Below are positions 1 through 64,000 of a stretch of DNA of 64,000 bases, one piece after another. The notes under the pieces are model-generated. The model did not search any database. It saw nothing but the letters and a program-made list of their open reading frames with translations, and was not told the DNA's origin. The stretch spans positions 62,001 through 126,000 of the forward strand of contig CACPOD010000002.1 of the NCBI GenBank assembly GCA_902635515.1. Direction: 5' to 3'. Every line of letters begins with the position of its first letter. Position 1 is the first letter of the stretch. The translations under genes and the position numbers were made by a program. This stretch comes from an uncultured Pelagibacteraceae bacterium. GTDB taxonomy: Bacteria > Pseudomonadota > Alphaproteobacteria > Pelagibacterales > Pelagibacteraceae.

Positions 1-947
1 AAAGAATTGTTTTTGCAGATGGTGAAGATGAAAATACTTTAAAAGCTGCAATTGCATTTAAAAATTCAAAATTAGGTATTCCAATTTTAGTTGGGAAAGA
101 AAGTAAAATTAAAGAACAGATTAAAAATATTGGTTATAGTGAAAATTTTGATATTGAAATTGTTAATTCAAAAGATGAGGAAAAAAGAAAAAGATACGTT
201 AAACATTTATTTGAAAAATTACAAAGAGAGCAAGGATTATTAGAACGAGATTGTGACAGAATGATCAGAAATGATAGAGTTGTTTGGGCTACTAGTATGG
301 TTGCCTGTGGCGATGCTGATGGTGCTGTAACAGGTAATACAAGACGATTTGGTGCTTCATTTGAAAAAATTAAGCAAGTTGTTGATGTAAGAAGAGGTGA
401 AATTATGTTTGGATTAAACATGATCGTTCATAAAGGAAGAACTATTTTTGTTGGTGATACAAGTGTCCATGAATATCCAACTTCTGAACAAATGGCTGAA
501 ATTGCTATATCAACAGCTAGAGTAGTAAGACTTTTTGGATTTGATCCTAAAGTTGCTTTTGTATCCCACTCTACATTTGGACAACCACTTACTAGTAGAA
601 CAAAACATATTCGAAACGCTGTTGAGATATTAAAAGAAAAAAAAGTAGACTTTGAATTTGATGGAGATATGCAGCCTGATGTTGCTCTTAATCCAGAATA
701 TGAAGAGCTTTATCCTTTTGCAAAGATAGTTGGTAAAGCAAATATTTTAATAATGCCTGGACAGCATAGCGCAGCAATTTCATATAAACTGATGAAAACA
801 ATTGGAGACACAAAAGTTATTGGACCATTATTAATTGGACTTGGGCTTCCGATAGAAATTGCACCCTTAAGGTCATCAACTTCTGAGATACTTAACCTAG
901 CGTCAATTGCTGCTTATTCTTCTCAAGTGATTGATTACAAAAAATAA
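1..947 (+). CDS. maeB: NADP-dependent malic enzyme, C-terminal phosphotransacetylase-like domain (5' truncated by window)
   Basis: Open frame continues upstream of the listed ORF (RIVFADGEDENTLKAAIAFKNSKLGIPILVGKE...), PTA_PTB-like domain; MaeB-type ending. Confidence 0.8.
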   Translation, partial: RIVFADGEDENTLKAAIAFKNSKLGIPILVGKESKIKEQIKNIGYSENFDIEIVNSKDEEKRKRYVKHLFEKLQREQGLLERDCDRMIRNDRVVWATSMVACGDADGAVTGNTRRFGASFEKIKQVVDVRRGEIMFGLNMIVHKGRTIFVGDTSVHEYPTSEQMAEIAISTARVVRLFGFDPKVAFVSHSTFGQPLTSRTKHIRNAVEILKEKKVDFEFDGDMQPDVALNPEYEELYPFAKIVGKANILIMPGQHSAAISYKLMKTIGDTKVIGPLLIGLGLPIEIAPLRSSTSEILNLASIAAYSSQVIDYKK

Positions 948-1541
948 TTACTCTCTTTGAATTCTTAAGTCTTCGACAAGAATGATACTAGCAACCACAT
1001 CTTCGACATCAAGTATTTCTTTTGCTTCACTTATAACTAAATCTTTTTCTTCAGTAGTTAAAGCAATTCCATAAATATAAATTTTTTTCTTATAGGTATC
1101 TATTTGATAATTGGTTGCCTTGATATTTTTATTTACAATTAAAGCTGTTCTTAACTGAGAAGTAATAAGCAAATCTTTTGCAGATTGTTTAAAGTTAAAT
1201 TCTTCTTTAATTTTAATATCATTTCTAACTGATCTAGCACCTTTAGTTTCCCATGCTAATTTTGTAATCTTTAATTTCTCTTCTGGATTATCTACTTTTC
1301 CAGTAACAAAAATTCTACCATCAATTACTTTAGTTTTAACTGTTAAAAGATATTTTTTATCTTTTGATAAAATTTTTGCAGTTATGCTTTTTTCCATAAT
1401 TGAATCATCTATCTGAGTACCAACTGTTCTGGGATCTAAAGCAACTGAAACACCAGTTCCAAAAAGACCTTTAGAACTAACACCAGCACATCCTGTTAAG
1501 ACAAAACTAAGTAAGATAAAAATTAATAATTTATTTTTCAT
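948..1541 (-). CDS. BON-domain lipoprotein (OsmY/YraP-like)
   Basis: Lipobox LTGCAG, two BON-like repeats. Confidence 0.75.
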   Translation of the reverse strand: MKNKLLIFILLSFVLTGCAGVSSKGLFGTGVSVALDPRTVGTQIDDSIMEKSITAKILSKDKKYLLTVKTKVIDGRIFVTGKVDNPEEKLKITKLAWETKGARSVRNDIKIKEEFNFKQSAKDLLITSQLRTALIVNKNIKATNYQIDTYKKKIYIYGIALTTEEKDLVISEAKEILDVEDVVASIILVEDLRIQRE

Positions 1542-2394
1542 TTTTAAATTTTATACAATAATTATAAATTTCTTTTTTGGACACGTTGGTTCTTTGGCTC
1601 AAAATATCTGTAATTTCTTTAGTTGACAATTTATTAATCATTTTTTTTATTATATTCTTATCTGATTCAGTTAATTTTTCAGATATATTTTTATTTATTT
1701 TTTTTTCAGAAATAACAACTGTAAGTTCACCTTTTAGTTCTTTTTCAAATAATTCTAGTTCATCTATATTTTTTCTAATAAATTCTTCATAAATTTTTGA
1801 TATTTCTCTGCAAAAGACTATCTTTCTTCCAGTAAAATTCTTTTTTATTTCAGGTATGATTTTGTTAATTTTTTTAGGAGAAATAAAAAAAACTAAAGAA
1901 TTTTCAAAGTTTGAATATTTTTTTAATTCATTAGATAATTGCTGCTTTTTTTCTGGGAAAAAACCACAAAACAAAAATTTATCTGAAAATCCACTGATTG
2001 AAATAGCTGTAGCAACAGCAGAAGGTCCAGGAATTGGAAATATTCTTATCTGATTATTAATGCACTCATTAACTAAAATTGAACCAGGATCGGAAATACT
2101 GGGTGTGCCAGCATCTGATATCAAAGAAATTATTTTTCCAGATTTTAAATATTCAATAATTTTTGCAATATTTTTTTTCTCATTAAATTTATGATTTGAA
2201 ATTAATTTAGATTTTATTTGATATTTATCTAAAAGATTTTTCGAAACTCGTGTGTCTTCGCATAAAATATAATGAGATTGCTGCAAAACCTCAATTGCTC
2301 TTATGGTTATATCTTTTAGATTTCCTAAAGGAGTTGATACCAAATAAAGACCATTTTCATATTCTTTTAATTTAAATTGTGGTTTTATGATCAT
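1531..2394 (-). CDS. rsmI: 16S rRNA (cytidine-2'-O)-methyltransferase RsmI
   Basis: LYLVSTPLGNLKDITIRAIEVL, CEDTRVS, SDAGTPSISDPG, PGPSAVATAISISG motifs. Confidence 0.95.
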   Translation of the reverse strand: MIIKPQFKLKEYENGLYLVSTPLGNLKDITIRAIEVLQQSHYILCEDTRVSKNLLDKYQIKSKLISNHKFNEKKNIAKIIEYLKSGKIISLISDAGTPSISDPGSILVNECINNQIRIFPIPGPSAVATAISISGFSDKFLFCGFFPEKKQQLSNELKKYSNFENSLVFFISPKKINKIIPEIKKNFTGRKIVFCREISKIYEEFIRKNIDELELFEKELKGELTVVISEKKINKNISEKLTESDKNIIKKMINKLSTKEITDILSQRTNVSKKEIYNYCIKFKNEK

Positions 2395-2428
2395 AATTTA
2401 GCTTAAAAAATAATATACTAACATCAAA

Positions 2429-3583
2429 ATGATTAAATTAATTAAAATTATTTATTTTATTTATTTAAGTTTTCACTTTCTATTTTTTTCAGCCGTAAAT
2501 GCTCAAGAAAAAATCAAAATAGGATTGTTAGTGCCTATGACTGGAAAAAATAAAGAAATAGGAGAGTCAATCATTAAGGCAGTTGGATTAGCTGTCAAAG
2601 ATATTGATAATAATTTAATAGAAATCTATCCAAAAGATACATCAAGTAAAGCTAACCAAACTTTAAAATCTGCGTTTGAATTAAGTGAGATGGGTATAAA
2701 AATTGTTATTGGCCCAGTGTTCTATGAAAGTTTAACTTATTTAGATGAGATGAAAGAAATGACGTTTTTATCTTTAACTAATAAAACTCTAGATCTTCCA
2801 AAAAATGTTATATCTGCAGGAATTAATTCTACATCACAATTTAATACAATAAAAAAATTTTTAGAAACTAATCAAATACAAAGAACTATTTTTTTAACAC
2901 CAATCCAAGATTATGAATTTGAAGTTAAAAAAGGTATGAAAAATTCAAAAATTAAAATTTATAAAGATTATGAATATAATACAGAGCCTACTAAACTAAC
3001 AAAACAAATAGAAGAAATAACAAACTACAGAATAAGAAAGCAAAATTTGGAAGATGAAATAAAAAGGGTAAAAAATTCAAATGATCCAAATAAAGAAAAA
3101 AAAATAAAAAGACTAGAAAAAAGATACACATTAGGTGGTTTAAATTTTGATGCAGTTGTAATTGCAGATTTTGATGAAAGTCTTAAAAGTGTATCTACAT
3201 CACTTTTATACACCGATGTGCTTCCAAAAAATAAATATTTTATAACTTTAAATCAATGGTTTGATGAAAGTTTGTTAAACGAAATTGATATCCAGCCTTT
3301 ATATTATCCATCAATAAATAAAGAAAATTTTGATAGCTACAAAATAAAGTACTATAACGCATTTAACGAAGATCCTACCCATTTGTCTTTATTGAGTTAT
3401 GACCTTGTTGGCTTGGTTTATTATTTATCACTAAACTCAAATACAGAAAATTTAAATAAGATTTTTAAGAAAAAAAATTCATTCAAAGGAAAAATTGGAG
3501 TCTTTGATATTCAAAATAATAAAATAAATCATAGACTTAATTTTTATAAAATTGAAGATCAAAAACTTATAGAAATTTTCTAA
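2429..3583 (+). CDS. Penicillin-binding protein activator (LpoA-like / periplasmic binding protein fold)
   Basis: Signal peptide; IKIGLLVPMTGKNKEIGESIIKAVGLAVKDI; divergent from rsmI as in other proteobacteria. Confidence 0.7.
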   Translation: MIKLIKIIYFIYLSFHFLFFSAVNAQEKIKIGLLVPMTGKNKEIGESIIKAVGLAVKDIDNNLIEIYPKDTSSKANQTLKSAFELSEMGIKIVIGPVFYESLTYLDEMKEMTFLSLTNKTLDLPKNVISAGINSTSQFNTIKKFLETNQIQRTIFLTPIQDYEFEVKKGMKNSKIKIYKDYEYNTEPTKLTKQIEEITNYRIRKQNLEDEIKRVKNSNDPNKEKKIKRLEKRYTLGGLNFDAVVIADFDESLKSVSTSLLYTDVLPKNKYFITLNQWFDESLLNEIDIQPLYYPSINKENFDSYKIKYYNAFNEDPTHLSLLSYDLVGLVYYLSLNSNTENLNKIFKKKNSFKGKIGVFDIQNNKINHRLNFYKIEDQKLIEIF

Positions 3584-4169
3584 TTTTTTTAAAGGCTTGA
3601 TATCTATGATCCATTTTATACTTTTGAGATGGCTTCATTTCTCCAAAAGTTTTTCTTTTTCTTAAAGGAATAAAAATTGGATCGTAGCCAAATCCATTTT
3701 TTCCTTTGGGTTTATCTGAGATATGACCCTCTACTTTTCCTAAAACACAAGCAATTTTTTTATTTAGAAGAGAAATAGAAAGCGCACAAATAAATCTTGC
3801 TTTAATTTTTTTATTTTTCCAATTTTTATCCTTTTTATTTAGCTCTCTATAAACTTTTTTTATAGCTTTATTAAAATCTCCATGCCTTCCACCCCACCTT
3901 GCAGAATAAATGCCGGGATTTTTGTCTAAAAAATCAATCTCTAAACCCGAGTCATCAGCCAAGCACATCAACCCTGTTTTTTTTGAAAAATATTTAGATT
4001 TGATTAATGAATTTTCTTTAAATGTTTTTCCATTTTCAACTGGACTCTTCAGATTAAATTCGGATGTAGAATGAATTTTAATGTTTTTTGGCAACAAACT
4101 CTTGATTTCACGTAATTTACCCTTGTTATTGGTACCAATGAGTAATTTATCAATTTTTTGTTTAGACAT
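3567..4169 (-). CDS. rdgB: XTP/dITP diphosphatase (RdgB/HAM1)
   Basis: LLIGTNNKGKLREIKSLL, ADDSGLEIDFLDKNPGIYSARW, GFGYDPIFIP. Confidence 0.95.
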   Translation of the reverse strand: MSKQKIDKLLIGTNNKGKLREIKSLLPKNIKIHSTSEFNLKSPVENGKTFKENSLIKSKYFSKKTGLMCLADDSGLEIDFLDKNPGIYSARWGGRHGDFNKAIKKVYRELNKKDKNWKNKKIKARFICALSISLLNKKIACVLGKVEGHISDKPKGKNGFGYDPIFIPLRKRKTFGEMKPSQKYKMDHRYQAFKKIRKFL

Positions 4170-4205
4170 CTAGAAATTATCAAAATCCTTACCATATAAG
4201 AGGCT

Positions 4206-4859
4206 ATGGAAAAAGAGGAAAACCAAAATAACACTTCTACAGATCAAAAACAGGACACTGTAAACGAAACTGAAAAACCTGATGAAAATTTAGTCGAAGA
4301 AAATAAACAAGAAACAGACCAAGAACCTAAAGAGGAAATTAAAGAACCAACTCCTGAAGAAAAAATTGCTGAACTTGAAGATAAAATGGCAAGAACTTTA
4401 GCTGAAATGGAAAATCAAAGAAGAAGATTTGAAAAAGAAAAAGAGGATGCTTTTGAATATGGTGGTTATAGTTTTGCTAAAGAAGCATTAAATTTGATTG
4501 ATAACTTGGATCGGTCAAAACATGTTCTTGAAAGCGACGACAAGTTAAAAGAAACTGAAGCATTAAAGAAGACATTAGAACATTTAGACATTATTAAAAA
4601 AGATCTAATCTCAATATTCGAAAAGAATAACATTAAACCAATTGATAGCCTTAACAAAAAACTAGATCCAAACTTTCATCAAGCAATGATGGAAATAGAA
4701 GACGACACTAAAGAACCAGGAACAATAATTCAGGAAATTCAAAAAGGCTTTACTATAAAAGACAGATTACTTAGACCCTCACTAGTTGGGGTGTCAAAAA
4801 AAGTTACAGTAAAAGAGGAAAAAACTGAAGAAAATAAAGAAAATTTGAAAAATAAATAA
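4206..4859 (+). CDS. grpE: Nucleotide exchange factor GrpE
   Basis: Acidic N-term, coiled coil, GFTIKDRLLRPSLVGVSK; upstream of dnaK. Confidence 0.95.
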   Translation: MEKEENQNNTSTDQKQDTVNETEKPDENLVEENKQETDQEPKEEIKEPTPEEKIAELEDKMARTLAEMENQRRRFEKEKEDAFEYGGYSFAKEALNLIDNLDRSKHVLESDDKLKETEALKKTLEHLDIIKKDLISIFEKNNIKPIDSLNKKLDPNFHQAMMEIEDDTKEPGTIIQEIQKGFTIKDRLLRPSLVGVSKKVTVKEEKTEENKENLKNK

Positions 4860-4871
4860 TTATGAAATCAA

Positions 4872-4899
4872 CTTGTAGTTTCACATTTAAACCCTATAT
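4872..4899 (+). promoter_or_regulatory. Candidate RpoH (sigma-32) promoter of dnaK: CTTG-N17-CCTATAT
   Basis: Matches the alphaproteobacterial heat-shock consensus CTTG-N17/18-CYTATNT, 24 bp before the dnaK ATG. Confidence 0.55.
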
Positions 4900-4922
4900 G
4901 ACGAAAGAGAGACATTAATATT

Positions 4923-6851
4923 ATGAGCAAAATTATTGGAATAGACTTAGGAACAACAAATTCATGTGTTGCCATTATGGAAGGAACACAAGCTAAGGTT
5001 TTAGAAAATGCTGAAGGAGCAAGAACTACTCCATCTGTAGTAGCATTTACAGATGAAAACGAAAAATTAATTGGACAACCAGCAAAGAGACAAGCTGTTA
5101 CAAATCCAGAAAATACTATCTTCGCTGTTAAAAGATTAATTGGAAGAAATTTTGATGATCCAACTGTCAAAAAAGATGTTGAAGCTGCTCCTTTTAAAAT
5201 AGTGAATTCTGAAAAAGGTGATGCTTGGATAGAAGCTAAAGGTGAAAAATATTCACCATCTCAAATTTCAGCATTCATTTTACAAAAAATGAAAGAAACA
5301 GCAGAAAAATATTTAGGTCAAGCTGTAACAAAGGCTGTGATTACAGTGCCCGCATACTTTAACGATGCTCAAAGACAAGCAACAAAAGATGCAGGAAAAA
5401 TTGCTGGATTAGAAGTTTTAAGAATTATCAATGAACCAACTGCTGCATCATTAGCTTATGGTCTAGATAAAAAACAAAATAAAAAAATTGCTGTATATGA
5501 CTTAGGTGGAGGAACATTTGATGTTTCTATCTTAGAATTAGGTGATGGTGTATTTGAGGTTAAATCAACAAACGGTGATACTTTTTTAGGTGGTGAGGAT
5601 TTTGACAATGCTGTTGTCGATTACTTGATTTCTGAATTTAAAAAAGATAATGGAATTGATCTAAAATCAGACAAACTTGCTTTACAAAGATTAAAAGAAG
5701 CTGCTGAAAAAGCAAAAATAGAATTATCATCTGCAGAACAAACAGATATAAACTTACCTTTTATTACAGCAGATAAAACAGGTCCAAAACATATTAATTT
5801 AAAAATGACTAGAGCAAAACTTGAAGCTTTAGTTGAGGATTTAATTGCTAGAACGATGCCTCCATGCAAAACAGCTCTAAAAGATGCTGGAATAACTGCT
5901 AGTGAAATTGATGAAGTGGTTATGGTTGGTGGTATGACTAGAATGCCAAAAGTAATTGAAGAAGTAAAAAACTTTTTTGGAAAAGACGCTAACAAAAGTG
6001 TAAACCCGGATGAAGTAGTTGCAATGGGTGCTGCTATTCAGGCAGGTGTTTTACAAGGTGATGTTAAAGATGTACTTCTATTAGATGTAACTCCATTATC
6101 ACTTGGTATCGAAACACTTGGAGGAGTTTCTACAAAACTGATTGATAAAAACACAACAATACCAACTAAAAAAAGTCAAGTTTTCTCAACTGCTGAGGAT
6201 AATCAGCCAGCTGTATCTATTAGAGTTCTACAAGGTGAAAGAGAAATGGCTGCCGACAATAAAGCTTTAGGAAATTTTGAATTAGTGGGTATTGCACCAG
6301 CACCAAGAGGTGTGCCTCAAATTGAAGTTACATTTGATATTGATGCTAATGGTATAGTAAATGTTTCTGCAAAAGATAAAGGAACAGGTAAAGAACAAAA
6401 AATTCAAATCCAAGCTTCTGGTGGACTAAGCGATGAAGAGATTGAAAAAATGGTTAAAGATGCTGAAGCTAATAAAGAAGCTGATAAAAAGAAAAGAGAG
6501 TCGGTTGATGTTAGAAACCAAGCAGATACTCTAATTCACTCTACTGAAAAGAATTTAAAAGAGCATGGATCAAAAATTTCTGATGCAGAGAAAAAAGCAA
6601 TTGAAGATGCATCATCTGCATTAAAAGAGGCATTAAAAGGTGAAGATATCGAAGATATTAAGAAAAAAACTGAAGCTTTAGTCCAAGCTTCAATGAAACT
6701 TGGAGAAGCAATCTACAAATCACAACAAAGTTCAAAACCTGATTCTGGAAAAGATGATGATGGTGGAAATGATGCGGGTAAAAAAGACGAAAATGTTGTT
6801 GATGCTGATTTCGAAGAAGTAAAAGACGAGAATAAAGAAAAAAGCGCTTAA
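4923..6851 (+). CDS. dnaK: Molecular chaperone DnaK
   Basis: [41 protein letters not shown]. Confidence 0.99.
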
Positions 6852-6880
6852 ACTGACATTTAATTGTCTGGGGTAATTTG

Positions 6881-8008
6881 ATGGCTAAAAGAGACTATTA
6901 CGATGTCCTAGGCGTTAATAAAAGCGCAAGCCCTGAAGAATTAAAATCCGCATACAGAAAATTAGCTGTTAAATATCATCCTGATAAGAATCCTGGGGAC
7001 TCAAAAGCAGAAGAAAAATTTAAAGAAGCTAGTGAGGCTTACGGGATACTTTCAGACAAAGAGAAGAAACAAAACTACGATAACTTTGGTCATGCAGCTT
7101 TCGAAAACGGTGGTGGCAGACCAGGTGGTGGTTTTGGTGGTTTCAGTGGAGCGGATTTCTCAGATATTTTTGAGGATTTCTTTGGTGATTTTGGAGGAGG
7201 TGGAAGATCAAGAAGTAGAAAATCTAATAATAGAGGTTCTGACTTGAGGTATGATTTATCAATTTCTCTTGAAGAAGCTTATAGTGGAAAAAAGCAAGAC
7301 ATTAAATTTTCAACATCAGAACAGTGTGGCACTTGCAAAGGTAATGGATCTAAGCCTGGTTATTCTCCTGACAGATGCTCATATTGTGGTGGGAATGGTA
7401 GAATAAGATCCAATCAAGGATTCTTTACTGTACAACAAACTTGTCCCCAATGTAATGGAAATGGTGAGGAGATTACTAATCCCTGCAATGATTGTAATGG
7501 ACAAGGAAAAAAACAAGCTGCCAAAAGAATATCTGTAACAATTCCAAAAGGTGTTGATGACGGAACTAGAATCAGACTCGCGGGCAAAGGTGAGGCAGGA
7601 ACTAGGGGTGGAGCAACAGGTGATCTTTATTTGTTTATTAATGTTAACTCTCACAACTTATTTAAGAGATCGGACGAAAATTTATTTTTTGAATTTCCTC
7701 TTTCTTTTGCAGACGCTGCTTTGGGTACAACTATTGAAATACCTACAATTGATGGAGGAAAAGCAAAAATAAAGATTCCTGATGGTACTCAAAATGGAAA
7801 ACAATTCAGATTAAAAGGTAAAGGAATGCCATTCATGAGAAGAGGTGATTTTGGTGATTTATATGTTCAAGTTAAAACAGAGGTACCTGTATATTTAAAT
7901 AAAAAACAAAAAGAATTATTAGAGCAATTTAGAGAAATTGAAAACGATAAGTCAAATCCGAGTATTAAAAAATTTTTTCAAAAAGCAAAAGATTTCTGGA
8001 AAAACTAA
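6881..8008 (+). CDS. dnaJ: Molecular chaperone DnaJ (ATG at 6881 preferred over listed TTG at 6878)
   Basis: J domain with HPD, G/F-rich region, four CxxCxGxG-type zinc motifs. Confidence 0.98.
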
Positions 8009-8044
8009 AAGACTAATCTTCTAAAAAAGGTTAATATTAGCTGA

Positions 8045-8821
8045 ATGAAAAAAATTAATTTAGCTATTTCTGGTTGCATGGGTAGGATGGGTCAGCAATT
8101 AATTAAGTCTTCAAAGAAAAATAAAAAATTTAAACTAGTCACACTTACAGAAAATAGATTGGTGAATAAAAAATTTAATGGAATTAAACCTGAGTTAAAT
8201 TCTAATAAAGCCTTTAAAAAAACTGATGTAATTATTGATTTCACGGTTCCAAATTGTACGCTTGAAATACTCAAAATAGCGTCAAGACTAAGAAAAAAAG
8301 TAGTAATCGGTACTACGGGATTTACTAGGAACCAAGAAAATCAAATTAAAAAATATTCAAAAAAGATACCTATTTTAAAAGCTGGGAACATGAGCTTAGG
8401 TGTAAATTTATTGATGTATTTGACTGAAATTGCATCAAAATCATTGAATGATGAATACTTAAGTAAGATATTTGAGGTACATCACAAACATAAAAAAGAT
8501 TACCCATCTGGTACTGCGTTAATGCTAGGTAAAGGAATCGCTGATGGAAAAAATAAAAATTTATATAATTTAATTGGTAAAAAATTCTTAAATAAAAAAT
8601 CTTTTCCTTATGGGAAAAAAATTAATTTTAACTCAATTAGAAAAGGTGAAATTATCGGCGAACATGAAGTGAAATTCTCTAGTGGAAAAGAAATAATTAC
8701 ATTAAACCACGAGGCTTTTGATAGAGCACTGTACTCAGATGGAGCTTTGACTGCTTCTAAATGGTTAATGAAAAAAAAACCAGGATTATATTCTATGAGA
8801 GATTTGCTTAACTTTTCATAA
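8045..8821 (+). CDS. dapB: 4-hydroxy-tetrahydrodipicolinate reductase
   Basis: LAISGCMGRMGQQLI, EVHHKHKKDYPSGTALMLG. Confidence 0.95.
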   Translation: MKKINLAISGCMGRMGQQLIKSSKKNKKFKLVTLTENRLVNKKFNGIKPELNSNKAFKKTDVIIDFTVPNCTLEILKIASRLRKKVVIGTTGFTRNQENQIKKYSKKIPILKAGNMSLGVNLLMYLTEIASKSLNDEYLSKIFEVHHKHKKDYPSGTALMLGKGIADGKNKNLYNLIGKKFLNKKSFPYGKKINFNSIRKGEIIGEHEVKFSSGKEIITLNHEAFDRALYSDGALTASKWLMKKKPGLYSMRDLLNFS

Positions 8822-9474
8822 TGAATGAAAAACAAAAAGCAAAAATTATAATTAAAACTCTAAATAAGATTTATCCTAAAGCTCCTGTTCCTTTAAAAAG
8901 TAAAAACACTTTCACACTATTAATTTCTGTACTGCTTTCTGCACAATGCACTGATGTAAACGTTAATAATGTAACAAAAGATATATATCCAAAATACTAC
9001 AAACCAGAACACTTTGTAAAATTAGGAAGAAAAAAAATTGAGAGATTAATTAAAAAAATAGGTATTTTTAGAATTAAAGCTAAAAGTATTTATTTAATGT
9101 CTAAACAAGTGTTAGAAAAACACAAAGGTAAAGTGCCTAAAACTTTTGAAGAACTCGAAAAACTACCTGGAGTGGGACATAAGACAGCAAGCGTAGTAAT
9201 GTCCCAAGGTTTTGGATATCCAGCTTTTGCTGTTGATACTCATATTCATAGACTTGCTCAACGATGGGGATTAACAAATGGGAAAAATGTAATTCAAACT
9301 GAAAAAGATTTAAAAAGAATATTTCCTAAAAAAACATGGTCTAAACTGCATTTACAAATAATTTTTTATGGCAGAGAATATTGTAAAGCAAGAGATTGTT
9401 ATGGTTTAAGTTGTAAAATATGTACTACTTGCTACCCAAATAGAAAAAAACCTGTTATTACCAAAAAAGCTTAA
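8821..9474 (+). CDS. nth: Endonuclease III
   Basis: HhH LPGVGHKTASVV, FAVDTHIHRLAQRWGL, C-terminal Cys cluster for the 4Fe-4S site. Confidence 0.97.
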   Translation: MNEKQKAKIIIKTLNKIYPKAPVPLKSKNTFTLLISVLLSAQCTDVNVNNVTKDIYPKYYKPEHFVKLGRKKIERLIKKIGIFRIKAKSIYLMSKQVLEKHKGKVPKTFEELEKLPGVGHKTASVVMSQGFGYPAFAVDTHIHRLAQRWGLTNGKNVIQTEKDLKRIFPKKTWSKLHLQIIFYGREYCKARDCYGLSCKICTTCYPNRKKPVITKKA

Positions 9475-9475
9475 T

Positions 9476-10405
9476 ATGAAAATTTTAGGAATAGGAAATG
9501 CAATTGTTGACGTTATTTGCAAAGTTGAAGATAATTTTATTGCCCAAAATAATCTTACAAAGAGTACGATGAAATTATTTTTTAATGAAAATGAATTCAA
9601 AAATTTATTAATAAATCTTAAAATTGAAAAAACTGTTTCTGGGGGCTCTGTAGCAAACTCTATAGTCGGATTATCTCAACTTGGTAATAAAGTTGGCTTT
9701 ATAGGCAAAATATCTGATGATGAATTTGGCATTAACTATGAAGAAGGATTAAGAAAAGAAAATGTAGAATATTTTTATTCTAAAAAGAAAGAAGAATTGC
9801 CAACTGGAACATGTTTAATATTAGTAACTCCAGACTCAGAAAGGACTATGTGTACTTTCTTAGGGACAGCAGGAAAAATTAATGAAGACGATGTAAGTTC
9901 TGATGCAATTCAAAAAAGTGAAATAATATTTTTGGAAGGTTACTTGTGGGATGAAGGAGAACCTAAGAAAGCGTTCGATAAAGCTATTAATAATGCAAAC
10001 AAAGTTGCTATGTCGCTCTCCGATCTATTTTGTGTAGATAGACACAAACCTAATTTTTTAAACTTAGTTAGAAATAAACTAGACATAACTTTTGCTAACG
10101 AACAAGAAATTACTTCATTAATTGAAGCAAAAAATTTCGATGAAGTCATAAATTTTTCTAAACAACTCAATAAATTGGTGGTTATAACTAGAGGGGAAAA
10201 AGGTGCGATTGCAATTAATGGTGATGAAGTTGTTGAAAACGATATTCAAAAAAATCTGAAAATTGTCGACCTGACAGGTGCAGGTGATCTCTTTGCTGCT
10301 GGATTTTTACACGGCTTCATTAACAAATTGCCTACAAAGGAATGCCTAGATAAAGGTACTGAAATGTCATCTAGAGTAATACAACAAATTGGAGCAAGAC
10401 TTTAA
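9476..10405 (+). CDS. PfkB-family sugar/adenosine kinase
   Basis: SGGSVANSIVGLSQLG, DLTGAGDLFAAGFLHG. Confidence 0.85.
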   Translation: MKILGIGNAIVDVICKVEDNFIAQNNLTKSTMKLFFNENEFKNLLINLKIEKTVSGGSVANSIVGLSQLGNKVGFIGKISDDEFGINYEEGLRKENVEYFYSKKKEELPTGTCLILVTPDSERTMCTFLGTAGKINEDDVSSDAIQKSEIIFLEGYLWDEGEPKKAFDKAINNANKVAMSLSDLFCVDRHKPNFLNLVRNKLDITFANEQEITSLIEAKNFDEVINFSKQLNKLVVITRGEKGAIAINGDEVVENDIQKNLKIVDLTGAGDLFAAGFLHGFINKLPTKECLDKGTEMSSRVIQQIGARL

Positions 10406-10407
10406 AA

Positions 10408-10527
10408 TTAACTTTTCTTTCTTTTGAAACTTCCCTTGCCTTTTTTTGGTTTTACTATTTTTGATTTATACTTTTTAGTAAATAAATCTTTAGCCATCGG
10501 ATTTTTTTTATTTAATTTGATAACCAT
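10408..10527 (-). CDS. arfA: ArfA-like alternative ribosome-rescue factor (39 aa)
   Basis: Hand translation MVIKLNKKNPMAKDLFTKKYKSKIVKPKKGKGSFKRKKS; ungapped match to the E. coli ArfA N...KKGKGSYMRK segment (recalled sequence); absent from the supplied ORF list. Confidence 0.75.
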   Translation of the reverse strand: MVIKLNKKNPMAKDLFTKKYKSKIVKPKKGKGSFKRKKS

Positions 10528-11071
10528 TTTTTTTACTAATTATAAATTCATTATCATTAAACATATTTAAAATTTTTTTTCTTAACCTATAAATATGTGT
10601 TTCAACAGTATGAGTTTCCATATCAGATTGATAACTCCAAACTTTTTCTTGCAATTCATTAATACTTACAGGTTTATTTGATTTAGATAGGTAAGTGATT
10701 GTATTGATTTCCTTTTCAGTCAACTTAAGTTTTTTATTATTTATTAACATTTCTCTAGAATTTAAATTTATAATATAATTATTTACTTTTACTTCAGACT
10801 GGCTGCTAAATTGTATTTTTAAAAATTCTATGTTTATCTTTTCAACTAATTTAAAAATATTTATTGGTACTTTATCTAAAACAAGTTGATTGCTAATATT
10901 TAAATTTTTTTTATTAGATATAACTAAATAATTATTATAATTGCTTACTTGTTCGTTTAAAGAATTTTCACTATCCACAAAAATAATATTAAAATTAAGA
11001 TCTAATCCAATTTCTTCTAGAATGTGATATAATGAGGTGAACTTATATATTATTAAATTTTGAATACTCAC
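10508..11071 (-). CDS. Winged-helix (OmpR/Trans_reg_C-type) DNA-binding protein with atypical N-terminal receiver-like region
   Basis: C-term LTEKEINTITYLSKSNKPVSINELQEKVW...HTVETHIYRLRKKI...KNGYQIK; no obvious phospho-acceptor Asp motif in N-term. Confidence 0.75.
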   Translation of the reverse strand: MSIQNLIIYKFTSLYHILEEIGLDLNFNIIFVDSENSLNEQVSNYNNYLVISNKKNLNISNQLVLDKVPINIFKLVEKINIEFLKIQFSSQSEVKVNNYIINLNSREMLINNKKLKLTEKEINTITYLSKSNKPVSINELQEKVWSYQSDMETHTVETHIYRLRKKILNMFNDNEFIISKKNGYQIK

Positions 11072-11082
11072 AAAAATAGATT

Positions 11083-11577
11083 ATGACAATTTTTGTTAAA
11101 AATAAACATACACTTCATATAGATGAATTTAAATTTAGGTGTTGTATAGGAAAAAATGGGTCAACTAACAATAAAATAGAGGGAGATAAAAAAACACCAA
11201 AAGGAATATTTGAAATCGAAAGACTTTATTTTAGGGACGATCGTATAAAAAAACCATCAACATTACTAAAATGTATTAAGATAAAAAAAAATATGGGATG
11301 GTGTAATGACGAACGTTTTCCGAAAAAATATAATAAACTTATTAAAATAGAAAAAAATGTCAGACATGAAAAACTAAAAAGAAAAGATTATAAATATGAC
11401 TTGTTTATTCCAGTTAAATATAATTTCAAAAAACCAATAACAGGTTTGGGTAGTTGTATCTTCATTCACTTGACAAAAAATTATAAACCAACAGCTGGTT
11501 GCATTACCTTAAAGAAAAAAGATTTTTTAATAATGCTTAAATTAATTAACAGAAATTCAAAAATAAAAATTAATTAA
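11083..11577 (+). CDS. L,D-transpeptidase (YkuD) family protein
   Basis: GDKKTPKGIFEI and catalytic-type IHLTKNYKPTAGCITL. Confidence 0.75.
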   Translation: MTIFVKNKHTLHIDEFKFRCCIGKNGSTNNKIEGDKKTPKGIFEIERLYFRDDRIKKPSTLLKCIKIKKNMGWCNDERFPKKYNKLIKIEKNVRHEKLKRKDYKYDLFIPVKYNFKKPITGLGSCIFIHLTKNYKPTAGCITLKKKDFLIMLKLINRNSKIKIN

Positions 11578-12233
11578 GATCGTTGACCAAATATGCTAGA
11601 TCCAATCCTGACATAAGTCGATAAATATTTAACAGCAATGAGAAAATCAGAGGACATACCCATACTCAATTCAGTAAATCCTAATCTTTCATTTAATTTT
11701 TTCATTTCCTCAAAATATCCTTTTGGATCAATATCCAGCGGAGGAATACACATCAAACCAATCACCTCCAAACCAATATCTTTGCAGTACAAAACCATTT
11801 GATTTAATTCATTTTTATTTATGCCTGACTTTTGATTTTCATCACCAATATTTACTTGTAAAAAGATCTTAATTTTTTTATTTAATTTACTTTGCTCATC
11901 CATAATTTTTTTTGCAAGTTTTTTGCTATCTACAGAGTGTATATAATCAAACAATTTGACTGCAAATTTAACTTTATTGGTTTGTAATTTTCCAATCATG
12001 TGTAATTGAATTTTAGAATTAGTCTTTTTGATTTCTGTCCATTTTTCTACTGCCTCCTGAACTTTATTTTCTCCGTAATGAATATGACCATGCTCAATGA
12101 GTGGTAAAATTTTATCAATTTTAAAAGTTTTAGAAACTGCTATCACTTTTGGATAATGACTTAAATTTGTTTTATTTAAATGAAGTTTGATATTGTTTTC
12201 AATATCTAATAAATTTTTAACAACATTATGCAT
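11574..12233 (-). CDS. YggS-family pyridoxal-phosphate homeostasis protein (listed ORF extends to 12305; ATG at 12233 preferred)
   Basis: VIAVSKTF, HYGENKVQEA, HMIGKLQTNKVK, LMCIPP, SMGMSSDF. Confidence 0.93.
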   Translation of the reverse strand: MHNVVKNLLDIENNIKLHLNKTNLSHYPKVIAVSKTFKIDKILPLIEHGHIHYGENKVQEAVEKWTEIKKTNSKIQLHMIGKLQTNKVKFAVKLFDYIHSVDSKKLAKKIMDEQSKLNKKIKIFLQVNIGDENQKSGINKNELNQMVLYCKDIGLEVIGLMCIPPLDIDPKGYFEEMKKLNERLGFTELSMGMSSDFLIAVKYLSTYVRIGSSIFGQRS

Positions 12234-12758
12234 ATAAATAATTATAGAAAATATTACTTTATTAACAAATTTGAAACAAATAATATTGATAGATTGGATA
12301 ACCAATCTATAGTTATTTATAGAAATTATAATCCTAACATTCCTGATATTGAATTAATTTTAAAAATAAAAAAGTATTGTAAAAAAAAGAGAATTAAATT
12401 TCTGCTGGCAAACAATATTAAACTTGCGATTAAACTTGACTTGGATGGCGCTTACATCCCTTCTTTTGATAAATCAATGTTACACTTAGCTTTTTCCTTA
12501 AAAACAAAATTTAATATAGTTGGATCTGCCCATAATATTAAAGAAATAAGAACTAAAGAAATTCAAAATGTTGATAAAATTTTTATATCATCTCTATTTA
12601 AAAAAAATAAAAACTATCTTGGCATTAATAAATTTAAGCTAATTTCTGATTATACCAAAAAAAGTGTTGTTGTTCTTGGTGGCGTATCAAAAAATAATTT
12701 AAAAAAACTGAAGCTTATAAATGTCTTTGAGTTTGCTGGAATTTCTTATTTTGAATAA
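12228..12758 (+). CDS. Divergent ThiE/TenI-like (thiamine-phosphate synthase family) protein
   Basis: TIM-barrel ThiE-like segments LDLDGAYIPS, NIVGSAHNIKEI, VVVLGGVSKNNLKKL. Confidence 0.6.
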   Translation: MHINNYRKYYFINKFETNNIDRLDNQSIVIYRNYNPNIPDIELILKIKKYCKKKRIKFLLANNIKLAIKLDLDGAYIPSFDKSMLHLAFSLKTKFNIVGSAHNIKEIRTKEIQNVDKIFISSLFKKNKNYLGINKFKLISDYTKKSVVVLGGVSKNNLKKLKLINVFEFAGISYFE

Positions 12759-12788
12759 AAAAAAGGCCCCATAAAGGGGCCCTTTTTT
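12757..12788. terminator. Bidirectional intrinsic terminator between convergent thiE-like and porin genes
   Basis: AAAAAAGGCCCC-ATAAA-GGGGCCCTTTTTT hairpin with A and T tracts. Confidence 0.88.
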
Positions 12789-12809
12789 AATATTTAAATT
12801 CTAATTAAA

Positions 12810-13784
12810 TTAGAATGCAAATGATACAGCGATTTCAAAAGAATCTTCGTCGTTAGACGCAGTTGTTCTAATGTTATCTGTACTGTTGAATGCAGCCTTA
12901 ATTGAAGTTCCACCCATTGTGTATGAAGCAGAAAAACCAGAAGACTCTTGCGCATTCGCATTAGTTCCTTGTTCGTACTCATGTTGACCATAAGAAACTG
13001 AGAAATCATCGCTTACAGCGTATGATACTGCCCATGAATCACTTTCATCACTTGCAGCAGCTGTAGGACCATCAATTTCTGAACTTTGGTAACCAACTGT
13101 GAATGAACCATATGCATAAGTTGCGTACATTGTAGAATGATCTAAACCTAATGTAGTTGCACTCTTGTCGTACTCACCAGTTGCGAATCCGATTGTTAAA
13201 CCTTCAACCGCTTCTGGAGATATTTTAATACCCATATCTGCGTACGAGCTAATTCTACCTGCAGTAGTTCCTGTATCAGCAGAAATGTAAGCAACACTAA
13301 ATTGTGCTCCACCTACTGAAGGAGAGTCATATCTCCATGTATTATTAGCTGTTTGACCAGCAATAACTAAGTTACCAGCACCTGTAGCAGCGTCTGATTT
13401 ATTTTTAGTTACAGCAAAAACTTCCTCGTAAGCTGTTGGCATCATGTCATCCCAACCACTCATTACTGTATCACCACCGTGACCAGAGAAAGTTATTGTA
13501 CCCATTTCTTCTGAAGCGATTGAAATGCTTCTGTTATCAAAAGATGAACTAGCATTTGCACCACCATCTAACTCAAGAGATGTAGTAACAGTTAAACCAC
13601 CATCAGTTTCACCAGAATATTTTGCAGTGATACTGTCGGCCATACCGTAACCCATTTTGTCGCTGTCAAAGTTCTTCGTAAAAGTTACAGAAGCACCACC
13701 ACTTAGTGAAACTTCAGCTGAAGCTGACATAGCAACTAGAGAACCAGCAAGAGCTGATAATCCAATTTTCTTATATTTGTTCAT
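12810..13784 (-). CDS. Outer membrane porin
   Basis: Signal peptide ending ASA, alternating beta-strand pattern, C-terminal aromatic (AVSFAF). Confidence 0.88.
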   Translation of the reverse strand: MNKYKKIGLSALAGSLVAMSASAEVSLSGGASVTFTKNFDSDKMGYGMADSITAKYSGETDGGLTVTTSLELDGGANASSSFDNRSISIASEEMGTITFSGHGGDTVMSGWDDMMPTAYEEVFAVTKNKSDAATGAGNLVIAGQTANNTWRYDSPSVGGAQFSVAYISADTGTTAGRISSYADMGIKISPEAVEGLTIGFATGEYDKSATTLGLDHSTMYATYAYGSFTVGYQSSEIDGPTAAASDESDSWAVSYAVSDDFSVSYGQHEYEQGTNANAQESSGFSASYTMGGTSIKAAFNSTDNIRTTASNDEDSFEIAVSFAF

Positions 13785-13992
13785 ATTAAACTCCTTAATT
13801 AATGTTAATTATTAATAATAAACGCAATATAATTAACATTTTTTATCATCTAGAATGTTTCAAAATATCATTTTAGATATTTTTTTATAAAAGTGTTGTA
13901 TTTTTACAACATAAATATCATTGAAAATTGGGCTTTTTTTAATACTTTTTTAAATATATACAATAAACGTTTTTTTAAGCTAAGTTTCATTT

Positions 13993-14535
13993 ATGAATTC
14001 AAAATTACTAAAAATTTTAGGAATTATAATATTAATTTTTACATTAAATTCTTGCAAAGGTGGTGATGCTAGAAAAAATCCACCTCAACCAGAATTAAGA
14101 GTTAAGAAAAATTTAGAAGAAGGTAAAGGTTTTAGATTAAATGATGCTTTTAATAAAACTTTAAAGGGTGGTGGAGGAACTTTTGATTTTGCTAGTTCAA
14201 ATGAACTGTGGAGAGCTTCATTAGATACAATTGATTTTATGCCTCTATTGTCTGCTAACTACAGTGGAGGAATAATTATAACTGACTGGTACTCAGAAAA
14301 TCAAAATGAAGCTATAAAAATAACAGTTAGATTTTTAAGTAATGAAGTAAGATCTGATGCTTTAGATATAAAAGTTTTTTTCAAAAAATGTGCTGATATA
14401 GTTAACTGTAAGGTAACTGAGAGTGAAGGAAATTTAGGTAAAGAATTAAAAAGAGAAATTTTAAAAAAAGCTGTAATCTATAAAAAACAAAGCCAAGATA
14501 AAAACTTTAAACCTTATTCAAATGATCTAGACTAG
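13993..14535 (+). CDS. DUF3576-family lipoprotein
   Basis: Lipobox [37 protein letters not shown]; precedes leuS. Confidence 0.75.
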
Positions 14536-14554
14536 TGAATTAGCAGGTAAATTT

Positions 14555-17089
14555 GTGGATAGATATAATTTTAGATCTATAGAGGAAAAATGGCAAAAAT
14601 ATTGGCTAGATAATAATGTTTTTAAAACATCTATAGATAAATCTAAAAAAAAATTTTACTGCTTAGAGATGTTTCCATACCCATCGGGAAAAATTCATAT
14701 GGGTCATGTAAGAAACTATACAATTGGTGATGTGCTAGCTAGGTACAAAGGACTCCAGGGTTATAATGTGCTTCATCCGATGGGATGGGACTCTTTTGGG
14801 ATGCCTGCAGAAAATGCTGCGAAACAAAATAATTTAGATCCTAAAGTTTGGACGGAGAAAAATATTGAGAGTATGAAATCTCAATTAAAAAAATTGGGGC
14901 TTTCAATCGATTGGGATAGAGAAATTTCAACATGTTCTGAAGATTATTATAAACATCAGCAAAATTTTTTTTTAGAATTATATGAAAAAAAATTAGTCTA
15001 TAGAAAAGAAAATTACGTGAATTGGGATCCAGTTGATGAAACAGTTTTGGCAAATGAACAAGTAATTGATGGTAGGGGATGGAGATCTGGCGCAATTGTT
15101 CAAAGAAAAAAATTAAACCAATGGTTTTTTAATATATCTAAATTTTCTCAAGATTTACTAGATGAACTTGAAAATTTAGAAAATTGGCCAAATAAAGTTA
15201 AAACTATGCAAAAAAATTGGATAGGGAGATCTTTTGGCTGTGAAATAAATTTTGATGTAGAGGGTGATATTCCAATTAAAAATATTAAATGTTTTACTAC
15301 TCGTCCTGATACTCTTTTTGGTTTTTCATTTTTAGCTTTATCAGTAGATCATGAAATTTCAAATTTCTACAAAGATGATAAAGATTTTCTAAAGTTTAAA
15401 GATGATTGCTCAAAAACAGGAACTACGGAAGAAGCAATTGCGGTTGCTGAAAAAATTGGATTTAAAACAAATCTAGTAGCAATTAATCCTTTAAATACAA
15501 AAGAAAAAGTACCTGTGTATTTTGCGAATTTTGTATTGATGGACTATGGTTTTGGAGCAGTATTTGGCTGTCCCGCACATGATCAAAGAGATTTTGATTT
15601 TGCAAAAAAATATGATCTTAAAATTAAAACAGTTGTAAAACCAGATGATGAAGATGAAACTTTTCAAGTTTCAAACGAAGCCTACACAGGTCCTGGTGTT
15701 TTAATCAATTCTGATTTTTTAAATGGTCTTCAAACTCCTGAAAAGGCTGTAATTGAAACTATAAAAATAATTGAAAATAAAAATTTGGGAAAAAAGCAAA
15801 TTAATTATAGACTTAAAGATTGGGGTGTATCTAGACAGAGATATTGGGGATGTCCAATACCAATAGCATATGATGAAAATAATAATCCTCATCCAATACC
15901 AAAATCAATGTTACCAGTAAAACTTCCTCAAAATATAAACTTAAATACCAAAGGAAATCCACTAGACAAACAGGAAGAATGGAAAAATATAATTATTGAT
16001 GGAAAAAAAATGATTAGAGAAACAGATACACTTGATACTTTTGTATGCTCTTCTTGGTATTATTTAAGATTTTGTTCACCTAATAATCAAAATTATGGCT
16101 TCAATAAAGAAGAAATAGACTACTGGATGCCAGTCGACCAATATATTGGTGGAATTGAGCACGCAATATTACATTTACTTTACTCAAGATTTTTTATGAG
16201 AGCACTTTCATATGAAAATAAAAATATAAATATAACAGAACCTTTTGATGGACTTTTCACGCAAGGGATGGTTTGTCACGAAACATATAAAGATCCAGAT
16301 AATAATTGGGTATCACCAGATGAAATAGAAACCATTAATGGTAAAAAGTATCTCAAAAAAGATACATCAAAACTAATTACTGTTGGATCTTCAGAATCAA
16401 TGTCGAAGTCAAAGAAAAATACTATTGATCCTGAGGACATTATTCTAAACTACGGTGCTGATGCTGCTAGGTTATTTATTCTATCTGACAGCCCTCCAGA
16501 AAAAGATGTTCAATGGTCTGAGGAAGGAATTGTGTCATCATATAAATTTATACAAAAATTATGGAGTCTAAATTCAAAAATTTTAGATGAAATTAAAAAA
16601 AACCATGATGATGACGCTGACCAAGAAATTGAAAAATATACAAATAAATTTTTAAAAAAAGTTACAGAAAATTTAGAAAGTTTTAGTTATAATAAAATTA
16701 TCGCAAACTTATACGAAGTATATTCTTTTTTGAATAAGCAAATTAATTCAAAATACAAAAAAACTACTTTAATAAATAATTATAAAAAAATTTTAATATC
16801 AATGATGCCTGTAATTCCTCATTTATCTAGCGAATGTTTGAATTTAATAAATATCAAAGATATAAACTGGCCAAAGTATGATAACAATCTTATAAGGGAG
16901 CAGATAGCTAACATAGTGGTTCAAATAAATGGAAAAAAAAGAGGTTTATTAAAAACTGAAATAGATATCTCAGAAAACGATTTACTTAATATTATTAATA
17001 ATGATGAAAAAATTTCAAAATATGTAGATGGCAAAGAAATTAAAAAGAAAATTTATATAAAAAACAAATTAATTAATATAATTTTATAA
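14555..17089 (+). CDS. leuS: Leucyl-tRNA synthetase
   Basis: [23 protein letters not shown] (HMGH), MSKSKKN (KMSKS). Confidence 0.98.
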
Positions 17090-17092
17090 AAA

Positions 17093-17545
17093 ATGAAAAA
17101 AATTTCTCTTTTTATACTAATACTTTTTATATCTCATTGTGGTTATACACCTATTTATAATATTGATAATAAAACAAAAATTAAAATAAATATTTTAAGC
17201 ACTGAAGGTGATAAAAAAATAAATAATCTTTTAGTTTCTGATATCAAAAAAATATCTAGAAATGACTTTGAGAAAGAATTTGATGTTAAAATTAATACTA
17301 GTTTTATCAAATTAATCATAGCAAAAGATACCAAAGGTGTAGCATCAGACTATCAGTTAAAAGTAATTTCAACATTTGAAATAATAAAAAATAATAAAAA
17401 TGAAATTATTTCATTTCAAGAACAAATAAATATTAAAAATAACACTAATTTATTTGAACAAAAAAAATATGAAAATTCTATTAAGATTACTTTTGCAAAA
17501 TCTATAGTAGATAAATTATTAGAAAAATTAACAATTAGTGAATGA
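17093..17545 (+). CDS. lptE: LPS assembly lipoprotein LptE
   Basis: Lipobox SHCGYTPIY; position between leuS and holA. Confidence 0.8.
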   Translation: MKKISLFILILFISHCGYTPIYNIDNKTKIKINILSTEGDKKINNLLVSDIKKISRNDFEKEFDVKINTSFIKLIIAKDTKGVASDYQLKVISTFEIIKNNKNEIISFQEQINIKNNTNLFEQKKYENSIKITFAKSIVDKLLEKLTISE

Positions 17546-18546
17546 TACTTAAATCATTTCAATTAAAAAATATTAATATAGATAAAAATAAACTTATTCT
17601 TTTTTATGGTGTAAATGAAGGTTTAAAGAAAGAAGAAATTTCAAAATTAACAATTAAAGAGAAAAAAGAAAACATCAGTAGATATGAAGAAAAAGAGTTA
17701 ATCGAAAATAGTGAAAATTTTTTAGATAGCATTTTTTCTAAATCTCTGTTTGAAGATAAAAAAATAATAATAATAAACCAAGCAAGCGACAAAGTACTTA
17801 ATTTAATTAATGCAATAATTGAAAAAGATATTTCAGATATTTCAATAATATTAAATGCTAATAGCTTAGAAAAAAAATCTAAATTAAGAACTTTTTTTGA
17901 AAAAAATAAAGAAACTATATGTACTGCATTTTATGCCGATACAACTTCATCACTTTTGATTTATGCTCAAAATTTTTTATTAAAAATTAATATAAAACTT
18001 TCGCAAGAAAATCTTAATTTGATAGTAAATAAATGTAATGGAGACAGAGGTATCTTAAAAAATGAACTAGAAAAAATAAGATCGTACGTTCTTGGAGGTA
18101 AAAATATAACACATGAAAAAATAATTAAACTTATAAATTTAATTGAAGATTATAGTGTTGCTGAACTAGTAGATAATTGTCTAGCAAAAAATGTAAAAAA
18201 AACATTAACAATTTTAAACGAAAATAATTTCTCAAAAGAAGACAGTATAGTCATTGTAAAAACTTTTTTATTTAAATTAAAGAAACTCTTAAAATTAGTC
18301 AAAGAATATAGTTTAAACAAAAATATTTCTGAAACGATACAAAACGCAAAACCACCAATTTTTTGGAAAGATAAGGAGATAATCCGACAACAAATTGTTC
18401 AGTGGAATCCAAAAAAATTAAATGAAGCAATTATTGATTTAGTAGAATTAGAGCTTCAAATTAAGAAAAACTACGAGAATGCAATATTCACAACATCAAA
18501 CTTTATAATTAGTTGTTCAAAATCTAAAACTAATAATTCTTTTTAA
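17542..18546 (+). CDS. holA: DNA polymerase III subunit delta
   Basis: FYGVNEGLKKEEI start, CNGDRGILKNELEKI; conserved context. Confidence 0.88.
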   Translation: MILKSFQLKNINIDKNKLILFYGVNEGLKKEEISKLTIKEKKENISRYEEKELIENSENFLDSIFSKSLFEDKKIIIINQASDKVLNLINAIIEKDISDISIILNANSLEKKSKLRTFFEKNKETICTAFYADTTSSLLIYAQNFLLKINIKLSQENLNLIVNKCNGDRGILKNELEKIRSYVLGGKNITHEKIIKLINLIEDYSVAELVDNCLAKNVKKTLTILNENNFSKEDSIVIVKTFLFKLKKLLKLVKEYSLNKNISETIQNAKPPIFWKDKEIIRQQIVQWNPKKLNEAIIDLVELELQIKKNYENAIFTTSNFIISCSKSKTNNSF

Positions 18547-19372
18547 TTATTTCAATTATCTTATTTAATTGATTTAAATCTTTATACTCAAAAGAGATTC
18601 TACCTTTATTTCTTTTATTATTTTGTATATCAACGTTTAAACCTATTTTGTTTGAAATTGATAGTTCAAGAGCAGTGATATTTGAATCTTTGGAGATTCG
18701 AGATTTTTGTTTTTTATTTTTAAAAATTTTGACAAAATTTTCTGCTTGCCTAACAGAAAGTTTCTTTTCAATAATTTTTGATGCTACAAAACTTGCGTTC
18801 TCAAGACCTACTAAAACTTTTGCATGACCTGCCGTTAATTTTTGAGTTTCAATTAATTTGATTACTTCATCAGGCAAAGTAAGAAGTCGCAAAGAATTGG
18901 TTATATGACTCCTGCTCTTTCCAATAAACTTTGACACTTTTTCTTGATCATAAGAAAATTCATCTATTAATCTTTTATATCCTTGTGCTTCTTCAAGTGG
19001 ATTTAAGTCATGTCTTTGAACATTTTCTACAATAGCAAATTCTAAAGATTTTAAATCATCTGCTTCAGTTATGACAATAGGCACGTTATGAAGACCAGCT
19101 CTTTGTGCTGCAAGCCATCTTCTCTCACCAGCAATTATTTCAAACTTTGATCTATCATCGTTTGAGTTTCTAACGATTATAGGCTGTATCATTCCTCTTT
19201 CTTTGATTGAGTTCGTTAGATCTTCTAAACTAGCTTCATCAAATATTTTTCTTGGTTGATACTTGTTTGGGATCAGATCACTAATTGAAGCTTGATTTTT
19301 TTGAGGTTCAATTTTTGTCTCACCAATCAAGGATGAAAGTCCTCTTCCTAATCCTTTTTTAATTTTGTCCAT
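18530..19372 (-). CDS. parB: Chromosome partitioning protein ParB
   Basis: GLGRGLSSLIG, IVENVQRHDLNPLEEAQGYKRL, GERRW. Confidence 0.98.
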   Translation of the reverse strand: MDKIKKGLGRGLSSLIGETKIEPQKNQASISDLIPNKYQPRKIFDEASLEDLTNSIKERGMIQPIIVRNSNDDRSKFEIIAGERRWLAAQRAGLHNVPIVITEADDLKSLEFAIVENVQRHDLNPLEEAQGYKRLIDEFSYDQEKVSKFIGKSRSHITNSLRLLTLPDEVIKLIETQKLTAGHAKVLVGLENASFVASKIIEKKLSVRQAENFVKIFKNKKQKSRISKDSNITALELSISNKIGLNVDIQNNKRNKGRISFEYKDLNQLNKIIEIIKKNY

Positions 19373-20166
19373 TAAGCAGCACTACCAATTGTTGATTCTT
19401 GATTTAAAAATTCATCTGTGAAGTTAAAGTAAGATTTACTGCCAGGACATGCCTTGTCATAGATCAATACTGGGATACCATGTGAGGGTGCTTCTGATAG
19501 TCTGACATTCCTTGGTATGACAGTTGAGTAAACTTTTTCACTAAAATAATCTCTAGCTTCTTTCTCAACTTGTGATGAAAGCTTATTTCTTTTGTCATAC
19601 ATAGTTAAAAGTATACCCCTGATTTTCAAATCAGGATTTAAACTTACTTTTATCCTTTCGATTGTTTTCATTAACTGCGTTAAACCCTCTAAAGCAAAAA
19701 ATTCAGTCTGAAGTGGTACCAATAGAGAGTTTGAACTTACAAGTGCCATTACTGTCAATAAGCTTAATGAAGGTGGGCAATCGATCAAGACATAATCATA
19801 CAGCCTTCTAGAATCGTTTAAATATGGGGTTAATTTAGTCTTTAGTATAAATGCCCTATTACTGTCATCAGCCGTCTCTACCTCTAAACCCGATAAATCT
19901 ACATTAGATGTGATAATATCTAAATTTTCAAACTGTGTTTTTTTAATAACCTCACTAATTTCTCTAGTTCCATTCAAAACTCCATAAATTGTATCACTTG
20001 AGTTATCCATATTAGATAATCCTAGACCTGTAGTAGCGTTGCCTTGTGGATCAAGGTCAATTACTAAAATTTTTTTATCTATTTGAGATAAACCTGCTGC
20101 AAGATTTATCACCGTAGTAGTTTTTCCAACCCCACCCTTTTGATTTATTACTGAAATAATTTGCAT
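19372..20166 (-). CDS. parA: Chromosome partitioning ATPase ParA
   Basis: NQKGGVGKTTTVINLAAGL, DLDPQGNATTGLG. Confidence 0.98.
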   Translation of the reverse strand: MQIISVINQKGGVGKTTTVINLAAGLSQIDKKILVIDLDPQGNATTGLGLSNMDNSSDTIYGVLNGTREISEVIKKTQFENLDIITSNVDLSGLEVETADDSNRAFILKTKLTPYLNDSRRLYDYVLIDCPPSLSLLTVMALVSSNSLLVPLQTEFFALEGLTQLMKTIERIKVSLNPDLKIRGILLTMYDKRNKLSSQVEKEARDYFSEKVYSTVIPRNVRLSEAPSHGIPVLIYDKACPGSKSYFNFTDEFLNQESTIGSAA

Positions 20167-20811
20167 TTAATTTTTTTTTTTAATTTTTTTAATATTTATC
20201 AAAAATGAGTCTTCACTTGTTAAACTTTTCTTTTCTATATACTCCAGCTCCCAATTTTTTTTAGAATTTTCAAAAATTTTTTTTCCATTCTTCCCCATAA
20301 AAAAAATTAAATTTTTATATTTTGAAAAATTTTCATATACTAATTCTAAAACCACTGGCATTGGTTTAAATGCTCTGGACATTATCGTTCCTGTTTCTAA
20401 ATTTTTTATTTCAAAAATATTTTTTTGAAAAACCTTTGTGTTTAAATTTAATTTTTTTGAAACTTCCTTTAAAAAATGGCTTTTATGATAACTTTTTTCA
20501 TAAAGGTGAACATTCATATTATTTTTCATATTTTTTAATATAATTGCCATGATTATCCCTGGCATACCCCCTCCTGAGCCTATATCTGTGGTTGTATTAC
20601 TATTTAAATCAACAAAATCAATAATTTGTGCAGAATCTACAATATGACGGTCAATTATAGCCTTTTTTGATGCTGTATTTTGGCTAATTATGTTAATTTT
20701 TTTATTTTTTTCAAGAATCATGGATATATAGTTTTCAAAATCCAAAAATGTTTCACGTGAAACATTTAAGTGATTGATTCTAGAATAAGAATTTAAAATT
20801 TCCTGATCCAT
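20167..20811 (-). CDS. rsmG: 16S rRNA m7G527 methyltransferase RsmG
   Basis: NVSRETF, DIGSGGGMPGI, SRAFKP. Confidence 0.97.
   Translation of the reverse strand: MDQEILNSYSRINHLNVSRETFLDFENYISMILEKNKKINIISQNTASKKAIIDRHIVDSAQIIDFVDLNSNTTTDIGSGGGMPGIIMAIILKNMKNNMNVHLYEKSYHKSHFLKEVSKKLNLNTKVFQKNIFEIKNLETGTIMSRAFKPMPVVLELVYENFSKYKNLIFFMGKNGKKIFENSKKNWELEYIEKKSLTSEDSFLINIKKIKKKN
20749..20764. promoter_or_regulatory. parS centromere-like site, TGTTTCACGTGAAACA
   Basis: Exact 16-bp palindromic parS consensus, inside rsmG (encodes NVSRETF). Confidence 0.95.
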
Positions 20812-22682
20812 TAAGCTATATGCTTAATAGACTTTCTTTTGACATGTGACAACAAAATATATACTGCTGCAGGAGTTATTCCGTCAATCCTTAGAGCTTG
20901 CCCCATCGTTTTAGGCTTTATTTCTTTAAATTTCGCTTTTACCTCATTAGATAAACCTGATAGCCCGTCATAATTGATTTTATCTGGAATAATTAGGTTT
21001 TCATCCCTCTTAAATGCTAAAATGTCAGCTTTTTGCTTCTTTAAATACCCCCTATAATGAGCATTTATTTCTACTTGTTCGTCAATTTCTATACTAAAAA
21101 AAGGGATGTCAGACCATATTTCCCTAATTTTACTCATATTAACCCCTTTTTGAGTTAAAACTTCGCTAGATGATCTCAATATTCCATCTTTTGCAATTTT
21201 TATTCCGAATTTTTCTGCTCTAGATGGTGATATTTTAGATTCATTCATTTTTAGGCTTATTTGTCTAATTTGTTCAAATTTACTCAGATATACATCTTTT
21301 CTCTCATCACCTATTAAACCAATATCAATTCCCTTTGCAGTTAATCTTTGATCAGCATTATCAGATCTCAAACTTAATCGATATTCTGCTCTTGATGTAA
21401 ACATTCGATATGGCTCAGCTACTCCTTTTGTAACCAAATCATCTATCATTACTCCAATGTAGGCATCAGATCTATCAAGTATGAATGGTTCCAATTTTTT
21501 AACAGACAAGGCAGCATTTATTCCTGCTATAAGGCCTTGTGCAGCAGCTTCCTCATATCCTGTTGTACCGTTAATTTGGCCAGCAAGATAAAGATTGCTT
21601 ATCTTCTTGGTTTCAAGGGTTAAGAATAGTTCTCGTGGATCTATGTAATCATATTCTATTGCATATCCTGGTCTTAATATAGTAACATTTTCTAAACCAT
21701 TGATATTATTACATATTTCTATTTGAACATCAGCTGGGAGTGATGTGGAGATACCATTTGGATAAATTGTGTAATCATTTAGACCTTCTGGTTCTAAAAA
21801 TATCTGGTGACGAACTTTATCTGCAAATTTAACTATCTTATCTTCTATAGATGGACAATATCGTGGTCCCACTCCTTTTATACTACCAGAATACATCGCA
21901 CTCTTTGATAAATTCTTTTCTATAATTTTATGAACCTTCTCATTTGTGTATGTCATTCGGCAGGACACTTGTTTGTTCAAATTTTTTTTTGTTAAGAATG
22001 AAAAAAAATAAGGATTGTCATCTGCAAATTGTTCCTCTAAATTTTCAAAATTAATTGTTCTTGCATCTAGTCTAGGTGGAGTTCCAGTTTTTAATCTTCC
22101 AATTTTAAAATCATATTTTGCTAATTGTTCACTTAAACCTGTAGAAGGTTTTTCATCGTATCTTCCAGCAGGTGTTCTTTCATCACCTATATGTATCAAA
22201 CCATTTAAAAAAGTGCCTGTTGTTAGTATTATCTTGTTAGATAGAACTTTCTTACCTTCTTTAGTTTCAAATCCACTTATTGAATTTTTATTAAAAATAA
22301 ACTTTATTACAGGATCAGAAAAAACGCTTAAATTACAATAGTTTAACAGTTTTTCTTGCATATATTTACGATAAAGTGATCTGTCTGATTGGGTTCTTGG
22401 TCCTCTGACTGCAGGTCCTCTACTTCTATTTAATAATCTAAATTGTATACCTGATTTGTCTGCTACATCACCCATAACACCATCAAGGGCATCTATTTCT
22501 CTAACCAAATGACCTTTACCCAAGCCTCCTATTGCCGGGTTACAAGACATCTCACCGATAGTTTCTATTTTATGAGTAAATAGGGCAGTGTTCACTCCAA
22601 GACGAGCAGAAGCTGCAGCAGCTTCACATCCAGCATGACCTCCTCCAATTACAACAACATCAAATGAAAAATCATTTTTCAT
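20811..22682 (-). CDS. mnmG: tRNA uridine-5-carboxymethylaminomethyl modification enzyme MnmG (GidA)
   Basis: [42 protein letters not shown]. Confidence 0.99.
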
Positions 22683-22799
22683 ATTTCAAATCTATATGTG
22701 ATTATATAATTTACAAGATAGGCTTAATTTTTTGTAAATAAGCCACATTTATCAACGTTTTTAGATAAAAAAATGCAAAAAAACCAGCAAAATTAAGTA

Positions 22800-24131
22800 T
22801 TATTTACCGATGCAAAAATCGTTGAAAATACTACCTAATATCTCCTCTACATCAACTTTTCCAACAATCATGCCTAAATGTCTAGTAGCTAATCTTAAAT
22901 CTTCTGCAGCTTTGTCAAAATCTTCGATTTCTTTTTTTTGATTAAAGTTATTTAGATGATCCAAACACTGCTGCAAATGTTGCCTGTGTCTCTCTCTTGT
23001 AATTAAAATATCATCACTTGTAAGAAATTTATTTTTTAAATTATTTTTTATTTTTAATATTAATTCTTCAATGTTTTTATTTTCTTTAATGGAAATTAAA
23101 ACATGATTTGTTTTTTTAATTTCTGGATCAATATCTTTTTTTAAAAGATCAGATTTATTTATAACTAAAATTGCATTCTCATTTAATAAACCCTTCAAAA
23201 CATCAGTAAAATCAAGGCTTTTTGCATCAACCACAACAAGCTTTAAATCTGCTTCTTCAGCTCTATTTAGAGATAATTTAATTCCTTTTTTTTCTATCTC
23301 ATCTTGAGAATTTCTTATTCCGGCTGTGTCAGAGATTATAACTGGATAACCGTCTACATTTAAATGGGTTTCAATCACGTCTCTAGTTGTACCTGCATGT
23401 TCAGAAACGATTGCGACATCACGATTAGATAAGTGATTCATCAAGCTAGATTTGCCAGCATTAGTTGGTCCCAAAATTGCAATTTTAAAACCTTCTCTAA
23501 TTCTTTCTCCAACTTTTTGATCATTTAATATTTTTTTAATTTTTTTTATTACTTCATCTGAACTATTTCTCATTTCTTCTAAAATATTATTTGGCAAATC
23601 TTCATCAGGAAAATCAATTTTAGCTTCTATATGGGATAAAATTTTTAAAAGTTTTTCTCTTAGAAAATTAAATTGATCAGATGATTTTCCATTCATAATT
23701 TTTATAGCTTGTTGTCTTTGAATTTCAGTTTCTGAAGAAATTAAATCAGCAATACTTTCGGCTTCAAGTAAATTTATCTTTCCATTTTGAAATGCTAGTT
23801 TTGTAAATTCTCCTGGATCTGCCAATCTACAATTTTCTATCTCGGAAAGAGAGGAGTGGAGAGCATCTACGACAGCTTTACTACCATGAACTTGAATTTC
23901 AGCCATATCTTCGCCTGTGTAGCTCTCAGGGCCAGGAAACCAAAGGATTAGCCCCTCATCAATCAGCTCAGAAGTATTGATTTTATTGATTTTTCGAAGA
24001 GTTGCTACTCTAGGTTTGGGAATTTCTTTTCCTGTTAAAAGCTTGATTGCTTTAGATGTTTCATCCCCAGAAATTCTAATAACAGCAACACCTGAAATTC
24101 CAGGTCCACTTGAAAGAGCATAAATAGTCAT
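22800..24131 (-). CDS. mnmE: tRNA modification GTPase MnmE
   Basis: GPTNAGKSSLMN, DTAGIR, C-terminal CIGK. Confidence 0.99.
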   Translation of the reverse strand: MTIYALSSGPGISGVAVIRISGDETSKAIKLLTGKEIPKPRVATLRKINKINTSELIDEGLILWFPGPESYTGEDMAEIQVHGSKAVVDALHSSLSEIENCRLADPGEFTKLAFQNGKINLLEAESIADLISSETEIQRQQAIKIMNGKSSDQFNFLREKLLKILSHIEAKIDFPDEDLPNNILEEMRNSSDEVIKKIKKILNDQKVGERIREGFKIAILGPTNAGKSSLMNHLSNRDVAIVSEHAGTTRDVIETHLNVDGYPVIISDTAGIRNSQDEIEKKGIKLSLNRAEEADLKLVVVDAKSLDFTDVLKGLLNENAILVINKSDLLKKDIDPEIKKTNHVLISIKENKNIEELILKIKNNLKNKFLTSDDILITRERHRQHLQQCLDHLNNFNQKKEIEDFDKAAEDLRLATRHLGMIVGKVDVEEILGSIFNDFCIGK

Positions 24132-24189
24132 AAAAAATAATATGATCTTATATTAAAAAATAATCAATCTATTAATCTTTAATGTGGGT

Positions 24190-25866
24190 TTATTTATTAT
24201 AAATAGCTTCTAAAGAGCCTAGAAATTCCTTTGAAAATTTTTTTGCATCAAATAAAGGTGATTTAAGCAAATTATTAAAAACAATATTTCTTGTATTAAC
24301 AAGTTTTTCCTTATCTAAGTATTCTTTAGCTTTTGAAATATAGTCATTTTCATCATCTGCTATCATAGACATCAAGTTGAGGTTTTTATTTATTGACTCT
24401 CCGCATCTTGAATTAAAGTTATAACCCTTCATTGTCAAAACCGGAACGCCCATCCATAAAGCTTCGAATGAAGTTGTGACACCATTATAAGGAAAAGTAT
24501 CTAAACAAATATCAATTGAGTTATATAGATTTAAATGTTCTTTAAATGGTTTTGATTCACTAAAGATAATAGAATCTAAAACACCATATTTTTTAAACTG
24601 ATTTTTAATATTTGTTGTTTGCAAAGGTATTGAAGATTTTAAAATTAATTTTGAGTTTTTTATTGATTTAAGTATTTCCGACCAAACTCTAACAACATTG
24701 TTATTTATTTTAGCAAAATTATTAAATGAACCAAAAGTCAAATAATTGTTCTTAATAAGAGGTGGAACTTGTTTAACTCTTTCTATCTCAAGTCCCGAAT
24801 GAGTATTCCATATTCCAGATAAATATATAATTTTTTCTGAATATAAATTCATTTCATCATCCATAATTAGGTTTTTATCAGCAAATATATAATCCATTTG
24901 ATCAACGCCAGTGGTATTGCAATAACCAAGCCAAGTTACCTGTATTGGAGCTATACGATTTTTAAACAATACCAATCTATTAGAAGAAGACACTCCCATT
25001 AAATCTACAATGATGTCGTAATTATTTTGCCTGATTTTATTTATTGAATCAATATCATTTAGATCTTTTATGCTAATACTGCCATCACATAATGATTTAA
25101 ATTCTTTGGATGTATAATCATCTTCTTCAGAATTTAAAATCAATGAAATTTCAAATTTATTTTTATCATAATTTAACAAAACTGTTTTTAAGAAATAAGT
25201 TATAGAATGAAAATTTTTAATATCAGAAGAAAGGAAGGCTAATTTTATTTTTTTATTTTTTTTCGTATTTAAAGGAATGAGACTTTCTTTTGAGTATACT
25301 GGCAAATTAGAATTTAAAATTTTACCAAATGTAAAAAAATCTTTTTGCTTCCATGTTTCAATAAAGCAGTTTCTATAAATGTAAGACGATAATACTTTAG
25401 AACTAAGACATTTATTATCTATTAATTTTTTCAAATAAAATAATATTTTCTCTAAATTATTTTGCCTCTTATAAATTCTAACTATTGCTAATATTAATTT
25501 TTCATTAAAACCAAAATATTTATCAGCATCATAAAAATATAATATTGCTTCATCAATAAGAACTGAAATTTGATCTTCCTTTACAATATCAATTTTTTCA
25601 TCAAAAATTTCTGCACTTGAATTAATAAAATTAATTAGCGCTTCAAGACTGCTTTTTGAGGTCTTTTCTTTTAAATAGGCCTCTTTAAAATTAAAATTGG
25701 CTGATATTAAATCATTCGCATCTCTTCTTAATAATTTGCATGCTCCAAGAAGATTGAGTAAACCTGATGACCTTTGCTTTTCATCTAAACTTTCAATTTC
25801 TGTAATAATTTCGGAATACTTTTTTTCTAAATATAGTTTTTGAAATTTAATATTTTTTTCACTCAT
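24190..25866 (-). CDS. O-GlcNAc transferase/SPINDLY-like glycosyltransferase (GT41)
   Basis: LYNSIDICLDTFPYNGVTTSFEALWMGVPVLTMKGYNFNSRCGESIN. Confidence 0.85.
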   Translation of the reverse strand: MSEKNIKFQKLYLEKKYSEIITEIESLDEKQRSSGLLNLLGACKLLRRDANDLISANFNFKEAYLKEKTSKSSLEALINFINSSAEIFDEKIDIVKEDQISVLIDEAILYFYDADKYFGFNEKLILAIVRIYKRQNNLEKILFYLKKLIDNKCLSSKVLSSYIYRNCFIETWKQKDFFTFGKILNSNLPVYSKESLIPLNTKKNKKIKLAFLSSDIKNFHSITYFLKTVLLNYDKNKFEISLILNSEEDDYTSKEFKSLCDGSISIKDLNDIDSINKIRQNNYDIIVDLMGVSSSNRLVLFKNRIAPIQVTWLGYCNTTGVDQMDYIFADKNLIMDDEMNLYSEKIIYLSGIWNTHSGLEIERVKQVPPLIKNNYLTFGSFNNFAKINNNVVRVWSEILKSIKNSKLILKSSIPLQTTNIKNQFKKYGVLDSIIFSESKPFKEHLNLYNSIDICLDTFPYNGVTTSFEALWMGVPVLTMKGYNFNSRCGESINKNLNLMSMIADDENDYISKAKEYLDKEKLVNTRNIVFNNLLKSPLFDAKKFSKEFLGSLEAIYNK

Positions 25867-25884
25867 TTAAAAATGAAAAAGATA

Positions 25885-27153
25885 CTATGCGGGTTTATTC
25901 ATGGAATTGAAAAATTCTGCGTTATTTTTGGTATCTTTTAATTTTGAGTTTATAAATTCTATAGCGTCCATGGTTCCCATAGGGGCTATAATTCTTCTGA
26001 GAACATTCATTTTTTGTAAATCATTTTTATCAAATAGTAATTCTTCTCTTCTTGTTCCTGATTTTGTTATATCAATAGCTGGATATATTCTTTTATCTGC
26101 AATTTTTCTGTCTAATATTGTTTCGCTGTTACCTGTTCCTTTAAATTCTTCAAAAATTACTTCATCCATTCTGCTTCCCGTATCAATTAAAGCAGTAGAA
26201 ATAATTGTCAGTGAACCTCCTTCTTCAATATTTCTTGCGGCACCAAAAAACCTTTTGGGTCTTTGAAGTGCATTCGCATCAACACCTCCTGTTAAAACTT
26301 TACCAGAACTTGGTATAACTGCATTATATGCTCTTCCTAATCTTGTTATGGAATCTAGTAATATAATAACATCTTTTTTATGTTCGGTTAATCTTTTAGC
26401 TTTTTCAATAACCATTTCAGCCACTGCTACATGCCTTTGAGCTGGTTCATCAAAAGTAGAGCTTATTACCTCACCTTTTACAGTTCTTTGCATGTCTGTT
26501 ACTTCTTCTGGACGTTCATCTATCAGCAGTACCATAAGGTAACATTCTGGATAATTTTTAGCTATTGAGTTTGCTATGCTTTGTAAAATCATTGTCTTTC
26601 CAGCTTTGGGCGGGGAAATAATTATTGATCTTTGTCCTTTACCGATTGGACTAACTAGATCAATAAGTCTCGGAGTTAAATCTTGTTTTTTTTGAACTTT
26701 TGTAGTTTCAACTTCCATGACCAATTGTTTGTCTGGATAAAGTGGTGTTAAGTTATCAAAAGCAATTTTGTGCCTAGCTTTTTCAGGTTCTTCAAAGTTT
26801 ATCTTGCTCACCTGCAATAACGCAAAATATCTTTCACCTTCTTTAGGTGCTCTTACTGGTCCCTCGACCGTATCACCGGTTCTCAGTCCGAATTTTCTTA
26901 TCTGGCTTGGACTAACATATATGTCATCTGGTCCAGGGAGATAATTGGATTCCATTGCTCTAAGAAACCCAAATCCGTCTTGCAACAATTGCAAAACACC
27001 TACTCCTGTGATTTCCTCTTTTTCAGCAACTTTTTTAAGAATTGCAAAAAGTATTTCTTGTTTTCTTAACGTGCTAGCATTTTCAATACCAAGCTCTTCT
27101 GCCTGTGTAATAAGCTGTTCAGATGATTTTAGTTTTAATTCCTGTATATTCAT
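25885..27153 (-). CDS. rho: Transcription termination factor Rho
   Basis: [55 protein letters not shown]. Confidence 0.99.
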
Positions 27154-27219
27154 GATTAATTTTTTGATAAGGACTTATCAGATAGACTTAATATATATAC
27201 TACCGTTATTATTTCAACC

Positions 27220-27654
27220 CTAGATTGGCTTAAAAATAGCTAAGAATATAACGATTATTAAGATAACTGTCGGTATTTCATTAATAATTCTAAAGAATTT
27301 TGCCGATCTTGTGTTTGTAGAATTTTTTAAAGTAATTAGACATTTACCTAAATAGTCATTGTATGCAGATAACAATATCACCAAGACAATCTTTATTTGA
27401 AACCATAATTGAGAAAAAATCTCTATTCCATTAAGATAAATTAATACCAATCCTAAAATCCATGTTAAAATCATTGCAGGTCGCATAATGTAAAAAAACA
27501 ATCTTTTTTCCATCACCTCAAATATATCTGTTGCTTCTTTTTTTTCTTTATTTTCAACATGGTAAACAAAGATCCTAGGAAGATATAAAAGACCAGCCAT
27601 CCAAGAAACAACCGCTATTAGATGTAAGGATTTAAATAATAAATACAAATTCAT
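27220..27654 (-). CDS. hemJ: Protoporphyrinogen oxidase HemJ
   Basis: Membrane protein LKSLHLIAVVSWMAGLLYLPRIFVYH; adjacent to hemH/hemE. Confidence 0.9.
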   Translation of the reverse strand: MNLYLLFKSLHLIAVVSWMAGLLYLPRIFVYHVENKEKKEATDIFEVMEKRLFFYIMRPAMILTWILGLVLIYLNGIEIFSQLWFQIKIVLVILLSAYNDYLGKCLITLKNSTNTRSAKFFRIINEIPTVILIIVIFLAIFKPI

Positions 27655-27657
27655 ATG

Positions 27658-28653
27658 TCAGATATTTCTTTCAATTAAGGAAGTTAGTAAATTGATATGA
27701 TCATTGTTATCATTTAAGCAAGGAACCATATCAAAATTTTTTCCTCCTGAATTTAAAAAACTTTCTTTAGCTTGAATTTGTATTTCCTCCAAAGTCTCTA
27801 CGCAATCAGATGCAAAACCTGGACAGATTGTAAGAACATTTTTTACACCCTCTTTAGGCAGACTTTCCAGAGTTTTGTCAGTATATGGCTGAAGCCACTC
27901 TTGCGGACCAAATCTTGACTGAAATGTGGTTTTTATTTTAATTGAACTAAATTTTTCTGAGATAAGTCTTGTCGTTTTATGACAATAACAATGATATGGA
28001 TCACCTTTATCAAAATATTTTTTTGGTATCCCGTGATAAGAAGCTACGATGAGATCTGGTTTCCAACTAATTTCACTTATTTTTTTATTAATCGAATTAA
28101 CAAGCGCATCAATGTAAAGTACATCAGATTCGTAATGAGAAATTATTTTTAAGGAAGGTTGCCACCTCATTTTCATCAAAGTTCTGTATACCTCATCACA
28201 AACTGTTGCTGTTGTAGCTGCTGCGTATTGCGGGTAAAGTGGAAGTATCACTAGATTTTCACAACCCATTTTGTGCAACTTATGAATCTTGCTCTTAATA
28301 CTAGGATTCCCATACCTCATGGCAAAATCTATAAAAACATTTTTATTTGATAGTAAATTGGAAATTTTTTCACTTTGCTTTTTCGTATAATAAAGAAGTG
28401 GAGAAATATTTTCATCTTTCATCCAAATTTCTTTATAAGCTTTTGCAGTTTTAGAAGGTCTAAAATTTAAGATAAACAGATTTAAAATAATTTGCCAAAC
28501 TAAGGGATTTACCTCGATAACTCTTCTGTCAGAAAGAAACTCTTTTAAATATTTTCTTATATCAAACCAACTAGTAGAATCAGGTGTACCAAGATTGATT
28601 ATGAGCACACCTGTATTGCCATATTTTATAGGTGGGTGATTTTTTTCAATCAT
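27658..28653 (-). CDS. hemH: Ferrochelatase
   Basis: GVLIINLGTPDS, SYHGIPKKYFDKGDPY, PGFASDCVETLEEI. Confidence 0.97.
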   Translation of the reverse strand: MIEKNHPPIKYGNTGVLIINLGTPDSTSWFDIRKYLKEFLSDRRVIEVNPLVWQIILNLFILNFRPSKTAKAYKEIWMKDENISPLLYYTKKQSEKISNLLSNKNVFIDFAMRYGNPSIKSKIHKLHKMGCENLVILPLYPQYAAATTATVCDEVYRTLMKMRWQPSLKIISHYESDVLYIDALVNSINKKISEISWKPDLIVASYHGIPKKYFDKGDPYHCYCHKTTRLISEKFSSIKIKTTFQSRFGPQEWLQPYTDKTLESLPKEGVKNVLTICPGFASDCVETLEEIQIQAKESFLNSGGKNFDMVPCLNDNNDHINLLTSLIERNI

Positions 28654-29654
28654 TTAAAATCTTTTACAATTTTAATTAGGTTTTTAACCATTTCTGGATT
28701 TGTTTCGGGAAGAATACCATGACCAAGATTAAATATATATGGATGATCTCGAAAAATTTCCAAATATTTAGAAGCTTCTTGTTTTAACGTTTCATTATCA
28801 GTTAACAAAATTTTTGGATCTAAACCACCTTGTATAGGTATATTTATATCTCTTAGTATCTTTTTGGGATCAATATTATAGTCGATACTAATAGCATCAG
28901 GTTTAACAATATCACAAAATTCTTTATAATTTTTTATTTCCCTTGGAAAACATATCACTGGCACATTTAAAGATTTTACATAATTTACTAAATTTAAAGT
29001 TGGAGTATAAACATAATTAGGTAACTCTTTTTCTTCTAATAACCCTGCCCAACTATCAAATATTTGGATTATATTTGCACCATTATCTATTTGATTTTTA
29101 ATATGAATTTTTAAAAATTTTTCAATAATTAATAGAACTCTATTTATTAAAAAATCGTCATTAAAAAAATTTTCTTTTAATTTTTTTTTAGGCGATTGTT
29201 GATTAATTATATAAACTAATAATGTCCATGGTGCACCAACAAAGCCTATAGTGTTTTTGTTATTTAGAATAGGGTCTGTACTTACCTTTTTTATTGCTTT
29301 GTATACACGGTGTATTTTTTCTACAAAATCAATTTCATCAATCTTAGTAATGTCGTTTAAATTTAATACTCCTAATTTTGGTCCAAAGTTTTTTTCAAAT
29401 TCTACTCTTTGACCCAAACCATATGGAAGCATTAAGATATCTGAAAATATTATTGCAGCATCTAGATCAAATCTTTTTAATGGTTGTAGAGTTATTTCTG
29501 AAGATAAATCATCATTTAAACACAAATTAATAAAGTTAGGGTTTTCTTTTCTTATTTCTCTAAATTCTGGTAAATATCTGCCAGCCTGTCTCATAATCCA
29601 TATAGGGTTAAACGAAGTGTCTTTATTAATTATTACTTTGTTCAAAGGTTTCAT
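28650..29654 (-). CDS. hemE: Uroporphyrinogen decarboxylase
   Basis: PIWIMRQAGRYLPEFRE, FNLGHGILPETNPE. Confidence 0.98.
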   Translation of the reverse strand: MKPLNKVIINKDTSFNPIWIMRQAGRYLPEFREIRKENPNFINLCLNDDLSSEITLQPLKRFDLDAAIIFSDILMLPYGLGQRVEFEKNFGPKLGVLNLNDITKIDEIDFVEKIHRVYKAIKKVSTDPILNNKNTIGFVGAPWTLLVYIINQQSPKKKLKENFFNDDFLINRVLLIIEKFLKIHIKNQIDNGANIIQIFDSWAGLLEEKELPNYVYTPTLNLVNYVKSLNVPVICFPREIKNYKEFCDIVKPDAISIDYNIDPKKILRDINIPIQGGLDPKILLTDNETLKQEASKYLEIFRDHPYIFNLGHGILPETNPEMVKNLIKIVKDFK

Positions 29655-29920
29655 AAATAAGTATTATTAATTATTGTAGTTGTAATATATCTTGTTAATA
29701 AAGGTGATTAATTTTTATAAACATTATATTCACAATTTACCAACATGTTATTTGAATAAAATTGTTTAAAATGAAGCTTTTTTGCCATATTAATTTTTGT
29801 GGATTGTTTTACCCTATTTATTATTAATGTTAATAAATAACAGTTTTTACAAGGTTTATTTAAAAAAATTAAAATTGTGTAATTTAATTAAAATATTACA
29901 AATTTATTAACAATTTATTC
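29655..29920. other. Candidate chromosomal origin of replication (oriC)
   Basis: AT-rich 266-bp gap between divergent hemE and ppsR, flanked by opposite-strand gene blocks; near-consensus DnaA-box-like ATATTCACA (29726-29734) and TGTGGATTG (29798-29806); hemE-side location matches Caulobacter. Confidence 0.6.
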
Positions 29921-30748
29921 ATGAGTAATACATATCAAATATATTTAATTTCAGACTCAACGGGTGAGACCTTAGATAGAATATTTTTAGCTCTGAAGGC
30001 TCAATTTTTAAATATAGAATATAAGGTTCATTCTTACTCTTTTACAAGGACAGAAAATCAAATTTTAAAAATTCTAGAGGACGCAAAAAAAAATGAAAAT
30101 TCAATAATCTTATACACAATTGTGGATAACAACTTAGCCAAATACCTTGCGAATGCGAGCGATAATAAAAATATTCCATGTTTTGGCGTTTTAGGAAATT
30201 TAATTCTAAATTTTTCAAAAATATTAAATCAAAAAGCAACACATGAACCAAGCGGTCAACATATATTAAACGAAGAGTACTATGATAGAATTGAAGCAAT
30301 TCAATTTACAATGAATCATGATGATGGAAATTTAATAAACGAAGTAAATAAATCTGATATTATTCTTGTAGGCGTGAGTAGAACGAGTAAAACACCAACA
30401 TCTATTTACTTAGCCAACAAAGGATTTAAAACGTCAAATATTCCATTAGTAAATGAAAATTCTTTGCCAGACTCCCTTAAAAAAAACCCACAGATGACAT
30501 GTGTTGTAGGATTAAGTACAGAGCCCGAAAGATTAGCTGATTTAAGAAAAAATAGAATGAATTCTTTAAAAGAAACAGAAAATATTGAATATACAGATTT
30601 AGAAAATATTAAAAAAGAAGTCTTAGAGGCAAAAAAAACATTTCAAAAATATAAATGGCCCCTCATAGACGTAACAAGAAAGTCAGTCGAAGAAACAGCG
30701 GCTTCTATAATTAAAATTCACGAAATATATTTAAACAATGTTAAATAA
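29921..30748 (+). CDS. ppsR: Pyruvate,phosphate dikinase / PEP synthase regulatory protein (DUF299)
   Basis: LISDSTGETLDRI, GVSRTSKTPTSIYLANKGFKTSNIPLV. Confidence 0.93.
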   Translation: MSNTYQIYLISDSTGETLDRIFLALKAQFLNIEYKVHSYSFTRTENQILKILEDAKKNENSIILYTIVDNNLAKYLANASDNKNIPCFGVLGNLILNFSKILNQKATHEPSGQHILNEEYYDRIEAIQFTMNHDDGNLINEVNKSDIILVGVSRTSKTPTSIYLANKGFKTSNIPLVNENSLPDSLKKNPQMTCVVGLSTEPERLADLRKNRMNSLKETENIEYTDLENIKKEVLEAKKTFQKYKWPLIDVTRKSVEETAASIIKIHEIYLNNVK

Positions 30749-31322
30749 AATTATTCTTGCCTCACAAAGCAAGGTTAGAAAAGAAATTTTAGATAAAAAT
30801 AATATCGAAAGTGATGTTGTGCCATCAAATGTGGATGAGGATATAGTGAAAGAAAGTTTAATTAAAGAAAAAGCGACACCAGAAATCATCTCAAAAAATT
30901 TAGCAGAGTTAAAAGCAAACAAGGTCAGTATGAAAAAAACTGATGAAATTGTTTTAGGTGCAGACAGTGTGATAGACTTGAACGGTGAATTAATATCAAA
31001 GCCAGAAACTAGAGAAGAAGCGATGAAAATATTAAAGAAACTCAATGGTAAATCACATTTTTTGATTAGTTCTGTCTGTGTATCAAAAAATGGATCAATG
31101 ATTTGGAATTATACTGATAAGGCCACATTAATCATGAAAGATTTTTCTGATGATCAATTAAAAAGTTATTTATCTAAAATACCCGATGAAACTCTTTATG
31201 CTTATAATGTTTATCAAATAGAAGGAGAGGGAAGAAGCTTGTTTGCAAGTATAGAGGGAGATGAGGATACAATTATGGGGTTACCTGTAAAAAAAATTAA
31301 GGAATACATAAGTTCATTGTAA
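30738..31322 (+). CDS. maf: Maf-family nucleoside triphosphate pyrophosphatase
   Basis: IILASQSKVRKEIL, LGADSVIDLNGELISKP. Confidence 0.93.
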   Translation: MLNKIILASQSKVRKEILDKNNIESDVVPSNVDEDIVKESLIKEKATPEIISKNLAELKANKVSMKKTDEIVLGADSVIDLNGELISKPETREEAMKILKKLNGKSHFLISSVCVSKNGSMIWNYTDKATLIMKDFSDDQLKSYLSKIPDETLYAYNVYQIEGEGRSLFASIEGDEDTIMGLPVKKIKEYISSL

Positions 31323-32116
31323 TGAAAAAATATTTTGTAATTGGCAATCCCATTGATCATTCTTTATCACCCAAACTTCATAACTATTGGCTTAAAGAAA
31401 ACAATATTGATGCTATTTATGATAAAAAAAAAATTGATGAGAAAGATTTACTAAATACAATTTTAGAGGTCAAAGAAAAAAAAACAGAAGGTATCAACGT
31501 TACCGTCCCATTTAAAAAATCAGTAATTCCTTATTTAGACAAATTAAGCCAGGAGGCAGAACAAACTCAATCAGTAAATACAATTACTTTTGATAATGGC
31601 GATCTAGTTGGACATAATACGGATATTAGTGGTTTTGATACTGCGATTAAAAAGTTAAATTTTAAAATGAAGGGTAAGAAAGTTTTAATTTTGGGGGCTG
31701 GTGGTGTAGTTCCCTCAATAATTTTTGCCTTAAAAAATATGGGTGTTCAAGAGATTATAATTAGCAACAGAACTAGAGAGAAGGCAGAAAATTTGAAAGA
31801 TTTATTTGATAACCTAAAAATTATAGAATGGGGGAATTTGACAGATTTTCATATGGTAATAAATGCAACAAGTCTTGGTTTAAATAATGAGAGAATAAAT
31901 TTAGATTTTTCAAGTTTAGGACACGATAAATTATTTTATGATGTAATTTATAATCCACAAGAAACTAGTTTTTTGAAGATGGGAAAACGATTAGGACACA
32001 AGACAGAGAATGGAAAAACTATGTTTGTGTATCAGGCGTTAGAGGCATTTAAATTATGGCACAATATAGAACCAAAAGTTAATGCAGACACATTTAAGCT
32101 TTTAGATAATGATTAG
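31322..32116 (+). CDS. aroE: Shikimate dehydrogenase
   Basis: VIGNPIDHSLSPKLHNYWL, GINVTVPFKK, ILGAGGVVPSI. Confidence 0.96.
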   Translation: MKKYFVIGNPIDHSLSPKLHNYWLKENNIDAIYDKKKIDEKDLLNTILEVKEKKTEGINVTVPFKKSVIPYLDKLSQEAEQTQSVNTITFDNGDLVGHNTDISGFDTAIKKLNFKMKGKKVLILGAGGVVPSIIFALKNMGVQEIIISNRTREKAENLKDLFDNLKIIEWGNLTDFHMVINATSLGLNNERINLDFSSLGHDKLFYDVIYNPQETSFLKMGKRLGHKTENGKTMFVYQALEAFKLWHNIEPKVNADTFKLLDND

Positions 32117-32678
32117 AATTGGAATTTTAGGAGGTATAGGTTCAGGAAAAAGCTATGTCGCTAAAAACTTTGGATATCCAGTGTTTAATGCGGATTACGA
32201 AGTCTCAAAACTTTATAAAAAAGATAAAAAAATTTTTATTAAATTAAATAAAATATTACCAAAATATATTCATTCATTTCCAATAAATAAAAACGAAATC
32301 ACTAACGCTATTTTAAGTAATAAAAACAATTTAAAAAAAATAGTTACAATTGTTCACAAAGAAATTAGAAAAAAAATGAAACTATTTTTAAATAAAAATA
32401 GAAATAGAAAAGCTATTGTACTTGATATTCCTTTATTGTTAGAAAATAAACTATATCGCAAAAATGATTTACTAATTTTTATAGAATCAAGAAAAAAAGA
32501 TATTGAAAAAAAATTAAAGAAAAGACCTGGCTATAACAGAAAATTAATCAATAAATTTAAAAAATTACAATTTTCAGCTCAATATAAAAAAAAAAGATCA
32601 CATTTCATAATAAAAAACAATTTTACAAAAAAATCGATTAATATAGCTATAAAAAATATTTTAAATAAAATTTTATAG
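32109..32678 (+). CDS. coaE: Dephospho-CoA kinase
   Basis: RIGILGGIGSGKSYVAKNFG; LDIPLLLE. Confidence 0.93.
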   Translation: MIRIGILGGIGSGKSYVAKNFGYPVFNADYEVSKLYKKDKKIFIKLNKILPKYIHSFPINKNEITNAILSNKNNLKKIVTIVHKEIRKKMKLFLNKNRNRKAIVLDIPLLLENKLYRKNDLLIFIESRKKDIEKKLKKRPGYNRKLINKFKKLQFSAQYKKKRSHFIIKNNFTKKSINIAIKNILNKIL

Positions 32679-33341
32679 ATGAAAGAAATAGTTTTAGATA
32701 CAGAAACTACAGGCATCTCAGTTAAAGAAGGACACAGAATTGTTGAAATAGGATGTATTGAATTGGATAACCTGATACCAACAAAAAATAAATTTCATTG
32801 CTATTTAAATCCTGAAAGAAAAGTTTCCGAAAAAGCTTTTGAGGTTCATGGTTATTCTGATGAATTTTTATCAAAACATAAAAAATTTAAAGAAATTCAA
32901 GAGGATTTTTTAAATTTTATTGAAAATAAAAGATTAATTATACACAACGCAGAATTCGACATTTCACATTTAAACAACGAATTAATGATTAATGGAAAAG
33001 ATAAAATTAAAAATGAAATAATTGATACTTTAAATATAGCAAGAGATAAATATCCAGGGTCTCCAGTTAGTTTGGATGCACTTTGTAAGAGGTATAGAAT
33101 TGATAATTCAAGAAGAAAACATCATACAGCCCTAATTGACTGCGATCTCCTAGCAAAAGTCTATATTAATTTAATTGATCAAAAAGAACCAACATTCATT
33201 TTTAAAAATGAAGATACAGCTAGAACTAAAAATATATTTTCAAAAGAAAATTATTTTAAAAAAATTATATTACCTTCAGAGAATGAAATTAAAAATCATA
33301 GAGATTATTTAGCAAAGAATTTGAAAAAAAATTTTTTTTAA
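32679..33341 (+). CDS. dnaQ: DNA polymerase III epsilon subunit
   Basis: EIVLDTETTGISVKEGHRIVEIGCIEL, HNAEFDISHLN. Confidence 0.95.
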   Translation: MKEIVLDTETTGISVKEGHRIVEIGCIELDNLIPTKNKFHCYLNPERKVSEKAFEVHGYSDEFLSKHKKFKEIQEDFLNFIENKRLIIHNAEFDISHLNNELMINGKDKIKNEIIDTLNIARDKYPGSPVSLDALCKRYRIDNSRRKHHTALIDCDLLAKVYINLIDQKEPTFIFKNEDTARTKNIFSKENYFKKIILPSENEIKNHRDYLAKNLKKNFF

Positions 33342-33766
33342 TTTTGCTTTTTATTATATAAGTCTTCAAAATTTACTTTTTTCTCAAATTGTACTTGTGT
33401 GAAACCAGAGTTATGTAATAGACTTAAAAAAGATTTCTCTAAAAATGGATAAATTTCATTTTGTACATCGCAAAGTATAATTTTTTCTAATTCTTTTTTA
33501 TCTATGACTTTTTCATCTATTTTCACTATTGTTACATTTGTCATTTCAAAATAGGATTTTTTTTTATTTTCTTTACTATCTCTAAATTTAAAAATTGTAT
33601 CGATTTCAACATGTTTGTTTTTCAGAGCCTTTGAAGTTATGTCAATTACTAGTTGATAATTTGATATTTGATTTTTTACAAAAAAATAGGTCTCTACATT
33701 TGCAGTTTCGCTTGAAACATCTCTTAAAAACTGCGTAACAATTTTATAGTTTTTTGTCATTTTCAT
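33338..33766 (-). CDS. secB: Protein export chaperone SecB
   Basis: SecB-like fold sequence (FLRDVSSETANVETYF...) and conserved dnaQ-secB-fxsA-tim44 context. Confidence 0.75.
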   Translation of the reverse strand: MKMTKNYKIVTQFLRDVSSETANVETYFFVKNQISNYQLVIDITSKALKNKHVEIDTIFKFRDSKENKKKSYFEMTNVTIVKIDEKVIDKKELEKIILCDVQNEIYPFLEKSFLSLLHNSGFTQVQFEKKVNFEDLYNKKQN

Positions 33767-34172
33767 CCTCTATATCCTCAAACTCACCATCTATAAAATT
33801 GTTTTTTGGTTTAACAATTTTGTTGTCAAACTTTTTAGAAATTTTTTTAAATAAAAATTTTCTAGTTATTGGGAAAATTAACAAAAATCCCATGAGATCT
33901 GTTAAAAATCCTGGAATGATTAGTAACAAAGCAGCAAAAGCAATCCCTGCCCCAGATAAAATCTCATAGCCCATAGGCTCACCTTTGCTTAATTGGATAA
34001 AACCTGATTTAAGTGTTTTAAGTCCTTCATATTTTGCGTAATAAACACCAATTATAGCAGTTGAGAAGATCAATAATATAGTAGTAAAAGCACCAATCTT
34101 CGAACCAATACTAATAAAAAGATAAATCTCAATTATAGTTAAGCCAATTATGTATATTAATATTGTGCCCAT
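33744..34172 (-). CDS. FxsA-family membrane protein
   Basis: LTIIEIYLFISIGSKIGAFTTILLIFSTAIIGVYYAKYEGL...PGFLTDLMGFLLIFP. Confidence 0.85.
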   Translation of the reverse strand: MGTILIYIIGLTIIEIYLFISIGSKIGAFTTILLIFSTAIIGVYYAKYEGLKTLKSGFIQLSKGEPMGYEILSGAGIAFAALLLIIPGFLTDLMGFLLIFPITRKFLFKKISKKFDNKIVKPKNNFIDGEFEDIEDENDKKL

Positions 34173-34230
34173 TTGTCTTTAATCTAAATTGCCAGTTGAA
34201 ATTAATCAACATAGTAATTACTATCAGGTA

Positions 34231-34827
34231 ATGAATTATAGTTTCGAATACATTGATATCATTTTGCTTGCAATGATAGCTGGTTTTATTTTTCTAAGGT
34301 TAAGAGGAATATTAGGTAAAAGAACAGGATTTGAGGGAAAAGCACCTCCACAATTCCAAGAAGTGTTAAACAAAGTTAAAACTAATAAAAAGAGAGAAAC
34401 AAAAGAGAATTTTGATGAAAATGCTCAAAATGAATTTTTAAAAGGAGCAAAAATTGCTTACGAAACTATAATCACAGATTTTAGTGATAATGATAATAAA
34501 ATTACGAAGAGCAGAACTCTTCTTAATAATCAAATATTTGAACAGTTTAATAAGGCTTTGAAAGAGAGAATTAAAAGAGGTCATGAAGCTGAAATTACTT
34601 TTATCGGGGTAAATTCTGCAAAAATAAAAGAACATAAAAAAATTGGGAACGTACTTAATGTTACAGTAGATTTTATAGCTGAAGTAATTACGTGTATTAG
34701 AGATAATGAGAAAAAAATTGTTTCTGGAGATCCTGAAAAAATTAAAAAAATTTATGATACTTGGGTATTTTCAAGAGACACAACATCCGTAAATCCTAAC
34801 TGGCAGCTAGTAAATATTTTAACTTAA
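34231..34827 (+). CDS. Tim44-like domain protein (listed ORF starts at TTG 34189; ATG 34231 preferred)
   Basis: FLKGAKIAYETIITDFSDND...TWVFSRDTTSVNPNWQLV. Confidence 0.85.
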   Translation: MNYSFEYIDIILLAMIAGFIFLRLRGILGKRTGFEGKAPPQFQEVLNKVKTNKKRETKENFDENAQNEFLKGAKIAYETIITDFSDNDNKITKSRTLLNNQIFEQFNKALKERIKRGHEAEITFIGVNSAKIKEHKKIGNVLNVTVDFIAEVITCIRDNEKKIVSGDPEKIKKIYDTWVFSRDTTSVNPNWQLVNILT

Positions 34828-35241
34828 TTGAACAATCAAATATCAGATAAAGATAAAAAAGATTGGCAAAATTTTTTATCTAAAAAGGAAAAGTTACCAG
34901 ATAAAGATAATTCTCACTTTAAAGATAAAGTTATCAAAACATCAGAAATTGATTTGCATGGATTTACTTTAGATGAAGCAAACAAAATAGTAGAGAGATT
35001 TATTAACAAAAGTTATGATGAAGGAATAAGTAAAATTAGAATAGTAACTGGAAAAGGTCTTCACTCGGATAATGAAAAAAATCCATATATTTCAAAAGAT
35101 TTGAGTATATTAAAACATTCAGTTCCAGAATATATCAAAAAAAATAATGAGTTAATGAAATTGATAATTGAATTTAAAGAAGCATCAAGTCATGATGGAG
35201 GAGAGGGCGCTTTCTATATACATTTGAAAAAAAATAAATGA
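34828..35241 (+). CDS. Smr-domain protein (TTG start)
   Basis: EIDLHGFTLDEANKIVERFI, RIVTGKGLHS, GGEGAFYIHLK. Confidence 0.88.
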   Translation: MNNQISDKDKKDWQNFLSKKEKLPDKDNSHFKDKVIKTSEIDLHGFTLDEANKIVERFINKSYDEGISKIRIVTGKGLHSDNEKNPYISKDLSILKHSVPEYIKKNNELMKLIIEFKEASSHDGGEGAFYIHLKKNK

Positions 35242-36077
35242 TTGTCTGGTTAGCTTCATATCCCAAAAGTGGTAATACACTTTTACGTTCAATTCTATCT
35301 TCTTATTTTTTTTCTAATGACGGAAAGTTTAATTTTGAAAATTTATATCAAATTACTCAATTTCCACTTTTAGAGCATTTTACTTCAATTGATGTGGACC
35401 TTAATGAGGATAAAGCAATTTTTAAAAATTCTATTAATGCTCAAAACTTTATCAATAATAAAAAAGGAAAAGTAAAATTCTTTAAAACTCACAGCTCCTT
35501 TTCTAAAATCGATGGTTATAATTTTACAGATTTGCAAAACACTCTTGGAGTAATTTACATTGTACGTGATCCAAGAAATATAGTTAATTCATTAGCTCAT
35601 CACTATAATTTCAGCTTAGACGAAGCAACTAACACAATGATTGATAAAAAAAAGTTTATGTCAAGAACAGATAAAAATGCTGAGGTCTTTGCAGGATCCT
35701 GGAACTTTAATTACAATTCATGGAAAAATTTAGAGCGAAATAAAAAATATTTTTTAATTAAATATGAAGATTTAATAAAAAATAAAAAATCAATAATTTT
35801 AAAGGTTTTTAAATTTTTAAATTCTTTAGGGATGAAATTGGATATTGATATGATTAAATTAAATAAAGTGATTAAAACAACTGAGTTTGAAAAAATGAAA
35901 GCTAAGGAGCAAAAAGAAACATTTACCGAAGCAATGATTGATGAAAAAACAGGTAAAAGAAAAATTTTTTTTAATCTTGGTCCTAAAAATGATTGGAGAA
36001 CAAATTTAGATAAAAAAAATAAAGAAAAAATTGAAAAGGCTTTTTCTAAAGAAATGGAAGAGCTTGGGTATCTATAA
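35238..36077 (+). CDS. Sulfotransferase (PAPS-type), copy 1
   Basis: WLASYPKSGNTLLRSIL (5'-PSB loop), IYIVRDPRNIVNSLAHH (3'-PB). Confidence 0.88.
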   Translation: MIVWLASYPKSGNTLLRSILSSYFFSNDGKFNFENLYQITQFPLLEHFTSIDVDLNEDKAIFKNSINAQNFINNKKGKVKFFKTHSSFSKIDGYNFTDLQNTLGVIYIVRDPRNIVNSLAHHYNFSLDEATNTMIDKKKFMSRTDKNAEVFAGSWNFNYNSWKNLERNKKYFLIKYEDLIKNKKSIILKVFKFLNSLGMKLDIDMIKLNKVIKTTEFEKMKAKEQKETFTEAMIDEKTGKRKIFFNLGPKNDWRTNLDKKNKEKIEKAFSKEMEELGYL

Positions 36078-36138
36078 ATTTTTATTTGAATAAAATAATT
36101 ACCTAGATTATTTAAATTACAATGGTCTATATAATAAA

Positions 36139-36981
36139 ATGATTATTTGGTTAGCATCTTATCCAAAGAGCGGGAATACTTTTTTGCGCTCAATTTTAGG
36201 TACTTATTTTTTTAGTAAGGATGGAAATTTTAACTTTGATCAAGTTTATAAAATAGCTCAATTTCCGTCTTTGTTTCATTTTAATCAGATGAATATAGAT
36301 ATTAATAACATCGAACAAACTATGGGTAGTTATATAAAGGTTCAAAGTAATTTAAATTTAAAAAATAAATCAAAAAAATTTTTTAAGACCCATAGTGCTT
36401 TTTTTGATAACCAAAGTAATAATTCAATTTTTAGCAATTTAGAAAACTCATTATGTGCAATTTATATTGTAAGAGATCCAAGAAATGTTGTTACATCATA
36501 TGCTCATCATTATTCCATAACAGTTGATGAGGCATTTAATCAAATTTCAGATAAAGAATTATTTTTAAAAAAGACCAACCTTCATCCTGATGTGTTTATT
36601 TCATCTTGGAGTTTAAATTATCTATCTTGGAAAAAAGCAAATATTCCTCTTTTATTAATTAAGTATGAGGATTTAATTAAAAATACCAAAGAAAAACTAA
36701 TTGAAGTTTTTAATTTTTTCCAGACACTTGGAATGAGTAAGAGTTTATATGATGAAAAAAAATTAGATAACGTTATAAAATCAACTCAGTTTAAAAACAT
36801 GCAAAAGCTTGAAAAAGAAATTGGTTTTGATGAGTCTGTAATGGATAAAAAAACAAATAAAAAAATACCTTTTTTTAATCTTGGACCGTCAAATGATTGG
36901 AGAAATAAACTAGATCCTAATTTAGCGAATAAAATAGAAAAAGCTTTTTCTAAAGAAATGGAAGAGTTAGGATATTTATAA
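36139..36981 (+). CDS. Sulfotransferase (PAPS-type), copy 2 (tandem paralogue)
   Basis: WLASYPKSGNTFLRSIL, IYIVRDPRNVVTSYAHH; collinear with preceding ORF and same C-terminus EKAFSKEMEELGYL. Confidence 0.88.
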   Translation: MIIWLASYPKSGNTFLRSILGTYFFSKDGNFNFDQVYKIAQFPSLFHFNQMNIDINNIEQTMGSYIKVQSNLNLKNKSKKFFKTHSAFFDNQSNNSIFSNLENSLCAIYIVRDPRNVVTSYAHHYSITVDEAFNQISDKELFLKKTNLHPDVFISSWSLNYLSWKKANIPLLLIKYEDLIKNTKEKLIEVFNFFQTLGMSKSLYDEKKLDNVIKSTQFKNMQKLEKEIGFDESVMDKKTNKKIPFFNLGPSNDWRNKLDPNLANKIEKAFSKEMEELGYL

Positions 36982-36987
36982 AAAGTA

Positions 36988-38361
36988 TTAAAGAATAAAT
37001 TTAGAAAGATCAGTATCTTTGATGAGAGAATCTAAATTTTTATCAATGTAAGCTTTATCAATTATTATTTTTTCCCCAGATCTATCAGTAGCTGTAAAAC
37101 TAATTTCATCTAATATTTTTTCGATTATCGTGTGCAATCTTCTAGCACCAATATTTTCAACAGTGGTGTTAACTTCTGAAGCAATATTTGCAATTGCATC
37201 TATTCCTTCATCAGAAAACTCAAGGTCAACATTTTCTGTTTTTAACAAAGCAACATATTGTTTAATTAAACTAAAATCAGGTTCCCTTAAAATTCTCTTG
37301 AAATCATCACTTGTTAATGCTTCTAGTTCAACCCTTATAGGCAATCTTCCTTGCAACTCAGGAAGTAAATCAGATGGTTTTGCTAATTGAAATGCACCTG
37401 AGGCTATAAACAAAATATGATCTGTTTTAATTGGGCCGTGTTTTGTATTAACTGTTGTTCCCTCTATCAAAGGTAATAAATCTCTTTGAACTCCTTCTCT
37501 TGATACATCACCTCCAACTCTATCTGTTCTAGCTGATATCTTATCAATTTCATCTAAGAACACTATTCCATTGTTTTCGGTAGAAAGTTTCGCTGCTTTA
37601 ACAATTTTATCTTGTTCAATTAATTTATCTGATTCATCATTTATCAAAATTTCATGGGACTCTTTCACGGACATTTTTTTCTTTTTTTCTTTGTTCCCCA
37701 TAGATTTACCGATCATTTCACCAATATTGATCATTCCTACATTTGCACCTGGCATTCCTGGAATTTCAAAAGAGGCTCCACCTGAACCAGTATCACTTAC
37801 TGCTATTTCAATTTCATTATCATCTAGATCACCATTTCTTAATCTTTTTCTAAAACTTTCTCTTGTTGCTAAACTTGCTTTTTTTCCAACTAAAGCATCT
37901 AACACTTTTTCTTCTGCAGCTTTTTGAGCCTGAGCAAAAACTTCTTTTCTTTTTTTTACCTTTTCCATTGAGATTGCAATCTCAATCAAATCTCTAACGA
38001 TTTGCTCCACGTCTCTTCCCACATAACCAACTTCTGTAAACCTTGTAGCTTCTACTTTTACGAATGGAGCCTCTGCTAATTTTGATAATCTCCTTGAAAT
38101 TTCTGTTTTACCAACTCCTGTTGGCCCAATCATTAAAATATTTTTTGGCAAAACTTCATTTTTCATTTCACCCTTAAGAGCTTGTCTTCTCCATCTATTT
38201 CTTAATGCAACAGCAACAGCTCTTTTGGCTTTATTTTGACCTACAACAAATCTATCTAATTCTGAAACTATTTCTCTTGGAGATAGTGAACTTACCAAAG
38301 AACTCTCCTCTTTTTGACTTTTATCCTTTGGATGTAGTTGTGTTACGTTTGATTTATCCAT
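36988..38361 (-). CDS. hslU: ATP-dependent protease ATPase subunit HslU
   Basis: [49 protein letters not shown]. Confidence 0.99.
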
Positions 38362-38877
38362 TTAAATTTTTTCAATTTTAACATTATCATTTGTAAAAAC
38401 ACAGATGTCAGCCGCAACTTTAATTGCTTTTTTTGCCACTTCTTCAGCTGACATGCCGCCTTCCATTAAAACTTTTCCTGCAGCAAGAGCGTAATTTCCA
38501 CCCGAACCTATTCCAATTACATCTCCTTCAGGCTCTAGGACGTCACCAGTTCCAGAAATTATATAGCTATTGTTTTTATCTCCAACAGCCATAAGGGCCT
38601 CTAATCTTCTTAAATATTTATCTGTTCTCCAATCTTTTGCTAGCTCAACAGCGGCTCTTGATAAGTTGCCTGCATGTTTTTCTAATTTTCCCTCTAATCT
38701 TTCAAATAGAGTTAATGCATCTGCAGTTGATCCTGCAAATCCTGCTACCACATCTCTTTTTTCAATTTTTCTAACTTTTGAAGCAGTGCTTTTAACAACT
38801 GTATTTCCCATACTTACTTGTCCATCACCAGCAACGACTACTTCATTGTTTTTTCTAACTAGTACAATTGTTGTCAT
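38362..38877 (-). CDS. hslV: ATP-dependent protease subunit HslV
   Basis: [28 protein letters not shown]. Confidence 0.99.
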
Positions 38878-38884
38878 ACTTGAT

Positions 38885-38912
38885 AAATGGTAACTATTTT
38901 TAATACTTCAAG
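38885..38912 (-). promoter_or_regulatory. Candidate RpoH promoter for hslVU: CTTG-N18-CCATTTA
   Basis: CTTGAAG on minus strand (38906-38912) with CCATTT (38885-38890) 18 bp after CTTG. Confidence 0.35.
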
Positions 38913-38966
38913 TGTGTAGACTGATATTGATATAGTGGGATTATGTATGTATACCATTAAAAATAT

Positions 38967-39557
38967 ATGGCTAGAAAAGGAAAAGTATCTCGAAAAACAA
39001 AAGAAACTAGCATCAATGTTGAAGTAAATATTGATGGCAAGGGTAAGTACCAAATTGACACTGGCATAGGTTTTCTAGATCACATGCTTGAACAATTATC
39101 AAAGCATTCTTTAATTGATTTAAAAGTTAGAGCAAAGGGGGATACTCATATTGATCTTCATCACACAACAGAGGACACTGGTATCGCTATAGGTGAGGCT
39201 TTAAAAAAAGCTGCAAAAAAATTTGTAGGAATAAAAAGATATGCGCACACAGTTATTCCAATGGATGAAACATTAACTAGAGTTGCAATAGATGTTTCAA
39301 ACAGACCTTATTTAATTTGGAAAGTAAAATTAAAAGTTGAGAAACTTGGTGAGATGGACACAGAATTATTTAAAGAATGGTTCCAAGCATTTTCTCAATC
39401 AGCTGGCATCACAATGCATGTTGAAAATATTTATGGTGATAATAGTCACCATATAATCGAGTCTTGTTATAAAGCATTGGCAAGATCATTAAGAGCTGCA
39501 CTAGAGATGGATCCAAGAAATAAAAAGAGCATTCCATCTACTAAAGGTTCATTATAA
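38967..39557 (+). CDS. hisB: Imidazoleglycerol-phosphate dehydratase
   Basis: [33 protein letters not shown]. Confidence 0.98.
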
Positions 39558-39561
39558 GTTA

Positions 39562-40188
39562 ATGAACGTCACAATAGTTGATTATAATTCGGGCAATATA
39601 AGCTCGGTGATAAACTCATTTAAGGAAGTTGCTAAAGAGAAAGTAAATGTCGAAGTAACTTCAGATTTAAATAAAATTAAATCCTCAGATAAAGTTGTTT
39701 TACCAGGGCAGGGTTCGTTTAAAAGTTGTGTTGATGCATTAAACAATATTAATGGTTTAGTCGATATATTACATGAATTCGCAGTTAATAATAAAAAACC
39801 GCTGCTTGGAATTTGTGTTGGATTACAGATGTTCGCAGATATTGGTTATGAAGAGACAGAAACCAGAGGTCTTGGTTGGATATCAGGTAAAGTATCAAAA
39901 ATAGATAACCAAAACGGAAAATTTAAACTTCCACATATTGGTTGGAATGAAATTAATATAACGAAAGACAGTAAAATTTTTAAAGATATTGAAAATAAAT
40001 CCCATATGTATTTTGTGCACAGTTATGAATTTGTTCCAAAAGATAAAAGCGTTATATCAGCAACAACAGATTATTCTTCAAATATTGTTTGTTCTGTTGA
40101 AAAGGAAAATATTTTTGGAACCCAATTTCACCCGGAGAAGAGTGATAAAATTGGACTAAAAATAATTAACAATTTTATAAGTTTATAA
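39562..40188 (+). CDS. hisH: Imidazole glycerol phosphate synthase subunit HisH
   Basis: VDYNSGNISSV, LGICVGLQMF, FGTQFHPEKS. Confidence 0.98.
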   Translation: MNVTIVDYNSGNISSVINSFKEVAKEKVNVEVTSDLNKIKSSDKVVLPGQGSFKSCVDALNNINGLVDILHEFAVNNKKPLLGICVGLQMFADIGYEETETRGLGWISGKVSKIDNQNGKFKLPHIGWNEINITKDSKIFKDIENKSHMYFVHSYEFVPKDKSVISATTDYSSNIVCSVEKENIFGTQFHPEKSDKIGLKIINNFISL

Positions 40189-40914
40189 ATGAAAATATTT
40201 CCTGCTATAGACATTAAAGATAAAAGGTGTGTGAGGTTAGTTAAAGGAGATTTTGATAACAAAACTGAATACCAAATGTCCCCAGTTGAACAAGCGGGTA
40301 AATACAAGGATCATGGATTTCAAAACTTACATATAGTTGATCTAGATGGAGCTTTAACTGGAGAAACAGTTAATTTAGATATTATTCAAGAAATAGTAAA
40401 AAAATTTGACCTTAAAATCGAAATTGGTGGAGGTATCAGAAATTTTGAAAGTATTCAGAAATATACTGATGCCGGTGTTGAAAAAGTTATTTTAGGAAGT
40501 GCAGCTATAAAAGATAAAAATTTTCTAAAAGAGGCTTGTGAAAAATTTCCAAATAAAATTGCTTTGGGACTAGATGCTAAAGATGGTTATTTATCGGTTT
40601 CAGGTTGGAAGGAAAATTCTAATCAATTAACTTTAGATTACTTAAAAGAAGTAAATGATTATGGTGCAAGTAGATTGATTTATACCGATATAAATAGAGA
40701 CGGGATGAAGCAAAGTCCTAATTTTGAAGAGACGGCAAAGATTGCTAGTAAATCCAATTGTCCAGTAATTATATCGGGTGGAGTTTCATCAATAGATGAT
40801 ATTAAAAAAGCTAAGGATTTAAATAATAGTAACATCGAGGGTATCATAGTTGGAAAAGCTATCTATGATGGCGATATTAAATTAGACGAATTAGTGAAAC
40901 AATTAGATGCTTAA
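40189..40914 (+). CDS. hisA: Phosphoribosylformimino-5-aminoimidazole carboxamide ribotide isomerase
   Basis: [28 protein letters not shown]. Confidence 0.98.
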
Positions 40915-41662
40915 AAATAGAATTATACCATGTTTAGACGTTAAAAATGGAAGAGTTGTAAAAGGAATTAACTTTGTTGATTTGCAGGATGCAGGGGATC
41001 CCGTCGAGCAAGCTAAAATTTATTCAGACGGTGGAGCGGATGAAATTTGTTTTTTAGATATTACAGCTTCAAATGAAAATAGAGATACTATTTACGATGT
41101 AGTAGAGAAAACCTCAAAGAAATGCTTTGTTCCACTTACAGTCGGAGGCGGTGTTAGAAGTGTTGAGGATATTAATAAACTACTGAACTGTGGTGCAGAT
41201 AAAGTATCAATCAATACTGCTGCAGTTCAAAATCCAGAAATAGTAGTAGAAAGTTCTAAAAAATTTGGGTCTCAATGCATTGTAGTAGCGATAGATGCTA
41301 AAAAAAATGGAGATAAATGGGAAATATTTACTCATGGTGGAAGAAACAATACTGGAATTGATGCTATAGAATTTGCAAAAAAAATGGAAGATAGTGGAGC
41401 AGGCGAGCTTCTAGTTACTTCTATGGATCGGGATGGTACCCAAGTTGGTTATGATTTAGAGCTTATGTCTAAGATATCTTCTATGGTAAATATTCCAGTT
41501 ATTGCCTCAGGCGGAGTAGGAAATCTAGATCATTTAGTAGATGGAATCAAATTAGGAAATGCAAGCGCAGTTTTAGCAGCATCAATATTTCACTATGGCA
41601 AACATTCTGTAAAAGAAGCTAAGGAATATTTGGATTCAAAAGGAATTCCTGTTAGAATTTAA
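40907..41662 (+). CDS. hisF: Imidazole glycerol phosphate synthase subunit HisF
   Basis: [33 protein letters not shown]. Confidence 0.99.
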
Positions 41663-41663
41663 T

Positions 41664-41936
41664 ATGCTTAACACATTAGAAAACTTAATTAAACTTGCAC
41701 GAGAGAGAAAATCTTCCCCAGTTGAAGGTTCGTATACTAATAAGTTGCTTACAGATAAATCATTAAGTAAAGCAAAAGTTTTAGAAGAAGTTGATGAATT
41801 AATTGAAGCTGTAGAAAAAAATTCTAATAAAATTCATGAAGCTGCAGATGTATTTTACCATTTGCTAATGTATTTAGAGGCTAATGATGTAAAAATTGAA
41901 GAAGTAATGTCAGAGCTAGAAAAAAGAAAAAAATGA
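41664..41936 (+). CDS. hisE: Phosphoribosyl-ATP pyrophosphatase
   Basis: SPVEGSYTNKLL...KVLEEVDELIEAV, EAADVFYHLLMYLEA. Confidence 0.93.
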   Translation: MLNTLENLIKLARERKSSPVEGSYTNKLLTDKSLSKAKVLEEVDELIEAVEKNSNKIHEAADVFYHLLMYLEANDVKIEEVMSELEKRKK

Positions 41937-42298
41937 TTTACGACGATAATAACATTTTTGCAAAAATTTTACGTGGAGAGATCCCTTGTAATAAAATTTA
42001 TGAGGACGATTTTGTTTTGTCATTTCATGACATTAATCCTCAAAAAAAAATTCACGCTTTAGTTATTCCCAAAGGGAAATATATTGACTTAGACGATTTT
42101 AGTCTTAATGCCTCTCCAGAAGAGATGGTTGGATTATTACAAGGAATTAATATAGTTGCTAAAAAGCTTGGTATATCAACAGAAGTAGGTAAGGGTTATA
42201 GAGCCTTAGCTAACATTAGTGATCATGGAGGGCAAGAAGTGCCCCATTTACACTTTCATCTGTTTGGAGGTGAACGAGTAGGAAAAATGGTTGAGTGA
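41933..42298 (+). CDS. hinT: HIT-family (HinT-like) protein
   Basis: NIFAKILRGEIPCNKIYEDDFVLSFHDINPQ; HLHFHLFGG. Confidence 0.95.
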   Translation: MIYDDNNIFAKILRGEIPCNKIYEDDFVLSFHDINPQKKIHALVIPKGKYIDLDDFSLNASPEEMVGLLQGINIVAKKLGISTEVGKGYRALANISDHGGQEVPHLHFHLFGGERVGKMVE

Positions 42299-42798
42299 GC
42301 GAGGAAGTTAAAAGAAATTACCTAGAAATAAATTCACTTCAAGATCTTAAAGAAGGAAATAAGCCCTCAGAAGATTATTCTTTAAGTTTAATTGATCCAA
42401 TTAATTTTCAGTTAAATAAATTTTTATATAAAACTATTGGTAAAAAACACAAATGGGTAGATAGACTTACTTGGTCAGAAGAAAAATGGATAAATTATGC
42501 TTCTTCCAAAAATGTTAATTCATATGTTTTAAAACATAAGGATGATTTAGTAGGATTTTTTGAATTAATTTTTCATCCAGAAAATAATGAAACAGAAATT
42601 GCATATTTTGGAATTTTAGAAGAATATCAAAATAAAAAATTAGGATCCTTTTTATTATCAGAAGCCATCAAAAAATCCTTTATAAACGAAACCAAACGAG
42701 TTTGGGTGCATACTTGTTCTTTAGATCATAAAAATGCTTTAAACAATTATATTTCAAGAGGTATGAAAATATTTAAAACTGAAATATTAAATGTTTAA
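42295..42798 (+). CDS. GNAT-family N-acetyltransferase (non-ATG start)
   Basis: FGILEEYQNKKLGSFLLSEAIKKSF...HKNALNNYISRGMKIFKTE. Confidence 0.85.
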   Translation: MSEEVKRNYLEINSLQDLKEGNKPSEDYSLSLIDPINFQLNKFLYKTIGKKHKWVDRLTWSEEKWINYASSKNVNSYVLKHKDDLVGFFELIFHPENNETEIAYFGILEEYQNKKLGSFLLSEAIKKSFINETKRVWVHTCSLDHKNALNNYISRGMKIFKTEILNV

Positions 42799-43343
42799 TT
42801 TTGAGCAGGTATATTAAACAAGTTTTTTGACAGCACCCTGTTTTTTCTAATAGATGAAAGGAAGGTAATATTAAAATTTTGATACATGTCTGTGTTTTGC
42901 CAACCAATCAAATCATAAGTTTGTTTGTCAAAAAATATATTTATCTCGTTATTATTTTCTAAAATTGTAAAATTAATTAGATTATTATCGATTGTTCTTT
43001 CTTTTAAAGATTTAATTTTCTTGATTAGGATATTTTTATCTAAAATAAGGTTCAAGGGGGTTTTTTCTAAAGGATATCGATAATAGCTCGAAATAGTTTT
43101 AATAACTAAAGATTTTCCATTTGAAACTAAAATTTTATTGTTACTTCTTGCATATTCACAAAATATTTTTCTTGGATACTCTATCGTGCAATTACCATTC
43201 TCTATTTTGCCATTAACATTTTGTTCAAATTTAAAATCTAAATTTTTAGTATTTTTAAGATTTTGAATAATTTTTTTTTTAACATCAGCATTTGAATTAA
43301 ATGTTAAAAAAAAGAAAATTATTACTAAGAAATACCTTAACAT
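42795..43343 (-). CDS. lolA: Outer-membrane lipoprotein carrier LolA-like
   Basis: Signal peptide; LDFKFEQNVNGKIENGNCTIEYPRKIFCEY; adjacent to ftsK. Confidence 0.8.
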   Translation of the reverse strand: MLRYFLVIIFFFLTFNSNADVKKKIIQNLKNTKNLDFKFEQNVNGKIENGNCTIEYPRKIFCEYARSNNKILVSNGKSLVIKTISSYYRYPLEKTPLNLILDKNILIKKIKSLKERTIDNNLINFTILENNNEINIFFDKQTYDLIGWQNTDMYQNFNITFLSSIRKNRVLSKNLFNIPAQN

Positions 43344-45424
43344 CAGAGAACGTCTCTTTTACCAACATGATTAGCTTTACTTACAATTCCATCAGTCTCC
43401 ATCATATCAATAATTCTTGCAGCTCTGTTGTAACCAATTTGGAGTTTCCTTTGTAAAAAAGAAGTGGAAGCTTTTCCCTCTGATCTTATAATTTCCAAAG
43501 CTTGTTGATAGAGCTCGTCTTTATCACCTAGATTTTGTTTATCACCCATCTCCTTTTCATCTGCAAAATTTAAAATTTCATCAACATAATCAGGTTCAGC
43601 CTGTGATCTTAAAAAATTGTTTATTTGTTCAATTTCACTATCTGATACGAAAGGAGCATGAATTCTTACTATACGATTAGCAGAAGACATATATAGCATA
43701 TCTCCTTTTCCTAGTAACTGTTCTGCTCCCTGTTCACCTAAAATTGTTCTACTATCTATTTTTGAAGTAACTTGAAATGATATCCTTGTTGGAAAATTTG
43801 CTTTAATTGTTCCAGTAATTACATCAACACTAGGTCTTTGAGTAGCCATAATGATGTGAATCCCTGCTGCTCTTGCCATTTGTGATAATTTTTGAATATA
43901 GTTCTCAATTTCTTTACCTGCTACCAACATTAAATCCGACATTTCGTCAACAACAACAACTATATAGGGCATCGGAAGTTTGTGTTTTGTGTTATAGCTA
44001 TCTATGTTTCTGACTCCTTCTTTAGTCATAAGTCTATATCTGCTCTCCATTTCCTTAACCACCCAACCAAGAACAGACGCAGCTTTTTTAGCTTCTGTAA
44101 TTACAGGACACAATAAATGTGGAATTCCTTCATATGTTGAAAGTTCAAGCATTTTTGGATCTATTAAAATAAATTTACATTTTTCAGGTGTATGTCGATA
44201 AAGAAGAGACAAAATAATAGTATTGATACAGACGGATTTCCCTGACCCTGTTGTACCTGCGATAAGCAGATGGGGCATTGATGATAAGTCTCCGACTATA
44301 GGTTTACCTGAAATACTTTTTCCTAATGCGATTGGTAATTTTATGTCTCTTTTTTTGAAATCAGGGTTGTTTAAAATTTCACTTAAAAAAACATTTTCTC
44401 TAACATTGTTTGGCAGTTCAATACCAACAGTATTACTTCCTGGTATTGTTGCTATTCTTGCAGATTCTGAACTGGTATTTCTTGCAATGTCATCAGATAA
44501 ATTAATTATCTTTGAAACCTTAACACCAGCTGCTGGTTCAAATTCATTTAAGGTTACTACAGGTCCATGGCTTACTTTCTTGATATTTCCATTAACACCA
44601 AAATCTAAGAGAATTTTTTCTAAAAATTCAGGATCTTGTGTTTCATTTTTTTCAAGATTTTCTCTTTCTTTTTTAGAAGGTGTTTTTAATAAATCTAAGT
44701 CTGGTAATTTAAATTTTGTTGTATTTTTACTTTTACTCTCAGCCTTTATGAAAGGTAAATCCTCTTGAATAAGATTTTTTATTTCTTCTTGAGGAATATA
44801 TTCCTCAATTATTTCACTTTTATCTGTATAATTTTTTTCATTTTTTTTTCTAAATATAAAAGTATTTTTTATTATCTGATAAAATTTTAATGGATGAAAG
44901 TTTATACTTATTAGAAATAAAGTGAGATTAACAACAATCAATAAATAATAAAAAAAAACTTCATTAATTAAAATTAATGCATTAAAAAAAGTTTGATCTA
45001 GATAGGCACCTATAAAACCACCGTTACCATTTACATGGAGGGTGAAACTTGTAGAATAAAAATGCGAAAAAAATAAACTTCCAAATAATGAATAAATTAT
45101 TGTAAAAAAAATATTTTCAATTAATAAAAAAAATTCCTTGGTTCTAAATATATTTATTCCAGTAATAATTAGCGTAATAGAAAACATATAAGAAATTAAT
45201 CCTATAGATTGGAAAAATAAATCTGAGATAAAGCTACCCTGAAAACCTAAAATATTTTTAATTTGTGTATTATCTGGAAAAATAAAATTAGGATCATTAG
45301 GCGAGTAACTCAATAAGGATAATAATAGCAATATACCTGAAGCAAAAATACTCACACCAAAGATCTCGGCAAGTCTTTTTAAGGTAAAATTAATAAACAA
45401 ATTAGCTGTTTTTTTAATATTCAT
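43343..45424 (-). CDS. ftsK: DNA translocase FtsK
   Basis: N-terminal TM helices; HLLIAGTTGSGKSVCINTIILSLLYRH; C-terminal winged-helix gamma domain. Confidence 0.98.
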   Translation of the reverse strand: MNIKKTANLFINFTLKRLAEIFGVSIFASGILLLLSLLSYSPNDPNFIFPDNTQIKNILGFQGSFISDLFFQSIGLISYMFSITLIITGINIFRTKEFFLLIENIFFTIIYSLFGSLFFSHFYSTSFTLHVNGNGGFIGAYLDQTFFNALILINEVFFYYLLIVVNLTLFLISINFHPLKFYQIIKNTFIFRKKNEKNYTDKSEIIEEYIPQEEIKNLIQEDLPFIKAESKSKNTTKFKLPDLDLLKTPSKKERENLEKNETQDPEFLEKILLDFGVNGNIKKVSHGPVVTLNEFEPAAGVKVSKIINLSDDIARNTSSESARIATIPGSNTVGIELPNNVRENVFLSEILNNPDFKKRDIKLPIALGKSISGKPIVGDLSSMPHLLIAGTTGSGKSVCINTIILSLLYRHTPEKCKFILIDPKMLELSTYEGIPHLLCPVITEAKKAASVLGWVVKEMESRYRLMTKEGVRNIDSYNTKHKLPMPYIVVVVDEMSDLMLVAGKEIENYIQKLSQMARAAGIHIIMATQRPSVDVITGTIKANFPTRISFQVTSKIDSRTILGEQGAEQLLGKGDMLYMSSANRIVRIHAPFVSDSEIEQINNFLRSQAEPDYVDEILNFADEKEMGDKQNLGDKDELYQQALEIIRSEGKASTSFLQRKLQIGYNRAARIIDMMETDGIVSKANHVGKRDVL

Positions 45425-45486
45425 ATTTATGAATCAATTTTATCACTTTGTATCATCTAATTTTTGTTGTTAAAATTAAAAATAGT

Positions 45487-46563
45487 ATGAAAGTGTGTAT
45501 TTTAGGATCAGGTTTATCTGCTTTAACTTTAGCAAAAGCATTAGTTAATCAAAATATTTACGTCGAAATGTTTGAAAAAAAAAAAACAAACAATACTAGT
45601 TTATCCAGGACTTTGGGAATTTCTAAAAGTAACATTGAGTTTTTTAAAAATCATATAGTGGATATAAATAATATTGTTTGGAAAATTAAAAAAATAGAAG
45701 TTTTTTCAGATAATCTTAAAGATGAGAAATTACTTAATTTTGAAGATAAAAATTATGAAATTTTTTCTGTTGTTAAAAATGTGAATCTTGCTCAAATTTT
45801 AGAAAAAAATTTATATAAAAATAAATACTTTACTAAAATCAACTCAGTAAAGAAAATTAATTTTATTAAAAAATATAATTTAGTGATAAATACCGATCAT
45901 CATAATCAAATAGTGACTAAATATTTTAGTAAAAAATTAGTTAAAAAATATAATAGTTTTGCTTACACCACAATAATTGAGCATGTTAAATGTAAAAATG
46001 ATGTAGCGACTCAAATTTTTACAAAAAATGGCCCAATAGCTTTTTTGCCTATTTCAAATAAAGAGACATCCATTGTTTATTCTTTTAATAATTTAGATTA
46101 TCAAAAAGATAAAACCATAAAAAATCTAATCATGCATTACAATAAAAGATATAAAATCAATAAAATAAATAAAATTCATTTTTTTGAACTAATTTCACTT
46201 GATCTAAGATCATACCATGAGGGTAAAATTTTAGCTTTTGGAGATTTATTGCATAGGATCCACCCTTTGGCTGGTCAGGGTTTTAATATGACAGTAAGAG
46301 ATATTGAAATTTTATTATCAATAATCAAAGAAAAACAAAATCTAGGCTTACCAATAGATAGCTCAGTAAATTCTGAGTTTCAAAAAAAATCAAAACATAA
46401 AAACTTTATCTTTTCAAATGGAATTGATTTAATTCACCAATTTTTTAATATAGAAAGACAATTCAAAAATAATTTTATTAGTAAATCTGTTCAATTTTTG
46501 GGCAACAATTCATCAGTAAATAAAATATTTACAAAAATAGCTGATAAAGGTTTATTATTTTAA
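45487..46563 (+). CDS. UbiH/Coq6-like FAD-dependent monooxygenase (ATG 45487 preferred over TTG 45448)
   Basis: CILGSGLSALTLAKAL; LAFGDLLHRIHPLAGQGFNMTVRDIEIL. Confidence 0.8.
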   Translation: MKVCILGSGLSALTLAKALVNQNIYVEMFEKKKTNNTSLSRTLGISKSNIEFFKNHIVDINNIVWKIKKIEVFSDNLKDEKLLNFEDKNYEIFSVVKNVNLAQILEKNLYKNKYFTKINSVKKINFIKKYNLVINTDHHNQIVTKYFSKKLVKKYNSFAYTTIIEHVKCKNDVATQIFTKNGPIAFLPISNKETSIVYSFNNLDYQKDKTIKNLIMHYNKRYKINKINKIHFFELISLDLRSYHEGKILAFGDLLHRIHPLAGQGFNMTVRDIEILLSIIKEKQNLGLPIDSSVNSEFQKKSKHKNFIFSNGIDLIHQFFNIERQFKNNFISKSVQFLGNNSSVNKIFTKIADKGLLF

Positions 46564-46582
46564 TAAAAAAATTATTAACAAT

Positions 46583-47143
46583 ATGAAATTAAATTTAGGA
46601 TCAGGGTCTAAAATATTAGATGGATATACAAACGTTGATAAATATGATTATTATAAACCAGACATAGTACATGATTTAGAAAATTTTCCGTATCCTTTTG
46701 AAGATAATTCTATAGACGAAATTCTGTTGTCTCATGTATTAGAACATATAGGTCAGTCTCCAGACATTTTTTTAGAAATTATTAAAGAGTTTTATAGAAT
46801 TTGTAAAAATAATTCTTTAATAAAAATAATTGTACCTCATCCTAGACATGATGAATTTATTGCAGACCCAACTCACGTAAGACCAATTACGATTTTGGGA
46901 CTACAGCTGTTCGATAAAGATTTAAATTTAGAATGGGAAAAACAAAATGGTGCTAATACTCCTTTAGCTTTAATAAATAATGTAAATTTTAAAGTTAAAA
47001 ATGTAAAATATAATCTTGATCCAAATTATGTTCAAAAGTTCAAAAATAACAAAATAGAAAAAACTCAAGTTGATAAAGATGTTAAAGAATTAAACAATGT
47101 CGTCAAAGAAATAGTTATAGATTGGCAGGTTATTAAAGGTTAA
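46583..47143 (+). CDS. Class I SAM-dependent methyltransferase
   Basis: KLNLGSGSKILDGYTNVD...LSHVLEHI. Confidence 0.8.
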   Translation: MKLNLGSGSKILDGYTNVDKYDYYKPDIVHDLENFPYPFEDNSIDEILLSHVLEHIGQSPDIFLEIIKEFYRICKNNSLIKIIVPHPRHDEFIADPTHVRPITILGLQLFDKDLNLEWEKQNGANTPLALINNVNFKVKNVKYNLDPNYVQKFKNNKIEKTQVDKDVKELNNVVKEIVIDWQVIKG

Positions 47144-47147
47144 AAAT

Positions 47148-47792
47148 CTATTGAATTGTACTATTATTAAATACATCGTGTGTATAGGTACTTAAAATTT
47201 CCGCTATTTTATTTTTTCTTATATTTAAATTTTCTGCCTCAAGTAAAACCTGTTTTTCTTCTAAAGAAAATGGAGATGCCATGGCAAGTGCGTTAATTGT
47301 TTCATCGAGACTCTGCTTCTCTAGTGCCTTCCAATTAATTATAAAACCTTTTTTTTCAAATAATGATTTTAGGTCTTTAAAAATTAATTCAAGATCTGAA
47401 AATTTTAAGTTCTCTTTATTTTCATTCAAATCTTGAGAAAAATCTTTAAAATCTATTTCTAAAATTCTATATTTATTTTGGGTAATTATTTCTTTGACGG
47501 TTTTAAATCTTATTAAACCTTTTAGCTCAATTAGAAACCTACCATCTTCTGTTTCCCTAAAACTTGTGATCTTACCAAGGCAACCAACGTCATGCAGTTC
47601 TGGTACATTTTCCCTATTTAAGGAACTTTTAGGTTGGATCATACCAATCATTTTATTCGATTTCATACTATCGTTTATCATATCTATATAACGTGGTTCG
47701 AATATATTTAATGGCACAGTAGTGTTTGGAAATATTATAAAATTACTTAGAGGAAACACCGGGATTTCATTTGGAAGATCATCTTTTTTCAT
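47148..47792 (-). CDS. Lon N-terminal (substrate-binding) domain protein
   Basis: EIPVFPLSNFIIFPNTTVPLNIFEPRYIDMINDSM. Confidence 0.88.
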   Translation of the reverse strand: MKKDDLPNEIPVFPLSNFIIFPNTTVPLNIFEPRYIDMINDSMKSNKMIGMIQPKSSLNRENVPELHDVGCLGKITSFRETEDGRFLIELKGLIRFKTVKEIITQNKYRILEIDFKDFSQDLNENKENLKFSDLELIFKDLKSLFEKKGFIINWKALEKQSLDETINALAMASPFSLEEKQVLLEAENLNIRKNKIAEILSTYTHDVFNNSTIQ

Positions 47793-47929
47793 AATTTAAA
47801 TTATATCACATATAATTTTTTAATAATGTTGAACTTTGTCACAAACCTAAAAAAATAAATTTATTTTTTAATTATTTTGTCTCTTGCTTAATATTAAAAA
47901 AGGCACTAGTTTTAATACTTATAGAACAA

Positions 47930-48004
47930 GCGGGCATAGCTCAGTGGTAGAGCGTCTCGTTGCCAACGAGAAGGTCGAGGGTTCGACCCCCTTTGCCCGC
48001 TCCA
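47930..48004 (+). tRNA. tRNA-Gly (anticodon GCC), CCA encoded
   Basis: Cloverleaf GCGGGCA...TGCCCGC-T-CCA; anticodon arm TCTCG-TTGCCAA-CGAGA; T-arm GAGGGTTCGACCCCC. Confidence 0.97.
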
Positions 48005-48016
48005 ATAAAAAAAAAT

Positions 48017-48361
48017 ATGAGTGATCTAGCAAATAAAAAGTGTGTTCCTTGTGAAGGAAATATTCCTCCATTTAATGTGGAGGAGATACATAAATATCTT
48101 AAAAAAGTTGATGGCTGGGAAGTTTTAGAAGATAAAATTGACGGTTTTCATTTAATCAAGAATTTTAAATTTGATAACTTTTTAAAAAGTCAGGAATTTG
48201 TCAATAAAGTTGGACAAATAGCTGAAGCTGAAGGTCATCATCCTGATCTATGGTTTGGGTGGGGTTATGCGAGAATTAAAATATTTACGCATGCGATAAA
48301 GGGTCTAGCTGAGAGTGATTTTATTCTTGCTGCAAAAATAGATAAAATATCTAATGTCTGA
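48017..48361 (+). CDS. phhB: 4a-hydroxytetrahydrobiopterin dehydratase (PCD/DCoH) family
   Basis: GWEVLEDKIDGFHLIKNFKFDNF...AEAEGHHPDLWFGWGYARIKIFTHAIKGL. Confidence 0.88.
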   Translation: MSDLANKKCVPCEGNIPPFNVEEIHKYLKKVDGWEVLEDKIDGFHLIKNFKFDNFLKSQEFVNKVGQIAEAEGHHPDLWFGWGYARIKIFTHAIKGLAESDFILAAKIDKISNV

Positions 48362-49889
48362 AGTGTCTTGTCTTTGAAAAAAGAAGCACGGTGTCAGTTT
48401 CATTTGCAAAATTAATTATTTCTTTATCTTTTATTGATCCAGAAGGTTGAATAACAGCTTTAACACCTGATTGGACTAATTTTTCGATACCATCTACAAA
48501 AGGAAAAAATGCGTCTGAGGCTGCCACTAAATTATCAGTCTGAAGATTAAATTTTTTCATTTTATTTATTGCTATTTGGCAACTATCTAGTCTACTTGGT
48601 TGACCAGAACCAATACCAACAGTAGCTTCATTAGATGCTAATACTATTGCATTCGATTTTACATATCTGCATATATTAAAAGCAAAAATAAGATCTTTAA
48701 GTTGTTCAGATGTTGGTTTTCGTTTTGATACAACTTTAAAATTTTTTTTTGCAAATATATTTAAGTCCTCTGATTGTATCATTATATTTTGATTAAATGA
48801 TACAAACCTAAAAAGTTCTTCTGATGTGTAATTTGTTCCATCAATCAATCTTAAGTTTTTTTTAGAATTTAATATTTTGATTGCATTGCTATCGAAACCA
48901 TTTGCAATTATTACCTCTAAAAATAACTTATTTAATTCAACTGCCAAATCATTCGTAATTTTAAAATTACAAGAAACTATTCCACCAAAAGCACTTACAG
49001 GGTCACATGAAAGAGCGGACTTGTAACTCTCTAAATGATCATTTTTAGCAGAGACTCCACATGGGTTTGCGTGTTTAACTATGACTGTTCCTTTTCCTTT
49101 TGGTAAAGATCTTGAAATAGTTAGAGCGCTAAATATGTCATTATAATTGTTATAACTAAGCTGTTTTCCATGAATTTGTTTTAAGTTCACATTTGAACTA
49201 CTGGAATAAATAGCGCTTAATTGGTGAGGATTTTCACCATATCTAAGTTGTGCAATTAGATTTCCATGAAAAATTTTTTTCTTAGGGAAAATAGTATTTG
49301 TTTTTTTGTTAAAATAGTTTGAAATCACAGAGTCATAATACGACGTCTCAGCAAACGCTATTCTTGATAGTTTTTCTCTAAAATTTAAAGAAGTAGATCC
49401 CTTGAATTTTTTTAGTTCTTGAATTAACTCCTCATACTGATCTGAAGAGGTTATTACAGCTACATCATTGTAGTTTTTTGCCGCCGATCTAACCATAGTA
49501 GGACCACCTACATCTATATTTTCAATAATTTTTTTATGATTATTTGTTTTTTTAAGAGTGTTTTCAAATGGATAAAAATTAACTATGACTAAATCAATAT
49601 TCTCAAAATTATTATCTTTAAGATCTTTTAAGTGAGATTTTTTTTCTCTTTTATTTAAAATCCCTGCATGGATTTTTGGATGAAGAGTTTTTACTCTGCC
49701 CTCCAAAATCTCAGGGGAATTAGTAAAGTCAGATACTTCTAAACAGTTAAATTTTAATCTTTTAATCTCTTTATAGGTACCACCTGAGCTAATTATTTTA
49801 ATTTTGTTCTTTTTTAAAATATTTAGCAATGGTTTTAAGTTATTTTTGTCAGATACAGAGATGAGTGCTGTTTTGATTTTTTTCTTCAT
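48351..49889 (-). CDS. purH: Bifunctional AICAR formyltransferase/IMP cyclohydrolase
   Basis: TALISVSDKNNL, ISSGGTYKEIK, EGRVKTLHPKIHAGIL, KHANPCGVS. Confidence 0.98.
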   Translation of the reverse strand: MKKKIKTALISVSDKNNLKPLLNILKKNKIKIISSGGTYKEIKRLKFNCLEVSDFTNSPEILEGRVKTLHPKIHAGILNKREKKSHLKDLKDNNFENIDLVIVNFYPFENTLKKTNNHKKIIENIDVGGPTMVRSAAKNYNDVAVITSSDQYEELIQELKKFKGSTSLNFREKLSRIAFAETSYYDSVISNYFNKKTNTIFPKKKIFHGNLIAQLRYGENPHQLSAIYSSSSNVNLKQIHGKQLSYNNYNDIFSALTISRSLPKGKGTVIVKHANPCGVSAKNDHLESYKSALSCDPVSAFGGIVSCNFKITNDLAVELNKLFLEVIIANGFDSNAIKILNSKKNLRLIDGTNYTSEELFRFVSFNQNIMIQSEDLNIFAKKNFKVVSKRKPTSEQLKDLIFAFNICRYVKSNAIVLASNEATVGIGSGQPSRLDSCQIAINKMKKFNLQTDNLVAASDAFFPFVDGIEKLVQSGVKAVIQPSGSIKDKEIINFANETDTVLLFSKTRHFRH

Positions 49890-51514
49890 TATATTTTATG
49901 TATCTCCCACTTTATTATCTGTTCTTTTTCATGATTCATACCAGAGATAAAAAAATTTTGGTTTTCTTTATATGAATTTTTATTACCGAAATATAAACCA
50001 TTATCAATATTAATATCAAAGTTATCACAACTAAATTTCCAACCTTCCTCATCTAATTGAATTAGTATTGATTTGTTATCTTGTGTTTTCATTACTTTTG
50101 AGTTTGGATTAAGATGAAATCTAATATCAAATTTAATTTCTTTACTTGGATTTTTTCTAAATAACTTATCATAGCCAATAAATTTCATTTGTTCTGGGAA
50201 GAATTCAATTTCTCTCTCATAAATGGCTCCAAATTTATCTAAATATCCATCATGTGAACCTGATATTTTCCAATAATTATTTTCAAAAACTACATTTTTT
50301 TTTGATACTTTCAGTCCTTTATCAACAATAAAATTTTTTTGATGCTTAATAAAATTACACGAGGAATAATCCTCAATGCTTAAAGCACAATGTAAGGCTG
50401 TGCTTCTTGATAATTTATTAAATTTATTATTTTTATCTGAATAGTAACCAGCATTAGAAATTAATTTTTTATCATTAGAAAATATTTCAAATGATAAAGC
50501 TCCTGCCTGATAGTCGTTAGAAAATATTTTGCTAGGGCTAGATCCAATATCAGCAGCAAGAATTATTTTTTTATTTTTAAGTATTGCATAACCTCCTAGT
50601 TCATTAATTTGATTTTTAAAAGTGTAACCAAATCTTTTCAAGTATTGATCAAATTCGTAATTATCAGAAGAATAGTTACCATTAAAAAAAATATCTTGTT
50701 TAAAATTTTGCCAAATAAAAGCGTAACTTGAGCCTAAATAGTAGATAGTTTCATCAATATATTCAGGGATCAAACTCTGAGATTCTTTAAACCACTCTCT
50801 AATTATTATAAAATATTTTAAATAAAATATTAATTGTCTGATATTTCTTGATTTTGTAAAACCCTTATTATCGATTGAGAATTTAATTATATTTTTTAAT
50901 AAATTTAATCCGTAAGTAAGATATTGTCTTTCATTCTTATAAGCTAAGCCAGTCAAAATTATTGCAGCACACCCAATCATCTTATTTTCTACTTCTTTTG
51001 GATTTTTTATTTCATTTAATAAATGATTAGTTTGCTTCTGTATCATGTGATCAAAAGTAGTTCTGTATTCTTGATCACTATCTTCATAGGTAAGTTGATG
51101 ATTTGATAACCATGAAATAATTCTTTTTGCAGTTAAATCAAATTCCCAACTTCCTTTTTGATATCTAGTGTTATTTGAAATCCAATTTTTTATAACTGTT
51201 TGTGTACCTTTTTTGGAGGATTTTAAATCTAAACTGAAAAACCAAAAAAAATTATTTAATTTTTCATAATCTTTAGGACTTAATTTGTTTTGCCAAATTG
51301 ACTCGATAGTAAAATCTTCAATTTTATATTTTTTATTTTGGTGTTTAATTATAGATGAGAGTAAATAAGGACTAGGTTTGTATTCAAAACTATTTTCAAA
51401 AGTTTTTGATATTTTTCTTTCGTAAAAATTTGAATTTTGATAAATTGATTTAAAACTTTCTTTTATATTAAAATAAAATTGACCTAGAATGCCTAAGGAA
51501 TTTTTAATAATCAT
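49889..51514 (-). CDS. Heparinase II/III-family protein
   Basis: Alpha-toroid region plus FDLTAKRIISWLSNHQ and beta-sheet C-terminal half; between rpe and purH. Confidence 0.8.
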   Translation of the reverse strand: MIIKNSLGILGQFYFNIKESFKSIYQNSNFYERKISKTFENSFEYKPSPYLLSSIIKHQNKKYKIEDFTIESIWQNKLSPKDYEKLNNFFWFFSLDLKSSKKGTQTVIKNWISNNTRYQKGSWEFDLTAKRIISWLSNHQLTYEDSDQEYRTTFDHMIQKQTNHLLNEIKNPKEVENKMIGCAAIILTGLAYKNERQYLTYGLNLLKNIIKFSIDNKGFTKSRNIRQLIFYLKYFIIIREWFKESQSLIPEYIDETIYYLGSSYAFIWQNFKQDIFFNGNYSSDNYEFDQYLKRFGYTFKNQINELGGYAILKNKKIILAADIGSSPSKIFSNDYQAGALSFEIFSNDKKLISNAGYYSDKNNKFNKLSRSTALHCALSIEDYSSCNFIKHQKNFIVDKGLKVSKKNVVFENNYWKISGSHDGYLDKFGAIYEREIEFFPEQMKFIGYDKLFRKNPSKEIKFDIRFHLNPNSKVMKTQDNKSILIQLDEEGWKFSCDNFDINIDNGLYFGNKNSYKENQNFFISGMNHEKEQIIKWEIHKI

Positions 51515-51518
51515 TAAC

Positions 51519-52178
51519 TTATTTTAATTTTAATAAATTAATATTTTTCTTTATATCTCCATCATTACTTTTGAATACTGTAGTACCAGAAACAAGTATA
51601 TTGGCACCGGCATCAATTGCACTTTTGCAATTATCAAAATTGATTCCACCATCAATTTCTATGTCAAAAGCCATCTTTTTTTGTTCTTTTATTTTTTTTA
51701 GTTCTTTAATTTTACCTAAAACTTCTGGCATAAATTTTTGACCTCCAAATCCAGGATTAACACTCATAATTAAAACTAAATCAATTTGATCTAATAGATC
51801 TAATATTAAATCAATTTTAGATTCAGGATTAAGTGAAACTCCAACTTTCTTATTTTTTTCTTTTATCTTTTTGATTGAATTTTTTAAATTATCAGTAGCT
51901 TCGGGATGGATAGTAATTATATCTGCTCCCGCATCAGCGTAAGCATCTATGTATTTATGCACTGGTGATATCATCAAATGAACATCAAATTTTAATGAAC
52001 AATGTTTTCGAAGAGCTTTAATTACAGGTGGACCTATTGTTAAATTAGGAACAAAATGACCATCCATCACATCCACATGAATCATATCAGCCCCACCATC
52101 TTCGAGTCTTTTAATTTCTGAACCTAATTGACTAAAGTCAGCTGATAAAATTGATGGTGAAATTTGTATATTTTTCAT
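51519..52178 (-). CDS. rpe: Ribulose-phosphate 3-epimerase
   Basis: ISPSILSADFSQLGSEIKRLEDGGADMIHVDVMDGHFVPNLTIGP. Confidence 0.99.
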   Translation of the reverse strand: MKNIQISPSILSADFSQLGSEIKRLEDGGADMIHVDVMDGHFVPNLTIGPPVIKALRKHCSLKFDVHLMISPVHKYIDAYADAGADIITIHPEATDNLKNSIKKIKEKNKKVGVSLNPESKIDLILDLLDQIDLVLIMSVNPGFGGQKFMPEVLGKIKELKKIKEQKKMAFDIEIDGGINFDNCKSAIDAGANILVSGTTVFKSNDGDIKKNINLLKLK

Positions 52179-52212
52179 TGATTACTAGATTAACTAGTAT
52201 CAATTTTAAAAA

Positions 52213-52563
52213 TTAAAATGAATTAAAAAATTGGTAAATTTGTCTAGAAATTTCACTCTCCAAAGGAAATGACAACATTCCCATCACCGAATAGCCTAAG
52301 ATCCAAGGCATTAGATAAAATCTGATCATGTAGAAGAACCAAGCAACATATAAAGGAACTAATGGCCCAATGATAAATGAGGGCGTTATTGGTTTAAATA
52401 ATTTTATTAGAGGATTGGTGTATTTCACAAATACTCTCATGAAAAAGAATTGCGAGTCTTCTCTTTGAAAAATATTCATCGCTACTCTTCCAATAAGAGT
52501 CCACATGATGATCCCAAGCAAATAATCAATAAAATATATTAAAGGATGAAAATTTGCTGACAT
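52213..52563 (-). CDS. YggT-like integral membrane protein
   Basis: Hydrophobic helices with FVKYTNPLIKLFKPITPSFI motif. Confidence 0.5.
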   Translation of the reverse strand: MSANFHPLIYFIDYLLGIIMWTLIGRVAMNIFQREDSQFFFMRVFVKYTNPLIKLFKPITPSFIIGPLVPLYVAWFFYMIRFYLMPWILGYSVMGMLSFPLESEISRQIYQFFNSF

Positions 52564-52593
52564 TTAAAATTTATATTGGAAAATGTATTGAAA

Positions 52594-52624
52594 TAAAAGG
52601 GGCGAAATTAATCGCCCCTTTAAA
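52594..52624 (-). terminator. Intrinsic terminator downstream of actP
   Basis: Minus-strand AAAGGGGCGATTAATTTCGCCCCTTTTAT hairpin with T tract. Confidence 0.85.
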
Positions 52625-52631
52625 AGATTAT

Positions 52632-54443
52632 TTAGTGTGATTTACCAAGAATTGATTTACCACTTGGTACACGAACATCATCAACCATTTTTTGAGTAGC
52701 TTTATCTGGTTCTGTAGTCATTAAACTAACTACTACCATTAAAACTAAACTAACAGCTGATCCGAAGATACCAAATGTTAACTGAGTAATTCCTAGGAAT
52801 CCGCTTCCACCAGTTCGTACCCAAACTAAGTACCATGCACCGGCGATTAGACCTCCTAGCATACCAGCAATCGCACCTTGTCTATTAGCTCTCTTCCACC
52901 ATACACCAAGTACAAGTGGGAAGAACAATCCAGACATCGCAAAATCAAAAGCCCAGATGACTGAACCTAAGATTCCTTGAATCTCCATTGCCGCAATAGT
53001 TGCTCCAGCAAAACCAATTATTACAAGTAATACCCTTGCAACAAGTAGTCGTTTTGCAGTTTCCGCTTTTGGATCAATGATCTTATAGTAAACATCATGT
53101 GATATAGCGTTTGCAATCGCTAGAATCAAACCATCGGCAGTAGACATGGCAGCTGCCATACCTCCTGCAGCAACTAGACCTGAAATTACGTAAGGTAATC
53201 CAGCTATCTCTGGTGTTGCTAACACAACGGCTTTACCACCCATGAAGAACTCATTTAATTCTAGAGTTCCATTTCCGTTAAAGTCGCTGATAAACATTAG
53301 GTTTGCTTGGTTCCAGTTTTGGTACCAATCTATCGCTTCCACTTCTGCAAATGTCTTACCGATAATACCAGTTGGTAAATTCGGGTCGATCAATGATAAC
53401 TTAGATAATGTAGCTAACATTGGAGCAGAAGAATAAAGTAGGAAGATAAAGAATAATGACCAACCTACTGATTTTCTAGCTGCTTTTACACTTGGAGTAG
53501 TAAAGTATCTCATCATCACGTGCGGTAATGAAGCTGTTCCCATCATCATCGCTAATGCTAATGAAATAAACGCCCAAGGTGTAGCGTTAACTGCAGAGTG
53601 AGCTTTAGTTATTCCTGCTAAGCCTTTAGGTACTGTTTTTAGATCAGCAGCTGCGTTTTTAACAAAACCAAACTGTTGTTCTAATTCACCAATTCTAGCT
53701 ACCTCGTCAGCTAACATAAAGTGAGGGAAGAAACCTGCACCCATTTTGTTACTGATCCAGAATACTGGAAGTAGGTATGCTATAATTAGTACGATATATT
53801 GTGCAACCTGTGTCCAAGTTACCCCTCTCATACCACCTAACATTGAACATAATAAAATACTTATTAGTCCAACATAAACTGCGTATTGGAATGGGATATC
53901 TAGTGCAACAGATGCAATAGTACCTGTAGCGTTAATTTGTGCAGTCACATAAGTAAATGAAGCAACAGTTAAAACGACCACTGCGCTAAATCTTGCTAAA
54001 TTACCACCGTATCTCGTACCTATAAAATCTGGAACTGTATAACAGCCAAATTTTCTTAAGTATGGTGCTAATAAAGATGCAACAAGCACGTATCCACCAG
54101 TCCAACCAACAAGTAGAGCCATATAACCGTAACCTTTAAAGTAAATACCACCTGCCATAGCAACGAATGATGCACCAGACATCCAGTCTGCTGCAGTCGC
54201 CATTCCGTTGAAGACTGTTGGTACTTGCCTTCCAGCTACATAATATGCATCTGCTTGGGCTGTTCTTGATAGATAACCGATTAATGCATAGATGAATACA
54301 GTAAATGCAACGAAAGCGATACCTATCGTTTTAGCTGTCATACCCATCTGTTCAGCAATTGCCATAATGATTATGAAACCTACAAATCCTCCTGTATAGA
54401 TTCCGTAAATCTTAGGCAAATTATCTATGAAATTACCTTTCAT
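52632..54443 (-). CDS. actP: Sodium:solute (acetate-type) symporter, VC_2705-like
   Basis: 12+ TM SSS family: ADAYYVAGRQVPTVFNGMATAADWMSGASFVAMAGGIYFKGYGYM. Confidence 0.88.
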   Translation of the reverse strand: MKGNFIDNLPKIYGIYTGGFVGFIIIMAIAEQMGMTAKTIGIAFVAFTVFIYALIGYLSRTAQADAYYVAGRQVPTVFNGMATAADWMSGASFVAMAGGIYFKGYGYMALLVGWTGGYVLVASLLAPYLRKFGCYTVPDFIGTRYGGNLARFSAVVVLTVASFTYVTAQINATGTIASVALDIPFQYAVYVGLISILLCSMLGGMRGVTWTQVAQYIVLIIAYLLPVFWISNKMGAGFFPHFMLADEVARIGELEQQFGFVKNAAADLKTVPKGLAGITKAHSAVNATPWAFISLALAMMMGTASLPHVMMRYFTTPSVKAARKSVGWSLFFIFLLYSSAPMLATLSKLSLIDPNLPTGIIGKTFAEVEAIDWYQNWNQANLMFISDFNGNGTLELNEFFMGGKAVVLATPEIAGLPYVISGLVAAGGMAAAMSTADGLILAIANAISHDVYYKIIDPKAETAKRLLVARVLLVIIGFAGATIAAMEIQGILGSVIWAFDFAMSGLFFPLVLGVWWKRANRQGAIAGMLGGLIAGAWYLVWVRTGGSGFLGITQLTFGIFGSAVSLVLMVVVSLMTTEPDKATQKMVDDVRVPSGKSILGKSH

Positions 54444-54703
54444 TATTCGTCCTCTCTTTCGCTAAAGCCGAACTCTTCATCGATTTTTTCTTGTCTATTC
54501 GCAAACCAGAAAATTAGGATTACAAATGCACCAAGAGATCCCTGACATGTAAACCAGTATGTCCACGGATAACCGAAAGGTCCTGTGACCTCGTTCATTT
54601 CAGCTCCAAAGAGAAAGATGCCAATTGAGAAAACAAACCAGATTGCCAGTGTTATAAATAACAATCCCCTGGTTTTTTCCCAGTGTTTTTGTTGATTTGA
54701 CAT
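54443..54703 (-). CDS. DUF4212 small membrane subunit of solute symporter
   Basis: HWEKTRGLLFITLAIWFVFSIGIFLFGAEMN...GSLGAFVILIFWFANRQEKID; upstream of symporter. Confidence 0.88.
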   Translation of the reverse strand: MSNQQKHWEKTRGLLFITLAIWFVFSIGIFLFGAEMNEVTGPFGYPWTYWFTCQGSLGAFVILIFWFANRQEKIDEEFGFSEREDE

Positions 54704-54838
54704 TTATACCTCTCTATTTAGTTATAACTGGTTGAAACCATAACCATTATGAAGGTTTTGAAAAGACCTAAAATTCACCATATAAGGTACTTATTTACTT
54801 GCTTTTTTAAGATATAATTGGCGCACTTACAAATTAAC

Positions 54839-55462
54839 ATGGGAAAATACAAATTAACTTGGAGAGACATAAAACTTGAAGATTTCAAAACATATTTATT
54901 CGCCATGTTTAAGGCGTTTATTCCCAAAAAAAAAATAAAAACTTTGGATGAGTTAGAGCAGTTTATTCAAACAAAATCTGCCTGGGCTACTCAGGTTACT
55001 TTATATAATTATCTTAAAACTAGAATGGGAACAAGATACGTTCTTCATTTTGACAATGATGAATTTATGTCATCAGTAAATCTTGCTAAATGGAACATTT
55101 ATTCAGTTGCATTACAAGATTTAACTTTTTTTACTTTTTCATATTTAAAAGTTAATTTTAATTATCAGGATATTGATAAAGCAAACGAAATTTTCAATAA
55201 AATTTTAGATGACGAAATTTCTAATAAGATGCCGTTAAATATTATTGATGAAGCTAGGAAAAGTTTTGATGAACGATTAGAGAAAATAAATTGGGATGTT
55301 TATTATCAAGACTTACCTTTTAATCCTAGTGCTCTTTCTTTATATAAGTGGGCTCCAATTGCAGACGAATTAAAAACTTTAGATCGTAAGATTGTTTTAA
55401 ATTCAATGATTTTAAAGTGGGATGTTGTTAAACAAGAGTTTAAAGATTTAATTCAGTTTTAA
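54839..55462 (+). CDS. Conserved hypothetical protein (ATG 54839 preferred)
   Basis: Long ORF with coherent composition [24 protein letters not shown]...; no family recognised. Confidence 0.6.
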
Positions 55463-57555
55463 ATATTTTTTCTATTATCTACTAAACTATCAACAACACT
55501 TGGGTCAGCTAGAGTTGTGGTATCACCTAATTGACCATGTTCATTTGCTGCAATTTTTCTTAAAATTCTTCTCATTATTTTTCCTGATCTTGTTTTAGGA
55601 AGACCTGGAGTAAAATGAATTAGATCTGGAGTTGCCAAAGGTCCGATTTGTTTTCTAACCCAAAGTTTTAGATCCCTTTCAAGCTCGCCTGTTTCGTTTT
55701 CTCCTGCATTTAATGTTACATAACAATATAAACCATTACCTTTAATATCGTGAGGGTAACCAACTACAGCAGCTTCAGCTACTTTTGGATGAGCAACAAA
55801 TGCACTTTCAATTTCAGCGGTTCCTAGGTTGTGCCCTGAAACAATAATTACATCATCTACTCGACCAGTGATCCAGTAATAACCATCTTTATCTCTTCTA
55901 CATCCGTCACCAGTGAAATATTTTCCGTTGAATTGAGAAAAATATGTATCGATAAATCTTTGATGATCTCCATATACCGTTCTCATTTGTCCAGGCCACG
56001 ATTGAGCTATACAAAGTCTTCCCTCACCAGCTCCTTTAATTTCTTTTCCATTTTTATCTACAAGCACTGGCTTAATTCCATAGAATGGTTTTGTTGCTGA
56101 TCCAGGTTTAAGAGGAATGGCACCTGTTTGAGGAGCGATCATTATACCCCCAGTTTCTGTCTGCCACCATGTATCTACAATTGGGCATTTAGAATTACCT
56201 ACAGTTTTATAATACCACATCCAAGCCTCTGGATTTATTGGTTCTCCCACCGTTCCTAAGAGTTTAAGTGATTTTCGAGATGTTTTCTTAACTGGTTTAT
56301 CTCCTTCACGCATCAAAGCTCTTATTGCAGTCGGAGCTGTATAGAATGTATTTACTTTATATTTATCAACTATTTGCCACCATCTAGAACTATCAGGATA
56401 ATTTGGAATTCCTTCAAACATGATAGTTGTAGCACCATTCGAAAGTGGTCCATAAATAATGTAACTATGTCCAGTTACCCAGCCAATATCAGCAGTACAC
56501 CAATAAATATCTTTTGGTTTGTAGTTGAAAATATATTGATGAGTCATTGATGCATAAACCATATAACCACCAGTAGTATGAAGAACTCCTTTAGGTTTCC
56601 CTGTTGAACCCGAAGTATATAAAATAAACAAAGGATCCTCCGCGTTCATTTCCTCAGGTTCACAATGATTAGGAACGTCTTTAATTAGATCATGATACCA
56701 AACATCTCTATCTTGATCCCAGTTGATATAATTACCTGTTCGTTTAACAACAATACATTTTTTAACATTTGGACAACTCATCAGAGCTTCATCAACTGTA
56801 TATTTCAGCGGTATAGTTTTTCCTCCTCGCACTCCTTCATCAGCTGTGATTATATATTCTGACTCGCAATCATTCACTCTTCCAGAGATAGATTCTGCTG
56901 AAAAACCTCCAAAAATAATCGAATGAACTGCACCAATTCTCACACAGGCCAGCATTAAAATTGCTAACTCTGGTATCATAGTTAAATAAATTGTTACACG
57001 GTCACCTTTTTTAATTCCTAATTTTTTTAAACCATTTGCTGCTTTAGAAACTTTTTGATGAAGTTGTTTATAAGAAATTTTTTGACTGTCTTTTGGATCA
57101 TCTCCCACCCAAATAATAGCAGTTTTATCTTTTTTATCCTTTAAATGTCTATCAATACAATTTGCTGAAGCATTTAAAGTGCCATCTTCAAACCATTTAA
57201 TTTTTACTTCTTTTGTACTGTATTTTACGTCTTTAATTTTTTTATATGGTTTTATCCAAGTAATTCTTTTTCCCTCTTTCCTCCAAAATTCGTCATTGCT
57301 TTTTATAGATTGAGAATATTTCTGTTGGTATTTACTTTTATTTGCTAAGCTACTTTTAACCCATTCTGGTTTTGTTTTAATAACAACTTCAGGAGGTGTA
57401 TTTCCGTTTTCTTTTTTTGCTTTAAATCTTTTTTTTGGTTTTTTAGAAGATTTTTTTCTAACTTTAGATCTTCTTTTCACCTTTTTTGAGGTTTTTTTTC
57501 TAACTTTAGACTTTTTTTTTCTTACCTTGCTTTTCTTCTTCTTTTTTTTTGGCAT
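55459..57555 (-). CDS. acs: Acetyl-CoA synthetase with Lys/Arg-rich N-terminal extension
   Basis: [56 protein letters not shown]-term [25 protein letters not shown]... Confidence 0.97.
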
Positions 57556-57570
57556 AGGACAATTTTTTTT

Positions 57571-57984
57571 TTAAATTCTACTCATGTTATTTATAATTTT
57601 CCAGCTTTTATAATCAACAGGCATTACAGAAAGCCTACTTTGCTTTATCAGAGCTAAATGGCTTAAATCCTTATTTTTTTTAATATTTTCGAGAGTTATA
57701 GGCTTTGAAAATTTAGACTTAAATTGAACAGTAACGGCAACAAATCTCCCAGTTTTGTCTGTTTTATCTATATACGATTCTTTAATAACTTTTACTATTC
57801 CAACTATCTCTTTTCCTATGTTTGAATGATAAAAAAAACATAGATCTCCTTTACTCATACTTTTTAAATTTTTTGCAGCTTGATAATTTCTGACACCATC
57901 CCAAGGTGCACCTTTAATTCCAGCTTTTTTTTGTTGGTCAATTGACCAAACATCTGGTTCAGATTTCATCAACCAATATTTCAT
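57571..57984 (-). CDS. EVE-domain protein
   Basis: KYWLMKSEPDVWSIDQQKKAGIKGAPWDGVRNYQAAKNLKSM. Confidence 0.93.
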   Translation of the reverse strand: MKYWLMKSEPDVWSIDQQKKAGIKGAPWDGVRNYQAAKNLKSMSKGDLCFFYHSNIGKEIVGIVKVIKESYIDKTDKTGRFVAVTVQFKSKFSKPITLENIKKNKDLSHLALIKQSRLSVMPVDYKSWKIINNMSRI

Positions 57985-59057
57985 TATAATTGAACTCCAG
58001 CACCTTTTAGAAAAGCTGCATCTTCATCTAAAGGCCATCTAGGTTTTGCTGGATAATCTAAATCATCAAATTGATTTATTTTAAATTTTTCCAAACCTAC
58101 CATTGCAATCATTGCTGCATTATCTCCACAAAACTCTATAGGTGGAAAAATACTTTTATAATTATTTTCTTCACATAGATTAATTAACATAGACCTAATT
58201 TTTTTATTTGCTGCAACTCCACCAGCAACAACGAAAATTTTTTCATTTAATTCATTTATTTTTTCAAATTCAGTAAAAGCAATCTTTGTTTTTTTATATA
58301 AAATTTCCTCAATTGTTTTTTGAAAAGATGCTGCAAGATCATATTTATCTTGTTCTGATTTAATTGTTTTGCTTATCTTTAACACGGCAGTTTTTAGACC
58401 TGCAAAAGAAAGATTGCATCCTCCTTTGCTGAAAATTGGTTTTGGTAAATCATATTTTTCTGGATCACCTTTTTTAGCTAAAATTTCTATTTGAGGTCCT
58501 CCTGGAAATTCTATTCCTAAAAGCTTTGCCGTTTTGTCAAACGCCTCACCTAATGCATCATCAATAGTTGTTCCTAATCTTTTATATTTACCAAGGTTCT
58601 GAACACTTAAATATTGTGAGTGCCCACCTGAAATTAAAAGAAGTAAATATGGATAATTTAAATTTGTATTTAGTTTTGGACTTAAAGCATGTCCCTCTAA
58701 ATGATTAACAGCAATAAAAGGTTTATTCATTGCTGTTGCCAAAGCTTTACCAAAACTTAACCCAACTGATAAACAAACAATTAATCCAGGACCAGCGGTA
58801 GAAGCAACCGCATCTATTTCTTCAATTTTTCTTCCACTTTCATCAACAGCTTTTTTGACAATCCAATCAATTTTTTCAATGTGTGAACGTGCTGCTAGTT
58901 CAGGAACTACACCACCAAACTCCTTATGAACCTCCACTTGGCTAGAAACAATGTTGGATAAAACTACTGGGAATCCTCCTTCATTTTCAGTTATTAAAGA
59001 AGCTGCTGTTTCATCGCAACTAGACTCTATTCCAAGAATTAAGGGTTTTTTGCTCAT
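57984..59057 (-). CDS. tsaD: tRNA t6A threonylcarbamoyltransferase TsaD
   Basis: ILGIESSCDETAASLI, VNHLEGHALSP, LLISGGHSQYL. Confidence 0.99.
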   Translation of the reverse strand: MSKKPLILGIESSCDETAASLITENEGGFPVVLSNIVSSQVEVHKEFGGVVPELAARSHIEKIDWIVKKAVDESGRKIEEIDAVASTAGPGLIVCLSVGLSFGKALATAMNKPFIAVNHLEGHALSPKLNTNLNYPYLLLLISGGHSQYLSVQNLGKYKRLGTTIDDALGEAFDKTAKLLGIEFPGGPQIEILAKKGDPEKYDLPKPIFSKGGCNLSFAGLKTAVLKISKTIKSEQDKYDLAASFQKTIEEILYKKTKIAFTEFEKINELNEKIFVVAGGVAANKKIRSMLINLCEENNYKSIFPPIEFCGDNAAMIAMVGLEKFKINQFDDLDYPAKPRWPLDEDAAFLKGAGVQL

Positions 59058-59110
59058 TCAAATAGTTTTTAATAATTGTACAATCTTTATACAAGTAAGA
59101 AATAATTTTT

Positions 59111-60028
59111 ATGAGAAAAAAAATAATAATTGGATCTAGGGGTAGCAAGCTTGCCTTACTTTATGCTCAACAAGCTAAAGATAAGATTATTGAAAAAACC
59201 GACCTTGGTAATGAAGATATTTTAATTAAATCAATCATAACTAAAGGTGACGAAGTGCAGGATATAAGATTATCTGAGCTTGGTGGAAAAGGTTTGTTTT
59301 CTAGTAATATTGAAAAAGAACTCCAGTTAAAAAATATTGATATTGCAGTCCATGCACTGAAAGATATGCCTGCTAATGAGACAGAAGGATTAACAACAGA
59401 CTCTTTCCTTGAAAGAAATGACCCTAGAGAGATTTTAATTACAAAGAATAAAAAAAAACTTAAAGACTTAGATCAAAAGTCAATTGTTGGTACCTCATCA
59501 TACAGAAGAGAATTTCAAATAAAAAAAATTAGAAAAGATTTGAACTGTAAACTAATTAGAGGAAATGTAGATACTAGAATTAGAAAATTGAATGAAGGGA
59601 TGTATGATGCAATTATTTTGTCTTACGCTGGTATCAAATTTTTAAAATTTGAAAATGAAATCTCAGAAATTTTTTCAGCTGAAGAAATAATTCCTAGTGC
59701 AGGACAAGGTGTAATTGCTCTTCAGTGCAGGCAGAATGATGATGAGACAATTTCTATTTTAAACAAAATTAATCATGAGGAAACACATAAAAGAGCTCAC
59801 CTTGAGAGAAATATTTTAAAAGTTTTAGATGGAGATTGTGAAACAGCAATTGGCGCTCATTCAGTGGTTGATGGAGACAAGATTATAGTGGAGGCTGAAC
59901 TTTTTTCTTTAGATGGCAAACAAAGGTTTTATGAAAAAAAAGTTGGTAATTTGAATGAGTTTAAAGAAATTGGTAAAGAAATTGGAATACTTTTAAAAAC
60001 AAAATCAAATAATTCATATAAAAGATAA
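59111..60028 (+). CDS. hemC: Hydroxymethylbilane synthase
   Basis: IGSRGSKLALLYAQQ, AVHALKDMPA, GDCETAIGAHS. Confidence 0.98.
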   Translation: MRKKIIIGSRGSKLALLYAQQAKDKIIEKTDLGNEDILIKSIITKGDEVQDIRLSELGGKGLFSSNIEKELQLKNIDIAVHALKDMPANETEGLTTDSFLERNDPREILITKNKKKLKDLDQKSIVGTSSYRREFQIKKIRKDLNCKLIRGNVDTRIRKLNEGMYDAIILSYAGIKFLKFENEISEIFSAEEIIPSAGQGVIALQCRQNDDETISILNKINHEETHKRAHLERNILKVLDGDCETAIGAHSVVDGDKIIVEAELFSLDGKQRFYEKKVGNLNEFKEIGKEIGILLKTKSNNSYKR

Positions 60029-60029
60029 T

Positions 60030-60728
60030 ATGCATATTTTGTTAACTAGACCACTGGAAGATTGTTCTGAAATGATATTAAAATTTCAATCATTGGGACA
60101 TCGAGTTTCTCATCTTCCTTTAATAAGAATTGAAAAGGTTAATTATGAAGAAATTGACTTTTCTGAATATGGTGGAATTGTATTTACTAGTGCAAATGCA
60201 GTAAAATTTTTAAACACAGTAAAATTAGATAAAAATATTAAATGCTTTTGTGTTGGAAATGCTACAGAAAATAAAGCAAGAAGTATTGGTTTTCAAAATA
60301 CAATTTCGGCTGAAGGAAATGTTGCAAACTTAAAGGAGTTAATTATACAAAGTTATGAGTCCAAAAATAAAGAATTACTTTACATTAGTGGTGAAACAAT
60401 ATCGGTTGATTTAGATCATCAGTTATTAAGCGAAGGTTTTAAGGTAAAAAGAATTATTAATTACAGAGTAGATCATAATCAAAAATTTGATGAGAAATTT
60501 GTTAATGAATTAAAATTAAATATGCCTGATATGGTCTATGTTTACTCTCAAAATAGTGCGTCAAGTTTCTTAAATTTCATAAAGATTTACCAAACCGAAA
60601 ATTTATGGATGAATACAAATTTAATGTGTATTGGCGAAAAAACCTCGTCAATACTGAACGAAATCAAATGGAAAAAGATTTTTCTTTTTAACCCTGGAGA
60701 AGAAGAGTTTTTGTTATATAAAATTTAA
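60030..60728 (+). CDS. hemD: Uroporphyrinogen-III synthase
   Basis: ILLTRPLEDCSEMILKFQSLGH, GIVFTSANAVKF; follows hemC. Confidence 0.88.
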   Translation: MHILLTRPLEDCSEMILKFQSLGHRVSHLPLIRIEKVNYEEIDFSEYGGIVFTSANAVKFLNTVKLDKNIKCFCVGNATENKARSIGFQNTISAEGNVANLKELIIQSYESKNKELLYISGETISVDLDHQLLSEGFKVKRIINYRVDHNQKFDEKFVNELKLNMPDMVYVYSQNSASSFLNFIKIYQTENLWMNTNLMCIGEKTSSILNEIKWKKIFLFNPGEEEFLLYKI

Positions 60729-60730
60729 AA

Positions 60731-61816
60731 ATGGAATTAATTAATAATTTTTCGGAAATATTTTTATCAGTATGGAATAAAGGAATTCTTGGTGTTGATA
60801 TTTTTCAAATCTTAATTGGTATTGGAATATTTTTACTATTCTTAATTTTTAGAGGTCTAATAAGCAAATTAGTTATTAAAAAATTAGAAATTATCTCGAA
60901 AAGAACAACGAATAAATTAGATGATACTTTTGTTCAATCACTTGTAGGTCCAGCAAGATTTTTACCAATTGTATTAGGATTTTTTATTGCAAGCTACTAC
61001 ATGACTTTCTCACTAGAAGGAAGAGAAGTGGTAGATACAATTAATAGAACGTTGATCACTATTTTAATTTTTTGGGTGATTCACCAAATCATAGAACCAA
61101 TCTCTTACATACTTAGTGGTTTAGACAAATTGTTAACAAGAGAACTTATTGGCTGGATAATTAAATCATTAAAAATTTTAATTTTTATTTTAGGTTTAGC
61201 GGCAGTTTTAGAATTGTGGGGAATTAAAATAGGCCCAATCATTGCAGGTCTAGGATTGTTTGGTGTTGCTGTAGCATTAGGGGCACAAGATTTATTCAAA
61301 AACTTAATATCAGGAATTTTAGTTTTAGTTGAAAAGAGATTTAAAATTGGAGACTGGATAGCTGTCGAGGGTATTATTGAAGGTGTAGTAGAAAAGATTG
61401 GATTTAGATCAACAACAATTAGAAAGTTTGACAAATCTCTTGCTATTATTCCAAATTTTCAATTTGCCGAAAACGCAGTTGTAAATGTAAGTGAAACTTC
61501 AAATTGGTTAATCAGTTGGATTATTACACTTCAATACGACACTACGGTAGATCAGTTAAAAAAAATTAGAGATGAAATTGAAAGTCATATTAATTCAAGC
61601 GAAGATTATAATACCTCAATTGGTGTTGCGGTAAGAGTTGATAAATTTTCTGATAGTTCAATAGATATGTATGTAAGATGCTTTACAAAAACAGGAAGTT
61701 GGAATAATTGGCTTGATGTAAAAGAAAGATTAGCAATTGCGATAAAGGAAATTGTAGAAAAAAATGGTGCTTCATTTGCTTTCCCAAGTCAGTCGATTTA
61801 CGTCGAGAAAAAATGA
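60731..61816 (+). CDS. MscS-family mechanosensitive ion channel
   Basis: LGLFGVAVALGAQDLFKNLISGILVLVEKRFKIGDWIAVEGIIEGVVEKIGFRSTTIR. Confidence 0.95.
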   Translation: MELINNFSEIFLSVWNKGILGVDIFQILIGIGIFLLFLIFRGLISKLVIKKLEIISKRTTNKLDDTFVQSLVGPARFLPIVLGFFIASYYMTFSLEGREVVDTINRTLITILIFWVIHQIIEPISYILSGLDKLLTRELIGWIIKSLKILIFILGLAAVLELWGIKIGPIIAGLGLFGVAVALGAQDLFKNLISGILVLVEKRFKIGDWIAVEGIIEGVVEKIGFRSTTIRKFDKSLAIIPNFQFAENAVVNVSETSNWLISWIITLQYDTTVDQLKKIRDEIESHINSSEDYNTSIGVAVRVDKFSDSSIDMYVRCFTKTGSWNNWLDVKERLAIAIKEIVEKNGASFAFPSQSIYVEKK

Positions 61817-62103
61817 TAGCTATTTTTTATTTAGTTTTACAAATTTTAAAATTGTACTCTTATGTTGTAATCGCCAATGTTATTGTAAGTTGGTTAATAG
61901 CTTTTAACGTTCTTAATACTCAAAATAGGTTTGTGTATGCAATTTTAGAGTTGAGCTACAAATTAACCGAGCCTTTTCTGAATAAAATTAGACGTTTTTT
62001 ACCAAATTTAGGTTCGCTAGATATTTCTCCAATCATTCTTCTTTTATTGATTTGGTTTATCGAAATGTGTATGAAGCTGTACATTGCACCAATGATTTTT
62101 TAA
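61813..62103 (+). CDS. YggT-family membrane protein
   Basis: YVVIANVIVSWLIAFNVLN...ELSYKLTEPFLNKIRRFLPNLGSLDISPIILLLLI. Confidence 0.9.
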   Translation: MIAIFYLVLQILKLYSYVVIANVIVSWLIAFNVLNTQNRFVYAILELSYKLTEPFLNKIRRFLPNLGSLDISPIILLLLIWFIEMCMKLYIAPMIF

Positions 62104-62112
62104 GAGAAAAAT

Positions 62113-62958
62113 ATGATTTTAATTGATGGAAAAAAAGCAGCGGCAGAATTAAGAGCAGAGTTAAAGGAAGAAGTTGCAGAGTTAAAATCAAAACACAATA
62201 AAGTACCAGGTTTAACAGTAATACTGATTGGTGATTTAACACCTAGTCAGATTTATGTAAGAAATAAAGAGAAGTCAGCAAATGAGGTGGGATTAAAATC
62301 TGAAGTTATTAAATATCCAGACTCAGTTGAAGAAAAAACTGTTTTAGAAAAAATACAAGAATTAAATAGTGATGAAACTGTTTCGGGAATTTTAGTTCAA
62401 CTTCCTTTACCTAAGCATATTGACAAGCAGAAGGTCATAGAAGCTATTGATCCCTCAAAAGACGTAGATGGATTTCATCCAATGAATGTAGGAAATCTTT
62501 CATCTGGTTATGAAAGTTCAATACCTTGTACTCCGCTTGGATGTTATTTGTTGATAAAAAAAATTGAACCTAATTTAAGTGGTAAAAAAGCTGTAGTTGT
62601 GGGTAGATCAAATTTAAATGGTAAACCAATGACACAACTTCTTTTGAAAGAAAATTGTACCGTAACTATAACACATTCAAAAACTAAAGATTTAAAAGCT
62701 GAATGTTTAGAGGCAGATATAATTGTTGCAGCTGTAGGTATACCCGAACTTGTTAGAGGAGATTGGGTTAAGAAAGATGCTATTGTTATTGATGTTGGTA
62801 TAAATAAAACTGATAACGGTATAGTTGGTGATGTTCATTTTGATGAAGTTTCAAAAAATGCAAAAGCACTTACACCAGTTCCAGGCGGTGTAGGTCCAAT
62901 GACCATTGCTTGTTTGCTTAAAAATACGATCGACTGTTTCAAAAGATCGCAAATTTAA
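62113..62958 (+). CDS. folD: Bifunctional methylenetetrahydrofolate dehydrogenase/cyclohydrolase
   Basis: VSGILVQLPLPKHID, PSKDVDGFHPMNVGNL, VVVGRSNLNGKPM, TPVPGGVGPMTIACLL. Confidence 0.99.
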   Translation: MILIDGKKAAAELRAELKEEVAELKSKHNKVPGLTVILIGDLTPSQIYVRNKEKSANEVGLKSEVIKYPDSVEEKTVLEKIQELNSDETVSGILVQLPLPKHIDKQKVIEAIDPSKDVDGFHPMNVGNLSSGYESSIPCTPLGCYLLIKKIEPNLSGKKAVVVGRSNLNGKPMTQLLLKENCTVTITHSKTKDLKAECLEADIIVAAVGIPELVRGDWVKKDAIVIDVGINKTDNGIVGDVHFDEVSKNAKALTPVPGGVGPMTIACLLKNTIDCFKRSQI

Positions 62959-62996
62959 TAATTAAACCATAAGCTGTAATCTGTTAATTTATTAGG

Positions 62997-63200
62997 ATGA
63001 AAAAACCTAAACGACCATACAGATTTGGTATAATTTTTTTGCTTCTTACAGTTCCACCTATTGGGGCAACACAATTAGGTTGGTATTTGCATGACAAGCA
63101 AACTGGTTTTGATTATGGTATGATTGTAGGTACTGTATCAGTAATATACGCTGCATATTTAATGTATGAAAAAAACTGGCGTGAAGAAGATGAAGATTAA
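62997..63200 (+). CDS. Small predicted membrane protein
   Basis: 67 aa with two hydrophobic segments; tightly followed by next gene. Confidence 0.6.
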   Translation: MKKPKRPYRFGIIFLLLTVPPIGATQLGWYLHDKQTGFDYGMIVGTVSVIYAAYLMYEKNWREEDED

Positions 63201-63203
63201 ATT

Positions 63204-63479
63204 ATGGAAAAAATAATTTTTTTTGGATTGGTTATTCCTATTATGGCTTATGTTTTATATTTAGGTGGAATGGCAATTATGAATGGTTTTAAGTCTAAGG
63301 AAGCTAATAGAGCTGAGAAAGAGGAAGCTGAAAGTGAGGGTAGGGAGACAAGCGAAACTTCTGATGAACAAAGCAGCAATTTAAGTGATGAACTTACTAA
63401 ATTGAATGATCTAAAAGAAAAAGGAATTATTTCTCAAGAGGAATTTGAAAAGGCGAAAAATAAACTATTAAATAATTAA
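63204..63479 (+). CDS. SHOCT-domain membrane protein
   Basis: N-terminal TM; C-term LTKLNDLKEKGIISQEEFEKAKNKLL. Confidence 0.8.
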   Translation: MEKIIFFGLVIPIMAYVLYLGGMAIMNGFKSKEANRAEKEEAESEGRETSETSDEQSSNLSDELTKLNDLKEKGIISQEEFEKAKNKLLNN

Positions 63480-63490
63480 ATAGTTTAATC

Positions 63491-64000
63491 ATGTTTAATG
63501 GTTTTAAAAAAAAATTTGTTAAAGTAAACCAGGGTAAAATATTTTGTCGATTTAAAGGTAACGGTCCCCCCTTATTATTACTTCATGGATATCCCCAAAC
63601 ACATGTGATGTGGCACAAGACTGCCCCTGAGCTTAGTAAATATTTTACTGTAATAGTTGCTGACCTTAGAGGATATGGAGATAGTTTAGTTTTACCTGGT
63701 GGTACTAATCATAAAAATTATTCTAAAAGAGAAATGGCTAAAGATATGGTTCAATTGATGAGTAAATTAAATTTTAAAAAATTTTTTGTTGCAGGACATG
63801 ATAGAGGCGGGAGAGTTGCACACAGAATGGCAAGAGATTATAGAAATAAAATTATGGCTTTAAGTGTATTAGATATTTGTCCAACTCTAGATATGTACGA
63901 GCATACAAATATGAAATTTGCAAAAGGATATTTTCATTGGTTTTATTTAATACAGCCCGCACCTTTACCAGAGAAAATGATAATGGCAGATCCTAAAAGA
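63491..64000 (+). CDS. Alpha/beta hydrolase, fluoroacetate/haloacetate dehalogenase-like (3' truncated by window)
   Basis: Hand translation MFNGFKKKFVKVNQGKIFCRFKGNGPPLLLLHGYPQTHVMWH...AGHDRGGRVAHRMARDY...FHWFYLIQPAPLPEKMI. Confidence 0.85.
   Translation, partial: MFNGFKKKFVKVNQGKIFCRFKGNGPPLLLLHGYPQTHVMWHKTAPELSKYFTVIVADLRGYGDSLVLPGGTNHKNYSKREMAKDMVQLMSKLNFKKFFVAGHDRGGRVAHRMARDYRNKIMALSVLDICPTLDMYEHTNMKFAKGYFHWFYLIQPAPLPEKMIMADPKR

Follow-up and report, generated by a model that had tools for sequence, protein, structure and literature searches.

The minus-strand open reading frame at positions 10408 to 10527 of the window (the whole 64,000-nucleotide stretch of Pelagibacteraceae DNA analysed here) is a real gene and a strongly conserved relative of ArfA, and with good confidence we predict, from sequence comparisons, that it encodes a functional ArfA-family alternative ribosome-rescue factor of the SAR11 bacteria. 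The original prediction described a 39-residue frame that falls below the ORF-length cut-off, and the frame was found exactly as described; its translation is MVIKLNKKNPMAKDLFTKKYKSKIVKPKKGKGSFKRKKS*, here designated P0001. The features of the locus are as follows.

10408 to 10527, minus strand: arfA, encoding a 39-residue ArfA-family protein with its own stop codon (Pfam PF03889, SAR11 profile, conservation and dN/dS).
10417 to 10446, minus strand: codons for residues 28 to 37, KKGKGSFKRK, aligned ungapped (HMMER) to E. coli ArfA K33 to K42, a stretch that occupies the vacant mRNA channel (PMC5378476).
10447 to 10503, minus strand: codons for residues 9 to 27 (N-P-x-A-K-D-L...Y-K-x-K-I-V-K-P), aligned to E. 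coli ArfA 14 to 32, comprising the helix and the RF2-contact strand.
10508 to 10527, minus strand: 20 nt shared by the start of arfA and the end of the HTH gene upstream of it, from the ORF coordinates.
10508 to 11071, minus strand: upstream gene for a 187-residue protein with a Trans_reg_C winged-helix domain, an output domain of the OmpR/PhoB type (PF00486, E = 7.8e-13), syntenic with arfA.
9476 to 10405, plus strand: convergent pfkB-family carbohydrate kinase gene (PF00294, E = 3.4e-45).

P0001 scores 25.8 bits against the Pfam ArfA family PF03889 (E = 7e-6), 0.3 bits above the gathering score of 25.5, whereas none of the NCBIfam models matched it, so that the proposed HMM search succeeded on the Pfam side only. 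A phmmer search of all PDB chains gave six matches, all of them ArfA, at an E-value (0.26) that is weak on its own. In the HMMER alignment, N9 to K37 pair without gaps with E. coli ArfA N14 to K42, giving a 29-residue core. The gap-free alignment claimed at the outset thus holds, as do the spacing of 19 between the Asn and KKGKGS in both proteins and the aromatic-x-R-K that follows that motif. An alignment of 27 SAR11 orthologues (A1), used as a profile, retrieved the same six distinct sequences from the PDB, all ArfA and nothing else, ungapped and with E about 1e-7 (1.4e-7). Each of the 27 also matches PF03889 individually (E ≤ 0.01, best 1e-8), and no other Pfam family is matched. KKGKGS, R36 and K37 are invariant in A1, as are N9, L15 and K19, and the KGKGS and basic segment that serves the mRNA channel is present in SAR11 ArfA. 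The candidate identity as ArfA is therefore supported by the Pfam score, the reciprocal PDB match and the full set of orthologues. Unlike ArfB, P0001 has no match to PF00472 in its 39 residues and no GGQ hydrolase domain of its own.

The genomic setting is shared by most of the 141 arfA loci collected, with a same-strand HTH gene in 133 and a convergent pfkB gene in 131. In the source genome arfA starts within the last codons of the HTH gene, and its stop codon lies 2 nt from that of pfkB; in most loci these two stop codons overlap or are at most 44 nt apart. Of 130 scored loci, 121 have an arfA start that overlaps the stop codon of the HTH gene, most commonly by 20 nt (57 loci) or 4 nt (38 loci), and the 20-nt overlap seen here may permit translational coupling. 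Two loci of genus g9 have a canonical arfA at another position, where its start overlaps a gene end that, judged by eye, belongs to a photolyase-like gene.

SAR11 arfA evolves under purifying selection. The dN/dS ratio is about 0.23 over 150 moderately diverged SAR11 pairs and 0.10 over 525 closer pairs, the latter from a set fetched by its PKKGKGS motif and hence biased in those columns, and the core differs from that of its closest relative by seven synonymous changes and no nonsynonymous ones. A check of orthologues had been proposed together with the analysis of dN/dS, and it returned a conserved, syntenic ORF with a synonymous excess; conservation is SAR11-wide, with the frame intact in relatives rather than broken by frameshifts or stops.

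PF03889 is found in 236 of 296 genomes of the source family and in 11 of its 14 genera, with one match per listed genome, and among 14 control genomes only E. coli matched in this search. At the level of the order, the SAR11 profile gives matches in 218 of 298 genomes, a count that includes weak matches, not all of them canonical ArfA. Named carriers comprise Pelagibacteraceae, Pelagibacterales and Candidatus Pelagibacter ubique records; these and the viral-contig loci described below were fetched by the PKKGKGS pattern and give no basis for claiming conservation of that motif. Across the whole class, 10 of 386 alphaproteobacterial genomes match, three from the source family and seven from other families. 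Sporadic small ArfA-like ORFs, some of them clear, occur in these other families, several alongside ArfB. A 2024 survey of more than 15,000 genomes, which used nucleotide profiles, recorded arfA in none of 2,376 Alphaproteobacteria (PMC11633108). As far as we found, the SAR11 gene is new to published surveys of this class, and individual database records may already bear the ArfA name.

The other ribosome-rescue factors of the lineage give this distribution its context. The source genome encodes SmpB and two PF00472 proteins, RF1 and RF2, the latter with an SPF motif; no third PF00472 protein that could be ArfB was found in it. Among SAR11 genomes having both RF1 and RF2, a third such protein is likewise absent from all but one, whereas in six of the seven alphaproteobacteria used for comparison the same search found one, short and ArfB-like. 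On this basis ArfA seems to take the place of ArfB in SAR11. A tmRNA is present in 49 of 52 good SAR11 genomes. The alpha_tmRNA model found none in the source genome, for which we do not claim absence because the assembly is 83% complete and its relatives have the RNA. The suggested inventory of ssrA, smpB and arfB thus yielded SmpB in the genome itself, tmRNA in its SAR11 relatives and no ArfB. The prfB gene of the source genome carries an E. coli-like programmed frameshift site, TATCTTTGA, which reads MDNNYQNLKEEIEKINQKIQEYL then CTT TGA, with AGGAG just upstream.

In the E. coli complex the ArfA C-terminus occupies the empty mRNA tunnel, residues 27 to 30 add a strand to RF2, and Leu19, Leu24 and Phe25 bind RF2 (PMC5378476, PMC8012679). 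SAR11 ArfA keeps, in E. coli numbering, N14, L20, an aromatic residue at 25, basic residues at 26 and 28, and Val or Ile at 29. Only one of the three residues of the hydrophobic RF2-contact patch is maintained, F25 becoming Y20, L19 becoming D14 and L24 becoming K19; Ala18 corresponds to K13 in P0001. Most SAR11 copies are missing the N-terminal segment with which E. coli ArfA folds back onto S12 and h44. With the tunnel motif kept and the RF2 contacts partly altered, the predicted binding in the mRNA channel is well supported and the recruitment of a release factor appears likely.

The altered patch bears directly on which release factor is recruited. An alternative that we consider unlikely, but one to be taken seriously, is that the protein binds the channel as ArfA does but, like ArfT, recruits RF1 or either of the two release factors; ArfT is of similar size (40 residues) and uses RF1 or RF2 (PMC6299226). 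The loss of most of the RF2-specific patch would fit such a scheme, as would the invariance in A1 of the lysine that replaces L24. Tyr or Phe is nevertheless kept at the F25 position, and the RF2 of the source genome retains its SPF and GGQ motifs and the ArfA-contacting residues F217 and W319, with V198 changed to Ile, although these residues may be kept for ordinary termination. We regard RF2 as the most likely partner.

The length of the protein is also informative. E. coli ArfA is active when truncated down to Asn47 and inactive if shorter (cited in PMC5378476). P0001, still basic at its end, stops at the position of E. coli residue 44. This is three residues before Asn47, so that the protein is shorter than an E. 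coli ArfA from which the dispensable tail has been removed. The original statement that the protein stops right after the basic motif is correct as to the missing tail, but understates the truncation. Similarly, the label "minimal" suits a protein of 39 residues compared with 72 in E. coli, but does not set it apart, since ArfT has 40 residues and SAR11 and viral copies go down to 33–35.

In E. coli, the 3' coding region of arfA forms a strong hairpin, for which our script gives −26.3 kcal/mol (z = −7.5). The same script finds no stable hairpin at the 3' end of the source gene, the best 50-nt fold being −6.4 kcal/mol (z = −0.4), in agreement with what had been noted from the sequence. Across 111 SAR11 orthologues the median of the best 50-nt fold is likewise −6.4, the wider fold around the source gene is ordinary (z = −0.08), and a search at its 3' end detected nothing resembling a terminator. 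We take the RNase III hairpin to be typical of E. coli-type regulation and not to define the ArfA protein family. Since the hairpin is absent, the E. coli design, in which arfA mRNA is non-stop and under tmRNA control, is unlikely in SAR11, and the predicted non-use of tmRNA/RNase III feedback agrees with this. Given its own stop codon, the lack of hairpin and degradable tail and the usual overlap with the HTH stop codon, SAR11 ArfA would probably be made constitutively through translational coupling with the HTH gene, rather than being induced by failure of trans-translation.

A mechanism can be proposed from these correspondences. On a ribosome that has run to the 3' end of a stop-less mRNA and stalled there, the KKGKGSFKRKK end would enter the empty mRNA channel, while the N-P-x-A-K-D-L...Y-K-x-K-I-V half would recruit and open a release factor. 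This would most likely be RF2, and its GGQ loop would then hydrolyse the peptidyl-tRNA. SAR11 ArfA would in this way back up tmRNA-SmpB in a lineage with no detectable ArfB.

Relatives of the gene are also carried by viruses. A pattern-based scan of viral contigs identified at least 314 loci that encode ArfA relatives. The 80 of these that were fetched have diverse ORFs of 33–71 residues, in addition to a 107-residue fused form, and the host syntenic genes (HTH, pfkB) are absent from all of them. Four of ten viral neighbour proteins scanned match phage families (clamp loader, terminase, endolysin and HNH endonuclease). In the 107-residue protein, present in five loci, the ArfA core is fused to a longer C-terminal region, TKPTMRKRLFESIKAGGKGG... 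In contrast to the pattern-based scan, tblastn of P0001 against an annotated phage collection found nothing, even at an E-value of 10; the low-complexity filter and the shortness of the query are the probable causes. P0001 also matches weakly (E = 4e-4) the phage family PHROG 20887, whose function is not known and which may be a phage ArfA family. Pelagiphage HTVC027P gp30 has been annotated as ArfA by PF03889 (PMC12753301), and g10 of Citromicrobium phage RXM also bears this annotation (PMC8953757).

The abundance of these viral loci, some close to the clamp loader, terminase, endolysin and HNH genes, together with the annotation of gp30, raises the question of whether SAR11 arfA is a captured phage gene with its main role in phage infection or defence, the rescue of host messages being secondary. 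We think this improbable, as the single fixed chromosomal locus in most SAR11, the long conservation and the low dN/dS argue for a housekeeping role. Still less probable is a basic ribosome- or RNA-binding small protein, such as a hibernation or stabilising peptide, that shares the channel motif but does not bring about peptide release. A lysine-dominated sequence in which the release-activating contacts are only partly kept could be read in this way, but the whole 29-residue core is ungapped to ArfA, including the positions of N14, L20, F25, R26, R28 and V29, and the reciprocal profile search is specific for ArfA. That the ORF is spurious, arising from overlap with neighbouring genes, has a negligible probability: it is short, A-rich and shares 20 nt with the HTH gene, but the conservation and dN/dS rule this out, with a synonymous excess, a frame intact in close relatives and clean absence of the ORF from the same locus in some genomes.

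Where a genome has no canonical arfA, the pfkB-HTH locus is cleanly empty, the gene ends nearly abutting and with no remnant seen. Simple loss was considered for these ArfA-less SAR11 and rejected, as a weaker search found relatives without KGKGS elsewhere in some of them. These ArfA-like proteins, 35–48 residues long, occur in some SAR11 lacking canonical arfA and in a sister family. Aligned with A1 by hhalign, the set scores 43, while 200 column shuffles reach at most 15.6, and the top PDB matches of its profile are ArfA, though weak (E = 0.017). Six of its 13 proteins match Pfam DUF7230 (PF23876) at E ≤ 1 (best 2.8e-6), and one checked singly lies exactly at the curated cut-off for that family.

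Returning to the SAR11 protein as an ArfA-family rescue factor, comparison with known systems places it closest to E. coli ArfA (PF03889; structures such as 5MGP, 5U4I and 5MDV), with which it shares the ungapped core and the KKGKGS-aromatic-x-R-K ending, the presence of RF2 in the genome and coexistence with tmRNA-SmpB in the lineage. It differs in its smaller size, shorter N-terminus and lack of a hydrophobic C-terminal tail, in having no RNase III hairpin and a stop codon of its own that directly follows the basic motif, in a start that overlaps the upstream gene, in the Asp and Lys that replace L19 and L24, and in its alphaproteobacterial host. Francisella tularensis ArfT is similar in its length of about 40 residues, its basic C-terminus and its lack of ArfA-type RNase III regulation, but has KKGGSTNKK in place of KKGKGS, has been found in Francisella alone and can recruit RF1 or RF2 (PMC6299226), whereas the SAR11 protein is detectably homologous to ArfA. 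Bacillus subtilis BrfA, compared by description, is likewise a small RF-dependent rescue factor that places a basic motif in the mRNA channel (PMC8012679), but it is a Firmicute factor, whereas the SAR11 protein matches ArfA directly. HTVC027P gp30 and RXM g10 come from phages of SAR11 and of another marine bacterium; the sections on these genes concern phage-borne ArfA and describe no host chromosomal ArfA (PMC12753301, PMC8953757). The KGKGS-less proteins of the SAR11 order, some matching DUF7230, resemble SAR11 ArfA at the profile level but lack the glycine motif and lie at a different locus. We conclude that the SAR11 protein is a reduced form of ArfA that is probably regulated differently and has in part changed its contacts with release factors.

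A broader scheme, which we put forward tentatively and regard as possible but rather doubtful, is that SAR11 replaced ArfB by a reduced ArfA branch whose contacts with the release factor are altered, that some of the genomes missing the canonical gene carry a KGKGS-less relative, itself related to DUF7230, and that marine phages carry the same factor widely. If so, part of DUF7230 would be a cryptic ribosome-rescue family.

SAR11 bacteria are among the most abundant cell groups in the ocean. The presence of ArfA across most of them, with ArfB not detected, changes the map of ribosome rescue, and their ArfA represents a version without the classic tmRNA/RNase III feedback. ArfA is also widespread in marine viral contigs, which suggests that rescuing ribosomes is important in the course of infection. 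Because the SAR11 protein is short and its contacts have changed, it allows the minimal needs of release-factor recruitment to be tested directly.
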